NCBI GenBank assembly: GCA_947074105.1
Contig: CAMTON010000022.1
Span: 1 to 46,440 of the forward strand
Reading direction: 5' to 3'
Source of the DNA: an uncultured Bacteroidales bacterium
GTDB taxonomy: Bacteria > Bacteroidota > Bacteroidia > Bacteroidales > JAUNSR01
DNA length: 46,440 nucleotides
Numbering within the stretch: the stretch's first letter is position 1; each line of letters opens with the position of its first letter. The position numbers and the translations under genes are program-made. The notes under the pieces are model-generated. The model was not told the DNA's origin, searched no databases, and saw only the letters and a list, made by a program, of their open reading frames with translations. This document shows, piece after piece, positions 1-46,440 of the stretch.

Positions 1-40
1 TTCCTTTACTATAAAGCAAGAGTGAAATAAACAGTAAAAG

Positions 41-302
41 CAGAACCGGAGCAGGCAAGGAAGTTTACAGTATTATTATACTGGCGTTAAGAACACCTAA
101 CTTAAGCAGAACCGGAGCAGATAAGGAAGTATACAGTATTATTATACAGGCGTTAAGAACACCTAACTTAAGCAAAACCGGTGCTGGAAAAGAAGTATAC
201 AGTATTACCATACTGACGTAAAGAACATCTAACTTAAGCAGGACCGGAATAGATAAGGAAATATATCGAAAATAAAAAGTTGGAGTGAAATAAACAGCAA
301 AA
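41..302. repeat. 66-bp tandem repeat array upstream of ABC exporter
   Basis: Three clear 66-bp units lie end to end at 41-106, 107-172 and 173-238, followed by a diverged fourth at about 239-302. Units 1 and 2 differ at four positions. Each starts CARAACCGG and ends ACTTAAG. Inside the units is a short inverted repeat, CAGTAT-N4-ATACTG; it is perfect in units 1 and 3 although their loops differ (TATT and TACC). A 26-nt stretch beginning GAGTGAAATAAACAG occurs at both ends of the array (20-45 and 283-308) with one mismatch, 263 nt apart, so the array may extend left of the window. No spacers or coding potential are seen. Confidence 0.9.
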
Positions 303-340
303 GCAGAATATCCTAATTTAAAACCCTGAAAAAATAAGAA

Positions 341-1981
341 ATGGTTTCATTATTACGATTTATAAAAAAACTGATAATTACCGTTTCTAAAGCCATGGTC
401 GGTTTTAGAACCAGGCTTGTATCTTTGTGGGTACTTGATATTATAGCAGTTGCGGCATCTCTTGCCTTTGTCTTCTGTTCCAAAAAAGTCATTGATATAG
501 CTACCGGAAATTCAGAAGGAAGCTTTTTCAATTATTCGGTCATTCTTGTTTCTATCCTTTTGTTTCAGGTCTTATGTCAGAATTTCACAAGATGGTATTC
601 GGTAAGAATAAGTTCCGTACTTGTCAATAAACTTCGCAGCCGTTATTTCGATCATATTCTCAGAAGTAAATGGAATGAAGCGGAGAAATTCAGAACCGGA
701 GATCTTCAGACACGTGTTATGTCGGATATTTCCGACTTCGTATCACTTATAGTATATATTATTCCGGGCATCATAAAGAATGCATTTGAACTTATCGCTG
801 CATTTATTTTCCTTTACTTTCTTAATCCTGTACTTGCTGTTACTATCTGTGTCATCACACCGTGCTTTCTTGTATTCAGTAAAGCATATTTTCGCAGAAT
901 GAGAGAGATAACGCATAATATAAAAGAATATGAAGGGAAAATAAGTACGATGCTTAATGAGAGTTTTCTGAACAGAAATGTGCTTAAAGCTTTCGACTTT
1001 CAGCAGAAACAAAGCGATAATTATAATTCACTACAGAGAAGAAAACTCGGATTTATATTCAGAAAAAACAATTTCTCATCTTTTTCAAACCTTCTTGTTT
1101 CCATATGTTTCGGCACGGGATATCTTCTTGCCTTTTTATGGGGCTCATGGCAGATAAGTCTCGGTGTCATAACATTCGGAACAATGACAGCTTTTCTGCA
1201 GCTTGCAAACAGAATACAATCGCCTGCACTTGATTTGCTGAGTACTATTCCCGCAATTATAAATACGAAGACCTCTATTGAGCGACTTGACGATATCAAC
1301 GGTTTCGCACTTGAAATGATTGAGAAACCTCTTAAACTGGGCTCGTCTCTTTCTGTAGAAGTCGAGAATGTATGTTTCGGATATGAAGAAGGTGAAACTG
1401 TACTTGATAATATATCAATGAAATTTAATCCCGGATCAGTATCTCTTATAACAGGACGTTCCGGAGCCGGAAAAACGACGCTGATACGCCTTCTTTTAGG
1501 GCTTATCAAACCAAAATCCGGAAAAGTTTCAATCCATACAAAATCAGGTAAGTCGGTGACGGCATCAGAATCAACAAGAAATAATTTTGTATATGTACCG
1601 CAGGGAAATACTCTTTTCGGTACGACTATACGGGAAAATATCCTTCTCGGAAATCCTCAGGCAACGGAAAAAGAGATTGAAAGAGCTATTTATATGTCGG
1701 CTTCCGAATTCATTTACTCTCTTCCCAACGGCCTTGATACATTGCTTTCTGAAAACGGCTCAGGTGTTTCTCAGGGACAATCGCAGAGAATTGCCATTGC
1801 AAGAGCTCTTTTACGTCCCGGTTCTGTCCTTCTTCTTGATGAGGCGACTTCGGCTCTTGATGAAACGACGGAAGATCTTATCCTTTCGCGACTTAAAGAA
1901 AAGAATGATGATAAGACTATCATTATGATTTCTCATAATAATAAGATAAGGGATATAAGCGACAATATCTACAGAATATAA
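341..1981 (+). CDS. ABC exporter, fused permease-ATPase (MsbA/lipid-multidrug type)
   Basis: This half-size ABC exporter of 546 residues should dimerise in the inner membrane and pump a lipid or amphipathic compound. The N-terminal ~320 residues form the membrane domain, with hydrophobic segments near 25-45, 62-80, 135-180 and 250-290. The ATPase domain shows Walker A GRSGAGKTT (372-380), Q-loop VPQGNTLFG, signature VSQGQ (476-480), Walker B LLLDEATSALD with D500/E501, and switch histidine H532. The signature has SQGQ where SGGQ is usual; this variant is tolerated in the superfamily. The ATG at 341 follows an A-rich stretch, as is common in Bacteroidetes. The last codons (NIYRI-stop) are the first copy of the downstream repeat array. 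The substrate cannot be told from sequence. Confidence 0.88.
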   Translation: MVSLLRFIKKLIITVSKAMVGFRTRLVSLWVLDIIAVAASLAFVFCSKKVIDIATGNSEGSFFNYSVILVSILLFQVLCQNFTRWYSVRISSVLVNKLRSRYFDHILRSKWNEAEKFRTGDLQTRVMSDISDFVSLIVYIIPGIIKNAFELIAAFIFLYFLNPVLAVTICVITPCFLVFSKAYFRRMREITHNIKEYEGKISTMLNESFLNRNVLKAFDFQQKQSDNYNSLQRRKLGFIFRKNNFSSFSNLLVSICFGTGYLLAFLWGSWQISLGVITFGTMTAFLQLANRIQSPALDLLSTIPAIINTKTSIERLDDINGFALEMIEKPLKLGSSLSVEVENVCFGYEEGETVLDNISMKFNPGSVSLITGRSGAGKTTLIRLLLGLIKPKSGKVSIHTKSGKSVTASESTRNNFVYVPQGNTLFGTTIRENILLGNPQATEKEIERAIYMSASEFIYSLPNGLDTLLSENGSGVSQGQSQRIAIARALLRPGSVLLLDEATSALDETTEDLILSRLKEKNDDKTIIMISHNNKIRDISDNIYRI

Positions 1982-2145
1982 CAAGACATACTTATACGGA
2001 AATATATCTACAGGATATAACAAGACATACCGGAGTATATCTACAGGATATAACAAGACATACCGGAATATATCTACAGGATATAATAAGGCATATTTAT
2101 AAGGAAATATATCTACAGAATAAATAAGAAATACTATAAAGAGAT
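1965..2145. repeat. 33/39-bp tandem repeat starting in the ABC gene's stop region
   Basis: Units begin at 1965, 2004, 2037, 2070 and 2109, giving lengths of 39, 33, 33 and 39 bp, with a decayed last unit. Each starts ATATCTACAGRATATAA and continues with CAAGACATA or a variant. The 39-bp units carry a 6-bp insertion (TTATAC or similar). The first copy encodes the ABC protein's final IYRI plus stop. Because 33 and 39 are multiples of three, copies 2-4 repeat IYRI-stop in the same frame; copy 5 has lost the stop. The same arithmetic keeps a minus-strand frame open, which I treat as a by-product. Confidence 0.88.
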
Positions 2146-2314
2146 ATATCATCACAATATAATAAGACATCTTTTCAGAAGATAAAGAGAGATATTCGGT
2201 AATAAAAATAGTCTCTTTAGAATATAAGTGATAATATTTAAGAATAGTAGCAATTTCAATCTGATATAAACACCAATATAAGAATAAAGAAATACGAAGT
2301 ATTATTATACAAAC

Positions 2315-2347
2315 AAAGCGGGCAGATCTATAAGGTCTGCCCGCTTT
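2315..2347. terminator. Bidirectional Rho-independent terminator
   Basis: A perfect stem with arms AAAGCGGGCAGA and TCTGCCCGCTTT is followed on the plus strand by ATTTATATTTT and on the minus strand by a T-rich GTTTGTAT. It lies 47 bp downstream of the minus-strand pepD stop and beyond the repeat array that follows the plus-strand ABC gene, so it can end both convergent transcripts. Confidence 0.85.
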
Positions 2348-2393
2348 ATTTATATTTTAATAATCAACGGTTATTTATATCCGTATTCTTCAA

Positions 2394-3851
2394 TCAGCAA
2401 ATTTCTTTCAAAACTTCAAGTGTGAAGTCCCAGAACTTTTCAACCGAAGCGATATTCACTTTTTCATCCGGAGAATGAGGGAACTGCATTGTCGGTCCGT
2501 AAGATATCATATCAAGTCCGGGAACATTAGAACCTATGATGCCGCACTCAAGACCTGCATGGATAACCATCACTTTCGGTTCGTTACCGTATTTCTCTTC
2601 ATAAACCTTTTTCATAAGGCTCAGAATATTTGAATTGACGTTAGGATCCCATCCCGGATAATTTCCTTCAAATTCCACTCTTGCACCGGCAAGTGTGTAA
2701 ACGCTCTGAAGGGAAGACGAAAGGAAGAATTTCTGTTCCTCATTAAGACTTCTGATAAGGAAAATCACTTCAACCATTCCTTCGCTTGATTTTACAATCG
2801 CCAGATTTGATGAAGTTTCAACAACAGTAGGCATGTCTGTTGACATTCTTACCACACCATTGAAACAACCGACTATAGCGTTTATCACATCATCCTGTAC
2901 TTCTTCCGGAATCAGTGAAGCAGGTGTTTCTCCGATTTTACCTTTGAAACTTATAGAATCTTCGATTTCCGCAAATTCATTGATAAGAAGCTGCTCGTAT
3001 TCTTCGATCTCTTCAAGGAAATCATCAGCTACTTCTGCCGGTACGGTTACTGTTGCAAAAGCCTCACGCGGAATAGCATTTCTAAGAGTTCCACCATCAA
3101 CAGAAGCAAGACGCGCTTCATAATCTGTAACTGCCATTTTAAGGAAGCGGAAAAGAAGTTTATTTGCATTACCTCTTCCAAGTACTATATCAAGACCTGA
3201 ATGACCTCCTTTAAGACCGGTAAGAGCTATATCAATCGCCACATCACCTTCAGGTATCCCCTGATCTTCTTTAAACTGGAAGTAAGCATTCATATTCACT
3301 CCGCCTGCACATCCTATGAAAAGTTCTCCTTCTGTTTCAGAATCCATATTAAGAAGAATTTTTCCTTTAATATCATCTGCTTTCAGATCAAGAGCACCAA
3401 ACATACCGGTCTCTTCATCTTTAGTAAAGAGAGCTTCAACAGGACCGTGTTCAATATCATTTGCTTCAAGAATGGCAAGAGCAGTAGCCATTCCTATACC
3501 GTTATCGGCACCAAGAGTGGTACCTTCAGCCGTCACCCAACCGTCAACAATCTTTGTTTTGATAGAGTCCTTTTCAAAATCATGCGAAGTATCGCTGTTT
3601 TTCTGAGGGACCATATCGAAATGAGATTGAAGTATCACACCCTGACAGTGCTCTTTACCTTTTGTCGCAGGTTTTCTTATTATCACATTTCCCGCTTTAT
3701 CAACAAAAGTTTCAAGACCAAGATTTTTACCAAAGTTCACTAAGAAATCGGTGATTTCTTCAGAGTGGCCTGATGGATGAGGTATTTCACAAATAGCAGC
3801 GAAATTTTTCCAAAGACTGGCCGGTTTAAGATTTAAAAGCTCATTACTCAT
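2394..3851 (-). CDS. pepD: Aminoacyl-histidine dipeptidase (M20C, PepD)
   Basis: This 485-residue cytosolic di-zinc metallopeptidase would cleave Xaa-His dipeptides such as carnosine and other short peptides. The M20 ligand set is visible: HFD with H77 and D79, D116 in GADNGIG, and the catalytic/metal pair E146-E147 in KDEETG. HSGLDI near residue 217 fits the dimerisation/substrate histidine region, and HSPDE near the C-terminus supplies a further ligand. Length matches the family (about 480-490). The start is ATG. It lies 30 bp downstream of the UPF0104-type membrane gene on the same strand, so the two are probably co-transcribed, although their functions are not obviously linked. Confidence 0.93.
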   Translation of the reverse strand: MSNELLNLKPASLWKNFAAICEIPHPSGHSEEITDFLVNFGKNLGLETFVDKAGNVIIRKPATKGKEHCQGVILQSHFDMVPQKNSDTSHDFEKDSIKTKIVDGWVTAEGTTLGADNGIGMATALAILEANDIEHGPVEALFTKDEETGMFGALDLKADDIKGKILLNMDSETEGELFIGCAGGVNMNAYFQFKEDQGIPEGDVAIDIALTGLKGGHSGLDIVLGRGNANKLLFRFLKMAVTDYEARLASVDGGTLRNAIPREAFATVTVPAEVADDFLEEIEEYEQLLINEFAEIEDSISFKGKIGETPASLIPEEVQDDVINAIVGCFNGVVRMSTDMPTVVETSSNLAIVKSSEGMVEVIFLIRSLNEEQKFFLSSSLQSVYTLAGARVEFEGNYPGWDPNVNSNILSLMKKVYEEKYGNEPKVMVIHAGLECGIIGSNVPGLDMISYGPTMQFPHSPDEKVNIASVEKFWDFTLEVLKEIC

Positions 3852-3881
3852 AATGATATTTTATGTCAAGTTATAAAAGGA

Positions 3882-4883
3882 TCAGTTCGTTTCGATCGGT
3901 TTGTTTAATCTGTTTCCCAGATTAATTGCAATTATAGTATAAATTCCTAAAAGAATCAAAATTGCTTGCTGAAAAGCATGCACGACAAGCGCAAAAGTTG
4001 ATGCCTGGGTCTGTCCGATGCCGAAAAGAACGAGAGTTGAGATAATCATGAAATGCCACGGACCCATTCCGCCCTGGACAGGGACGATGATACCGAGACT
4101 TCCCATTACGAAAAGAGTAAGAGCTCCGCTTATTCCTATATCTCTTGTAAACTCGAAAGCAAAGAGACAGACATAGAAATTAAAGAAATAAAGAACCCAT
4201 ATCGCAACTGTCAGAAAAAGATATGTCCACTTCCTTTTCATCAGCATGATCGACTTTATTCCTTCAATGAATTTAATGAATATATTATTGATTTTCCGGG
4301 CAAGAGTCGTTTTTTGTATTTTCTTTCTGAAAACTATTCCCGAAGCAAGTATGATAGTCGCTATGATATAAGGCCATGGTGAAGTGATAAGAGCGTTAAA
4401 CTTATCCGCAATTGTCTGATGAGAGCTGAAAAACGATAAGAAGAAATCATATTGGATCATTATTGCCAGTCCGGTAATAATAGCTATACATATCATGTCA
4501 AGAAATCTCTCAGAAACAAGGGAGCCGAACACCGTGGTAAAAGAAATCCCCTGTCGTTTAGACATATAATTACACCTCCATACCTCACCAAGACGTGGAA
4601 AAATAAGATTCACTCCGTAACTTCCGAAAATTGAATTTACAAGAGTATTCATCGTCGGTTCCACTTTCAGAGTTTCAAGCTGGAATCTCCATCTGTAGGC
4701 TCTTACTATATGGCTCAAAGTCACAAGAATAAGAGAAAGACCTATCCATTCCCATTTTACGCCGCTGCTTAATACTTCCTGTATTTCATCTATCTTTACT
4801 CCCTTATAAAGATACCAGAAGATACCACCTCCAATGCATAAGGGAATGATGAACTTAAATGCATTTTTAACTATTTTCTTCAA
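3882..4883 (-). CDS. Lysylphosphatidylglycerol synthase-type TM protein (UPF0104, flippase-like)
   Basis: This 333-residue integral inner-membrane protein has about eight hydrophobic segments. The pattern fits the MprF/AglD N-terminal membrane domain family (PF03706). Family-typical features are the YRWRFQL stretch after the second helix, FPRLGEVWRC, SLVSERFLDM and VPVQGGMGPWH near the C-terminal third. Members either flip modified lipids or have unknown roles. The soluble aminoacyl-transferase half of MprF is absent, so lipid aminoacylation is not implied. A minus-strand -7 box lies at 4951-4958, and the gene probably leads a two-gene operon with pepD. The exact substrate is unknown. Confidence 0.82.
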   Translation of the reverse strand: MKKIVKNAFKFIIPLCIGGGIFWYLYKGVKIDEIQEVLSSGVKWEWIGLSLILVTLSHIVRAYRWRFQLETLKVEPTMNTLVNSIFGSYGVNLIFPRLGEVWRCNYMSKRQGISFTTVFGSLVSERFLDMICIAIITGLAIMIQYDFFLSFFSSHQTIADKFNALITSPWPYIIATIILASGIVFRKKIQKTTLARKINNIFIKFIEGIKSIMLMKRKWTYLFLTVAIWVLYFFNFYVCLFAFEFTRDIGISGALTLFVMGSLGIIVPVQGGMGPWHFMIISTLVLFGIGQTQASTFALVVHAFQQAILILLGIYTIIAINLGNRLNKPIETN

Positions 4884-4950
4884 TTCTTTCCTATTTAAAG
4901 TAATTTTCCGATTACCTTTGTTATTTATATAGCAAAAATAATTTTATATA

Positions 4951-4958
4951 CAAAGATA
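4951..4958 (-). promoter_or_regulatory. Bacteroidetes -7 box for the UPF0104-pepD operon
   Basis: CAAAGATA on the plus strand reads TATCTTTG on the minus strand, a full match to TAnnTTTG. It is 68 bp upstream of the minus-strand start at 4883, in a divergent intergenic region. No clear -33 TTTG is seen at the usual 19-21 bp distance. Confidence 0.55.
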
Positions 4959-5028
4959 CTGCTTTAACATAGACAATTTCATAGACTATATTAAAAATAG
5001 GTGAATATATATAAAATAGAATTGTCGA

Positions 5029-5036
5029 TATCTTTG
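5029..5036 (+). promoter_or_regulatory. Bacteroidetes -7 box for rsmA
   Basis: TATCTTTG matches TAnnTTTG and lies 35 bp before the rsmA ATG, which would give a leader of about 28 nt. The -33 element is not recognisable. It is divergent from the box at 4951-4958. Confidence 0.55.
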
Positions 5037-5071
5037 AAAAGAATGATTATAAATAGCAAGCTCAATAAATA

Positions 5072-5857
5072 ATGACAAATTTTGTAAGACCTAAAAAATT
5101 TCTGGGGCAGCATTTCCTTACAGATCTTTCTGTAGCAGAGCGTATTGCTGATACCCTTGAAGAATATAAATCATTGCCGGTTCTTGAGATAGGACCCGGA
5201 ATGGGAGTATTGACCCAGTTTCTTATTGAAAAGGGTCATGACCTGAAAGTTGTGGAGCTTGACAGAGATTCTGTAGCCTACCTTGAGAAAAATTTTCCTG
5301 CGCTTAAAGGCCGCATCATAGAAGCGGATTTCCTGAAACTTAATCTTGACGACCTTTACAAAGGTGAATTCTGCGTGATAGGCAACTATCCGTATAATAT
5401 TTCCAGTCAGATTTTCTTCAAAGTTCTTGATTACAAAGACCGCATTCCGTGTTGCAGCGGAATGATTCAGAAAGAAGTTGCCGAAAGAATGGCAGCAGGT
5501 CCCGGCAGCAAAGTTTACGGAATACTAAGTGTACTTATGCAGGCATGGTATAAGATCGAATATTGTTTCACTGTACATGAAAACGTATTCAATCCGCCGC
5601 CAAAAGTAAAATCCGCCGTTATCAAGATGACTCGCAACGAGACAAAGAAACTCGACTGCGACGAGAAGCTGTTTAAACGCGTTGTTAAAACAGCTTTCAA
5701 TCAGAGAAGAAAAACAATGAGAAATTCTCTTAAACCGATTCTTGGGAAAGAATGTGAAATTTTCTCCGATACTATTTTTGACAAAAGACCAGAACAGCTT
5801 TCTGTTGAGCAGTTCATTGCGCTTACCAACATGGTAGCTCCTTATGTCGTGCAGTAA
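5072..5857 (+). CDS. rsmA: 16S rRNA adenine(1518/1519)-N6 dimethyltransferase (KsgA)
   Basis: This 261-residue Rossmann-fold methyltransferase dimethylates two adjacent adenines in helix 45 of 16S rRNA during 30S maturation. FLGQHFL at 10-16 is the family N-terminal signature, and EIGPGMG at 39-45 is the SAM-binding loop. The catalytic motif reads NYPY (105-108) in place of NLPY, a variant I associate with Bacteroidetes. NPPPKVKSAVI and FNQRRKTMRNSL are the conserved C-terminal signatures. The ATG at 5072 is supported by the -7 box 35 bp upstream. mgtE follows after 88 bp. Confidence 0.96.
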   Translation: MTNFVRPKKFLGQHFLTDLSVAERIADTLEEYKSLPVLEIGPGMGVLTQFLIEKGHDLKVVELDRDSVAYLEKNFPALKGRIIEADFLKLNLDDLYKGEFCVIGNYPYNISSQIFFKVLDYKDRIPCCSGMIQKEVAERMAAGPGSKVYGILSVLMQAWYKIEYCFTVHENVFNPPPKVKSAVIKMTRNETKKLDCDEKLFKRVVKTAFNQRRKTMRNSLKPILGKECEIFSDTIFDKRPEQLSVEQFIALTNMVAPYVVQ

Positions 5858-5894
5858 GAAACTGTACGAATATCCTTTTTTCAAAAAGAAATCT

Positions 5895-5911
5895 ACCGCG
5901 AGGCGCGCGGT
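5895..5911 (+). other. Short GC hairpin between rsmA and mgtE
   Basis: ACCGCG-AGGCG-CGCGGT forms a 6-bp GC stem in an otherwise AT-rich gap. There is no following U-run, so it is at best a weak terminator, pause or processing site. It does not resemble the long Mg2+ M-box riboswitch. Confidence 0.4.
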
Positions 5912-5945
5912 TTAATCAACTCTTACTTTAGTTTACCCGTCTGTT

Positions 5946-7292
5946 ATGATAAGATTTAATGAAGAATATATCTCCAAGATTCACGAGGCGATAAATATTC
6001 AGGATAAACAAAAACTTATGGAGCTTCTGCAGGACCTTCATCCTGCGGATATCGCTGCTTTATATTCATCGCTCAATATTGATGAAGCCGAATATATCTA
6101 CAATCTTTTAGAACCGGAAGTTGCCGCCGACGTTCTTTCAGAGATGGATGAGGACGACAGAAAGGAACTTCTGAGCCATCTCTCAAAAGAAGTTATCGCA
6201 CAGCATGTGATTCAGAATATGGATACCGACGATGCCGTTGAGCTGATGCGTGACCTTGACGAACATGAACAGGAAGAAATTCTTTCTCATATCGAAGATA
6301 TAGAACAGGCCGGTGATATTGTCGATCTTCTTAAATACGACGAAGATACGGCCGGTGGTCTTATGGGTACCGAGATGATTGTTGTGAACGAGAACTGGAG
6401 TATGCCTGAGTGTATTAAGGAGATGCGTCAGCAGGCTGAAGATATAGATGAGATTTACAACGTTTATGTTGTAGATGATGATACGCGCCTTGTCGGAATA
6501 TTTCCTCTTAAAAGCATGATCACAAGTCCTTCCGTTTCCAAAGTAAAAAAAGTTATGAGGAAGGAGCCTATCGCTGTTAAAACAGATACGCCTATCGACG
6601 ATGTTGCCAACGACTTTGAAAAGTACAATCTTATCGCAATGCCCGTAGTCGACAGTATTGGCCGTCTTGTAGGCCGAATAACAGTAGACGACGTCATGGA
6701 TAAGGTCAGAGAGATCAACGAACGAGACTATCAGCTTGCATCAGGTATCTCTCAGGATGTGGAATCATCCGACAACGTGCTTATGCAGACCGGAGCCCGC
6801 CTTCCCTGGCTTCTTATAGGGATGATCGGTGGTCTGGGCAACTCTATAATTCTTGGCAACTTCGAAGTCGGACTTGCCGCGAATCCGGTTATCGCACTTT
6901 TCATTCCCCTGATCGGAGGAACGGGAGGAAATGTCGGAATACAGTCATCTGCAATCGTGGTTCAGGGTCTGGCCAACGGTACTCTTAACATTAAGAACTC
7001 CGGCATGCAGCTTCTTAAGGAAGCCAGCGTAGGTCTTATCAATGCTACGATGATATCTATTCTCGTATTTATCTACAACTGGTTCAGAATGGGAAGCAAC
7101 GCAATAACGCTGTCGGTTTCGCTTTCTCTTTTCTGTGTTGTTATGTTTGCGTCAATATTCGGAACTATTGTACCTCTTACACTTGAGAAACTGAAAATAG
7201 ATCCGGCTATTGCTACCGGTCCGTTTATCACCATTACCAATGATATTATCGGTATGATGATATATATGGGCATCACTATGTATCTTCTGTAG
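5946..7292 (+). CDS. mgtE: Magnesium transporter MgtE
   Basis: This 448-residue protein would import Mg2+ as a homodimeric inner-membrane channel gated by cytosolic Mg2+. Three family parts are visible in order. An acidic helical MgtE N domain spans about 20-130 (LQDLHPADIAAL, MDEDDRKELLSHL). A CBS pair spans about 135-255. The C-terminal five-helix pore domain starts near 275 and carries the diagnostic IPLIGGTGGNVGIQSSA at about 318-334. Length is typical. It sits between rsmA and an acyltransferase gene. I see no M-box upstream, so regulation is probably by protein gating. Confidence 0.95.
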   Translation: MIRFNEEYISKIHEAINIQDKQKLMELLQDLHPADIAALYSSLNIDEAEYIYNLLEPEVAADVLSEMDEDDRKELLSHLSKEVIAQHVIQNMDTDDAVELMRDLDEHEQEEILSHIEDIEQAGDIVDLLKYDEDTAGGLMGTEMIVVNENWSMPECIKEMRQQAEDIDEIYNVYVVDDDTRLVGIFPLKSMITSPSVSKVKKVMRKEPIAVKTDTPIDDVANDFEKYNLIAMPVVDSIGRLVGRITVDDVMDKVREINERDYQLASGISQDVESSDNVLMQTGARLPWLLIGMIGGLGNSIILGNFEVGLAANPVIALFIPLIGGTGGNVGIQSSAIVVQGLANGTLNIKNSGMQLLKEASVGLINATMISILVFIYNWFRMGSNAITLSVSLSLFCVVMFASIFGTIVPLTLEKLKIDPAIATGPFITITNDIIGMMIYMGITMYLL

Positions 7293-7352
7293 AAGAAGAC
7301 AGTCTTAATCAATCATATTTTATTAATTACTTTTTTAATCACAGTTTTTAAA

Positions 7353-8429
7353 GTGTCATTATTCAGAAATGTTCGTGAGAAAAACGATCATATAGAAACA
7401 TTACGCGGTATAGCCATACTTCTGGTCATTGCCGGTCATGTGATCGGATCTGATTCCGGAGGAGGAATGAAAGTATCCGATAATTCAGTCTGGCGATATC
7501 TGTACTGCCTTTTTGAGAACATTCGTATGCCTCTTTTCACCGTTATCTCGGGTTGGGTATATTCAATGCGTCCTCTCGGCAGTGATTCTTCATACCGGAC
7601 TTTTATTACAAAAAAGATAAGAAGGCTGCTTTTTCCGATGATTTTTGTCGGAGGGAGCTACTTTATAATCCAGTGTATCATACCAAATACCAATACTGAT
7701 TCCGATCTGGGCGATCTGTGGAGAATATTTATTTTTCCTAACAGTGTATACTGGTATCTGCCTGCGTTGTTTCTTATATTCTCTTTATTTGCTCTGGCCG
7801 ACAGTCATGGAATGATGTCAGATATAAGAAAATGCATTTCGGTATTTATATTTTCCCTTGTGCTCTGTTATGCTCAGGTTCTTAATATCATACCGGATAA
7901 TGTTCCCAACGTTTTCGCTTTTAAAGGAGCCTGTTATCTTGCTCCGTTCTTTGTTATGGGCATAGCTCTTCAGCGCTTCAGAACTTTGCTTTGTGGCAAA
8001 CAGGCATTAAGGATATATGCGGCAGGCTTTATTACAGGAATTATTCTTCAGCAGATATATTTCTTCAATCCGGAAAGTTTTCCTTTATACAGCCGTCTTT
8101 ATCTGAAAGTTCCTATAGGAATAATCAGCGTATGCATGCTGATGAGCCTTTCTTTCAGTACTTCAAAACTGAATAAGATAGCTTCATACTCTTACTCTCT
8201 CTATCTTTTTCACGCTTTCGGTACGGCAGGAGGAAGGATAATACTCAACAGATTCGGTATTACCGAATCAACAGTCGTATTTGCGGTCTCTTTCCTTTTT
8301 GCAATCCTTCTTTCGATATTTCTTGAGGAGACAATGAAAAGAAACAGAATCACGGCTGCTCTTTTTCTGGGCAGAAGTTTTAAAAGAAAAATCTTTATTC
8401 CTGAAATATCAACTCACGGGATGAGATAA
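7353..8429 (+). CDS. Acyltransferase-3 family membrane protein
   Basis: This 358-residue multispanning protein of the PF01757 family acylates surface or secreted sugars, often by O-acetylation. ETLRGIAILLVIAGHV at about 15-30 carries the family's conserved R and H. FENIRMPLFTVISGWVYS and SYSLYLFHAF are further family-typical segments. Around ten hydrophobic helices are predicted by eye. The start is GTG at 7353, and no suitable ATG lies before the conserved R-G-I-A block. It ends just before a strong terminator. The nearby EPS locus makes polysaccharide modification plausible, but the target is unknown. Confidence 0.85.
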   Translation: MSLFRNVREKNDHIETLRGIAILLVIAGHVIGSDSGGGMKVSDNSVWRYLYCLFENIRMPLFTVISGWVYSMRPLGSDSSYRTFITKKIRRLLFPMIFVGGSYFIIQCIIPNTNTDSDLGDLWRIFIFPNSVYWYLPALFLIFSLFALADSHGMMSDIRKCISVFIFSLVLCYAQVLNIIPDNVPNVFAFKGACYLAPFFVMGIALQRFRTLLCGKQALRIYAAGFITGIILQQIYFFNPESFPLYSRLYLKVPIGIISVCMLMSLSFSTSKLNKIASYSYSLYLFHAFGTAGGRIILNRFGITESTVVFAVSFLFAILLSIFLEETMKRNRITAALFLGRSFKRKIFIPEISTHGMR

Positions 8430-8450
8430 AAGACATATGAATATATTCAC

Positions 8451-8504
8451 AAGAGGCGATAACCTGCACCGGAATTTTTCCGACAGGATGTCGCCTCTTT
8501 TTTT
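8451..8504 (+). terminator. Rho-independent terminator after acyltransferase gene
   Basis: AAGAGGCGA pairs with TCGCCTCTT, extended inside by CCTG/CAGG and a small CGGA/TCCG hairpin, then a run of seven or more T. It begins 22 bp after the acyltransferase stop and closes the rsmA-mgtE-acyltransferase group. Confidence 0.88.
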
Positions 8505-8629
8505 GCTGTAAAAAACGAATCATTATGTGCATTATCTCGTCAATAGATGTGCCGATAACTGATATTAATGTCCATTATTTCACATAACGGTTCAAAAAAC
8601 ACTTAAATAAATTCATTAATACATCATAT

Positions 8630-8660
8630 ATTGTAAAAAAAATTATAAAAATTATCTTTA
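8630..8660 (+). promoter_or_regulatory. Putative Bacteroidetes promoter for secreted protein gene
   Basis: ATTG at 8630-8633 (-33 like), a 19-bp spacer and TATCTTTA at 8653-8660 (-7 box with one mismatch to TAnnTTTG). The start codon is at 8746, giving a leader of about 80 nt that contains a GC-rich patch around ACCGCGGTCCGGT. Confidence 0.5.
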
Positions 8661-8745
8661 CATTATAAACGAGCCATAAACCGCGGTCCGGTAAACAGGA
8701 TTGATGCGGTGACAGAAACACATACATTAACAGAATCTATTTTAT

Positions 8746-11235
8746 ATGAAAAACAGAAAACTACTCCTTTTACTGCCGGCACTTATTGCCGGTCCTTTAT
8801 CCGCCGAAATCATACCTTATCTGCCTGTAAAGGTCTCACTTGAAGAGGTGATAGGCAATCAGGATTTTTTTAATGTCAATCTTGATTCAAATTTCACTAT
8901 TGAGTTTGAATCGGAAGGAAATACATCGGTCAGACTCTGCAACAGTGAACTGAACGGGATTGAATATGATATCGAAATTCCCGGAAAATACAGATTTGCA
9001 AACAATGAGGGTAAGATTAATGTCTATCGTGACAATAAGTTTGTTGAGCAGAAGACTATCTCTTCTCTTGAATTCCCTGAATTATTTGCTGAAAACGACA
9101 GCCGTGAAAACCTGACAGGAATATATTCCGTATCAAATCTTTTCGGAAATCCCGGTTTTGAAGATATTGTTGAGGGAGGAGCTGAAGCAAACAATCAATA
9201 TATACCGGCAATATGGGAATGTACGAATTTCTATACCGGTACCCGTTCGCGTGTAAATACCAATTATCAGAACAACCTGTCCGGTCTTGAAGGTCGGGGA
9301 GCTCTTATGCATCACGGTTATACCGACGGAGAAGGAAAATATTTCTTTCAGAAAATCGACGGCGATAAATTCTCTGAAAATAATAAATACCGTGTTCAGT
9401 TCAGAACCTGGTCACATTCTAACGCATACGGAAAATATACGGCAAGGATAGGCTATTCCGCAAACGATAATTCATTGGCGGAATATAGCTGGAGCCAGAC
9501 ATCAACCGCATACAACTGTAAAGATCAGACATTTGATTTCGTCTATAATACGGATGGTGAATCAAAGGATATTTATTTCACTGTCGAACGTATCGGAGAA
9601 ACGATTGGTCATTTCGACAGAATGCTTATGTTCGGAACTTTTGAAGATGCACCTTCTTCATCCGGAATATATGCGGAAAATATAGCAAATATTAGTTATG
9701 ATGCTTCGGGAGCTTTTGCGCCGGTTGTCATTATGGATGATAATGATTATTACGACCTTACATCTTATATAAACGATGCAGCCGTAACTTCCGCTTCCGC
9801 ATGGTCGGGGGGTACTGTAGAAATAAAAAGCGGAGAATCCTTTGCCGGAGCTCCTGACAGCTATTATCTTGATAAATGGAATTCTTCAGGATTTACTTAC
9901 GATGCATATCAGAATATAAAGGATCTTCCTACAGGGAAATATATGTTGACTGCAGCTGTTCGTGCCAACAGCGACGACTTCTATGTATATGCCGAATGTG
10001 ATTCCAGGTCATATACGACACCAATAATCAACAATGGTAATACTGACGGTGAACTCGGAATTGGATGGAACCGTGTTGAGATACAGGATATCATTGTTAA
10101 AAACGGAGAGATGAAAATAGGAGTGGGAGGAACTACGGCTGACAACGGACGCTGGTTAAGTGTTGACGACTTCCGTCTTTACTATTTCGGTGCCGACAAC
10201 TCTATTCTTAAAGAGACTCTTCTGGAACTTATTGAGGACGCTAAGAAATTCGATCTTTCCTCTGTACCATCTGGCATAGCCCAGGAGCTTGCTGATGCCA
10301 TAAAAGCGGCTGAAGAGGTAGCCGATGAAGAAGAAGCTATACGTGAAGCGGAAGTTGTACTTCTTGATAAACTTTCGCGCGCTAACTCTTATGTTGTTTA
10401 TTATGTTGATCTTGACTATTCGATAAGAATGTTCGAATCTCTTGAAAACAGATGGTTTACAACTATTATTGCGGAAGCCAGAAATATTTATGAACTGGAA
10501 TCTCCGACTCTTGACGAAATTAAGAATGCTCATGATCAACTGCTTGGTAATGTAGTTAGTATCATGGACAATTTCTCAGGATATAATTATACCGGCAAAA
10601 TCGTCAATCCTACCGTAGATTCGGAATCAGGATGGACATTTGAAAATGTAAACGGACAGCATAAGACTATCACCGGACAGCATTATACTTATGATGAGAT
10701 GAACCGTTATCTTGACTCCTGGAATTCTACTGCAGGTGCACTTGATTATAATGCTTATCAGATTGTAGAACTTCCGGAAAACGGATTGTATATTCTTTCT
10801 GCCGCAGCAAGAGCATCAGGTGCAGGAGGTTTTATCTATGCTAATGATGTTAAGAGAGAGATACCGGCAAACGGTGACGTAGATGGTGAACTTGGTGAAG
10901 GCTGGAGTTTTGTGAGAGTGCCGGTTGTGGTTACTGACGGAACTCTTAAACTTGGAGTAAGAACTATCGTTGATCTGTGGACAGGTAAATGGATAAGCGC
11001 CGACGATTTCACATTGACAAAATATCCTTATGATGACATTTTCCTTTCGGTGGAAGAAAAGGAGACAGAATCTGTAAGAATATATTCTGAGAACGGAAGA
11101 ATAAGAGTCGAAGGAAGAACAGACTTCAGCATTACAAATATTAGCGGTATGAATATGCCACAGAATATGAATCTTGCAAAAGGACTTTATTTTGTTACTG
11201 TAGACAACAGGACTTATAATGTAGTAGTGAGATAA
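8746..11235 (+). CDS. Secreted multi-module protein with galactose-binding-like repeats and T9SS-like tail
   Basis: This 829-residue exported protein opens with signal peptide MKNRKLLLLLPALIAGPLSA, probable cleavage after A20. It has three beta-sandwich, galactose-binding-like regions at about 133-300 (starting NPGFED, like CBM4_9), 335-485 and 615-760. The last two are clear internal duplicates: both share YLDxWNS, a YxAYQ segment, GELG-GW and a W-S-DDF ending. Between them (485-605) is an acidic helical stretch resembling FIVAR repeats. The last ~60 residues (ENGRIRVEG, AKGLYFVTVDN, NVVVR) resemble a type-A T9SS sorting tail. I infer a surface or secreted carbohydrate-associated protein; no catalytic domain is recognised. 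It is flanked by terminators and therefore monocistronic. Confidence 0.75.
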   Translation: MKNRKLLLLLPALIAGPLSAEIIPYLPVKVSLEEVIGNQDFFNVNLDSNFTIEFESEGNTSVRLCNSELNGIEYDIEIPGKYRFANNEGKINVYRDNKFVEQKTISSLEFPELFAENDSRENLTGIYSVSNLFGNPGFEDIVEGGAEANNQYIPAIWECTNFYTGTRSRVNTNYQNNLSGLEGRGALMHHGYTDGEGKYFFQKIDGDKFSENNKYRVQFRTWSHSNAYGKYTARIGYSANDNSLAEYSWSQTSTAYNCKDQTFDFVYNTDGESKDIYFTVERIGETIGHFDRMLMFGTFEDAPSSSGIYAENIANISYDASGAFAPVVIMDDNDYYDLTSYINDAAVTSASAWSGGTVEIKSGESFAGAPDSYYLDKWNSSGFTYDAYQNIKDLPTGKYMLTAAVRANSDDFYVYAECDSRSYTTPIINNGNTDGELGIGWNRVEIQDIIVKNGEMKIGVGGTTADNGRWLSVDDFRLYYFGADNSILKETLLELIEDAKKFDLSSVPSGIAQELADAIKAAEEVADEEEAIREAEVVLLDKLSRANSYVVYYVDLDYSIRMFESLENRWFTTIIAEARNIYELESPTLDEIKNAHDQLLGNVVSIMDNFSGYNYTGKIVNPTVDSESGWTFENVNGQHKTITGQHYTYDEMNRYLDSWNSTAGALDYNAYQIVELPENGLYILSAAARASGAGGFIYANDVKREIPANGDVDGELGEGWSFVRVPVVVTDGTLKLGVRTIVDLWTGKWISADDFTLTKYPYDDIFLSVEEKETESVRIYSENGRIRVEGRTDFSITNISGMNMPQNMNLAKGLYFVTVDNRTYNVVVR

Positions 11236-11258
11236 GTCGTAAATGATATGATAAATAT

Positions 11259-11299
11259 GCCGCATCATAAGAGAATATACTTGTGATGCGGCTTTTTTT
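11259..11299 (+). terminator. Rho-independent terminator after secreted protein
   Basis: GCCGCATCA pairs with TGATGCGGC, followed by TTTTTTTA. It lies 24 bp after the stop of the secreted-protein gene. Confidence 0.9.
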
Positions 11300-11338
11300 A
11301 TATTGGAGAACGATGATAAAAAAACATGAGCGGTGTTA

Positions 11339-11404
11339 ATATTGTCACCGTACAGTTGTCATATTATCACCGTACAGTTGCCATATTGCCACCGTACGCT
11401 TGCA
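11339..11404. repeat. Three 22-bp direct repeats upstream of the EPS locus
   Basis: Units at 11339-11360, 11361-11382 and 11383-11404 share ATATTRYCACCGTACRSTTG. They sit in the 418-bp gap between the secreted-protein terminator and the UDP-glucuronate decarboxylase gene, about 250-310 bp upstream of its ATG. Exact 22-bp phasing, two helical turns, is compatible with side-by-side protein binding, but no regulator is known. Confidence 0.8.
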
Positions 11405-11582
11405 CCAAAAACATATGCGTGCAACTTTTTCTAATGATAAGAAGCCTTTTCTGAGAGTCCGATAATTTAAAATAAAATTAATAATATAGAATTTGTTTGT
11501 AATTTTACCTGTAAGTATAACCCCTGAGCGGGCTTATTGTGAATGTTATTTAAACTTAACAAGTCGATGGTTTTTTTTGGAT

Positions 11583-11590
11583 TATATTTG
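11583..11590 (+). promoter_or_regulatory. Candidate -7 box for the UXS-kinase transcript
   Basis: TATATTTG fits TAnnTTTG, 63 bp before the ATG at 11654. No convincing TTTG is present 19-21 bp upstream, so this is tentative. The rest of the gap (11405-11653) is AT-rich with no other clear element. Confidence 0.35.
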
Positions 11591-11653
11591 AGCAAATTAT
11601 CCAAAGATTAACAAATTCGGGTTAGGGATTATGTTAATAAAATATACTATTAT

Positions 11654-12586
11654 ATGAAGAGAATTTTAATAACCGGAGGAGCAGGTTTTATCGGTTCCCA
11701 TTTATGCGAGAGATTGCTTAAAGAAGGCAATGATGTGATCTGCCTGGATAATTATTTTACGGGAAATAAGGATAATATACGTCATCTGCTGGATAATCAT
11801 AATTTCGAACTTGTCAGACATGATATAATAACTCCTTATTATGCCGAAGTAGACGAGATATACAATCTTGCATGCCCGGCTTCACCGCCCCATTATCAGT
11901 ATAATCCGATTAAGACGATGAAGACATCTGTATACGGAGCAATGAATACTCTGGGACTTGCAAAAAGAACGGGAGCTAAGATTCTTCAGGCATCGACAAG
12001 CGAAGTGTATGGTGATCCGGAAATCCATCCGCAGGTTGAATCATACTGGGGTAACGTGAATCCTATAGGAATCAGATCCTGTTATGATGAAGGAAAACGT
12101 GCTTCTGAAACTCTTTTTATGGATTATCACCGTCAGAACGGTGTAAAGATTAAGATCATCCGCATATTTAATACATACGGACCGAGAATGAATCCTAATG
12201 ACGGACGAGTTGTAAGCAACTTTATCGTTCAGGCTCTTAAGAATGAAGATATCACGATTTTCGGAACGGGAGAGCAGACAAGAAGCTTTCAGTATATCGA
12301 CGATCTTATCGAAGGGATGACAAGAATGATGCGCAGCGACAATTCGTTTATCGGTCCCGTGAATCTTGGTAATCCGAATGAATTTACGATGCTTGAACTT
12401 GCGAGCAAGGTGCTTGAAATCACGAATTCAAAATCTAAACTGATATTTCTACCTCTTCCGGGCGATGATCCGAGACAGAGACAGCCGGATATCTCGCTTG
12501 CAAAAGAAAAACTTGACTGGAGCCCTAAAATCGAATTACATGAAGGATTGATAAAAACAATAGAATATTTCGATTCAATTATTTAA
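11654..12586 (+). CDS. UDP-glucuronate decarboxylase (UDP-xylose synthase)
   Basis: This 310-residue cytosolic extended SDR enzyme would convert UDP-glucuronate to UDP-xylose. GGAGFIGSH at 8-16 is the NAD+ loop. The active site shows STSEVYG with the catalytic Thr/Ser-Glu region, and SCYDEGKR with the Y-x-x-x-K pair. [12 protein letters not shown] and FNTYGPRM are UXS-type signatures that separate it from dTDP-glucose dehydratases. Length fits soluble bacterial UXS. It is the first gene of the plus-strand EPS locus, 13 bp before the receiver-kinase gene, and points to xylose or a derivative in the polymer. UDP-glucose dehydrogenase is not in the window. Confidence 0.92.
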
Positions 12587-12599
12587 CCTAAAAATTATA

Positions 12600-13718
12600 A
12601 TGGATTATAACTCTTCAGATTTTAAGATATTAGTTGTCGATGATATCGACTCTAATATCTTATTATTGAAAATTATACTTGAAAAAGAAGGATACGTTGT
12701 AGAAACGACAAACAAGGGAGCTGAGGTTTACGAAATTGCAAAAGTAAGCCGCCCTGACCTTATACTTCTTGATGTGATGATGCCCGATATGGGAGGATAT
12801 GAAGTGGCAGACAAATTAAAATCAGACTCTGCGACTGACAGTATCAGTATAATTTTTATCACTGCCCTTACGGGAAGCAAGAATATAATCAACGGTTTCC
12901 GTCACGGAGGAAACGACTATGTATCAAAGCCTTTTAATAAAGATGAGCTTCTTATAAAGATAAAACATCAGCTCTCTCTTAAAAAGGCGACAAGAATCAT
13001 CGAAGAAGAAAATATAAAACTACAGAATACGATTCGTATGAGAGATACGATGTATTCTGTTATCGCACATGACCTGCGCTCACCGCTGGGTTCTCTTAAG
13101 ATGACACTTAATATGCTCTCTATGCTTCTGCCGGTCGATAAGATAGGCGAGGAGATGAGCACTATGCTGAATGATGCCAATAAAACGGCCGAAGATCTGT
13201 TCGGACTTCTCGACAATCTTCTGAAGTGGACTAAAAGCCTTACCGGAAAACTTAATGTAGCGTTCAATAACAGCGATATAGTGCCTGTCGTACTGGGAAT
13301 AAAACAGATATTCGATATTGCAGCAAAACAAAAAGATATTGAGATAAAAGTCACGACACCCGCATCTGCCGTGGCATACATGGATATAGATATGATCAAT
13401 ACGGTGTTGAGAAATCTTGTCAGCAATGCCATAAAATTCAGTAATCATAATACGGAAATAGAAATTACAGTTACAGATAACAGCGATTCGGTAAAGCTCT
13501 GCATTAAGGATCACGGAATAGGAATGACCGATGATATACGTCAGAAACTTATTGATGAAATATCAGTGACGACTTTCGGAACCGATAATGAAGACGGATC
13601 GGGACTGGGACTTCTGCTTTGTCGTGATTTTATAAAAAAGAACAACGGAGAGTTCAGTTTTATGACTATTGAGGGAGAAGGTTCGGAATTTTGTTTTGAG
13701 TTAAAGAAACATATATAA
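12600..13718 (+). CDS. Soluble receiver-histidine kinase
   Basis: This 372-residue protein has an N-terminal receiver and a kinase core in one chain and no membrane segment, so it acts in the cytosol. The receiver (about 8-125) has D14/D15, phosphoacceptor D58 in LLDVMMPD, T88 and K110. A helical linker leads to HisKA with H157 in IAHDLRSPLG. The HATPase domain shows NLVSNAIKFS, DHGIGM and GSGLGLLLC. All catalytic residues look intact. It starts 13 bp after the UXS stop, so is probably co-transcribed with it. Upstream sensor kinases could phosphorylate D58, and it may pass phosphate to the next gene's regulator; both are inferences. Confidence 0.9.
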   Translation: MDYNSSDFKILVVDDIDSNILLLKIILEKEGYVVETTNKGAEVYEIAKVSRPDLILLDVMMPDMGGYEVADKLKSDSATDSISIIFITALTGSKNIINGFRHGGNDYVSKPFNKDELLIKIKHQLSLKKATRIIEEENIKLQNTIRMRDTMYSVIAHDLRSPLGSLKMTLNMLSMLLPVDKIGEEMSTMLNDANKTAEDLFGLLDNLLKWTKSLTGKLNVAFNNSDIVPVVLGIKQIFDIAAKQKDIEIKVTTPASAVAYMDIDMINTVLRNLVSNAIKFSNHNTEIEITVTDNSDSVKLCIKDHGIGMTDDIRQKLIDEISVTTFGTDNEDGSGLGLLLCRDFIKKNNGEFSFMTIEGEGSEFCFELKKHI

Positions 13719-13753
13719 TAGTTTGAGATATAAATTTTATGCTTAAATGTAAT

Positions 13754-13761
13754 TATCTTTG
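13754..13761 (+). promoter_or_regulatory. -7 box for the response regulator-PHPT transcript
   Basis: TATCTTTG matches TAnnTTTG, 36 bp after the kinase stop and 119 bp before the regulator's ATG. The nearest upstream TTTG (13722 region) is too far at about 28 bp. If real, the regulator and downstream EPS genes can be transcribed separately from UXS and the kinase. Confidence 0.5.
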
Positions 13762-13837
13762 TATCAGTAAAATAGGTTAGGATAAATATATATAAAAGTG
13801 TATTATTTAATTAATAGACACATTATTATATTTAATG

Positions 13838-13853
13838 CTCCTTCAAAAAGGAG
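13838..13853 (+). promoter_or_regulatory. Leader hairpin holding an AAGGAG in its 3' arm
   Basis: CTCCTT-CAAA-AAGGAG forms a perfect 6-bp stem with a 4-nt loop in the leader of the response-regulator gene, 27 nt upstream of its ATG. The 3' arm equals a Shine-Dalgarno core. It is too far from this ATG for normal ribosome binding, so its role may be structural. Confidence 0.5.
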
Positions 13854-13879
13854 AAGTATAAGACGGGGATTTTGAAGTT

Positions 13880-14254
13880 ATGCAAAACGAGAAGAAGAAC
13901 ATATTAGTGCTTGATGATAAAGAGACAATTGCAAAGATCATCACAATATATATGCAGGATGATTATAATATAACCTGGTTTGATAATGGTGAAAAAGGAT
14001 TTGAATGGATAAAATCGGGCAATACTCCCGATCTTGTTATTTCGGATATCAGAATGCCCGTGATGCGCGGAGATGAATTTCTGAGAGTTATGAAGAATCA
14101 TGAATTATTCAGATTTATTCCAATAGTGATTCTTTCGGGAGAAGACAGCACTTCGGAAAGAGTTAAGCTCCTGTCGGAAGGTGCAGAAGATTATATTGTG
14201 AAGCCATTCAATCCGCTGGAATTAAAGATTAGAATAAAAAAGATTTTAGGTTGA
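13880..14254 (+). CDS. Single-domain response regulator
   Basis: This 124-residue protein is a complete receiver with no output domain. Conserved residues are D12/D13, phosphoacceptor D56 in VISDIRMP, S86 in VILSGED and K108 in VKPFNP. It resembles CheY/Spo0F-type relay or allosteric proteins. The last four bases, TTGA, overlap the next gene: its stop TGA is nested with the TTG start of the pseudoreceiver-transferase. This suggests translational coupling and near-equal amounts. Likely partners are the kinase encoded upstream and the fused receiver-like domain downstream; the latter is inference. It has its own candidate promoter at 13754. Confidence 0.9.
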   Translation: MQNEKKNILVLDDKETIAKIITIYMQDDYNITWFDNGEKGFEWIKSGNTPDLVISDIRMPVMRGDEFLRVMKNHELFRFIPIVILSGEDSTSERVKLLSEGAEDYIVKPFNPLELKIRIKKILG

Positions 14255-15429
14255 AATCACAGTTGTTGTTTATAGGTAAGAACGAATCTCACATTTCTCA
14301 TTTTAAAAATATACTTGAAGGGAATCTGATAGTAAATCCGCGATATGACATGAGTGATATCACGGGACACTATACTGAAAAAAATCATATATGTTTCTGG
14401 GAAATAGATGCGGCCGATGATTGCATTGAGGAAATACGATTCCTTAAAAGCAGTTGTCCGGGTTTTTGCGTCGTAGCCGTATCTCACGGCTTTGACAGAA
14501 CCACCGGAATGAAACTTCTTAAGGCCGGTGTCAGGGATTATGTTTCTCCTGAAGTGACAATGGAGGAAATAAACCGTCTTATAGCTTATCTCGAAAAGGA
14601 GAGGGAGGCGCATCCGGATACGGAGAAAGTGGAAATGAAGAATATCAGGATTTTCCGTCTTCCTTTATGGAAAAGGATATTCGACATAGTTTTTTCTTTT
14701 TGTGCCATTCTGCTTCTTTTGCCGTTATTTATCATTACCGCTTTTGCAATCCGCATGGAAAGCAAAGGGAAAATAATATATTCTTCAAAAAGAGTCGGCT
14801 CCAATTTCAGGATTTTCGGGTTTCTTAAGTTCCGCTCTATGTATGCCGATGCAGACAGACGTCTTAACGAATTTTCCGCTTTAAATCAGTATCAGCCGGA
14901 AGAAGATATGACTGAGCCGGAAGGAACGGATATCACTCGTCTGATAAAAGGGGAAATTTCAATTGAAGATCTTAATCTCAATGATGAGACTCTGCTTATA
15001 GCCGACGATGATATGATAGATGAAGCGCGTTTCATGCATAATAAGCGTATACGTCAGGATAACAGTTTTGTGAAACTGGAGAATGATCCGAGGATTACAC
15101 GTACCGGAAGGTTTATCAGAAAATACAGTATCGATGAGCTGCCTCAGCTTTTCAATATACTGAAAGGAGATATGTCGGTAGTGGGCAACAGGCCTTTGCC
15201 GCTTTATGAGGCGGAGCTTCTTACAAAAGATGAATATATCGACCGTTTTATGGGTCCTTCGGGACTTACGGGATTATGGCAGGTTGAAAAGCGTGGTTCA
15301 AACGGACGGCTATCTGCAGAAGAACGAAAAATGCTTGACATCAGATATGCGCATGAGTTTTCATTTCTGTTTGATATAAAACTTATACTTAAGACATTCA
15401 CGGCATTCGTACAGAAAGAGAATGTCTGA
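14251..15429 (+). CDS. Degenerate receiver fused to initiating sugar-phosphate transferase (PHPT)
   Basis: This 392-residue protein would transfer a sugar-1-phosphate from a nucleotide sugar to undecaprenyl phosphate, the first membrane step of EPS synthesis. Residues 1-120 look like a receiver fold, but its acidic pair is replaced by GKN (9-11), the phosphoacceptor region reads FWEID (49-53), and the Lys of the KP motif is absent (VSP, 98-100). A membrane helix spans about 143-167. The PF02397 core shows KFRSM (193-197), NDPRITRTGRFIRK, DELPQL (295-300) and GDMSVVGNRP (306-315). About 50-60 extra acidic residues lie between KFRSM and NDPRI. The TTG start overlaps the upstream stop; the next ATG would cut off the first strand. 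Confidence 0.85.
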   Translation: MKSQLLFIGKNESHISHFKNILEGNLIVNPRYDMSDITGHYTEKNHICFWEIDAADDCIEEIRFLKSSCPGFCVVAVSHGFDRTTGMKLLKAGVRDYVSPEVTMEEINRLIAYLEKEREAHPDTEKVEMKNIRIFRLPLWKRIFDIVFSFCAILLLLPLFIITAFAIRMESKGKIIYSSKRVGSNFRIFGFLKFRSMYADADRRLNEFSALNQYQPEEDMTEPEGTDITRLIKGEISIEDLNLNDETLLIADDDMIDEARFMHNKRIRQDNSFVKLENDPRITRTGRFIRKYSIDELPQLFNILKGDMSVVGNRPLPLYEAELLTKDEYIDRFMGPSGLTGLWQVEKRGSNGRLSAEERKMLDIRYAHEFSFLFDIKLILKTFTAFVQKENV

Positions 15430-15470
15430 TAATATTTCAAAAAAAGGATTAATACAGCCAAAATATAGCA

Positions 15471-16652
15471 ATGTTGTTTTTTACGGAATCTCTTTTCTGG
15501 ATATCTGCGTTCATCATATTTTATACTTATATAGGATATGGTGTGATTCTGTTTTTGCTCGTCTTTATTAAAGAGAGGTTTTATCCTGATTTGCCTGCAG
15601 AGGTAGCCGATAATGATTTACCGTCGGTTACTCTGTTGATCGCAGCATATAATGAGGCGGATATAATAGAGGAAAAGATGAAAAACTGCCGCTCACTGAA
15701 GTATCCTGAAGAAAAATTGTCAGTTCTGTGGGTGACAGACGGAAGTACGGATGAATCAAATGAGATACTTAGCCGTTATCCTGAAGTAAGTGTATGTTTT
15801 TCACATGAAAGAAAAGGTAAGACAGCTGCCCTTAATCACGGAATGACAATGGTGAATACCGATTATGTGGTTTTTACCGATGCGAATACTATACTTAATG
15901 AAAATGCGATTACTGAACTTATCGGATGTTTTGCCGATAAAAGAGTCGGTTGTGTGGCAGGAGAAAAAAGGATTTTTGTAAAGGATAAAGATGCGGCGTC
16001 CTCGGGAGGAGAAGGCCTTTACTGGAAATATGAGTCTAAACTGAAAGAACTTGATTCAAGACTTTATTCTGCGGTTGGGGCAGCGGGCGAACTTTTTGCA
16101 ATAAAGAGTTCTTTGTACAGAGATATGCCTGAAGATACCTTGCTTGATGATTTTATGCTTTCTATGCATATTGCTTCGCAGGGATTTGTCATCAGATATT
16201 GTGCTGAGGCTTATGCCTATGAGACCGGTTCGGTTGATCTGCTTAATGAGCAGAAAAGAAAAGTAAGAATAGCGGCGGGAGGTCTTCAGTCTATATCAAG
16301 ACTTGGCGGATTGTTTAATATATTCCGACATGGTATTCTTAGTTTTGAATTTGTTTCTCATCGCGTATTGAGATGGACCGTTACTCCGGTTCTGTTTTTT
16401 ATGGCTTTGCCTCTTAATATATATCTTGCCATAGCAACAGATGAACGTATTTATCATCTTTTGCTTATGATGCAGGCACTGTTTTATCTTATGGCTTTTG
16501 CAGGGTATTGTCTAAGAGATAAAAAGATAAAAAGGAAATCGGTGTTTGTTCCTCTTTATTTCCTTTTTATGAATCTTAATGTGATAAGAGGTGTTGATTA
16601 CCTTAGAAAAAATAAAGGTCTCGGTTTCTGGGAAAAGGCAGGAAGAATCTGA
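15471..16652 (+). CDS. Membrane glycosyltransferase family 2, processive-type
   Basis: This 393-residue inner-membrane GT2 has an N-terminal helix (about 8-32), a cytosolic GT-A domain and two or three C-terminal helices (about 300-370). Motifs in order are DGS (D90), TDAN (D137, the D-x-D equivalent), LDDF (D226/D227, catalytic base region) and QKRKVR (261-266) in the place of Q/RxxRW. The layout is that of PgaC/NodC/cellulose-synthase-like transferases that polymerise or extend beta-linked sugars. The Q/RxxRW motif is incomplete because it lacks Trp. It lies 41 bp after the PHPT gene and 22 bp before the flippase gene. Donor and acceptor are unknown. Confidence 0.85.
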   Translation: MLFFTESLFWISAFIIFYTYIGYGVILFLLVFIKERFYPDLPAEVADNDLPSVTLLIAAYNEADIIEEKMKNCRSLKYPEEKLSVLWVTDGSTDESNEILSRYPEVSVCFSHERKGKTAALNHGMTMVNTDYVVFTDANTILNENAITELIGCFADKRVGCVAGEKRIFVKDKDAASSGGEGLYWKYESKLKELDSRLYSAVGAAGELFAIKSSLYRDMPEDTLLDDFMLSMHIASQGFVIRYCAEAYAYETGSVDLLNEQKRKVRIAAGGLQSISRLGGLFNIFRHGILSFEFVSHRVLRWTVTPVLFFMALPLNIYLAIATDERIYHLLLMMQALFYLMAFAGYCLRDKKIKRKSVFVPLYFLFMNLNVIRGVDYLRKNKGLGFWEKAGRI

Positions 16653-16674
16653 AACGAAAAATCATAAATAAATA

Positions 16675-18102
16675 ATGTCGGTAAAAAAGCAGGTAGGTAA
16701 AAGTGTATTCTGGAGTGCTGTCGAGCGGTTTTCCGTTCAGGGAGCAGGCTTCGTACTGGGGATAGTGATCGCAAGAATGCTTTCTCCGGAAGATTATGCC
16801 CTTATCGCGATGCTTAATATATTTATGGCACTTGCACAGTCGGTGACGGATTGCGGATTCGGTAATGCTCTTATTCAGAAAAAAGACAGAACCGATGCAG
16901 ATTATACTACTGTCTTTTATTTTAATATAGTAGTTTCGTTTATACTTTACGGAGCATTATATCTTTCTTCGCCGATTATTGCTTCTTTTTATAATCAGAC
17001 GGACCTTGAACTGATAACCAAAGTTGTGGGACTTTCTCTGATTATTAATTCTTTCGGAATAGTACAACAGGCAAAACTGACTGTAGAACTTGATTTTAAG
17101 CGACAGGCAAAGGCATCGCTTACAGCAGTGGTGATAAGCGGCGTTGCGGGACTTGTTATGGCTTATTCCGGCTTTGGAGTATGGGCTCTTGTTGCTCAGA
17201 CTCTTCTTAATAACTTTATAAAAGTTCTGCTTTTCTGGATATATGCGAAATGGAAACCTCAGTTTGTTTTCTCTTACGGATCCTTTAAGGAACTTTTTTC
17301 ATTTGGATCCAAACTTATGGCCTCGGGACTTCTGCATACTGTTTATGTAAATCTTTATACTCTTATTATAGGTAAGAAATTTATGCCGGCTGATCTTGGT
17401 TTTTATAACAGAGCATTTCTTTTTGCTCAGTTCCCTTCCAATAATATTACGAATATCCTTATCCGTGCAATATATCCTATTCAGTGTTCACTGCAGGATG
17501 ACAGAAAAATGCTTGAAAGTTCTTTTATAAAATATCTCAGAATGTCATGTTTTATAATATTCCCTTTGATGCTTGGTCTTTGCGCTCTTGCCGAACCGCT
17601 TGTAAGAGTCGTTCTTACCGAAAAGTGGCTGGGTGTCGTTCCGCTTCTCAGAATATTATGCATATCATTTATGTGGGATCCTGTGATGAGACTCAATAAC
17701 AGTATGCTTCAGGTAAGAAAAAGGTCGGATTATATTCTGTATGCGGAGGTGATAAAAAAGATATGTGCTTTTATAATTCTGTTTTCTACGATAAGTTTCG
17801 GCATCGAAGTGATGTGCATAGGTCTTATTTTATATTCCTTAATTGATGCAGGAATTATAATATTCTATTCCCGTAAAGTGATTTCCTGCGGATATAAGGA
17901 TCAGATCATAAGTATTTTGCCTGTATTGATGATTTCTGTTCTTACAGGAAGCGGAATGTATATTTCTACATTTTTCTTTTCCGCTTCTTTAATCAAATTA
18001 ATAGGCGGAAGTGTTATAGGAATAATGATTTTTATGACTCTTTCCTTAGTTTTCAGAATACAGGAATTAAGAATAATAAAAGAGTTAAGAGCTGCGGCAT
18101 AA
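16675..18102 (+). CDS. Wzx/WzxC-type polysaccharide flippase
   Basis: This 475-residue MOP-superfamily membrane protein has about 12-14 hydrophobic helices. It would flip undecaprenyl-linked repeat units from the cytosolic to the periplasmic face. Typical WzxC-like features are the N-terminal amphipathic start (KKQVGKSVFWSAVERF), IARMLSPEDYALIAM and DCGFGNALIQKKD, followed by a mid-protein GFYNRAFLFAQFP segment. Length matches WzxC/AmsL/SpsL members. It is adjacent to initiating and elongating transferases, as expected for Wzx/Wzy-dependent export. The substrate is inferred only from context. Confidence 0.9.
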   Translation: MSVKKQVGKSVFWSAVERFSVQGAGFVLGIVIARMLSPEDYALIAMLNIFMALAQSVTDCGFGNALIQKKDRTDADYTTVFYFNIVVSFILYGALYLSSPIIASFYNQTDLELITKVVGLSLIINSFGIVQQAKLTVELDFKRQAKASLTAVVISGVAGLVMAYSGFGVWALVAQTLLNNFIKVLLFWIYAKWKPQFVFSYGSFKELFSFGSKLMASGLLHTVYVNLYTLIIGKKFMPADLGFYNRAFLFAQFPSNNITNILIRAIYPIQCSLQDDRKMLESSFIKYLRMSCFIIFPLMLGLCALAEPLVRVVLTEKWLGVVPLLRILCISFMWDPVMRLNNSMLQVRKRSDYILYAEVIKKICAFIILFSTISFGIEVMCIGLILYSLIDAGIIIFYSRKVISCGYKDQIISILPVLMISVLTGSGMYISTFFFSASLIKLIGGSVIGIMIFMTLSLVFRIQELRIIKELRAAA

Positions 18103-18196
18103 CCGGAATAAAAAAGGATGATATCATTCCTGATAATTAATATGACGGACTTTAAAAGAGAAAGTTTTAATATGTAGGATTTAATAAATAAAAGAT

Positions 18197-18880
18197 ATGG
18201 ATAAGAAAAAGATAGTGATCCTTACCGGCGCGGGAATAAGCGCTGAAAGCGGACTTGCGACATTCAGATCAGACAACGGATTATGGGCAAACCATAAGGT
18301 TGAAGATGTAGCCACTATTGAAGGATGGCATAAGAATCAGAAACTTGTTCTTGATTTCTATAATCAGAGAAGAAGAGAGCTTAAGACAACCTATCCTAAC
18401 GATGCGCATAAACTGCTCGTTGATCTTGAAAAGAAATATGATGTTACCGTTATAACTCAGAATGTTGATGATCTGCATGAAAGAGCCGGCTCGACAAAGA
18501 TCATTCATCTTCACGGAGAACTTACTAAAGCTTCGGATGAATATAAGCATCAGGTGAATGATATCGGATATGAAGATATCAATATCGGAGATAAGATAAA
18601 TGATACTCAGTCAAGACCATGGATAGTATGGTTTGGAGAAGCAGTTCCGGAAATGGAAAATGCCATTACAGAAGTTGAAAAAGCAGATATATTTATCGTT
18701 ATCGGCACTTCTCTTAATGTTTATCCTGCTGCTTCGCTTTTGCATTATGTGAAAAATGAAGCAGAAGTCATACTTATTGATATCAATCAGGTAAGAGTAA
18801 ATCGTCCTTATAAATTCATAAATAAAAAGGCAAGTGAAGGAGTAAAGGAACTGGTGGATGAGTTGATGAACATATATTAA
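18197..18880 (+). CDS. Zinc-free Sir2-family NAD-dependent protein deacylase
   Basis: This 227-residue cytosolic protein would remove acyl groups from lysines using NAD+. GAGISAESG at 11-19 and FR (23-24) form the NAD site, TQNVDDLHERAG includes N89 and D91, and H106 in HLHGEL is the catalytic base. Y55-x-x-R58 is the class III signature linked to succinyl/malonyl-lysine binding. The protein contains no cysteine at all, so the usual four-Cys zinc site is missing. Related zinc-free forms occur in Bacteroidetes as I recall them. It is 95 bp downstream of the flippase gene and 246 bp from the TolC-like gene, inside the EPS locus; a role in EPS control is only speculative. Confidence 0.88.
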   Translation: MDKKKIVILTGAGISAESGLATFRSDNGLWANHKVEDVATIEGWHKNQKLVLDFYNQRRRELKTTYPNDAHKLLVDLEKKYDVTVITQNVDDLHERAGSTKIIHLHGELTKASDEYKHQVNDIGYEDINIGDKINDTQSRPWIVWFGEAVPEMENAITEVEKADIFIVIGTSLNVYPAASLLHYVKNEAEVILIDINQVRVNRPYKFINKKASEGVKELVDELMNIY

Positions 18881-18981
18881 TTTGCTTAAATGTTTTATTT
18901 ATCTGAATTGACAGTTATGAAAACTATTCATAAAAAATATTAGTTAAACTTTATCTCTAATAATAGATAATATTTAGTTGG

Positions 18982-18989
18982 TATTTTTG
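18982..18989 (+). promoter_or_regulatory. Candidate -7 box upstream of TolC-like gene
   Basis: TATTTTTG fits TAnnTTTG but no -33 TTTG is apparent, and the start codon is 138 bp away. The leader also contains a hairpin, CCCTG (19086-19090) with CAGGG (19101-19105), just upstream of the chosen start. Confidence 0.3.
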
Positions 18990-19126
18990 ATGCCTAATTG
19001 ACTTTTTGATTAATAATCACCATAATGTTTATTTTTTGTGCTTGATTAATAGCATGAATTTTTGAAAAGAATTAAAGAATGAAGACCCTGCTTTTGTTGT
19101 CAGGGGCCTTTAAAATAACTATTTAT

Positions 19127-19981
19127 ATGTATAGAAGTGTGCTGAGGAATATCTCATTATGTTTTTTCCTTTTTATTTTTTCTTCTTTGTTTTCGCAGAC
19201 CGGCGAAAGAAAACCTATCGGTTTTACAAAAGACGATATTGATCTTAACGATTATGATTCTTCAAAGATCAACGGTGAATATGAATTGAATACGGGATTT
19301 AAATCTCCCGATTCGGCAGGTAATACCTTGTCAATGGATCTTGAAAAACTTAAACTTCCCCCTTTGAATGTTTTTCTTGAATCGGTTTATGATCATCCGT
19401 CGACTCAGGTTTATGAGACAATGCGTGAAGAACAACGTGCTCAGAGTAAAATGACAAAAGAAGAATGGCTTAATTATCTGAGACTGACAGGACAGTATCA
19501 GTACGGACAATGGTCATCGCTTTCTTCCAATTCTGCATCAGATATTCCGCTTTATTACGTAGGCAACGGAAAACGTCAGCATATGTATAACGTCGGGGTC
19601 ATGGTTTCAATTCCCCTTGGAGATCTTTTCGGTAACAAGCAAAAGAATAAGGTGGAATCGGCAAGATTGCGTCAGATAGAATATCAATATGATATATCTG
19701 TAGAAGAACGTAAGCTTAGAGTTCTTGAAGCATATAATGAGGTTCTTTTGCAACTTGCAGTATTGAAAGCTAAAGCTGATGCAGCAGCTTTATATAATGC
19801 ACAGATGAAAATTTCAGAACAGGATTTCATAAACGGTAAAATATCAATCATTGAGTTATCTCTTGAAAGAAGCCGCAGAACCGACGCAATTGTAAAGTAT
19901 CAGGAAGGAAAAGCATCATTACAGAATGCTATCACACTTCTGGAAATGCTTACTAACGTAAGGATTCTGACCCGTGAATAA
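19127..19981 (+). CDS. Short TolC-like outer-membrane channel protein
   Basis: This 284-residue exported protein carries one outer-membrane-efflux (OEP) half rather than the usual two (family about 420-480 residues). I chose the ATG at 19127 because it puts a basic n-region and a hydrophobic core directly before FSQTGERK, a good signal peptide; an in-frame ATG at 19079 would place 16 residues ahead of it. The first ~80 mature residues are low in structure. About 95-170 includes a beta-like stretch (VGVMVSIPLGDLFG), and 170-280 is the long helical pair typical of TolC (EERKLRVLEAYNEVLLQLAVL). It directly precedes the Wzc/GumC-like gene, so export of the polymer is the likely job. Confidence 0.72.
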   Translation: MYRSVLRNISLCFFLFIFSSLFSQTGERKPIGFTKDDIDLNDYDSSKINGEYELNTGFKSPDSAGNTLSMDLEKLKLPPLNVFLESVYDHPSTQVYETMREEQRAQSKMTKEEWLNYLRLTGQYQYGQWSSLSSNSASDIPLYYVGNGKRQHMYNVGVMVSIPLGDLFGNKQKNKVESARLRQIEYQYDISVEERKLRVLEAYNEVLLQLAVLKAKADAAALYNAQMKISEQDFINGKISIIELSLERSRRTDAIVKYQEGKASLQNAITLLEMLTNVRILTRE

Positions 19982-20018
19982 CAAAAATATTAACACACTT
20001 GAATTAAATTAATTAGAC

Positions 20019-22190
20019 GTGAATAAGGATATAACTTTATACATCACCCGTTTCCTTTACCGCATAAGATACCGTATTCTTTTCGGAAGTCTTATCGCGA
20101 CATTATGCGTGGCATATTTCTCAAAATATATGTCACAGAAATACACCGTACAGACTTCAATATATACAGGCATAGGTTCGGCAACGGGATTGTCGGACGA
20201 AAGACCGGGATATGTTGAAATCAATAATATGTTTGATAATATTATCAATCTTACAAAAGCGAAAGGTGCACTTGAAAAAGTATCGGTAAGACTTCTGGCT
20301 CTAAATCTTGTAAGCGGAGATGAAAAGAAGGACAATCTTTATATAACGGCAGATAATTACCGCGAACTTCAAAGTATAATACCTGAAGATGTGCGTAATC
20401 TTATAGATATTACATCCGCAGATAAAACAGCCGATAATCTTCTTAAATATAAAGAAGATATGCCCGGCAATTTCCTTTATACTTTATTTTATGATAAGAC
20501 AAGCCATTACGGTTATGAGTCGCTGAAAAAAGTAATTGTAAGAAGAATAGGAAACAGTGATATTATTGATATTTCATATACGTCTGATGATCCGGGAATA
20601 GCACTTAATACTGTAAAGCTTATCACAGAGGAGCTTTCTAATTCATATGAAGGATTTAAATATAAATCTTCAAATGAAGTTGTTGCTTATTATGAAGAAC
20701 AGCTTTTAACGGTGAAAAGCCGCCTTTCTGTTCTTGAAGATGACCTGACTCGGTTTAATATCGAAAACGGAATTATCAATTATATCGAGCAGACAAAAGC
20801 TATAGCCATTTCATATACCGATTATGAAAACCGTCTCAGCGAAGTAAAACGTGATTATGAAAGTTCGACACGTCTTCTGAAGGAACTTGAATATCAGATG
20901 GGAGTAAGAAGCAACCTTCTTAAATCTAACGCAGAGTTTATAGCTATGCTTGACACTCTGTCTTCAAGTAATGCAAGAATAGCGGAAATAGAGATGTTCA
21001 GCACGGAAGAAGCTATTGAAAACAATCTTGAACTTAAGAAATTTAAAGAAGATCTTGCAGGCGCGGAAAAGAAAATATCCGGTATTTCTGATGAAATGAA
21101 CAGATATAAGATTTCAAAAGAAGGTGTTGCTATTGAAGAGATGGTGAACAAATGGCTACTTGAACTTATAAAAAATGAAAAGGCAAAAGCAGAGCTTAAA
21201 GTGCTAAAGGAAAGAAAAGAACAGTTTGTTGAACAGTATAAATCATATTCTCCCGTAGGCGCAGAAATAAATAAAAGAGAGCGAGAAATCAGAGTTCTGG
21301 AAAAATCTTACCTTGAAATTCTTCATGGTCTTAATGTTGCAAAACTTAAACAGAAAAATTTACAGCTTTCGAGCGCTACACTTGATGTAGTTTCTCCTGC
21401 TTCTTTCCCTCTTAAGAGTGATAAAAGCAGACGCATGATACTGCTTCTTGCAGCATTTTTTGGAAGTATCCTTTTTATAATTCTTATTTATCTTCTTATA
21501 GAACTTCTGGACAGAACTCTGAGAGATACACACCGCACAAAACGATTGACTTCGGTTTCTGTAATGGGAGTCTTTACAGGTATTGGCGGTATGAAATATA
21601 ATGAATTTCCGGAAGAATTTCACAGAGCGTGCGCTTCGAATATGAGCAACAGAATAATAGACATGATGAGAAAAGATTCACCGTTTATTATGAATGTATT
21701 CAGTGTTGATGAGGGAGAGGGGAAAAGTTTTATTTCAGAATCTCTTATAAATATATTCACTGAGAAAAATATTAAAACAGAATATTTCAAAGCGAATGAA
21801 GATTTCAATTCTGATCTTAATTATACAACTGCAAAACATATAGTTTCGGTTATCGGACGTCCTCTTAAAGATGATACAAACATTGCAGTTATAGAACATC
21901 CGGCTCTTAATCGTTCCACAATACCTTCCGGTCTTGTCATCAGCGCAGATCTGAATATTGTGATAATGAATGCGGAAAGAGTATGGACAGAAAGCGATCA
22001 GATTTATCTTGATCTTCTGATTTCAAAATCAGATAAAAGCAGACTTTTTATCTGTCTTAATAATACGACGGGAGAGGTTGCCGAAAGTCATATCGGACAG
22101 ATACGTTCATTAAAACATCTGAGCAAAATGGCATATGACTTTCTTAATCTCGGCATAACGTCATCAAAAAACTCCATAGAGAAAAAATAA
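20019..22190 (+). CDS. Wzc/GumC-like chain-length and export protein with degenerate kinase domain
   Basis: This 723-residue inner-membrane protein belongs to the polysaccharide co-polymerase group. TM1 is at about 18-36, then a long periplasmic coiled-coil region, a PVGAEINKRE-type segment and TM2 at about 471-493. The cytosolic ~200 residues resemble a BY-kinase. Walker A is recognisable as DEGEGKS near 566-572. The Walker A' aspartates expected after the next strand are replaced (EYFKANEDFN), the Walker B position reads VIEHP in place of a D-x-P type motif, and there is no C-terminal Tyr cluster. Kinase activity is therefore doubtful. The start is GTG at 20019, 37 bp after the TolC-like gene; the Wzy gene follows 7 bp later. 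Confidence 0.85.
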   Translation: MNKDITLYITRFLYRIRYRILFGSLIATLCVAYFSKYMSQKYTVQTSIYTGIGSATGLSDERPGYVEINNMFDNIINLTKAKGALEKVSVRLLALNLVSGDEKKDNLYITADNYRELQSIIPEDVRNLIDITSADKTADNLLKYKEDMPGNFLYTLFYDKTSHYGYESLKKVIVRRIGNSDIIDISYTSDDPGIALNTVKLITEELSNSYEGFKYKSSNEVVAYYEEQLLTVKSRLSVLEDDLTRFNIENGIINYIEQTKAIAISYTDYENRLSEVKRDYESSTRLLKELEYQMGVRSNLLKSNAEFIAMLDTLSSSNARIAEIEMFSTEEAIENNLELKKFKEDLAGAEKKISGISDEMNRYKISKEGVAIEEMVNKWLLELIKNEKAKAELKVLKERKEQFVEQYKSYSPVGAEINKREREIRVLEKSYLEILHGLNVAKLKQKNLQLSSATLDVVSPASFPLKSDKSRRMILLLAAFFGSILFIILIYLLIELLDRTLRDTHRTKRLTSVSVMGVFTGIGGMKYNEFPEEFHRACASNMSNRIIDMMRKDSPFIMNVFSVDEGEGKSFISESLINIFTEKNIKTEYFKANEDFNSDLNYTTAKHIVSVIGRPLKDDTNIAVIEHPALNRSTIPSGLVISADLNIVIMNAERVWTESDQIYLDLLISKSDKSRLFICLNNTTGEVAESHIGQIRSLKHLSKMAYDFLNLGITSSKNSIEKK

Positions 22191-22197
22191 ACAGAGA

Positions 22198-23670
22198 ATG
22201 GAATTCTTAAGATATCAAATTAATAAAATGATCAACCCGGTAAATATTGTTTTATCGGGTGGTCTTTTATTGATAATTCTCTCTCTACTTCTTGGAAAAC
22301 CTATTGTTTTCATAACGGCCATAGGAATACCAATGGCATTGATATGTCTTATCGTATCATTCAGAAAACCTGTATTTCTGTTTTATCTTACCTTCATTCT
22401 CAACTATTACATAATCGGGATTACAAGATACACACCTCTGACTGGCGTAAGTTATCTGATGGATATATTGATTATAACCATTCTTTTCATCCTTATTATC
22501 AGATCCGGAATATATAACGATATCGACTGGTCGGGGCTGAAAACAAATATCCTGTTTACAGGAATGTCAGTATGGATGCTTTACTGTTTTTTTGAACTGC
22601 TTAATCCTACTGCACACTTTGGTGCATGGATAACCAACAGAGGTCTTGCCATTAACGGATTTCTTATAACTGTTGTCACTACTGTTCTTCTTGTAAAACG
22701 CAGTCATCTTAAAAATATACTATACATATATTCGTTTCTTACTCTCACTGCAATAATAAAAGTATTTATACAGAGATTTATCGGATGGGATGAATATGAA
22801 ACAATATGGCTTAACAGCGGAGGCGGAATAACTCATTTAATACACTCCGGAATACGTTACTTCTCATTTTTCTCGGATGCAGGAAACTTCGGCTCCAATA
22901 TGGGATGCGCGGGAGTGATTCTCGGAATATCAGGGTTTTATTCAAAAAACAGATACAGTAAGCTATTATTTATTTCTGTTTCTCTTCTTTCATTCTATGC
23001 AATGATGCTTTCCGGAACGCGAGGTGCGATTTTCGTTCCGATCGGAGGGATGGCTTTATTTATAATTCTGAGCCGCAATATAAAACTGATGGCAATAAGT
23101 ACACTTGCTTTTGCCATGCTTTTCGGATTTTTCGCTTTCACTACTATCGGGGAAAGCAATCCTCAGATCAGACGAATGAGAACGGCATTTTCCCCAAATG
23201 AAGATGCTTCATATAAAGTGCGAAAGGAAAACAGAAAAGTTCTTGCGGAATACCTTCAGTATCGTCCTTTCGGAGAAGGAATAGGGCTTGCCGGAGTAGA
23301 GAATCAGAAATTCTCAAAACGTCTTACAACAATTATTCCTCATGATTCAACTTATGTGAAGATATGGGTTGAGACAGGAATAACAGGTCTGATAGTTTAT
23401 TTCGGAATTCTGCTGAGTGCCATAATATACTGCTCATATCTTATTCTTTTTAAGATAAAAGATAATGAAATAAGAGGATATCTTGCCGCCATATTATGCG
23501 GAATTGCAGGACTTCTTCTGAGTGCATACGGAAATGCTTTCTGGGGTCAATATCCGACAAGCATAATCGCTTTTACCGGTTTTGCTCTGATATTCAACGG
23601 TAAGAAGATTGATGCGGATAAATCGGAAACTTCCGGTAAAGAAGATAAGAAATATGAACTTCCCTTCTGA
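22198..23670 (+). CDS. O-antigen ligase/polymerase family protein (Wzy/WaaL type)
   Basis: This 490-residue membrane protein has about 11-12 helices and a large periplasmic loop. The PF04932 region is marked by MLSGTRGAIFVPIGG and by the loop segment PHDSTYVKIWVETGITGL with its conserved His. In a locus containing Wzx and a co-polymerase, the most likely role is Wzy, linking repeat units in the periplasm. Transfer to lipid A core cannot be excluded because Wzy and WaaL look alike in sequence. It starts 7 bp after the Wzc-like gene and its last ~20 residues are charged and cytosolic. Confidence 0.86.
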   Translation: MEFLRYQINKMINPVNIVLSGGLLLIILSLLLGKPIVFITAIGIPMALICLIVSFRKPVFLFYLTFILNYYIIGITRYTPLTGVSYLMDILIITILFILIIRSGIYNDIDWSGLKTNILFTGMSVWMLYCFFELLNPTAHFGAWITNRGLAINGFLITVVTTVLLVKRSHLKNILYIYSFLTLTAIIKVFIQRFIGWDEYETIWLNSGGGITHLIHSGIRYFSFFSDAGNFGSNMGCAGVILGISGFYSKNRYSKLLFISVSLLSFYAMMLSGTRGAIFVPIGGMALFIILSRNIKLMAISTLAFAMLFGFFAFTTIGESNPQIRRMRTAFSPNEDASYKVRKENRKVLAEYLQYRPFGEGIGLAGVENQKFSKRLTTIIPHDSTYVKIWVETGITGLIVYFGILLSAIIYCSYLILFKIKDNEIRGYLAAILCGIAGLLLSAYGNAFWGQYPTSIIAFTGFALIFNGKKIDADKSETSGKEDKKYELPF

Positions 23671-23707
23671 AAAAAGAAGATTTTATAAAAAGAAGATATA
23701 AAGGATA

Positions 23708-24826
23708 ATGAAAATAGCAATCGAAGCTCAGCGTATATTCAGAAAAAATAAACACGGGATGGACTTTGTAGCTCTTGAATCTATTAAAGAACTGCAAAGG
23801 ATTGACAAGGAAAACGAGTATTATATACTTGTTGCACCGGGTGATGATATATGTCTTGAGGAAACAGCTAATTTTCATATTGTGAAATTCGGGCCGCCCT
23901 TTTATCCTGTATGGGAGCAGATATCTCTTCCGCGAATGCTGAGAAAGATAAAACCTGACATTCTTCACTGTACGAGCAATACAGCACCTTTGTTTTGTGA
24001 AATTCCTCTTGTTCTTACTCTTCATGATATAATATTTCTGGAACCGAGAAGCGGAAAAAGCAAATCTCTGTATCAGAATATGGGATGGTATTACCGAAAA
24101 CTTTTTGTGCCGCGTATCATTAAGAAGTGCCGTAAGATAATCACTGTTTCAGCCTTTGAATCTGAAAGGATTAAGAGATTCCTTAATCTGTCTGAAGAAA
24201 AAATCACATATATCTATAACGGTTATAATTCGCATTTTAAGAAATTGAAAAGTCCGGACCGAAAAATAATATCAAAATATATCAGGACAGAAGAATATAT
24301 ATTCTTTCTGGGAAATACAGATCCGAAAAAGAATCTCGAAAGGACACTTCATGCGTATGCCATTTATCATAAAGAATCGGAAAGTAAACTTCCTCTTCTG
24401 ATTGCCGATCTTGACGAAAATATACTTGATTCTGTTTTGCGGAAAAATTCCCTGGCAGAATTAAGAAACGATATAACATGTGTAAGATATATAGAAAACA
24501 AAGATCTGACTCATATTTATAACGGAGCATCGATATTCCTTTATACATCTCTTCGGGAAAGTTTCGGTATTCCGATGCTAGAATCGATGGCTTGCGGTAC
24601 ACCTGTTATTGCCGGTAATACATCTTCAATGCCTGAGATACTCGGAGTAAAAGGAATATTTGCCGATCCATACAATCCGGACGAGATAGCCTCTAAAATG
24701 CTTCTGCTTGAAAAAAATAAAAAAATATATTCCGATCAGATCGAATATGGTCTTGAGAGATGTGAAGAGTTTTCATGGGAGGAGACTGCGAAGGGGTTGA
24801 GGGAGATATATGTTTCATTCAAATAA
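23708..24826 (+). CDS. Glycosyltransferase family 4
   Basis: This 372-residue cytosolic or peripheral GT-B enzyme would add one sugar to the lipid-linked repeat unit. The N-terminal half has the acceptor-side Rossmann fold (PDILHCTSNTAPL, LTLHDIIFLE, IITVSAFESERIK). The C-terminal half carries the donor site GNTDPKKNLERTL and the E-x7-E motif ESFGIPMLE (E284, E292), the hallmark of retaining GT4 enzymes such as mannosyltransferases. Length is typical. It lies 37 bp after the Wzy gene. Sugar specificity cannot be read from sequence. Confidence 0.9.
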   Translation: MKIAIEAQRIFRKNKHGMDFVALESIKELQRIDKENEYYILVAPGDDICLEETANFHIVKFGPPFYPVWEQISLPRMLRKIKPDILHCTSNTAPLFCEIPLVLTLHDIIFLEPRSGKSKSLYQNMGWYYRKLFVPRIIKKCRKIITVSAFESERIKRFLNLSEEKITYIYNGYNSHFKKLKSPDRKIISKYIRTEEYIFFLGNTDPKKNLERTLHAYAIYHKESESKLPLLIADLDENILDSVLRKNSLAELRNDITCVRYIENKDLTHIYNGASIFLYTSLRESFGIPMLESMACGTPVIAGNTSSMPEILGVKGIFADPYNPDEIASKMLLLEKNKKIYSDQIEYGLERCEEFSWEETAKGLREIYVSFK

Positions 24827-24902
24827 AAACAGAAATAATATCTGATAAAATTAAAGGATTTATAAAAAGAAATGACATAACACCGTGTCGCGAATTATCA
24901 AT

Positions 24903-26108
24903 ATGAATATTGCAGTTAAAAACCGCAACTTTATTTTTACAGGGCTACAGCCATGGCATATACGCATAGGTTCCAATGCAAAGAATATAGCAACGGAAAT
25001 ATCGCGTCATAACCGTGTGCTTTATATAAATACACCGCTTGATTATAAGACTTATCTTAAAAAAGATACAGAGCCCGAAAATGTTTACCGACGAGACGTG
25101 ATAGACAGAAAAAAGCCTTTTCTTAATAAGATAAATGAGAATCTTTATATTCTTGATATACCGTTTGCAATATTTCCTGTAAACACCTTTCCCGACGGAG
25201 CGATATTTGATTTCTTCAACAGAGTTAATAACCGACGCATCTACTCATTTGTAAATAAGATAAAGCATCAACTTGGTTTTGACAATCATATCCTTTTTAT
25301 AGACAATGATATTTACAGAAGCCGTTATGCATCAGAATTTTTAGAATCCTGTTTTACTATTTATTACCGACGTGATAATCTGAGAAGCAGATACTGGGCT
25401 AAACATGCTCCCCGACTGGAAAAGCATATATGCGTCAAATCAGATATTGTACTTACTAATTCAGCCGAGCTTTCCGAATTTCCGGCAGAATTCTGTCCTT
25501 CTACATTTTGTGTAGGACAGGGCGTCGACCTTACCGATTATTCTGAAGAAAAGAAATACGGAATTCCTGAAGATATGAAACAACTTATCTCAAAACCGAT
25601 AATAGGATATTCGGGATTTCTGACTTCGAAACGTCTTGATACGGATTTAATACAAAATCTGGCAAATCACTTTAAAGAATTTAATTTCGTCTTTGTAGGA
25701 CCGGAAGATGAAGTTTTCAGCAATCATAAAATAAGAAATACAGAAAATATCTTTTTTCTCGGAACAAAAGATTCTTCTGAAATACCTGCCTATATAAGTT
25801 ATTTCGATATCTGTATGAATCCTCAGGTTGTAAATGAGATAACGCAGGGAAATTATCCGCGAAAAGTCGATGAATATCTTTCTCTCGGCAAACCTGTTGT
25901 TGCTACAAAGACATCAGCAATGAAACTTTTTGAAGATTATTGTTATAACTGTACCGATTATGATGAATATAAGAAAGCAATAAAAGATATTCATGAACAT
26001 AATCTTTATAATTACCGGAAGAAGGAAAAAATAGAATTTGCACGTTCACACTCCTGGGAAAAATGTGTGGAACTAATTTATAAACATATCTCTGAAAATC
26101 TGAAATAA
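24903..26108 (+). CDS. Glycosyltransferase, GT-B fold (TuaH/GT4-like)
   Basis: This protein of about 401 residues has a GT-B-like layout. The N-terminal half has FTGLQPWHIRIGSNAKNIATEI and DNDIYRSRYASE; the C-terminal half has IGYSGFL, FVFVGPEDE, YPRKVDEYLSLGKPVVAT and a late F-x-x-SHSWE. The latter two are usual near the donor site. The classical E-x7-E is not intact; the region reads NYPRKVDEYLSLG, as in TuaH-like enzymes. I prefer the ATG at 24903 over the in-frame GTG at 24885, but either is possible. It overlaps nothing and the acyltransferase gene starts 2 bp after its stop. Confidence 0.78.
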   Translation: MNIAVKNRNFIFTGLQPWHIRIGSNAKNIATEISRHNRVLYINTPLDYKTYLKKDTEPENVYRRDVIDRKKPFLNKINENLYILDIPFAIFPVNTFPDGAIFDFFNRVNNRRIYSFVNKIKHQLGFDNHILFIDNDIYRSRYASEFLESCFTIYYRRDNLRSRYWAKHAPRLEKHICVKSDIVLTNSAELSEFPAEFCPSTFCVGQGVDLTDYSEEKKYGIPEDMKQLISKPIIGYSGFLTSKRLDTDLIQNLANHFKEFNFVFVGPEDEVFSNHKIRNTENIFFLGTKDSSEIPAYISYFDICMNPQVVNEITQGNYPRKVDEYLSLGKPVVATKTSAMKLFEDYCYNCTDYDEYKKAIKDIHEHNLYNYRKKEKIEFARSHSWEKCVELIYKHISENLK

Positions 26109-26110
26109 GA

Positions 26111-26740
26111 ATGGAACTTTTATTCAAGGTAAAACAATATAAAAAACTTCGTTCGTTTTTTCTTTGGACAATCACATCAAAGAAGAATCCCCGTCCGAGA
26201 TTATGGATAAGATGGTTTGTAAATCCATTTGTTTATAAAATAGGCAAAGGATCACATATCAGTATTTTTAAAGCACGTCTTGATCTGTTTCCGTGGCACC
26301 GTTTTGAGATGGGGAAAGACGGAATAATCGAAGATTATGCTGTGATATCCAATGGAGCGGGAGATCTTATTTTAGGTGATAATTGCAGAATAGGAATCCG
26401 TTCTGTAGTTCTCGGACCCGTAAAGATAGGATCAGGATGCGGTCTGGGGCAGAATGTCTTTATTGCAGGATTTAATCACGGATATAAAGACGCTTCTAAA
26501 AACTCAAGTGAGCAGGAGCTTGACCGCCGACCTGTGATTATAGATGAAGACACACACATAGGATCCAATTCTGTTGTAGTAGCCGGAGTCCATATCGGTA
26601 AAAGATGTCAGATAGGAGCGGGAAGTGTTGTGACAAAAGATATACCCGACTACTGTATTGCGGCGGGAAATCCGGCAAGGATTATCAAAACGTATGATTT
26701 TGATAAAAAAGAATGGATAAAAGTCCCGAAACAAGTATGA
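26111..26740 (+). CDS. Hexapeptide-repeat O-acyltransferase (LbH fold)
   Basis: This 209-residue cytosolic enzyme forms a left-handed beta-helix and would acetylate a sugar in the repeat unit from acetyl-CoA. Hexapeptide-type turns run from about 85 to 195: ILGDNCRIGIRSVV, IGSGCGLGQNVFIAG, HIGSNSVVVAGVHIGK and IGAGSVVTKDIPDYCIAAGNPAR. The last is the classic maltose/serine acetyltransferase-type end. FNHGYKD at about 122-128 supplies a candidate catalytic His. An N-terminal ~60-residue basic, aromatic region precedes the helix. It lies between two glycosyltransferase genes, 2 bp after the first. Confidence 0.88.
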   Translation: MELLFKVKQYKKLRSFFLWTITSKKNPRPRLWIRWFVNPFVYKIGKGSHISIFKARLDLFPWHRFEMGKDGIIEDYAVISNGAGDLILGDNCRIGIRSVVLGPVKIGSGCGLGQNVFIAGFNHGYKDASKNSSEQELDRRPVIIDEDTHIGSNSVVVAGVHIGKRCQIGAGSVVTKDIPDYCIAAGNPARIIKTYDFDKKEWIKVPKQV

Positions 26741-26781
26741 CAAATTTAAAAGTGCCTGTATAATATAATTCCAACATCTTA

Positions 26782-27666
26782 ATGAATCATTTCGTTTCTG
26801 TTATTACCGTAAACTATAACGGGCTTGAAGACACTCTTGCTCTGCTTGAATCGTTATATACTATTAATACCTTTCCTTTAGAAGTAATAGTTGTAGATAA
26901 CGGCTCTGTAGCTGATGAGGCGAAAATCATAAAAGAAAAATACCCGGAAGCGATAACAGTAAGAAGCGAAAAGAATCTCGGATTCGCTGGCGGGAATAAT
27001 CTCGGAATAAAGAAAGCAAAAGGTGATGCCCTGTTCTTCCTGAATAACGATACCGTTATCCGTGAAGACGGAATAAGCCATCTTGTAGGAGAGCTTTTTT
27101 CTCATGAAAGCACTGGAGCGGTTTCGCCAAAGATTTTATTTCATTTTCCGCCCCGTAACATTCAGTTTGCCGGTTATACGGAACTTACCAAATATACTCT
27201 TCGTAATTCTATAATTGGTTTTGACAGACCGGATTCCGGAATTTATAATGTCGTTTCAGAAAGCTGTTATCTTCACGGTGCGGCGATGATGGTAAAAAAA
27301 GAGGTTGTAGAGAAAGCCGGAATGATGCCGGAAATATATTTTCTGTATTATGAAGAACTAGATTGGTGCATGCGTATGCGGGAGAACGGTTACCGGCTTA
27401 TATATAATCCGGCATTTACAGTCTATCATAAAGAAAGCAGAAGTACAGGACAGAACAGTCCGTTCAGAACATTCTATATAGTAAGAAACCGTCTTCTTTT
27501 TGCGCACAGAAACAGAAAATTCATGACTAAGTATATTGCAGTTTCTTATCAGTTGATGTTTGTTTTACCCAAAGAGATTCTTGTACAGCTTTTTAAAGGA
27601 AGAAGTGATAATGCACTTTCCGCAATAAAAGCCGCAATCTCATTTTTCAGAATGAATAAATATTAA
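26782..27666 (+). CDS. Glycosyltransferase family 2 (rhamnosyltransferase-like)
   Basis: This 294-residue GT-A enzyme has the family opening VSVITVNYNG, VVDNGS, NLGFAGGNNLGI and FLNNDT (the D-x-D equivalent). The late motif ELDWCMRMRENGYR follows, with E/D as catalytic base. This pattern resembles WbbL-type rhamnosyltransferases, and the rfbB/rfbD genes at 36.6-38.7 kb could supply part of the dTDP-rhamnose pathway; specificity remains inference. A short hydrophobic stretch near 250-270 may associate with the membrane. It is followed by another GT2 gene 5 bp later. Confidence 0.88.
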   Translation: MNHFVSVITVNYNGLEDTLALLESLYTINTFPLEVIVVDNGSVADEAKIIKEKYPEAITVRSEKNLGFAGGNNLGIKKAKGDALFFLNNDTVIREDGISHLVGELFSHESTGAVSPKILFHFPPRNIQFAGYTELTKYTLRNSIIGFDRPDSGIYNVVSESCYLHGAAMMVKKEVVEKAGMMPEIYFLYYEELDWCMRMRENGYRLIYNPAFTVYHKESRSTGQNSPFRTFYIVRNRLLFAHRNRKFMTKYIAVSYQLMFVLPKEILVQLFKGRSDNALSAIKAAISFFRMNKY

Positions 27667-27671
27667 ACATT

Positions 27672-28817
27672 ATGTTTCAATATATAGAACCGCTACTTTT
27701 TATAATCTTAATCACCCCGATAGTTTATCTGGTAATCTTTTCTTTAGGCTCTAATGTTAAAAGAAAAAATAAAACGGTTATTTCGGAATCTAAATCACGT
27801 TATGCCGTGATTTTTCCTGCCTACAAAGAAGACCGTGTGATTATTGATTCTGTTACTTCTTTTTTATGTCAGGATTATGAAAAAGAATATTTCGATGTTT
27901 TCGTAGCTTCAGATTCTATGTCTGATTCTACTAATCATAATCTTGAAAATCTCGGAATAAACGTGATTACGATAGATGAAAAGATAAGCAGTAAAGCTAA
28001 TGCTCTGAAAAAAACGATATCATCAATATCCGGAGATTATGATTATGTTGTAATTCTTGATGCGGATAATATTACAGATAATAATTTCCTTACAGAGGCA
28101 AACAGAAATGTATCTTGTAATACAGTTCTTCAGCTTCACCGAAGATCCAAAAATAATGACAGTTGTATATCAGTGCTGGATTCCGTCAGTGAAGAGATCA
28201 ATAATTCAGTTTTCCGAAAAGGGCATAATAATCTTGGCTTTTCCTCTGCGCTCATTGGATCGGGAATGGTCATACCTTTTAACTGGTTAAGGGAAAATGT
28301 CGGAAAGTTAAACTCTTTTGCTGAAGACAAAGAGCTTGAACTGCTTTTAATCGGAGATAAAATCAATGTAAGATACATAGACGATATATATGTCTATGAC
28401 GAGAAAGTAAGTACGAAGAAAGCTTATTCCGGACAGCGCAGTCGCTGGATAAACACACAATATCTGCTGGTTTTTGAAACGTTGAAAAACAGAAATATAT
28501 CGGATATAATATCAGACAAGGCTCTTTTCGATAAGCTTTTTCAATGGATTCTGCCTCCGCGTCTTATTATTTTGGGAATAAATATATTTATCCCTCTTCT
28601 GTTTCTGATATTTGATATAAATAATTATAAATGGCTGATCAATATCGCTTTGATATTTATACTTTTCGTATCGGGAACACCTGCTTATCTTTTAAAGCGA
28701 AAAAAACTATATGTGTCCTTATTGAAAATACCCGTTCTTATCTTTATAACGATAGGGAATATGATCTCTTTTAAATTAAATATGAAAGAATTCGGAGCTA
28801 CCGAACACGGAAAATAA
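27672..28817 (+). CDS. Membrane glycosyltransferase family 2 (CESA/hyaluronan-synthase-like)
   Basis: This 381-residue inner-membrane GT2 has an N-terminal helix (5-25), a GT-A domain and two or three C-terminal helices (about 295-365). The full processive set is present: D81, D130-A-D132, E218-D219 in AEDKELE and QRSRW (255-259). Unlike the GT2 at 15471, the QxxRW motif is intact. Such proteins synthesise beta-linked polymers or add single sugars to lipids. It is the last gene of the EPS locus; the downstream hairpin at 28848-28884 has its T-run only on the minus strand. Confidence 0.87.
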   Translation: MFQYIEPLLFIILITPIVYLVIFSLGSNVKRKNKTVISESKSRYAVIFPAYKEDRVIIDSVTSFLCQDYEKEYFDVFVASDSMSDSTNHNLENLGINVITIDEKISSKANALKKTISSISGDYDYVVILDADNITDNNFLTEANRNVSCNTVLQLHRRSKNNDSCISVLDSVSEEINNSVFRKGHNNLGFSSALIGSGMVIPFNWLRENVGKLNSFAEDKELELLLIGDKINVRYIDDIYVYDEKVSTKKAYSGQRSRWINTQYLLVFETLKNRNISDIISDKALFDKLFQWILPPRLIILGINIFIPLLFLIFDINNYKWLINIALIFILFVSGTPAYLLKRKKLYVSLLKIPVLIFITIGNMISFKLNMKEFGATEHGK

Positions 28818-28841
28818 AACAGCTTTTTTGTTAAATCGCAA

Positions 28842-28884
28842 ATAAAAAAGATCCCACAGGAAGAGATTCTTTCTGTGGGATCTT
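28842..28884 (-). terminator. Terminator for marC, possibly shared by the EPS operon end
   Basis: AAGATCCCACAG pairs with CTGTGGGATCTT. Read on the minus strand it is followed by TTTTTATTT, the proper geometry for ending marC, whose stop is 54 bp away. On the plus strand no T-run follows, so it would be only a weak end for the EPS transcript. Confidence 0.82.
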
Positions 28885-28937
28885 CTATGATGGTTATAAT
28901 ATCATTTAAAGATAAGTTCCGATTCAGTGTAAGATTA

Positions 28938-29528
28938 TTAAAGAGAGTTGAAAAGAGAAGAGATGTTTGAAGCGAAAAGCTTTACTGATATAGCAAGAAG
29001 AATGATTCCGAAGAATTTTCTTAATACATAGATACCTCCCTGCCCGATCAGTTTCTCCAGAAGTGAAATTCTTTTGATCACTATATATACCAGTGCGATG
29101 TTAAGAACCAGCGCAATAATAATGTTCAGAAGATTGTACTCAGCGCGTAATGATAAAAGCGTTGTAAATGAACCGGCTCCCGCGATAAAAGGAAAAACTA
29201 CCGGAATGATCGTAACCGAATCTTTCGGTCCGTCAAACTTGAATATCTCCACTCCGAAAATCATCTCAATCGCCATCACGAAGATCACAAGAGCTCCGGC
29301 TACGGCAAAAGAAGAGATATCCACACCGAAAAGCTTAAGAATAAGATCACCGACAAATAAAAAAAGCAATAATATAGTCAGTGAGTAAAATGCCGCTTTC
29401 CCGGCGTTGATCGGACCGGATTTCTCCTTCAGGTCTATCAGGATCGGTGTCAATCCGGTAATGTCGATTACTGCGAAAAGCACCATAAATGCACTCAGGG
29501 CTTCCTGAAAATTAAAGACAAAATCCAT
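28938..29528 (-). CDS. MarC family integral membrane protein
   Basis: This 196-residue protein has six hydrophobic helices, matching MarC/UPF0056. Typical features are FAVIDITGLTPILIDL near the N-terminus, VAGALVIFVMAIEMIFG and PVVFPFIAGAGSFTTLLSL. The MarC name comes from proximity to the mar locus in enterics; its function is not established, so no transport role is claimed. It stands alone on the minus strand between the EPS locus and a plus-strand Crp/Fnr gene, sharing a 131-bp divergent gap with the latter. Confidence 0.9.
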   Translation of the reverse strand: MDFVFNFQEALSAFMVLFAVIDITGLTPILIDLKEKSGPINAGKAAFYSLTILLLFLFVGDLILKLFGVDISSFAVAGALVIFVMAIEMIFGVEIFKFDGPKDSVTIIPVVFPFIAGAGSFTTLLSLRAEYNLLNIIIALVLNIALVYIVIKRISLLEKLIGQGGIYVLRKFFGIILLAISVKLFASNISSLFNSL

Positions 29529-29607
29529 AGTTAAACAAATATTAATATAAACTTTATGTTAAAACGTTACAATTTTACGAAGAATTTCAGAACTATTTAG
29601 CGTTTGT

Positions 29608-29639
29608 TTTGTTTTTATTAGAGAAGTTAAATATTTTTG
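29608..29639 (+). promoter_or_regulatory. Bacteroidetes-type promoter for the Crp/Fnr gene
   Basis: TTTG (29608-29611), 20-bp spacer, TATTTTTG (29632-29639): a full match to TTTG-N19-21-TAnnTTTG. Transcription would start near 29646, so the start codon must be the ATG at 29660, not the in-frame TTG at 29609. Confidence 0.65.
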
Positions 29640-29659
29640 TTACAAATAAGAAGATAGAT

Positions 29660-30367
29660 ATGAGCGATATGTATGACTCAATCCTCAGATTACCAATATT
29701 TTTGGGGTTAAATTCGGCAACTTTGACATCATTGTTGGAAAAAAGTGCCATTCAGTTTTTGAAATACGTAAATGACGACATTATAGTAACCAAAGGAGAA
29801 GATTGCACTCATCTAAAATTTGTAGTTAGCGGAAAGATAAGAATAGATAATGAGGTTGTAACAGGTAAAGTAAATATATGCGAAGAGTTTGATGCACCAA
29901 ATATCATTGCGCCGGATTATCTTTTCGGCAGAGACACCTATTATCCATATAATGTTACTTCAGTAGGAGAAACAAGCATAATGCAGATATCAAAGACAAC
30001 TTTTATCAATGTTATGATGCAGCATGAAATCTGTCTTATCAATATGCTTAATCTTACCTCCAATCGATCTCAAAACACGATGAATAATCTCTCCTTCATG
30101 TCAGCATCCGATATGAAGGAAAAACTTTCACGTTGGATACTTAATCTGACAAATAAGCAGGGAAAAAATATTCAGATCAAATGTAAACATAAGGATTTGT
30201 ATACATTTTTCGGAATGCAGCGTTCTGTTTTCATAAATGTACTTAATGATTTGCGTGACAATGAAATCATTGATTACAACGGTTCTTGTATAAAATTGCT
30301 TGACAGATATGCCTTAAAGGAGCTCTGTAATGATGATATAGGAACTTATATTGAAAATAATTGGTAA
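29660..30367 (+). CDS. Crp/Fnr-family transcriptional regulator
   Basis: This protein of about 235 residues has a cyclic-nucleotide-binding-like beta barrel (about 15-125; DIIVTKGEDCTHLKFVVSGKIRI) and a C-terminal winged helix (about 155-220; KHKDLYTFFGMQRSVFINVLNDLRDNEII). No Cys cluster like that of Fnr is present, and the barrel lacks an obvious cAMP-phosphate Arg motif, so the ligand is unknown. The ATG at 29660 is chosen because a well-formed promoter ends at 29639. Targets are unknown. It is followed by lysS after 85 bp, which has its own -7 box. Confidence 0.87.
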   Translation: MSDMYDSILRLPIFLGLNSATLTSLLEKSAIQFLKYVNDDIIVTKGEDCTHLKFVVSGKIRIDNEVVTGKVNICEEFDAPNIIAPDYLFGRDTYYPYNVTSVGETSIMQISKTTFINVMMQHEICLINMLNLTSNRSQNTMNNLSFMSASDMKEKLSRWILNLTNKQGKNIQIKCKHKDLYTFFGMQRSVFINVLNDLRDNEIIDYNGSCIKLLDRYALKELCNDDIGTYIENNW

Positions 30368-30416
30368 ATAAAATAAATTAGGCTACTTAAACGGGCGCCG
30401 TTAGAGCAAAGTTTTA

Positions 30417-30424
30417 TAATTTTG
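30417..30424 (+). promoter_or_regulatory. -7 box for lysS
   Basis: TAATTTTG fits TAnnTTTG, 28 bp before the lysS ATG. No TTTG lies at -33; a short GC-rich inverted repeat (AACGG-GCG-CCGTT) occupies that region instead. Confidence 0.45.
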
Positions 30425-30452
30425 CAATCATAATGCAAAATAAATAAACTAA

Positions 30453-32186
30453 ATGGATCTTCTGGAATTAAGCGAACAGGAAATAGTAAGACGCAACTCT
30501 CTTGATGAGTTACGTAAAATGGGCATCGAGCCTTATCCTGCTGCCGAATATGTGGTAACAGGTTATTCTGACGAGATAAAAGAAAATTTCAGCGACGACG
30601 CCGCTGAAAAAAGAGAAGTAAATATCGCAGGACGTATTATGAGCCGCCGTGTAATGGGTAAGGCTTCTTTTGTCGAACTGCAGGATTCTAAAGGAAGAAT
30701 ACAGGTTTATATTTCACGCGACGATCTTTGTCCGGGTGAAAATAAAGACATGTATAACGTCGTGTTTAAAAAACTGCTTGACATCGGTGACTTCATAGGC
30801 ATCAAGGGTTATGTATTCAGAACCCAGATGGGCGAAGTGTCGGTGCATGCTGAGGAACTTACGGTGCTTTCAAAATCTATCAAGCCTCTTCCTATTGTAA
30901 AATATAAGGACGGCGTGGCTTACGATGCTTTTGAAGATCCTGAAATGAGATTCCGTCAGAGATATGTCGACCTTGTGGTAAATGAAGGTATCAAGGATAT
31001 CTTTATGAAACGTACAAAGGTCTATACGACAATGCGTGATTATTTCAACTCTTACGGATATATGGAGGTTGAGACTCCTATCCTTCAGTCAATACCAGGA
31101 GGTGCTTCGGCACGTCCTTTCATTACGCATCATAATGCACTGGATATTCCTTTATATCTTAGAATCGCGAATGAGCTTTATCTTAAAAGACTTATCGTAG
31201 GTGGTTTCGAAGGTGTATACGAATTCTCTAAGAACTTCCGTAATGAAGGGATGGACAGAACTCATAATCCGGAGTTTACATGTATGGAAATCTATGTTCC
31301 TTACAAAGACTACAACTGGATGATGAAGTTCACTGAAAATATGCTTGAAAGAATCTGTCTTGCGGTAAACGGAACAACAGAAGTTAAGGTCGGTGATAAC
31401 GTGATCAACTTCAAGACTCCTTTTGCAAGAAAGACAATGACTGAAGCAATCAAAGACTTCACAGGTTATGATATAGCAGGTAAAAACGAAGAAGAACTTC
31501 GTCAGATCTGTAAAGAAATCGGCGTTGAAGTGGATGAGACTATGGGTAAAGGTAAGATCATCGATGAAATTTTCGGTGAGAAATGTGAGGGTAATTATAT
31601 CCAGCCAACTTTTATCACAGACTATCCTATCGAAATGTCTCCTCTTTGTAAACGTCACAGAGACAATCCGGAACTAACAGAGCGTTTTGAGCTTATGGTA
31701 AACGGAAAAGAACTTTGTAATGCTTATTCTGAGCTGAACGACCCTATCGATCAGCTTGGAAGATTCCAGGATCAGCTTAAACTTAGCGAAAAAGGAGACG
31801 ATGAGGCGATGTTTATCGACCTTGACTTCGTTCGTGCTCTTGAATACGGTATGCCTCCTACTTCAGGTATGGGTATCGGTATGGACCGTCTTGTTATGCT
31901 TATGACAGGACAGACTGCAATTCAGGAGGTTCTTTTCTTCCCGCAGATGCGTCCTGAAAAAACAGTAAAGAAAGATCCGGCTTCAAAATATGAGGAAATC
32001 GGAGTGCCTGCAGCGTGGGTACCGGTGATTCAGAAAGCTGGCTATTATACTGTCGCTTCTATGAAAGACGCAGCAGCGCAGAAGCTTCATCAGGAAATCT
32101 GTGGCTTAAATAAGAAATATAAACTTAATCTGGAAAATCCTTCGGTTGAAAATGTAAACCAATGGATACAGAATATTGTTGAGTAA
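30453..32186 (+). CDS. lysS: Lysyl-tRNA synthetase, class II
   Basis: This 577-residue enzyme charges tRNA-Lys in the cytosol. The N-terminal OB fold (about 55-150, [18 protein letters not shown]) binds the anticodon. The class II core shows motif 1 near [17 protein letters not shown], motif 2 [18 protein letters not shown] and motif 3 [12 protein letters not shown]. Compared with enteric LysS (about 505 residues) there is a C-terminal extension of about 70 residues after motif 3, as is usual for Bacteroidetes LysRS. The start ATG follows a -7 box by 28 bp. It is followed by gpsA after 201 AT-rich bp. Confidence 0.97.
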
Positions 32187-32387
32187 TTAGTTACAATACC
32201 TATCCCAGGCATCACAAAGCATAAAAAATAACATAAATTAATTTAGTTTAGTTTTTGCTTTTTGATTCCCGGGATATTTCACTTTTTTGTATTGTAATGT
32301 GTTTATATCTTTATACAAATAATATTTTTTTGAAGTATAAATATTCACAAAAATATTATTGTGATTATAAATAAATAAAATCATTGT

Positions 32388-33383
32388 ATGAAATTACCTG
32401 GAAGAATAGCGATTATTGGGGGCGGAAGTTGGGCTACCGCGGTTGCTAAAATGGTAATGACCAATACCGATAAGATAAACTGGTATATGCGCAGAAATGA
32501 CCGTATTGAAGAATTTAAGAAATTCGGTCATAACCCGGCGTATCTGTCAAGCGTAAAATTCGATATTGATCGCATATATTTCAGTTCTAATATTAATGAT
32601 ATAGTGAAAAGATCGGATACTCTGATTTTCGTTACACCTTCACCATATCTTAAATTACACTTAAAAAAACTCAGATCTAAGATTTCCGATAAATTTATCG
32701 TAACATCAATCAAAGGTATCGTACCTGATGAAAACCTGATAATATCGGAGTATCTTAAGAAGTTCTACAATGTTCCCAATGAGAACCTTGCCGTTTTGGG
32801 AGGTCCCTGTCATGCGGAAGAGATCGCTTATGAAAGACTTTCATATCTGACCATCGGATGTAATGACGAGGCAAAGGCGACAATGTTTGCCGATTTCCTT
32901 AGATCGCATTTCGTCAACACCTGTACTTCTAAGGATGTGGCGGGTATTGAGTACGGGTCAGTACTGAAAAATGTCTATTCTATCGCTGCAGGTATTTGCA
33001 GCGGATTGAAATACGGAGATAACTTTCAGGCTGTGATCGTCGCAAATGCTATTCAGGAGCTTAACAGGTTTGTAAATACCATCAATCCGATGGAAAGAAA
33101 CATAACCGATTCTGTTTATCTTGGCGACCTTCTGGTGACTGCTTACTCAAAATTCAGTCGTAATCATATGTTCGGTACAATGATCGGAAAAGGTTATTCC
33201 GTGAAGTCGGCGCAGATTGAGATGGAGATGGTGGCAGAGGGTTATTACGGAACAAAATGTATTAAGGAGATCAATCAGGAGTATAATGTACATATGCCGA
33301 TTCTTGATGCGGTATATAATATATTATATAAGAAGATGTCTCCGTACGTAGAAATAAAACTTCTGACTGAATATCTGCGTTAA
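32388..33383 (+). CDS. gpsA: NAD(P)+-dependent glycerol-3-phosphate dehydrogenase
   Basis: This 331-residue cytosolic enzyme reduces dihydroxyacetone phosphate to sn-glycerol-3-phosphate for phospholipid synthesis. The Rossmann loop is IIGGGSWATAVA at about 9-20. SIKGI and GGPCHAEEIA are the conserved central motifs (GP-x-x-A-x-E in most relatives), and EYGSVLKNVYSIAAGICSGL carries the catalytic Lys. The C-terminal helical domain has YLGDLLVT and SRN. TATCTTTA at 32306-32313 may be its -7 box, but the -33 spacing is poor. pgi lies downstream with its own promoter. Confidence 0.94.
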   Translation: MKLPGRIAIIGGGSWATAVAKMVMTNTDKINWYMRRNDRIEEFKKFGHNPAYLSSVKFDIDRIYFSSNINDIVKRSDTLIFVTPSPYLKLHLKKLRSKISDKFIVTSIKGIVPDENLIISEYLKKFYNVPNENLAVLGGPCHAEEIAYERLSYLTIGCNDEAKATMFADFLRSHFVNTCTSKDVAGIEYGSVLKNVYSIAAGICSGLKYGDNFQAVIVANAIQELNRFVNTINPMERNITDSVYLGDLLVTAYSKFSRNHMFGTMIGKGYSVKSAQIEMEMVAEGYYGTKCIKEINQEYNVHMPILDAVYNILYKKMSPYVEIKLLTEYLR

Positions 33384-33722
33384 GGATATTTTAAAAAGAT
33401 TTTCTTTAAACAGATATTAAGTTTTTTACTGGATATTTGCTTTATGAATAATAAAAAGGCATATCTTTGATGTAAGTCAAAGATGATTTTAATTAAACTT
33501 CATTTTTCGATATGTCGGTTTTATTTCTACAAAAGTAGAGATCGGATATTTTTATTGAATAATGCGGTAAAATTGCCGGCCGCGTATAAGTCATGATATA
33601 CTCTTCTTAGGATTAAGGGGATTCAGACTTTTCTTACTGAAAATTTGCGTTAGAGATAATTAAAAATTACAGATAATGAAACTGCGGGAGTGATCCTGCA
33701 TAATAAGGTAATATTTAAATAT
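33384..33722 (+). other. 339-bp AT-rich gap and pgi leader
   Basis: This gene-free stretch holds a -7 box inside an inverted repeat (33463-33484) and then about 240 nt of leader before the pgi start. The leader includes a GC patch, GCCGGCCGCG, near 33577-33586. No small ORF with a convincing start, tRNA or known riboswitch is seen. Confidence 0.5.
33436..33484 (+). promoter_or_regulatory. pgi promoter with overlapping inverted repeat
   Basis: TTTG (33436-33439), 22-bp spacer, TATCTTTG (33462-33469). Overlapping the -7 box is a perfect inverted repeat ATCTTTGA-TGTAAG-TCAAAGAT (33463-33484). It would be either an operator at the promoter or a hairpin around the transcript start. Confidence 0.5.
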
Positions 33723-35057
33723 ATGAAACTATCAATTGAGAAGGTTTTTCCGTTTGTTTCGGAAAATGCAATTAAGGCTATGGCCGAAAAAGCAGAAGGT
33801 TATAATTTGCTTTTGGAAAACGGTCAGGGTAAAGGAAATGATTTTTTAGGTTGGGTTAATCTTCCTTCTTCTATCACTTCTGAAAATATTGCCGAATTAA
33901 AAAAAGCGGCAGAAGTATTGAGAAGCAAATGCGAAATAGTAGTGGTTGTCGGAATCGGCGGTAGCTACCTTGGAGCAAAAGCTGTTATCGATTCACTTAG
34001 CAATACTTTTGACTTTCTTCACCACGACCGTAAAAATCCTGTTATGCTTTATGCAGGACAGAATATCGGAGAAGATTATCTATACGAACTACAGGCTACT
34101 CTTAAAGGACGCCAGTTTGGTATAATCAACATATCTAAATCAGGAACAACAACTGAACCTGCGATCGCATTCCGTATTCTTAAGAATATGCTTGAAACAG
34201 AAGTAGGGAAAGAAGAAGCAAAACAGAGAATTATAGCTGTTACAGATAAGGCAAAAGGTGCACTTCGTACTCTTGCTGATCAGGAAGGTTACAAGACATT
34301 TATCATTCCTGATGATGTAGGTGGACGTTTCTCTGTTCTTACTCCTGTAGGTCTTCTTCCTATCGCAGTAGCAGGTTATGATATTGAAACTCTTGTAAAA
34401 GGTGCTGCCGATATGGAAGCTGCAACTTCTACATCTGTTAAATTTGAAAACAATCTTTCTGCTATTTATGCTGCTACACGTAATGCACTGTATCAGGACG
34501 GAAAGAAAATCGAAATTCTTGTAAACTATCATCCTAAACTTCACTATTTCGGTGAATGGTGGAAACAGCTTTACGGAGAAAGTGAAGGAAAAGAAGGAAA
34601 AGGTATTTTCCCTGCTGCAGTGGATTTTACAACAGATCTTCATTCTATGGGACAGTGGATTCAGGAAGGTGAGCGTACAATCTTTGAAACTGTGATCTCT
34701 GTAGAAAAACCAAACCACAGTGTAGTGATTCCAACTGATGCTGAAAATCTTGACGGACTTAACTTCCTTGCAGGAAAATCTGTTGATCAGGTAAATAAAA
34801 TGGCAGAGCTTGGTACTCAGATCGCTCATGTTGACGGTGATGTACCTAACATGAAAGTTACAATCGAGAAACTTGATGAGTATAACCTGGGTCAGCTTAT
34901 CTATTTCTTCGAGCGTGCTTGCGGTATCAGCGGTTATTTCCTTGAAGTGAATCCTTTTGATCAGCCTGGAGTTGAAGCATACAAAAAGAATATGTTTGCT
35001 CTTCTTGAAAAACCGGGTTACGAAGCAGAGACTAAGGCTATTAAAGAAAAACTATAA
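33723..35057 (+). CDS. pgi: Glucose-6-phosphate isomerase
   Basis: This enzyme of about 444 residues interconverts glucose-6-phosphate and fructose-6-phosphate in the cytosol. SIS-domain features are [15 protein letters not shown] and [16 protein letters not shown] (phosphate binding), followed by [21 protein letters not shown] and a late [23 protein letters not shown] with the catalytic Lys. Length matches the short Gram-positive/Bacteroidetes type (about 445). I use the ATG at 33723; the in-frame GTG at 33690 would add 11 poorly conserved residues. A strong terminator follows. It feeds hexose phosphate to both EPS precursors and glycogen. Confidence 0.95.
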
Positions 35058-35091
35058 TTATATAATTTAGTAGACATACAAAGTGATTAAG

Positions 35092-35126
35092 ACGTGGCAT
35101 ATATTTTTTGTATGCCACGTTTTTTA
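35092..35126 (+). terminator. Rho-independent terminator after pgi
   Basis: ACGTGGCATA pairs perfectly with TATGCCACGT across a 9-nt T-rich loop, followed by TTTTTTATTTT. It starts 35 bp after the pgi stop. Confidence 0.92.
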
Positions 35127-35198
35127 TTTTGACTGAATGTCATTTTAAAAAACAGGATTAACGGAAGAGGTAAAAAGAATCCAAATATTTTAATAAAG

Positions 35199-35945
35199 AT
35201 GCAGATTAAAGAAAGTATAACAGCTTATCTGAAAAGAAACGGATATAACAAACTTGACGTCAGAACAATTCTTTTTGATATGGATGGAGTATTGTTTGAC
35301 TCCATGCCGTTTCATGCTCAGTCATGGGAGAAATGTATAAGTGAATTAGGTATCGCCTGTACAAGGGAAGAATTCTATCTTTATGAAGGTCAGACGGGAT
35401 TTAATACCATCGCTTATATAATAAAAAGAGAATTCAACAGAGAGGCTACTGAAGAGGAAAAGAAAGATATATATAAGAAGAAAAGTCAGTATTTTGAGAA
35501 ATGCGGTGAAGCTCCTGTTATGAAGGGTGCTCCGGAAGTTCTTTTTAAAACACTTAAGGCAGGACTTACTCCGGTTCTTGTTACAGGATCAGGTCAACGC
35601 TCGCTTCTGGATAAACTGATGCATGCCTTTCCTTCAACTTTCTCGGAGGATAAAATGATTACGGCTCATGACGTAAAATACGGAAAGCCGCATCCGGAAC
35701 CTTATCTTAAAGGTCTTGAGAAAACAGGAGCGAAAGCGAATGAAGCCTTCGTTGTTGAAAACGCACCTTTAGGTGTAAGATCAGCTCATAGTGCAGGAGT
35801 TTTTACGGTAGCTGTTACGACAGGTCCTATTGATAAAGATGTGTTGTATAAAGAGGGAGCCGACATAGTATTTTCTTCTATGGATGAACTTGCCGAAAAT
35901 ATGGAGCAGATGATAGAACTAATGAATACTCTGGAGGTTTTATAA
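35199..35945 (+). CDS. HAD-family hydrolase, beta-phosphoglucomutase-like
   Basis: This 248-residue cytosolic HAD-superfamily protein acts on a small phosphorylated metabolite. Motif I is FDMDGVLFDS with nucleophile D27 and acid/base D29; SMPFH follows, as in the PGMB cap family. Motif II is VTGSGQ, and motif III/IV is the KPHPEPYLKGL lysine with VVENAPLGVRSAHSAG. The E-N-A-P in place of E-D-S-x is common in this branch. Whether it is a mutase or a phosphatase cannot be decided by eye. The NUDIX gene follows 44 bp later. Confidence 0.87.
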   Translation: MQIKESITAYLKRNGYNKLDVRTILFDMDGVLFDSMPFHAQSWEKCISELGIACTREEFYLYEGQTGFNTIAYIIKREFNREATEEEKKDIYKKKSQYFEKCGEAPVMKGAPEVLFKTLKAGLTPVLVTGSGQRSLLDKLMHAFPSTFSEDKMITAHDVKYGKPHPEPYLKGLEKTGAKANEAFVVENAPLGVRSAHSAGVFTVAVTTGPIDKDVLYKEGADIVFSSMDELAENMEQMIELMNTLEVL

Positions 35946-35989
35946 TATAATAGAACAGAATTATCAACTTAAATTAACCGGATATAGAT

Positions 35990-36517
35990 ATGCATCCTTT
36001 AGAAAAGTTCCATTACTGTCCGATATGCGGATCTTACAAGTTTTATTACAATAATGAATTGTCAAAAAAATGTGATGAATGCGGTTTTGTATTTTATGCA
36101 AATCCCAGAGCTGCTACTGTAGCTATAATAAGAAACTCAAATAATGAAATTCTTGTTGCCAGAAGAGCTAAAGATCCGGCGAAAGGTACTCTTGACCTTC
36201 CTGGAGGTTTCATCGACAGAAATGAAACTGCAGAAGAGGGGGTAAGCAGAGAAGTTCATGAAGAGACAGGCCTTAAGGTCGATTCTGTGAAATATCTTTT
36301 TTCTATTCCTAATGTATATCCCTATTCGGGAATTGTAGTGGACACAGAGGATCTTTTTTTTGAATGTTATGTAAAAGAGGAATCTTCCGTAACGGCGATG
36401 GATGATGTCGCTGCTCTGGAGTGGATGCCGATAGCAGATCTTAATCCTGAGTTCTTCGGTCTTACTTCTATAAAGAATGCTATAGGTAAATTAAAAGAAC
36501 TGTATAAAGTGAAATAA
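35990..36517 (+). CDS. NUDIX hydrolase with N-terminal zinc ribbon
   Basis: This 175-residue cytosolic hydrolase would split a nucleoside diphosphate linked to another moiety. An N-terminal ribbon uses C10/C13 (CPIC) and C28/C31 (CDEC). The NUDIX box spans about 72-94 and keeps all key residues: G, E, REVHEETGL. YPYSGIVVDTEDLFF follows. The arrangement resembles small NudC-like or ADP-ribose pyrophosphatase-like members, but it is shorter than true NudC. It is downstream of the HAD gene, and a shared 21-bp-stem terminator separates it from convergent rfbD. Confidence 0.88.
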   Translation: MHPLEKFHYCPICGSYKFYYNNELSKKCDECGFVFYANPRAATVAIIRNSNNEILVARRAKDPAKGTLDLPGGFIDRNETAEEGVSREVHEETGLKVDSVKYLFSIPNVYPYSGIVVDTEDLFFECYVKEESSVTAMDDVAALEWMPIADLNPEFFGLTSIKNAIGKLKELYKVK

Positions 36518-36571
36518 TCTGTCTAGTGACCATCTGCTGGAGAGTTTTATTATTCCGGAGTAAGATAAGAT

Positions 36572-36619
36572 AAAAAATCAGGCCTGCCATAATTGATGTT
36601 ATGGCAGGCCTGATTTTTT
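36572..36619. terminator. Long bidirectional terminator between NUDIX gene and rfbD
   Basis: A perfect 21-bp stem (36572-36592 with 36599-36619) encloses a 6-nt TTGATG loop. The arms run from six A to six T with GGCCTGCC in the middle, giving a U-tract in both directions. It serves the plus-strand NUDIX gene and the minus-strand rfbB-rfbD operon. Confidence 0.95.
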
Positions 36620-36639
36620 GTATTATTACTTATTCCGGA

Positions 36640-37500
36640 TTATTGTTTTTTTAATTCCTCAAGACAGGTTTTAAGGGAATCTTTCCAGTATGGAACATGT
36701 ATACCTTCTGATTTTATTTTGCTTTTATCCAGAACACTGTATTTAGGCCGTTTGGCCGGAGTCTGATATTCATAAGTGTGAAGCGGATTTACTTTCATAT
36801 CAATTCCGCTCTGCCCGAATATTTCTTTTGCAAAGTCATACCAACTGCAGACTCCTTCATTTGAATAATGATATATATTGCAACCTTTCTCAATACCTTT
36901 ATTTATGATTTCTGCAATGGCAACAGCAAGATCAGGAGCATAAGTGGGAGTTCCTATCTGATCGAAAATCACTCCTAATTCATTTCTGTTTTCAGCAAGA
37001 CGAAGCATCGTTTTAACGAAATTATTTCCAAATTCGGAATATAGCCATGCCGTTCTGATTATAACGGAATCAACTTCTGATTCAGCAATCATATCTTCTG
37101 CATCTTTCTTTGTCTGACCGTAAACTCCTATCGGATTATCACAGGAGTCTGTTTCCAGTAAAGGGACATTTGATTCTCCGTCGAAAACATAATCAGTTGA
37201 GATATGAACAAGTTTAAGATCATATTTCTTACAGATACGTGCAAGAACGCGAGGTCCGATTACATTGATATTGCGTGCAGCTTCCGGTTCGCTCTCGGCT
37301 TTATCGACAGCAGTATATGCAGCACAGTTGACAATTATATCTATTTCATTTTTCTTTACCAGTTCAGTAATGTTTTCTTCATGTGTGATGTCCGCATCCG
37401 GAAGATCGGCAAAGAAAAAATTATGGGCCGGATATTGACCGGATATTTTTTTGATGGATAGTCCTAACTGACCATTACCACCTGTTACGAGTATGTTCAT
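36640..37500 (-). CDS. rfbD: dTDP-4-dehydrorhamnose reductase
   Basis: This 286-residue SDR enzyme performs the last step of dTDP-L-rhamnose synthesis with NAD(P)H. GGNGQLG (7-13) is the cofactor loop, DVVNCAAYTAVDKAE-type residues follow (here IIVNCAAYTAVDKAE), then STDYVFDG and YGQTKKDAE with the Y-x-x-x-K pair. RTAWLYSEFGNNFVKTM is the family signature. It overlaps rfbB by 4 bp (ATGA), so they are translationally coupled. rfbA and rfbC are not in the window and must lie elsewhere if the pathway is complete. Confidence 0.94.
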   Translation of the reverse strand: MNILVTGGNGQLGLSIKKISGQYPAHNFFFADLPDADITHEENITELVKKNEIDIIVNCAAYTAVDKAESEPEAARNINVIGPRVLARICKKYDLKLVHISTDYVFDGESNVPLLETDSCDNPIGVYGQTKKDAEDMIAESEVDSVIIRTAWLYSEFGNNFVKTMLRLAENRNELGVIFDQIGTPTYAPDLAVAIAEIINKGIEKGCNIYHYSNEGVCSWYDFAKEIFGQSGIDMKVNPLHTYEYQTPAKRPKYSVLDKSKIKSEGIHVPYWKDSLKTCLEELKKQ

Positions 37501-38702
37501 CGGTTACTGTACATTTGATCGTAATACTTTTGATAATCACCACTAACAACACTTTCAACCCACTCCTGGTTTTCAAGATACCAGATAATGGTTTTGCGTA
37601 TTCCGTCAGTAAAAGGAGTCTCAGGATACCATCCGAGTTCTCTCGCGATTTTTGAAGGATCTATAGCATACCTCATATCATGTCCAAGACGGTCGCCTAC
37701 ATATGTGATAAGTGATTCATTTATATTTTCACGGTCTGTCTTCAATACGGAATGATAGTTTTCGCTCTCATCCATAAGTTCGCGTATAGTGTTAATGGTT
37801 AGCTTAACAATGTTGATATTAGTCTCTTCATTAAAGCCTCCCACATTATATACTTCACCAACTTTACCTTTGCGAAGGACCATATCTATAGCTTTAGCAT
37901 GATCTTCAACATAAAGCCAGTCGCGGACATTATCTCCTTTACCATAAACAGGGAGGTTTTTGCCTTCAAGAATATTTTTAATTATAAGTGGAATTAGTTT
38001 TTCAGGGAAGTGATAGGGACCGTAATTATTGGAACATCTTGTGATGTTAACCGGAAGATGATATGTTTCATTATAGGCTACTACAATATGGTCGGCTCCG
38101 GTCTTACTTGCTGAATATGGAGAACGGGGATCAAGATTGGTCTCTTCTGTGAAGAAAGTATCTCCATAAGTCTTGAGATCTTTGCGGTCTTTTACAACTT
38201 TTCTTACCTCTTCATCTTCAATATTAAGAGGGTGAGGAGTATCATATTTCTTGTCAAGAGAGCCATAGACTTCATCGGTTGACACCTGAAGGTATTTTCT
38301 TCCCGGTTTGTAGACAGGATAACCTTTGTCGTCTTTACCTGTCATCCATGCTTTCTTCGTGCAGTCAAGAAGGTTCTGGGTTCCAAGAATATTTGTCTGC
38401 AGGAATAATTGGGGATTTTCTATAGAGCGGTCTACGTGACTTTCAGCTGCAAAATTTACAACATAATCTATATCGTGTTTTGCGAATATAAGGTCAACAA
38501 GTTCTTTATTCGCGATATCGCCTTTGTAAAATTCAACATCAGGATTGCTTATTTCATCTATTATAGTACCGAGATTTCCGGCATAAGTAAGCTTATCAAG
38601 TATGATAATCTTTATGTCATCATATTTTTTCAGTAGATATTTAACAAAGTTCGCGCCAATGAATCCGGCAGCACCGGTAACCAAAATGGTCTTGTTTTTC
38701 AT
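37497..38702 (-). CDS. rfbB: dTDP-glucose 4,6-dehydratase
   Basis: This extended SDR of about 401 residues makes dTDP-4-keto-6-deoxyglucose. TGAAGFIG (9-16) binds NAD+, VSTDEVYG has the Asp-Glu catalytic pair, and YSASKTGAD has Y-x-x-x-K. It is longer than the usual ~355 residues because of an insertion around YKPGRKYLQ and after DEVYGSLDKK. I use the ATG at 38702: a -7 box at 38743-38750 would leave the in-frame TTG at 38732 almost leaderless, and MKNKTILVTGAAG is the normal family start. It is the first gene of an rfbB-rfbD operon with a 4-bp overlap. Confidence 0.93.
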   Translation of the reverse strand: MKNKTILVTGAAGFIGANFVKYLLKKYDDIKIIILDKLTYAGNLGTIIDEISNPDVEFYKGDIANKELVDLIFAKHDIDYVVNFAAESHVDRSIENPQLFLQTNILGTQNLLDCTKKAWMTGKDDKGYPVYKPGRKYLQVSTDEVYGSLDKKYDTPHPLNIEDEEVRKVVKDRKDLKTYGDTFFTEETNLDPRSPYSASKTGADHIVVAYNETYHLPVNITRCSNNYGPYHFPEKLIPLIIKNILEGKNLPVYGKGDNVRDWLYVEDHAKAIDMVLRKGKVGEVYNVGGFNEETNINIVKLTINTIRELMDESENYHSVLKTDRENINESLITYVGDRLGHDMRYAIDPSKIARELGWYPETPFTDGIRKTIIWYLENQEWVESVVSGDYQKYYDQMYSNR

Positions 38703-38742
38703 ATAATATTCAGTTATTCTGTTATAAATCAATTTCTTTATT

Positions 38743-38750
38743 CAAAGATA
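38743..38750 (-). promoter_or_regulatory. -7 box for rfbB-rfbD
   Basis: CAAAGATA on the plus strand reads TATCTTTG on the minus strand, 41 bp upstream of the rfbB ATG. It supports the start at 38702 over 38732. No -33 TTTG at normal spacing. Confidence 0.6.
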
Positions 38751-38799
38751 ACTTTATATTAATAAAAATAAATGTAGAATATACAAAAATATATGATCG

Positions 38800-39510
38800 T
38801 TATGGCTCAGAAATTGAATCATTCCGAATTCCTGATTTCTGTTGTTGATCAGGAATATATTCTTTAATCATTATGTAAGGTTGGTTTTCCGGAACTTCGT
38901 TATCCGCATCGGTTTCATCAACAATATCTTCTATTCCTTTGTCAGGAAGAGGACCTTTCCGGATGAAAATAAGAGAACAGCACATTCCGGCTATTGCTCC
39001 TGACAAATGTCCCTCCCAGGAAGTTCCTGGTGTGATCAGCTCGGAAATAGGCAACATATTCCAGAACATACTGCCATAAATAAATATAGTAATAAACGAT
39101 ACTGCCCACAGTTTCTGATTTCTTCTGAATATTCCGCTGAAAAAAAGAAAAAAAGCAAGAGCATATATAAGCGAAGAAGCTCCGATATGAATTCCGCTTC
39201 TTCCTATAAGCCAGGTGATAAGACCGGAAATAATCCAGGTCAGAGAGAATATGCTCCATGCTATGTCTTTATAGAAATAAAACAAAAACCAACCCAATAC
39301 AAGAAGAGCCGAACTGTTGGCGATAAGATGTCGGAATCCTGAATGAAGAAGCGGCGAGAAGAAGATGCCTGCCAGACCGTCGGCCTGTCGTGGATTTATG
39401 CCGAGAAAACCTATATTAAAACCTGTTGTAAATTCAATTATCTCGATCAGCCATAATATTAAAAGGAATAGTAATACGGGAACTATTGATAGTTTTATTC
39501 TTTTATCCAT
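38800..39510 (-). CDS. Rhomboid-family intramembrane serine protease
   Basis: This 236-residue protein has about six transmembrane helices and would cleave membrane proteins within the lipid bilayer. The rhomboid set is present: HLIAN with H61 and N65, G110-A-S112 with nucleophile S112, and H168 in WEGHLSG completing the dyad. The serine motif reads GASS rather than GASG. A hydrophilic acidic tail of about 45-50 residues follows the last helix, not part of the core fold. A 12-bp palindrome lies 15 bp upstream of the ATG. Substrates are unknown. Confidence 0.88.
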   Translation of the reverse strand: MDKRIKLSIVPVLLFLLILWLIEIIEFTTGFNIGFLGINPRQADGLAGIFFSPLLHSGFRHLIANSSALLVLGWFLFYFYKDIAWSIFSLTWIISGLITWLIGRSGIHIGASSLIYALAFFLFFSGIFRRNQKLWAVSFITIFIYGSMFWNMLPISELITPGTSWEGHLSGAIAGMCCSLIFIRKGPLPDKGIEDIVDETDADNEVPENQPYIMIKEYIPDQQQKSGIRNDSISEP

Positions 39511-39525
39511 TAATCATCATTAATT

Positions 39526-39537
39526 GTTTGTACAAAC
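39526..39537. promoter_or_regulatory. Perfect 12-bp palindrome upstream of rhomboid gene
   Basis: GTTTGTACAAAC is fully self-complementary and lies 15 bp upstream of the minus-strand rhomboid ATG, where an operator could act. No T-run follows it and it has no loop, so it is not a terminator. Confidence 0.45.
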
Positions 39538-39594
39538 GCAAATTAGTATTATTTCTCCGTTTTTCATAAGATAATTGACTAAAACATAGTAGAC

Positions 39595-39609
39595 TTTCAA
39601 TTATTGAAA
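39595..39609. promoter_or_regulatory. 15-bp palindrome in the rhomboid-MFS divergent gap
   Basis: TTTCAATTATTGAAA is perfect around a central T and sits mid-gap between the divergent rhomboid and MFS genes. It may be a dimeric regulator site; AT-rich background makes chance more likely than for the GTAC-centred site nearby. Confidence 0.35.
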
Positions 39610-39770
39610 CTCTTAGAAATAATGACTATACCATAATTACATATATGGACTAACAAGAGAATAATAAAAAAAATATCAAGTTTTTAGATTCAGTATAAAG
39701 AAACAAATTTTCAAACTATGTATTCTCCATTTTGTTATAAATAAAATTGTAGCAAAACATTTCACAAAAG

Positions 39771-41075
39771 ATGAAAGGACAAGTTAAGTTATTGGCAAGC
39801 AGGTTTCCCAGAATAAATACAGGAAGAGGACAGATTACTCTATGGACTATGCTTAGTATCTGGTCTATCTCGACAGTGACATCACTGCCGGGACTGGCGG
39901 TTTCCCCTATATTGGGAGATCTTGATACAATTTTTAAAAATGTATCCGATCTTGAAATTCAGATGTTGTCATCTTTACCTAATCTGATGATAATACCATT
40001 TGTGCTTCTTTCAGGTAAAATGACAGAAAGCAAAGGAAAGTTATCAATGCTTATCATAGGATTATCTTTATTCTTACTGAGTGGTATATTGTATTTCTTT
40101 GCCAATTCAATGAATACTCTTATTATAATAAGCTGTTTTCTGGGGATGGGCGCAGGTATGATCATACCTCTTTCCACAGGCCTTATAGCTGACTTCTTTG
40201 TAGGAAAATACAGAACAAAACAAATGGGGTTGAGTTCAGGTATAAACAATCTTACTCTTGTGCTAGCAACACTGCTTACAGGATGGCTTGCCAATATAGA
40301 ATGGCATCTTCCATTTGCCGTTTATCTTATACCGGTGATTTCCCTCATTCTGTGCCGGTATCTTACTTCAGGATATCTTAAAAAGGAAGGAACATATAAT
40401 CCCGGAGTTTCTCCTCCTGTAACAAGTTCCGAAGATACAAGAGCAGAAGAAGAAGAGGATACTGTAAATCCATATTTGAAAACGGGGCAGGACTGGAATC
40501 TGAAAAAACTGGGTGGGCTTACAGCAATATATTTCATTTTAACTTATATTGCGATGATAGGGACATTCAATATATCGTTTGTTTTGCAGGATTATCATCT
40601 TAACAGTACGGATTCCGGGACTATAATATCGATATTTTTCTTAGGGATTACGATTCCGGGGTTTTGTTTACCTAAAATTCTTAAAATATTCAAGGGGTCT
40701 GTTGTTTACGGAGGTTTTGCCGCTCTTGCCATAGGGCTTCTTCTGGTAGTCTTATTTAAATCATTTTTTATTATCGCATTGGGTAATTTCATTATGGGAT
40801 TTGTGGTCGGAATACTTCAGCCATTGATTTATGATAAGACATCAATTGTGGCAAAGCCTAAAAAAATGATTATGGCACTTGCTATTGTGATGTGTGGAAA
40901 TTATCTGGCTATAATACTTTGTCCTTTTATTGCAGATCTTTTTCAGATCATTTTTCATCAGAAACATAATATGCTTTTCCCGTTCTGGGTTAATGCTGCT
41001 ATTTCTTTAATTACTGCTGTAATCGCATTTATCAGAAGAAAAGAGTTTCTGTTTTCAGATCAGACATCTTCATAG
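39771..41075 (+). CDS. Major facilitator superfamily transporter
   Basis: This 434-residue inner-membrane carrier has about 12 helices in two halves with a charged cytosolic linker at about 200-245 (EDTRAEEEEDTVNPYLK). LSGKMTESKGKL at about 80-91 sits in the loop between helices 2 and 3 where MFS motif A falls, and GMGAGMIIPLSTGLIADFF is an exporter-like helix 4-5 region. It could be a drug or sugar efflux protein; the substrate is not predictable. It has its own 260-bp upstream region with a 15-bp palindrome, but no clear promoter. Confidence 0.85.
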   Translation: MKGQVKLLASRFPRINTGRGQITLWTMLSIWSISTVTSLPGLAVSPILGDLDTIFKNVSDLEIQMLSSLPNLMIIPFVLLSGKMTESKGKLSMLIIGLSLFLLSGILYFFANSMNTLIIISCFLGMGAGMIIPLSTGLIADFFVGKYRTKQMGLSSGINNLTLVLATLLTGWLANIEWHLPFAVYLIPVISLILCRYLTSGYLKKEGTYNPGVSPPVTSSEDTRAEEEEDTVNPYLKTGQDWNLKKLGGLTAIYFILTYIAMIGTFNISFVLQDYHLNSTDSGTIISIFFLGITIPGFCLPKILKIFKGSVVYGGFAALAIGLLLVVLFKSFFIIALGNFIMGFVVGILQPLIYDKTSIVAKPKKMIMALAIVMCGNYLAIILCPFIADLFQIIFHQKHNMLFPFWVNAAISLITAVIAFIRRKEFLFSDQTSS

Positions 41076-41102
41076 AAAGAAGTAAATAATCTACATGAAG
41101 TT

Positions 41103-41138
41103 AAAGAGAGTTGATAAAAAATAATCTTCTCTCTTTGA
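41103..41138 (+). terminator. Weak terminator-like stem after MFS gene
   Basis: AAAGAGAG pairs with CTCTCTTT over an 18-nt loop, followed by GATTTGTT rather than a solid T-run. It starts 28 bp after the MFS stop. Confidence 0.35.
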
Positions 41139-41522
41139 TTTGTTAATGGTAATTAACTAAAAATGAATAGGTCGATATAGTTAATAAAAAGAATGTTTTA
41201 TTCATTCCGGGCAAAACTGAGAAGAATAATATAATAAATATATGATTTGAAATGATTATACCATTTATAAGCTTAATTGTTAAATCAGAAAAAAAAAATC
41301 GTTTGCGAGTTTGATGTGTGTTTTTTAATGTTAAATTTGATAAAGATTTTCCTTTAATGAATTGATGAATTATTGTTAAATGTTCAATCTGTTGATTTTA
41401 AGTGTTTTATAGTATATGAATGATTTTGTTAATAATGTACTAAACTTTTCTCTGAAAAATCTCAAAAAATAATTTATAGAAAATAAAGGATAATTTTTTG
41501 AAATGATGAAAAAAAATCACAT

Positions 41523-41555
41523 TTTGCGGAATAAATAAAAAATATGTTATTTTTA
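41523..41555 (+). promoter_or_regulatory. Candidate promoter for the glycogen cluster
   Basis: TTTG (41523-41526), 21-bp spacer, TATTTTTA (41548-41555; one mismatch to TAnnTTTG). It would give a leader of about 180 nt before the ATG at 41740. Confidence 0.4.
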
Positions 41556-41739
41556 TAATAAGCAATTTGTAGTCGATTTGAAAAATTAAGGCAAAAGTCG
41601 ATGATTTTAGATTATAATTTAAATAAAAAATAGAACTTATTTAAGTACTGTTGAAAAATGTAAAATCACAAGTATGGTGACTTTTTAGAAAAATTGATTA
41701 CATCTAATACCGGCATTTGAAGAAAAATATAGATAATTT

Positions 41740-43686
41740 ATGGGATATTTAAAGTTTGATAAAAACTTGTTGATAAATCTTGAACAATCGTTGCCACTTG
41801 AAGTTCTTAGAACAAATAAATCAGGAGCATATCATTGTACAAGTGTAATAGGTTGTAATACGAGAAAATATCACGGGCTACTGGTTATACCGATTCCCGG
41901 GATGGATGATGATAATCATGTCTTGTTATCATCATTGGATGAGACAGTGATACAGCGAGGTGCCGAATTCAATCTTGGCATTCACAAGTATCAGGGTGAT
42001 AATTTTGCGCCTAAAGGACACAAGTATATCAGAGAGTTTAGCTGGACGGCATCGTCTAAAATGGTTTATCGTGTAGGCGGAGTGGTTTTATCGAAAGAGA
42101 AGATTTTCATTTCTCATGAAAACAGAATACTCATCAGATATACATTATTGGAAGCTCATTCTCCTACGACATTGCATTTGCGTCCTTTTCTGGCTTTCAG
42201 AAATGTGAATCAGCTTACTCACGAAAATGATAATATAAATAAATCATACAAACATATTGAGAACGGTATCGCATCCCGTCTTTATCCCGGTTATCCGGAG
42301 TTGTGCATGCAGCTTGATAAAGAATGTGAGTTTGTAGATAATCCGGACTGGTATCGCGGTATAGAGTATCAGAAAGAACAGGAACGCGGATATCAGTATA
42401 AAGAAGATCTTTATGTTCCGGGATATTTCAAGGTTACTATCGAAAAGGGTGAATCAATAATTTTCTCTGCCGGGATTACTGAAATTTCTACAAAATCGCT
42501 TGATAAGATGTACAAAAAAGAACTTGAGGAAAGAACTCCGAGAACAAGTTTCTATAATTGTCTTAAAAATTCGGCGACACAGTTTTATAATAAAAAAGGA
42601 AGAAATAATTATATCCTTGCAGGCTATCCGTGGTTTCATGTCAGAGCAAGGGATACATTCATTGCATTGCCGGGTCTGACACTTTCAGTGGGAGATCAGA
42701 AACAGTTTGAACTGGTGATGGAAACAGCATCTGCGGCAGTTAAAAACTATATCGAACACGGACGTCTTAATGATACCATTAAGGAAATAGATGCCCCGGA
42801 TGTATTGCTTTGGGCAATATGGGCTATTCAGCAATACTGTAAATATGTTGGTGAAGCAGAATGTATTGCAAAATATCAGCCTTTACTGGTTAAGATCATC
42901 AATTTCATAATGGAAGGTGATCATCCGAACCTTTTCATCCATCAGAACGGATTGCTTTATACGAGCGGTGTTGTCCGTCCTGCTTCTTGGATGAATGCTA
43001 TGGTCGGTGGCAAACCTGTAACTCCGCGTACCGGCTATCTGGTTGAGGTGAATGCTTTATGGTATAATGCTTTGAAATTTGCATCAAAGCTTCTTGAAGA
43101 TTCGTCTCATAAGATAAAATCACGTCAGTATCTTGCTTTGTCGGAAAAGACTAAAGAATCGTTCCTTCAGACATTCCTTAATGAATTCGGATATCTTGAC
43201 GATTATGTGACGGGAGCATATAAGGATTATAATGTAAGACCGAATATGATTTTTGCCGTTTCACTTGATTATTCTCCACTGGATAAGGCACAGCAGAAGC
43301 AGGTGATTGATTATGTTACAAGAGAACTTCTGACACCAAAAGGAATAAGAACTCTGACGCCAAAATCAGGACAATATAATCCTCATTATGTGGGAAGTCA
43401 GGATCAGCGCAGTGCAGCATACCATCAGGGTGTCGTATGGCCATGGCTTATGGGTGCATATGTAGAGGCTTATCTGAAAATATTCGGAAGAAGCGGATAT
43501 TCTTTCATTGAAAGAAAAATGATCGGTTTCGAAGAAGAGATGGCAAATCACTGCCTTGGTACACTGTCGGAACTTTATGACGGAAATCCTCCGTTTACAG
43601 GCCGCGGAGCTATTTCGATAGCAATGAATATAGGCGAGATTTTAAGAGTTTTAAATTTGTTGGATACCTTTAATCCTGAAAAATAA
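41740..43686 (+). CDS. Glycogen debranching enzyme (amylo-alpha-1,6-glucosidase, GH133-like)
   Basis: This 648-residue cytosolic enzyme would remove alpha-1,6-linked branch stubs from glycogen. The N-terminal ~250 residues form the bacterial GDE-N beta-rich domain (NKSGAYHCTSVIGCNTRKYHGLL opening region). The C-terminal (alpha/alpha)6 domain shows AGYPWFHVRARDTFIALPGL, DAPDVLLWAIWA, LVEVNALWYNAL, RPNMIFAVSL, AYHQGVVWPWLMG and LSELYDGNPPF with the conserved acid. The family's usual layout is intact. It is first of a tight three-gene cluster, 1 bp before the GT4 gene, so one transcript is very likely. Confidence 0.93.
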   Translation: MGYLKFDKNLLINLEQSLPLEVLRTNKSGAYHCTSVIGCNTRKYHGLLVIPIPGMDDDNHVLLSSLDETVIQRGAEFNLGIHKYQGDNFAPKGHKYIREFSWTASSKMVYRVGGVVLSKEKIFISHENRILIRYTLLEAHSPTTLHLRPFLAFRNVNQLTHENDNINKSYKHIENGIASRLYPGYPELCMQLDKECEFVDNPDWYRGIEYQKEQERGYQYKEDLYVPGYFKVTIEKGESIIFSAGITEISTKSLDKMYKKELEERTPRTSFYNCLKNSATQFYNKKGRNNYILAGYPWFHVRARDTFIALPGLTLSVGDQKQFELVMETASAAVKNYIEHGRLNDTIKEIDAPDVLLWAIWAIQQYCKYVGEAECIAKYQPLLVKIINFIMEGDHPNLFIHQNGLLYTSGVVRPASWMNAMVGGKPVTPRTGYLVEVNALWYNALKFASKLLEDSSHKIKSRQYLALSEKTKESFLQTFLNEFGYLDDYVTGAYKDYNVRPNMIFAVSLDYSPLDKAQQKQVIDYVTRELLTPKGIRTLTPKSGQYNPHYVGSQDQRSAAYHQGVVWPWLMGAYVEAYLKIFGRSGYSFIERKMIGFEEEMANHCLGTLSELYDGNPPFTGRGAISIAMNIGEILRVLNLLDTFNPEK

Positions 43687-43687
43687 T

Positions 43688-44950
43688 ATGAAAGCACTAA
43701 TGTTCGGTTGGGAGTTCCCCCCACACATTCTTGGAGGACTGGGAACGGCAAGTTACGGATTGACAAAAGGTATGGCGAAGAATGGTGATATGGATATAAC
43801 TTTTGTTATTCCTAAGCCGTTTGGTGATGAGGATAAAAGTTTCGCTCATATTATAGGAGCTACAAATACTCCTGTTGTTTATCGTGACGTAGACTGGGAT
43901 ACAGTTGAGCGTCGTTTCGGCTACTGCATGGATCCTCAGGAATATTATGACCTGAGAAAACATATTTACGCGGATTTTTCATATCTCCATACCAATGATA
44001 TGGGTTGTATCGAATTTTCCGGAAAATATCCTGATAATCTGCTTGAAGAGATTAATAATTATTCGATTGTCGCAGGTGTGATTGCAAGAAAAGAACAGTA
44101 TGATATAATTCATTCTCATGACTGGCTTACTTATCCTGCCGGAATTCACGCGAAGCAGATTTCTGGAAAACCGCTTGTAATTCATGTGCATGCCACAGAC
44201 TTTGACAGAAGCCGCGGTAATGTGAATCCGCAGGTATTCTCAATAGAGAAAAACGGTATGGATTATGCCGATCATATAATAACCGTTTCAGACCTTACCA
44301 GAAAAACCGTAATTGAAAAATACGGAATAGATCCGTCAAAAGTGACGACTGTTCATAATGCGGTTGAGCCTATGTCGCAGGAAATCCTTAATCTGCCTGC
44401 AAGCCGCGGAACCGATGAAAAGGTTGTGACTTTCCTTGGTCGTATAACAATGCAGAAAGGTCCTGAATATTTTGTTGAGGCAGCTGCGAAAGTACTTCAG
44501 AAAGCTAAAAACGTAAGATTTGTAATGGCAGGAAGCGGTGATATGATGAATGAAATGATTCGTCTTGCCGCAAGAAGAAATATTGCTGACAGATTTCATT
44601 TTACTGGTTTCCTTCGCGGAAATGCAGTATATGAGATGCTTAAGGTAAGTGATGTGTATGTGATGCCGTCAGTTTCCGAACCTTTCGGTATTTCTCCTCT
44701 TGAAGCAATGCAGGTTGGTGTACCTACAATAATTTCCAAACAGTCGGGTTGTGCAGAAATCCTTCATCATGCAATAAAAATTGATTACTGGGATATCGAT
44801 GCCATGGCTGACGCTATGTATTCAATAATAACTTATCCTTCTTTATATAAATATCTTAAGGAGGAAGGAAAAGCTGAGGTTGATGAAATTAAATGGGAAT
44901 ATGCCGGTAAAAAAGTAATTGATATTTATAAAAGACTTACCGGATTATAA
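43688..44950 (+). CDS. GT4-type glycogen synthase-like glycosyltransferase
   Basis: This 420-residue GT-B enzyme opens with MKALMFGWEFPPHILGGLGTASYGL, the acceptor-side segment typical of starch/glycogen synthase-like proteins. IIHSHDWLTYPAGIHA, VIHVHATDFDR and IITVSDLTRK follow. The donor half has FLGRITMQKGPEYFVEAA, MAGSGD and E-x7-E in EPFGISPLE (E331, E339). In Bacteroidetes this gene sits between debranching and GH57 genes and is taken to elongate cytosolic glycogen; that assignment comes from context. It starts 1 bp after the debranching gene stop and precedes the GH57 gene by 27 bp. Confidence 0.88.
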   Translation: MKALMFGWEFPPHILGGLGTASYGLTKGMAKNGDMDITFVIPKPFGDEDKSFAHIIGATNTPVVYRDVDWDTVERRFGYCMDPQEYYDLRKHIYADFSYLHTNDMGCIEFSGKYPDNLLEEINNYSIVAGVIARKEQYDIIHSHDWLTYPAGIHAKQISGKPLVIHVHATDFDRSRGNVNPQVFSIEKNGMDYADHIITVSDLTRKTVIEKYGIDPSKVTTVHNAVEPMSQEILNLPASRGTDEKVVTFLGRITMQKGPEYFVEAAAKVLQKAKNVRFVMAGSGDMMNEMIRLAARRNIADRFHFTGFLRGNAVYEMLKVSDVYVMPSVSEPFGISPLEAMQVGVPTIISKQSGCAEILHHAIKIDYWDIDAMADAMYSIITYPSLYKYLKEEGKAEVDEIKWEYAGKKVIDIYKRLTGL

Positions 44951-44977
44951 TTAAGAAAAAGATATAAAGATATATAT

Positions 44978-46303
44978 ATGAAGACAATTTGTTTTTATTT
45001 TCAGATTCATCAGCCGTTTCGTTTAAAACGTTACCGCTTTTTTGATATAGGCAGAGATCATTATTATTATGATGATTTCAATAATGAGGAAATTATTAAG
45101 GATATAGCAAGAAAATCTTATTTGCCTGCTAATAACGCAATTCTTGAAATGATCAAGAATTCCGATAAGCAGTTTAAAGTGGCTTTCTCTATTTCCGGTG
45201 TTGCTCTTGAGCAGCTTGAGATTTATGTTCCTGAGTTTATCGATTCAATGAAAGAACTTGCAGCTACGGGTTGCGTGGAATTTCTTGCAGAAACATTCTC
45301 TCATTCTCTTTCTTCTCTTAAAGATCCTGAAGAGTTTGAACTTCAGGTAAAAATGCATTCGGAAAAGATTCAGCAATTATTCGGTCAGACACCTAAAGTG
45401 TTCAGAAATACCGAGCTTATCTATTCTGATGATCTTGCAGAGCAGATTGCAGCTATGGGATTCAAAGGTGTGATTACAGAAGGAGCAAAACATATTCTTG
45501 GATGGAAGAGTCCGGATTATGTCTATGAATCGGCTGTTAATCCTGATTTGAAAATTCTTCTTAAGAATTATAAATTCAGCGATGATATCTGCTTCAATTT
45601 CTCAAAATATAACTGGAGCGAATATCCTCTGACTGCAGATAAATTTATTAACTGGGCTTCTGTTCTTCCGGAAGATGAACAGGTTGTTAATCTCTTTATG
45701 AATTATGAAGTTCTTGGTTCAATGCAGCCTGCAGCAACAGGAATTTTTGAATTCTTCAAAGCTTTACCACGTTTTGCAAAAGAAAAGGGTATCAGCTTTA
45801 TGACTCCGTCGGAAGTTATCGAAACTTATCCTTCAGTAGGTGTTTTCTCAGTAACTCATCCTATTTCATGGGCAGACGAGGAGCGTGATACAAGTGCATG
45901 GCTTGGAAATACACTTCAGAAAGAAGCTTGTGACAGATTATACTCAATAGGAGAACGTGTGCGATTATGTAAAGATCGCCGTATTCTTCAGGACTGGGAT
46001 TATCTTCAGAGCAGCGACCATTTCTATTATATGAGTACCAAGAGAAAAAGCGATGGTGCTATGCATAAGATGTTCAGTCCTTATGATTCACCGTATGAAG
46101 CTTTTACAAACTATATGAATGTACTTAGCGACTTTATTCTGAGAGTACAGCAGCAGTATCCTGTTTCTATTGAAAATGAAGAGTTGAATGCTCTTCTTAC
46201 TACAATTCAGAATCAGGGAGAGGCAATTCAGAAACTTGAGGAGAAAATCACAAGAATGAAAGATGCCGCTAAAATCAAAGAAAAAGAGTCTAAAGTTGTC
46301 TGA
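44978..46303 (+). CDS. GH57 amylase-like protein with altered catalytic site
   Basis: This 441-residue cytosolic protein has GH57 signatures: FQIHQPFR with HQP (11-13), ETFSHSLSSL and FRNTELIYSDD with the expected nucleophile E146. The acid/base region, usually MDYETFGEH in active GH57 amylases, reads MNYEVLGSM, so N242 stands where Asp is expected. This matches the class of GH57 alpha-amylase-like proteins described as lacking one or both catalytic residues. Substrate binding or a regulatory role is then more likely than hydrolysis. The last ~55 residues are a charged coiled coil. It is the third gene of the glycogen cluster and is followed by a strong terminator. Confidence 0.87.
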   Translation: MKTICFYFQIHQPFRLKRYRFFDIGRDHYYYDDFNNEEIIKDIARKSYLPANNAILEMIKNSDKQFKVAFSISGVALEQLEIYVPEFIDSMKELAATGCVEFLAETFSHSLSSLKDPEEFELQVKMHSEKIQQLFGQTPKVFRNTELIYSDDLAEQIAAMGFKGVITEGAKHILGWKSPDYVYESAVNPDLKILLKNYKFSDDICFNFSKYNWSEYPLTADKFINWASVLPEDEQVVNLFMNYEVLGSMQPAATGIFEFFKALPRFAKEKGISFMTPSEVIETYPSVGVFSVTHPISWADEERDTSAWLGNTLQKEACDRLYSIGERVRLCKDRRILQDWDYLQSSDHFYYMSTKRKSDGAMHKMFSPYDSPYEAFTNYMNVLSDFILRVQQQYPVSIENEELNALLTTIQNQGEAIQKLEEKITRMKDAAKIKEKESKVV

Positions 46304-46328
46304 CAACTATATTTTTAATTGGCAAATA

Positions 46329-46357
46329 AAAGGGAGTCTGAAAAGATTCCCTTTTTT
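46329..46357 (+). terminator. Rho-independent terminator after GH57 gene
   Basis: An 11-bp stem (AAAGGGAGTCT with AGATTCCCTTT, one G-U pair) closes a GAAA tetraloop and is followed by a T-run. It begins 26 bp after the GH57 stop and ends the glycogen transcript. Confidence 0.9.
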
Positions 46358-46380
46358 GTTATATCAGATTTGAAATTATA

Positions 46381-46440
46381 ATATTAGATATTAGATATTA
46401 GATATTAGATATTAGATATTAGATATTAGATATTAGATAT
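46381..46440. repeat. 9-bp tandem repeat running off the window edge
   Basis: The unit ATATTAGAT repeats without a mismatch for 60 bp (about 6.7 copies) and continues past the right end of the window. Its total length is unknown. Lack of variation between copies suggests recent expansion or high slippage. Confidence 0.95.

Follow-up and report, generated by a model that had tools for sequence, protein, structure and literature searches.

Introduction

The closest described system is that of Myxococcus xanthus, in which a single-domain response regulator, EpsW, acts directly on the initiating transferase EpsZ (Schwabe et al., mBio 2025, PMC12802240). Phosphorylated EpsW binds and stimulates EpsZ, a direct activation supported by proximity labelling, heterologous activity and modelling, and the authors expected the principle to be wider (PMC12802240). 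EpsZ itself is one of the large monotopic phosphoglycosyl transferases (monoPGTs), whose catalytic domain follows a bundle of four membrane helices and a cytoplasmic DUF. Small monoPGTs fused to a receiver domain have also been noted, in the sequence network of O'Toole et al. (2021; cited in PMC12802240). Degenerate receivers are also found in TadZ/CpaE, where they sit on a pilus-assembly protein.

Here, we analysed a window of 46,440 nucleotides from an uncultured Bacteroidales bacterium (GCA_947074105.1, contig CAMTON010000022.1). Its unit at 12600-15429 has in common with EpsW/EpsZ a stand-alone receiver encoded in a polysaccharide locus, a monoPGT starting a Wzx/Wzy pathway and no DNA-binding output; a kinase phosphorylates EpsW and would do the same to the window receiver, and for both systems direct allosteric control of the first step is proposed. 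Unlike EpsZ, however, the window enzyme has neither the membrane bundle nor the DUF and carries a pseudo-receiver instead, and the kinase is a soluble REC-HK rather than the chemosensory DifE that serves EpsW. The catalytic domain, with its DX12P re-entrant helix and D-E dyad, is that of the PglC-type small monoPGTs (PF02397), from which the window enzyme differs by the extra N-terminal pseudo-receiver and by a long insertion spanning roughly residues 205-275. As far as the citing description goes, the fusions of O'Toole et al. (2021) share with it a receiver-type domain on a small monoPGT, whereas TadZ/CpaE, the nearest solved folds to its N-domain and likewise degenerate, belong to a different kind of host protein. 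The initial annotation had proposed an undescribed system, a claim that yields to the principle already published for EpsW/EpsZ (PMC12802240). The novelty lies in the Bacteroidota version: a monoPGT free of a TM bundle and bearing its own pseudo-receiver in place of bundle and DUF; the principle itself has been known, in one system, since late 2025. A literature search turned up no account of the Bacteroidota unit, which is weak evidence, most subscription papers being outside its reach.

Results and Discussion

Three open reading frames were confirmed on the forward strand: a soluble REC-HisKA-HATPase histidine kinase (12600-13718), an intact stand-alone receiver, or single-domain response regulator (13880-14254), and a 392-aa monoPGT with an N-terminal pseudo-receiver (14251-15429; PF02397, AF2, Foldseek). 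In the kinase, Pfam recovers REC, HisKA and HATPase (E-values 1e-26, 2e-6 and 6e-20, respectively), with D58 at 12771-12773 and H157 at 13068-13070. The stand-alone protein matches REC at 2e-23, its D56 (14045-14047) being conserved in the alignment alongside D13, S86 and K108. The last two genes share four nucleotides, TTGA (14251-14254), read from the sequence as the TTG start of the transferase (14251) and the TGA stop of the receiver (14252-14254); this start is sound, since translation of relatives starts at the corresponding position and the preceding stop is just a few codons away. No DNA-binding domain was returned by a Pfam scan of kinase, receiver and transferase. The initial annotation had named these frames, domains and residues (kinase D58 and H157, receiver D56, TTGA-overlapping transferase) and the lack of a DNA-binding output among the three genes, all of which was verified here; it had also seen a receiver in roughly the first 120 residues of the transferase, with which structure prediction, Foldseek and hhalign agree.

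The catalytic domain of the transferase (residues 141-387, 14671-15411) matches PF02397 at 191.8 bits against a curated cut-off of 27 (E 1e-56) and resembles PglC by Foldseek (6.6e-11), with WbaP also returned. Its re-entrant helix motif (D145-x12-P158) and D295-E296 dyad, both verified in the window, are invariant across 47 sequences. It does not belong with the large monoPGTs of WbaP/EpsZ type: a receiver fold directly precedes the catalytic domain, with no four-helix TM bundle or cytoplasmic DUF, and the EpsZ equivalog (NCBIfam NF041877) scores 158.6 bits against a cut-off of 800 through the catalytic domain alone. The insert at about residues 205-275 (14863-15075) is modelled by AF2 with low confidence; long and poorly conserved, it separates the D-E dyad from the substrate motifs. 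A Cys-rich, potentially metal-binding motif (CPFC..C, CNNC..C) lies within it in some relatives (L086, L091 and L092, for example).

The N-domain (residues 1-120, 14251-14610) is more cryptic. Pfam gives no receiver at the N-terminus of the window enzyme, just TadZ_N at 0.09, so we turned to profile-profile comparison. With hhalign, 28 N-domains align to 33 linked receivers over 118 columns (probability 93.7, E 2e-7), and in a search of the PDB with the N-domain profile receivers rank first (E 5e-4). The AlphaFold model, built with 47 relatives, shows the N-domain as a complete (beta-alpha)5 fold (pLDDT about 90), from which a weak linker leads to the PglC-like catalytic domain; Foldseek places the atypical receivers of TadZ/CpaE first (3e-5) and many RECs next. 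The best non-catalytic folds thus being receivers, a CoA-binding-like domain or a WbaP-type DUF was ruled out. In some relatives the N-domain passes PF00072 outright, at 1.7e-7 and, in L197 from another lineage of the phylum, at 1.5e-15, the latter pointing to descent from a true receiver. The active site, on the other hand, has decayed. Of 129 N-domains, 89 have Glu and 12 have Asp where a receiver has its phospho-Asp, the acidic pair is lost in nearly all and the Lys is mostly gone; the window enzyme retains the receiver fold and lacks phospho-Asp, acidic pair and Lys. Given that Glu51 (14401-14403) replaces the Asp and that the acidic pocket and Lys are lost, residues 1-120 are, by model and alignment, a degenerate pseudo-receiver. 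At two loci this domain seems disrupted while receiver and catalytic domain remain: in L018 (1501-2703) it is apparently broken by stops, and in L082 (5305-6672) apparently split into its own ORF.

Linkage to the partner gene is strict. Among N-domain transferases of Bacteroidales and other Bacteroidota, an intact receiver lies directly upstream in 86/89, and the remaining three are at a contig edge or at most 272 bases from one, which makes 86/86 readable cases; further class samples add 42/42 and a phylum sample 5/5, all raw counts uncorrected for relatedness. Transferases of Bacteroidia without the N-domain, comprising a 269-aa form and the small and large TM forms, have an upstream receiver in 0/22 (0/19 and 0/3). 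Chance adjacency is ruled out by these 133 linked cases against none of the 22 controls. Moreover, the phospho-Asp is retained in 135/138 linked receivers and the Lys in 137/137, from which conservation we conclude that the receiver partner of N-domain transferases is kept functional. The initial annotation had let its case depend on a receiver-like N-terminal fold and on the genes being linked in relatives; the predicted fold is that of a receiver, and linkage is indeed wide across Bacteroidota. Outside Bacteroidia, a receiver adjoins a transferase without N-domain in L083, L091, L202, L204, L206 and L207, and N-domain-less transferases with no upstream receiver occur in L208 and L214-L217. 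The former loci suggest that the receiver-transferase pairing may be older than the N-domain, or partly independent of it. In a Rikenellaceae locus (L100, 5401-6912), two separate receivers precede a transferase without N-domain, an arrangement that looks as though the domain fused elsewhere were here encoded on its own.

The REC-HK adjacency is repeated in a sister genome (L007/L136), and the orthologue often lies within the same polysaccharide locus in Bacteroidales. In a sample of 295 genomes of the order Bacteroidales, 14 have a strong kinase orthologue (in one case a fragment cut by the end of its contig) and 14 a close N-domain transferase, 13 of the latter also having the kinase; in 10 of these 13 it is on the contig of the transferase, less than about 20 kb away. 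The hypergeometric p for this co-occurrence (1.6e-18) pre-dates the finding of the fragment and ignores phylogeny, and is to be read loosely. Orthologues occur in 30/30 Bacteroidales genomes reached via the loci and were absent from the six other Bacteroidota genomes examined. In Bacteroides and Prevotella, the kinase is unlinked to the receiver-transferase pair, which we count against our preferred explanation. Other lineages have other kinases upstream, such as a HATPase-REC-Hpt hybrid immediately ahead of the receiver or the large hybrid kinases of L083, L085, L086 and L093; overall, a kinase lies within 2.2 kb upstream in 15/75 loci.

Taken together, a receiver gene directly before the transferase, a dead receiver copy within the enzyme and the recurrence of this pairing across the phylum indicate that Bacteroidota probably exert on/off control of slime production at the initiating enzyme itself. 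We favour, with reasonable though far from full confidence, a post-translational switch for the synthesis of extracellular polysaccharide, in which the kinase-phosphorylated receiver acts directly on the co-encoded monoPGT. D56 of the receiver would be phosphorylated by a histidine kinase, which in the window is the soluble REC-HK and differs in other lineages; the phosphorylated receiver would then bind the monoPGT, most likely through the pseudo-receiver and possibly touching the catalytic domain too, and so change, probably raise, its activity. The first sugar phosphate transfer to undecaprenyl phosphate, and hence the use of a shared carrier lipid, would be set without transcription. In this scheme we infer the phosphotransfer, the physical binding, the direction of the effect and the substrate sugar. 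The initial annotation had likewise suggested that the committing step may be controlled directly and not by way of transcription, which we judge likely given the linkage, the lack of a DNA-binding output and the EpsW/EpsZ precedent. It had further proposed that the regulator may pair with the pseudo-receiver. Receiver and N-domain of L061 were co-folded as a single chain, with the in-frame stop modelled as Gly (a device, with no read-through claimed); each domain folds well, but at a pTM of 0.51 their packing is not confident, in a model blind to dimers, to the catalytic domain and to phosphorylation. Mean-field DCA on 115 receiver/N-domain pairs gave top inter-domain scores that overlap those of shuffles. 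In a mirror-tree comparison of 115 sequences, the distance matrices of receiver and N-domain remain correlated once the catalytic domain is accounted for (partial r 0.47), which is suggestive at most, because neighbouring genes share history. The outgroup receivers beside N-domain-less transferases further imply that the N-domain cannot be the sole docking site everywhere.

Could the receiver serve another protein? Single-domain receivers are commonly relay components (PMC12802240), and the kinase, itself a REC-HK, could belong to a longer relay; the receiver might then serve a distant transcriptional regulator, as an intermediate in its phosphorelay or as a phosphate sink, and be adjacent to the transferase only since the output is the polysaccharide operon, with the N-domain a structural leftover. 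We consider this unlikely: shared regulation poorly explains strict adjacency to one enzyme type despite changing kinases and neighbourhoods, or why 0/22 of the other Bacteroidia transferases have an upstream receiver. The pseudo-receiver might instead be a homodimerisation or localisation module in the manner of TadZ/CpaE, replacing the membrane bundle and DUF of large monoPGTs, with some other protein as the target of the upstream receiver. The ranking of TadZ/CpaE as best solved-structure matches, the missing phosphorylation site and the fact that large monoPGTs function as dimers (PMC12802240) all suit such a module; yet it would leave the intact receiver beside every such transferase unexplained and sits poorly with the receiver/N-domain distance correlation (partial r 0.47), a soft measure, so that we give it a rather small probability. 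Regulation could also be direct but negative, the phosphorylated receiver holding the transferase inactive, as the data fit either sign and the N-domain Glu may mimic a permanently active partner; with EpsW, the sole studied analogue, being an activator (PMC12802240), this is very improbable.

More tentatively, and with somewhat less than an even chance in our estimate, direct action of the receiver on the monoPGT may extend to a Bacteroidota-wide valve in which a heterodimer of phosphorylated receiver and transferase pseudo-receiver gates entry into polysaccharide synthesis, the kinases varying by lineage and gut Bacteroides and Prevotella being included. Such control bears on the open question of how undecaprenyl phosphate is divided, in bacteria, between the building of peptidoglycan and that of surface polysaccharides. 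If the proposal is true, kinase regulation of the committing enzyme would be a common Bacteroidota rule, Bacteroides fragilis and Prevotella included, and not a myxobacterial oddity; it would be testable at once in genetically tractable strains, and would be a rare instance of a receiver whose partner, built into an enzyme, is its own dead copy.

Downstream, on the same strand, the polysaccharide locus continues with a family-2 glycosyltransferase (15471-16652; Pfam), a Wzx-type flippase (16675-18102; Pfam, NCBIfam), an outer membrane efflux (OEP) protein with a chain-length determinant (19079-22190; Pfam, and NCBIfam TIGR03007 at 8e-13) and a Wzy_C polymerase/ligase-like protein (22198-23670; Pfam). 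No Wza-type export protein was found among the window genes scanned; the polymer may therefore leave through a channel of efflux type. The pair of OEP protein and chain-length determinant also follows the transferase in L018, L082, L083, L089 and L091. Between flippase and outer membrane protein lies a gene for a Sir2-family NAD-dependent deacylase (18197-18880). Upstream of the locus, 8746-11235 encodes a protein of 829 aa in which a C-terminal sorting domain of type IX secretion is weakly recognised and, just past the last glycosyltransferase of the locus, a Crp-family regulator (29609-30367) is a possible transcriptional input.
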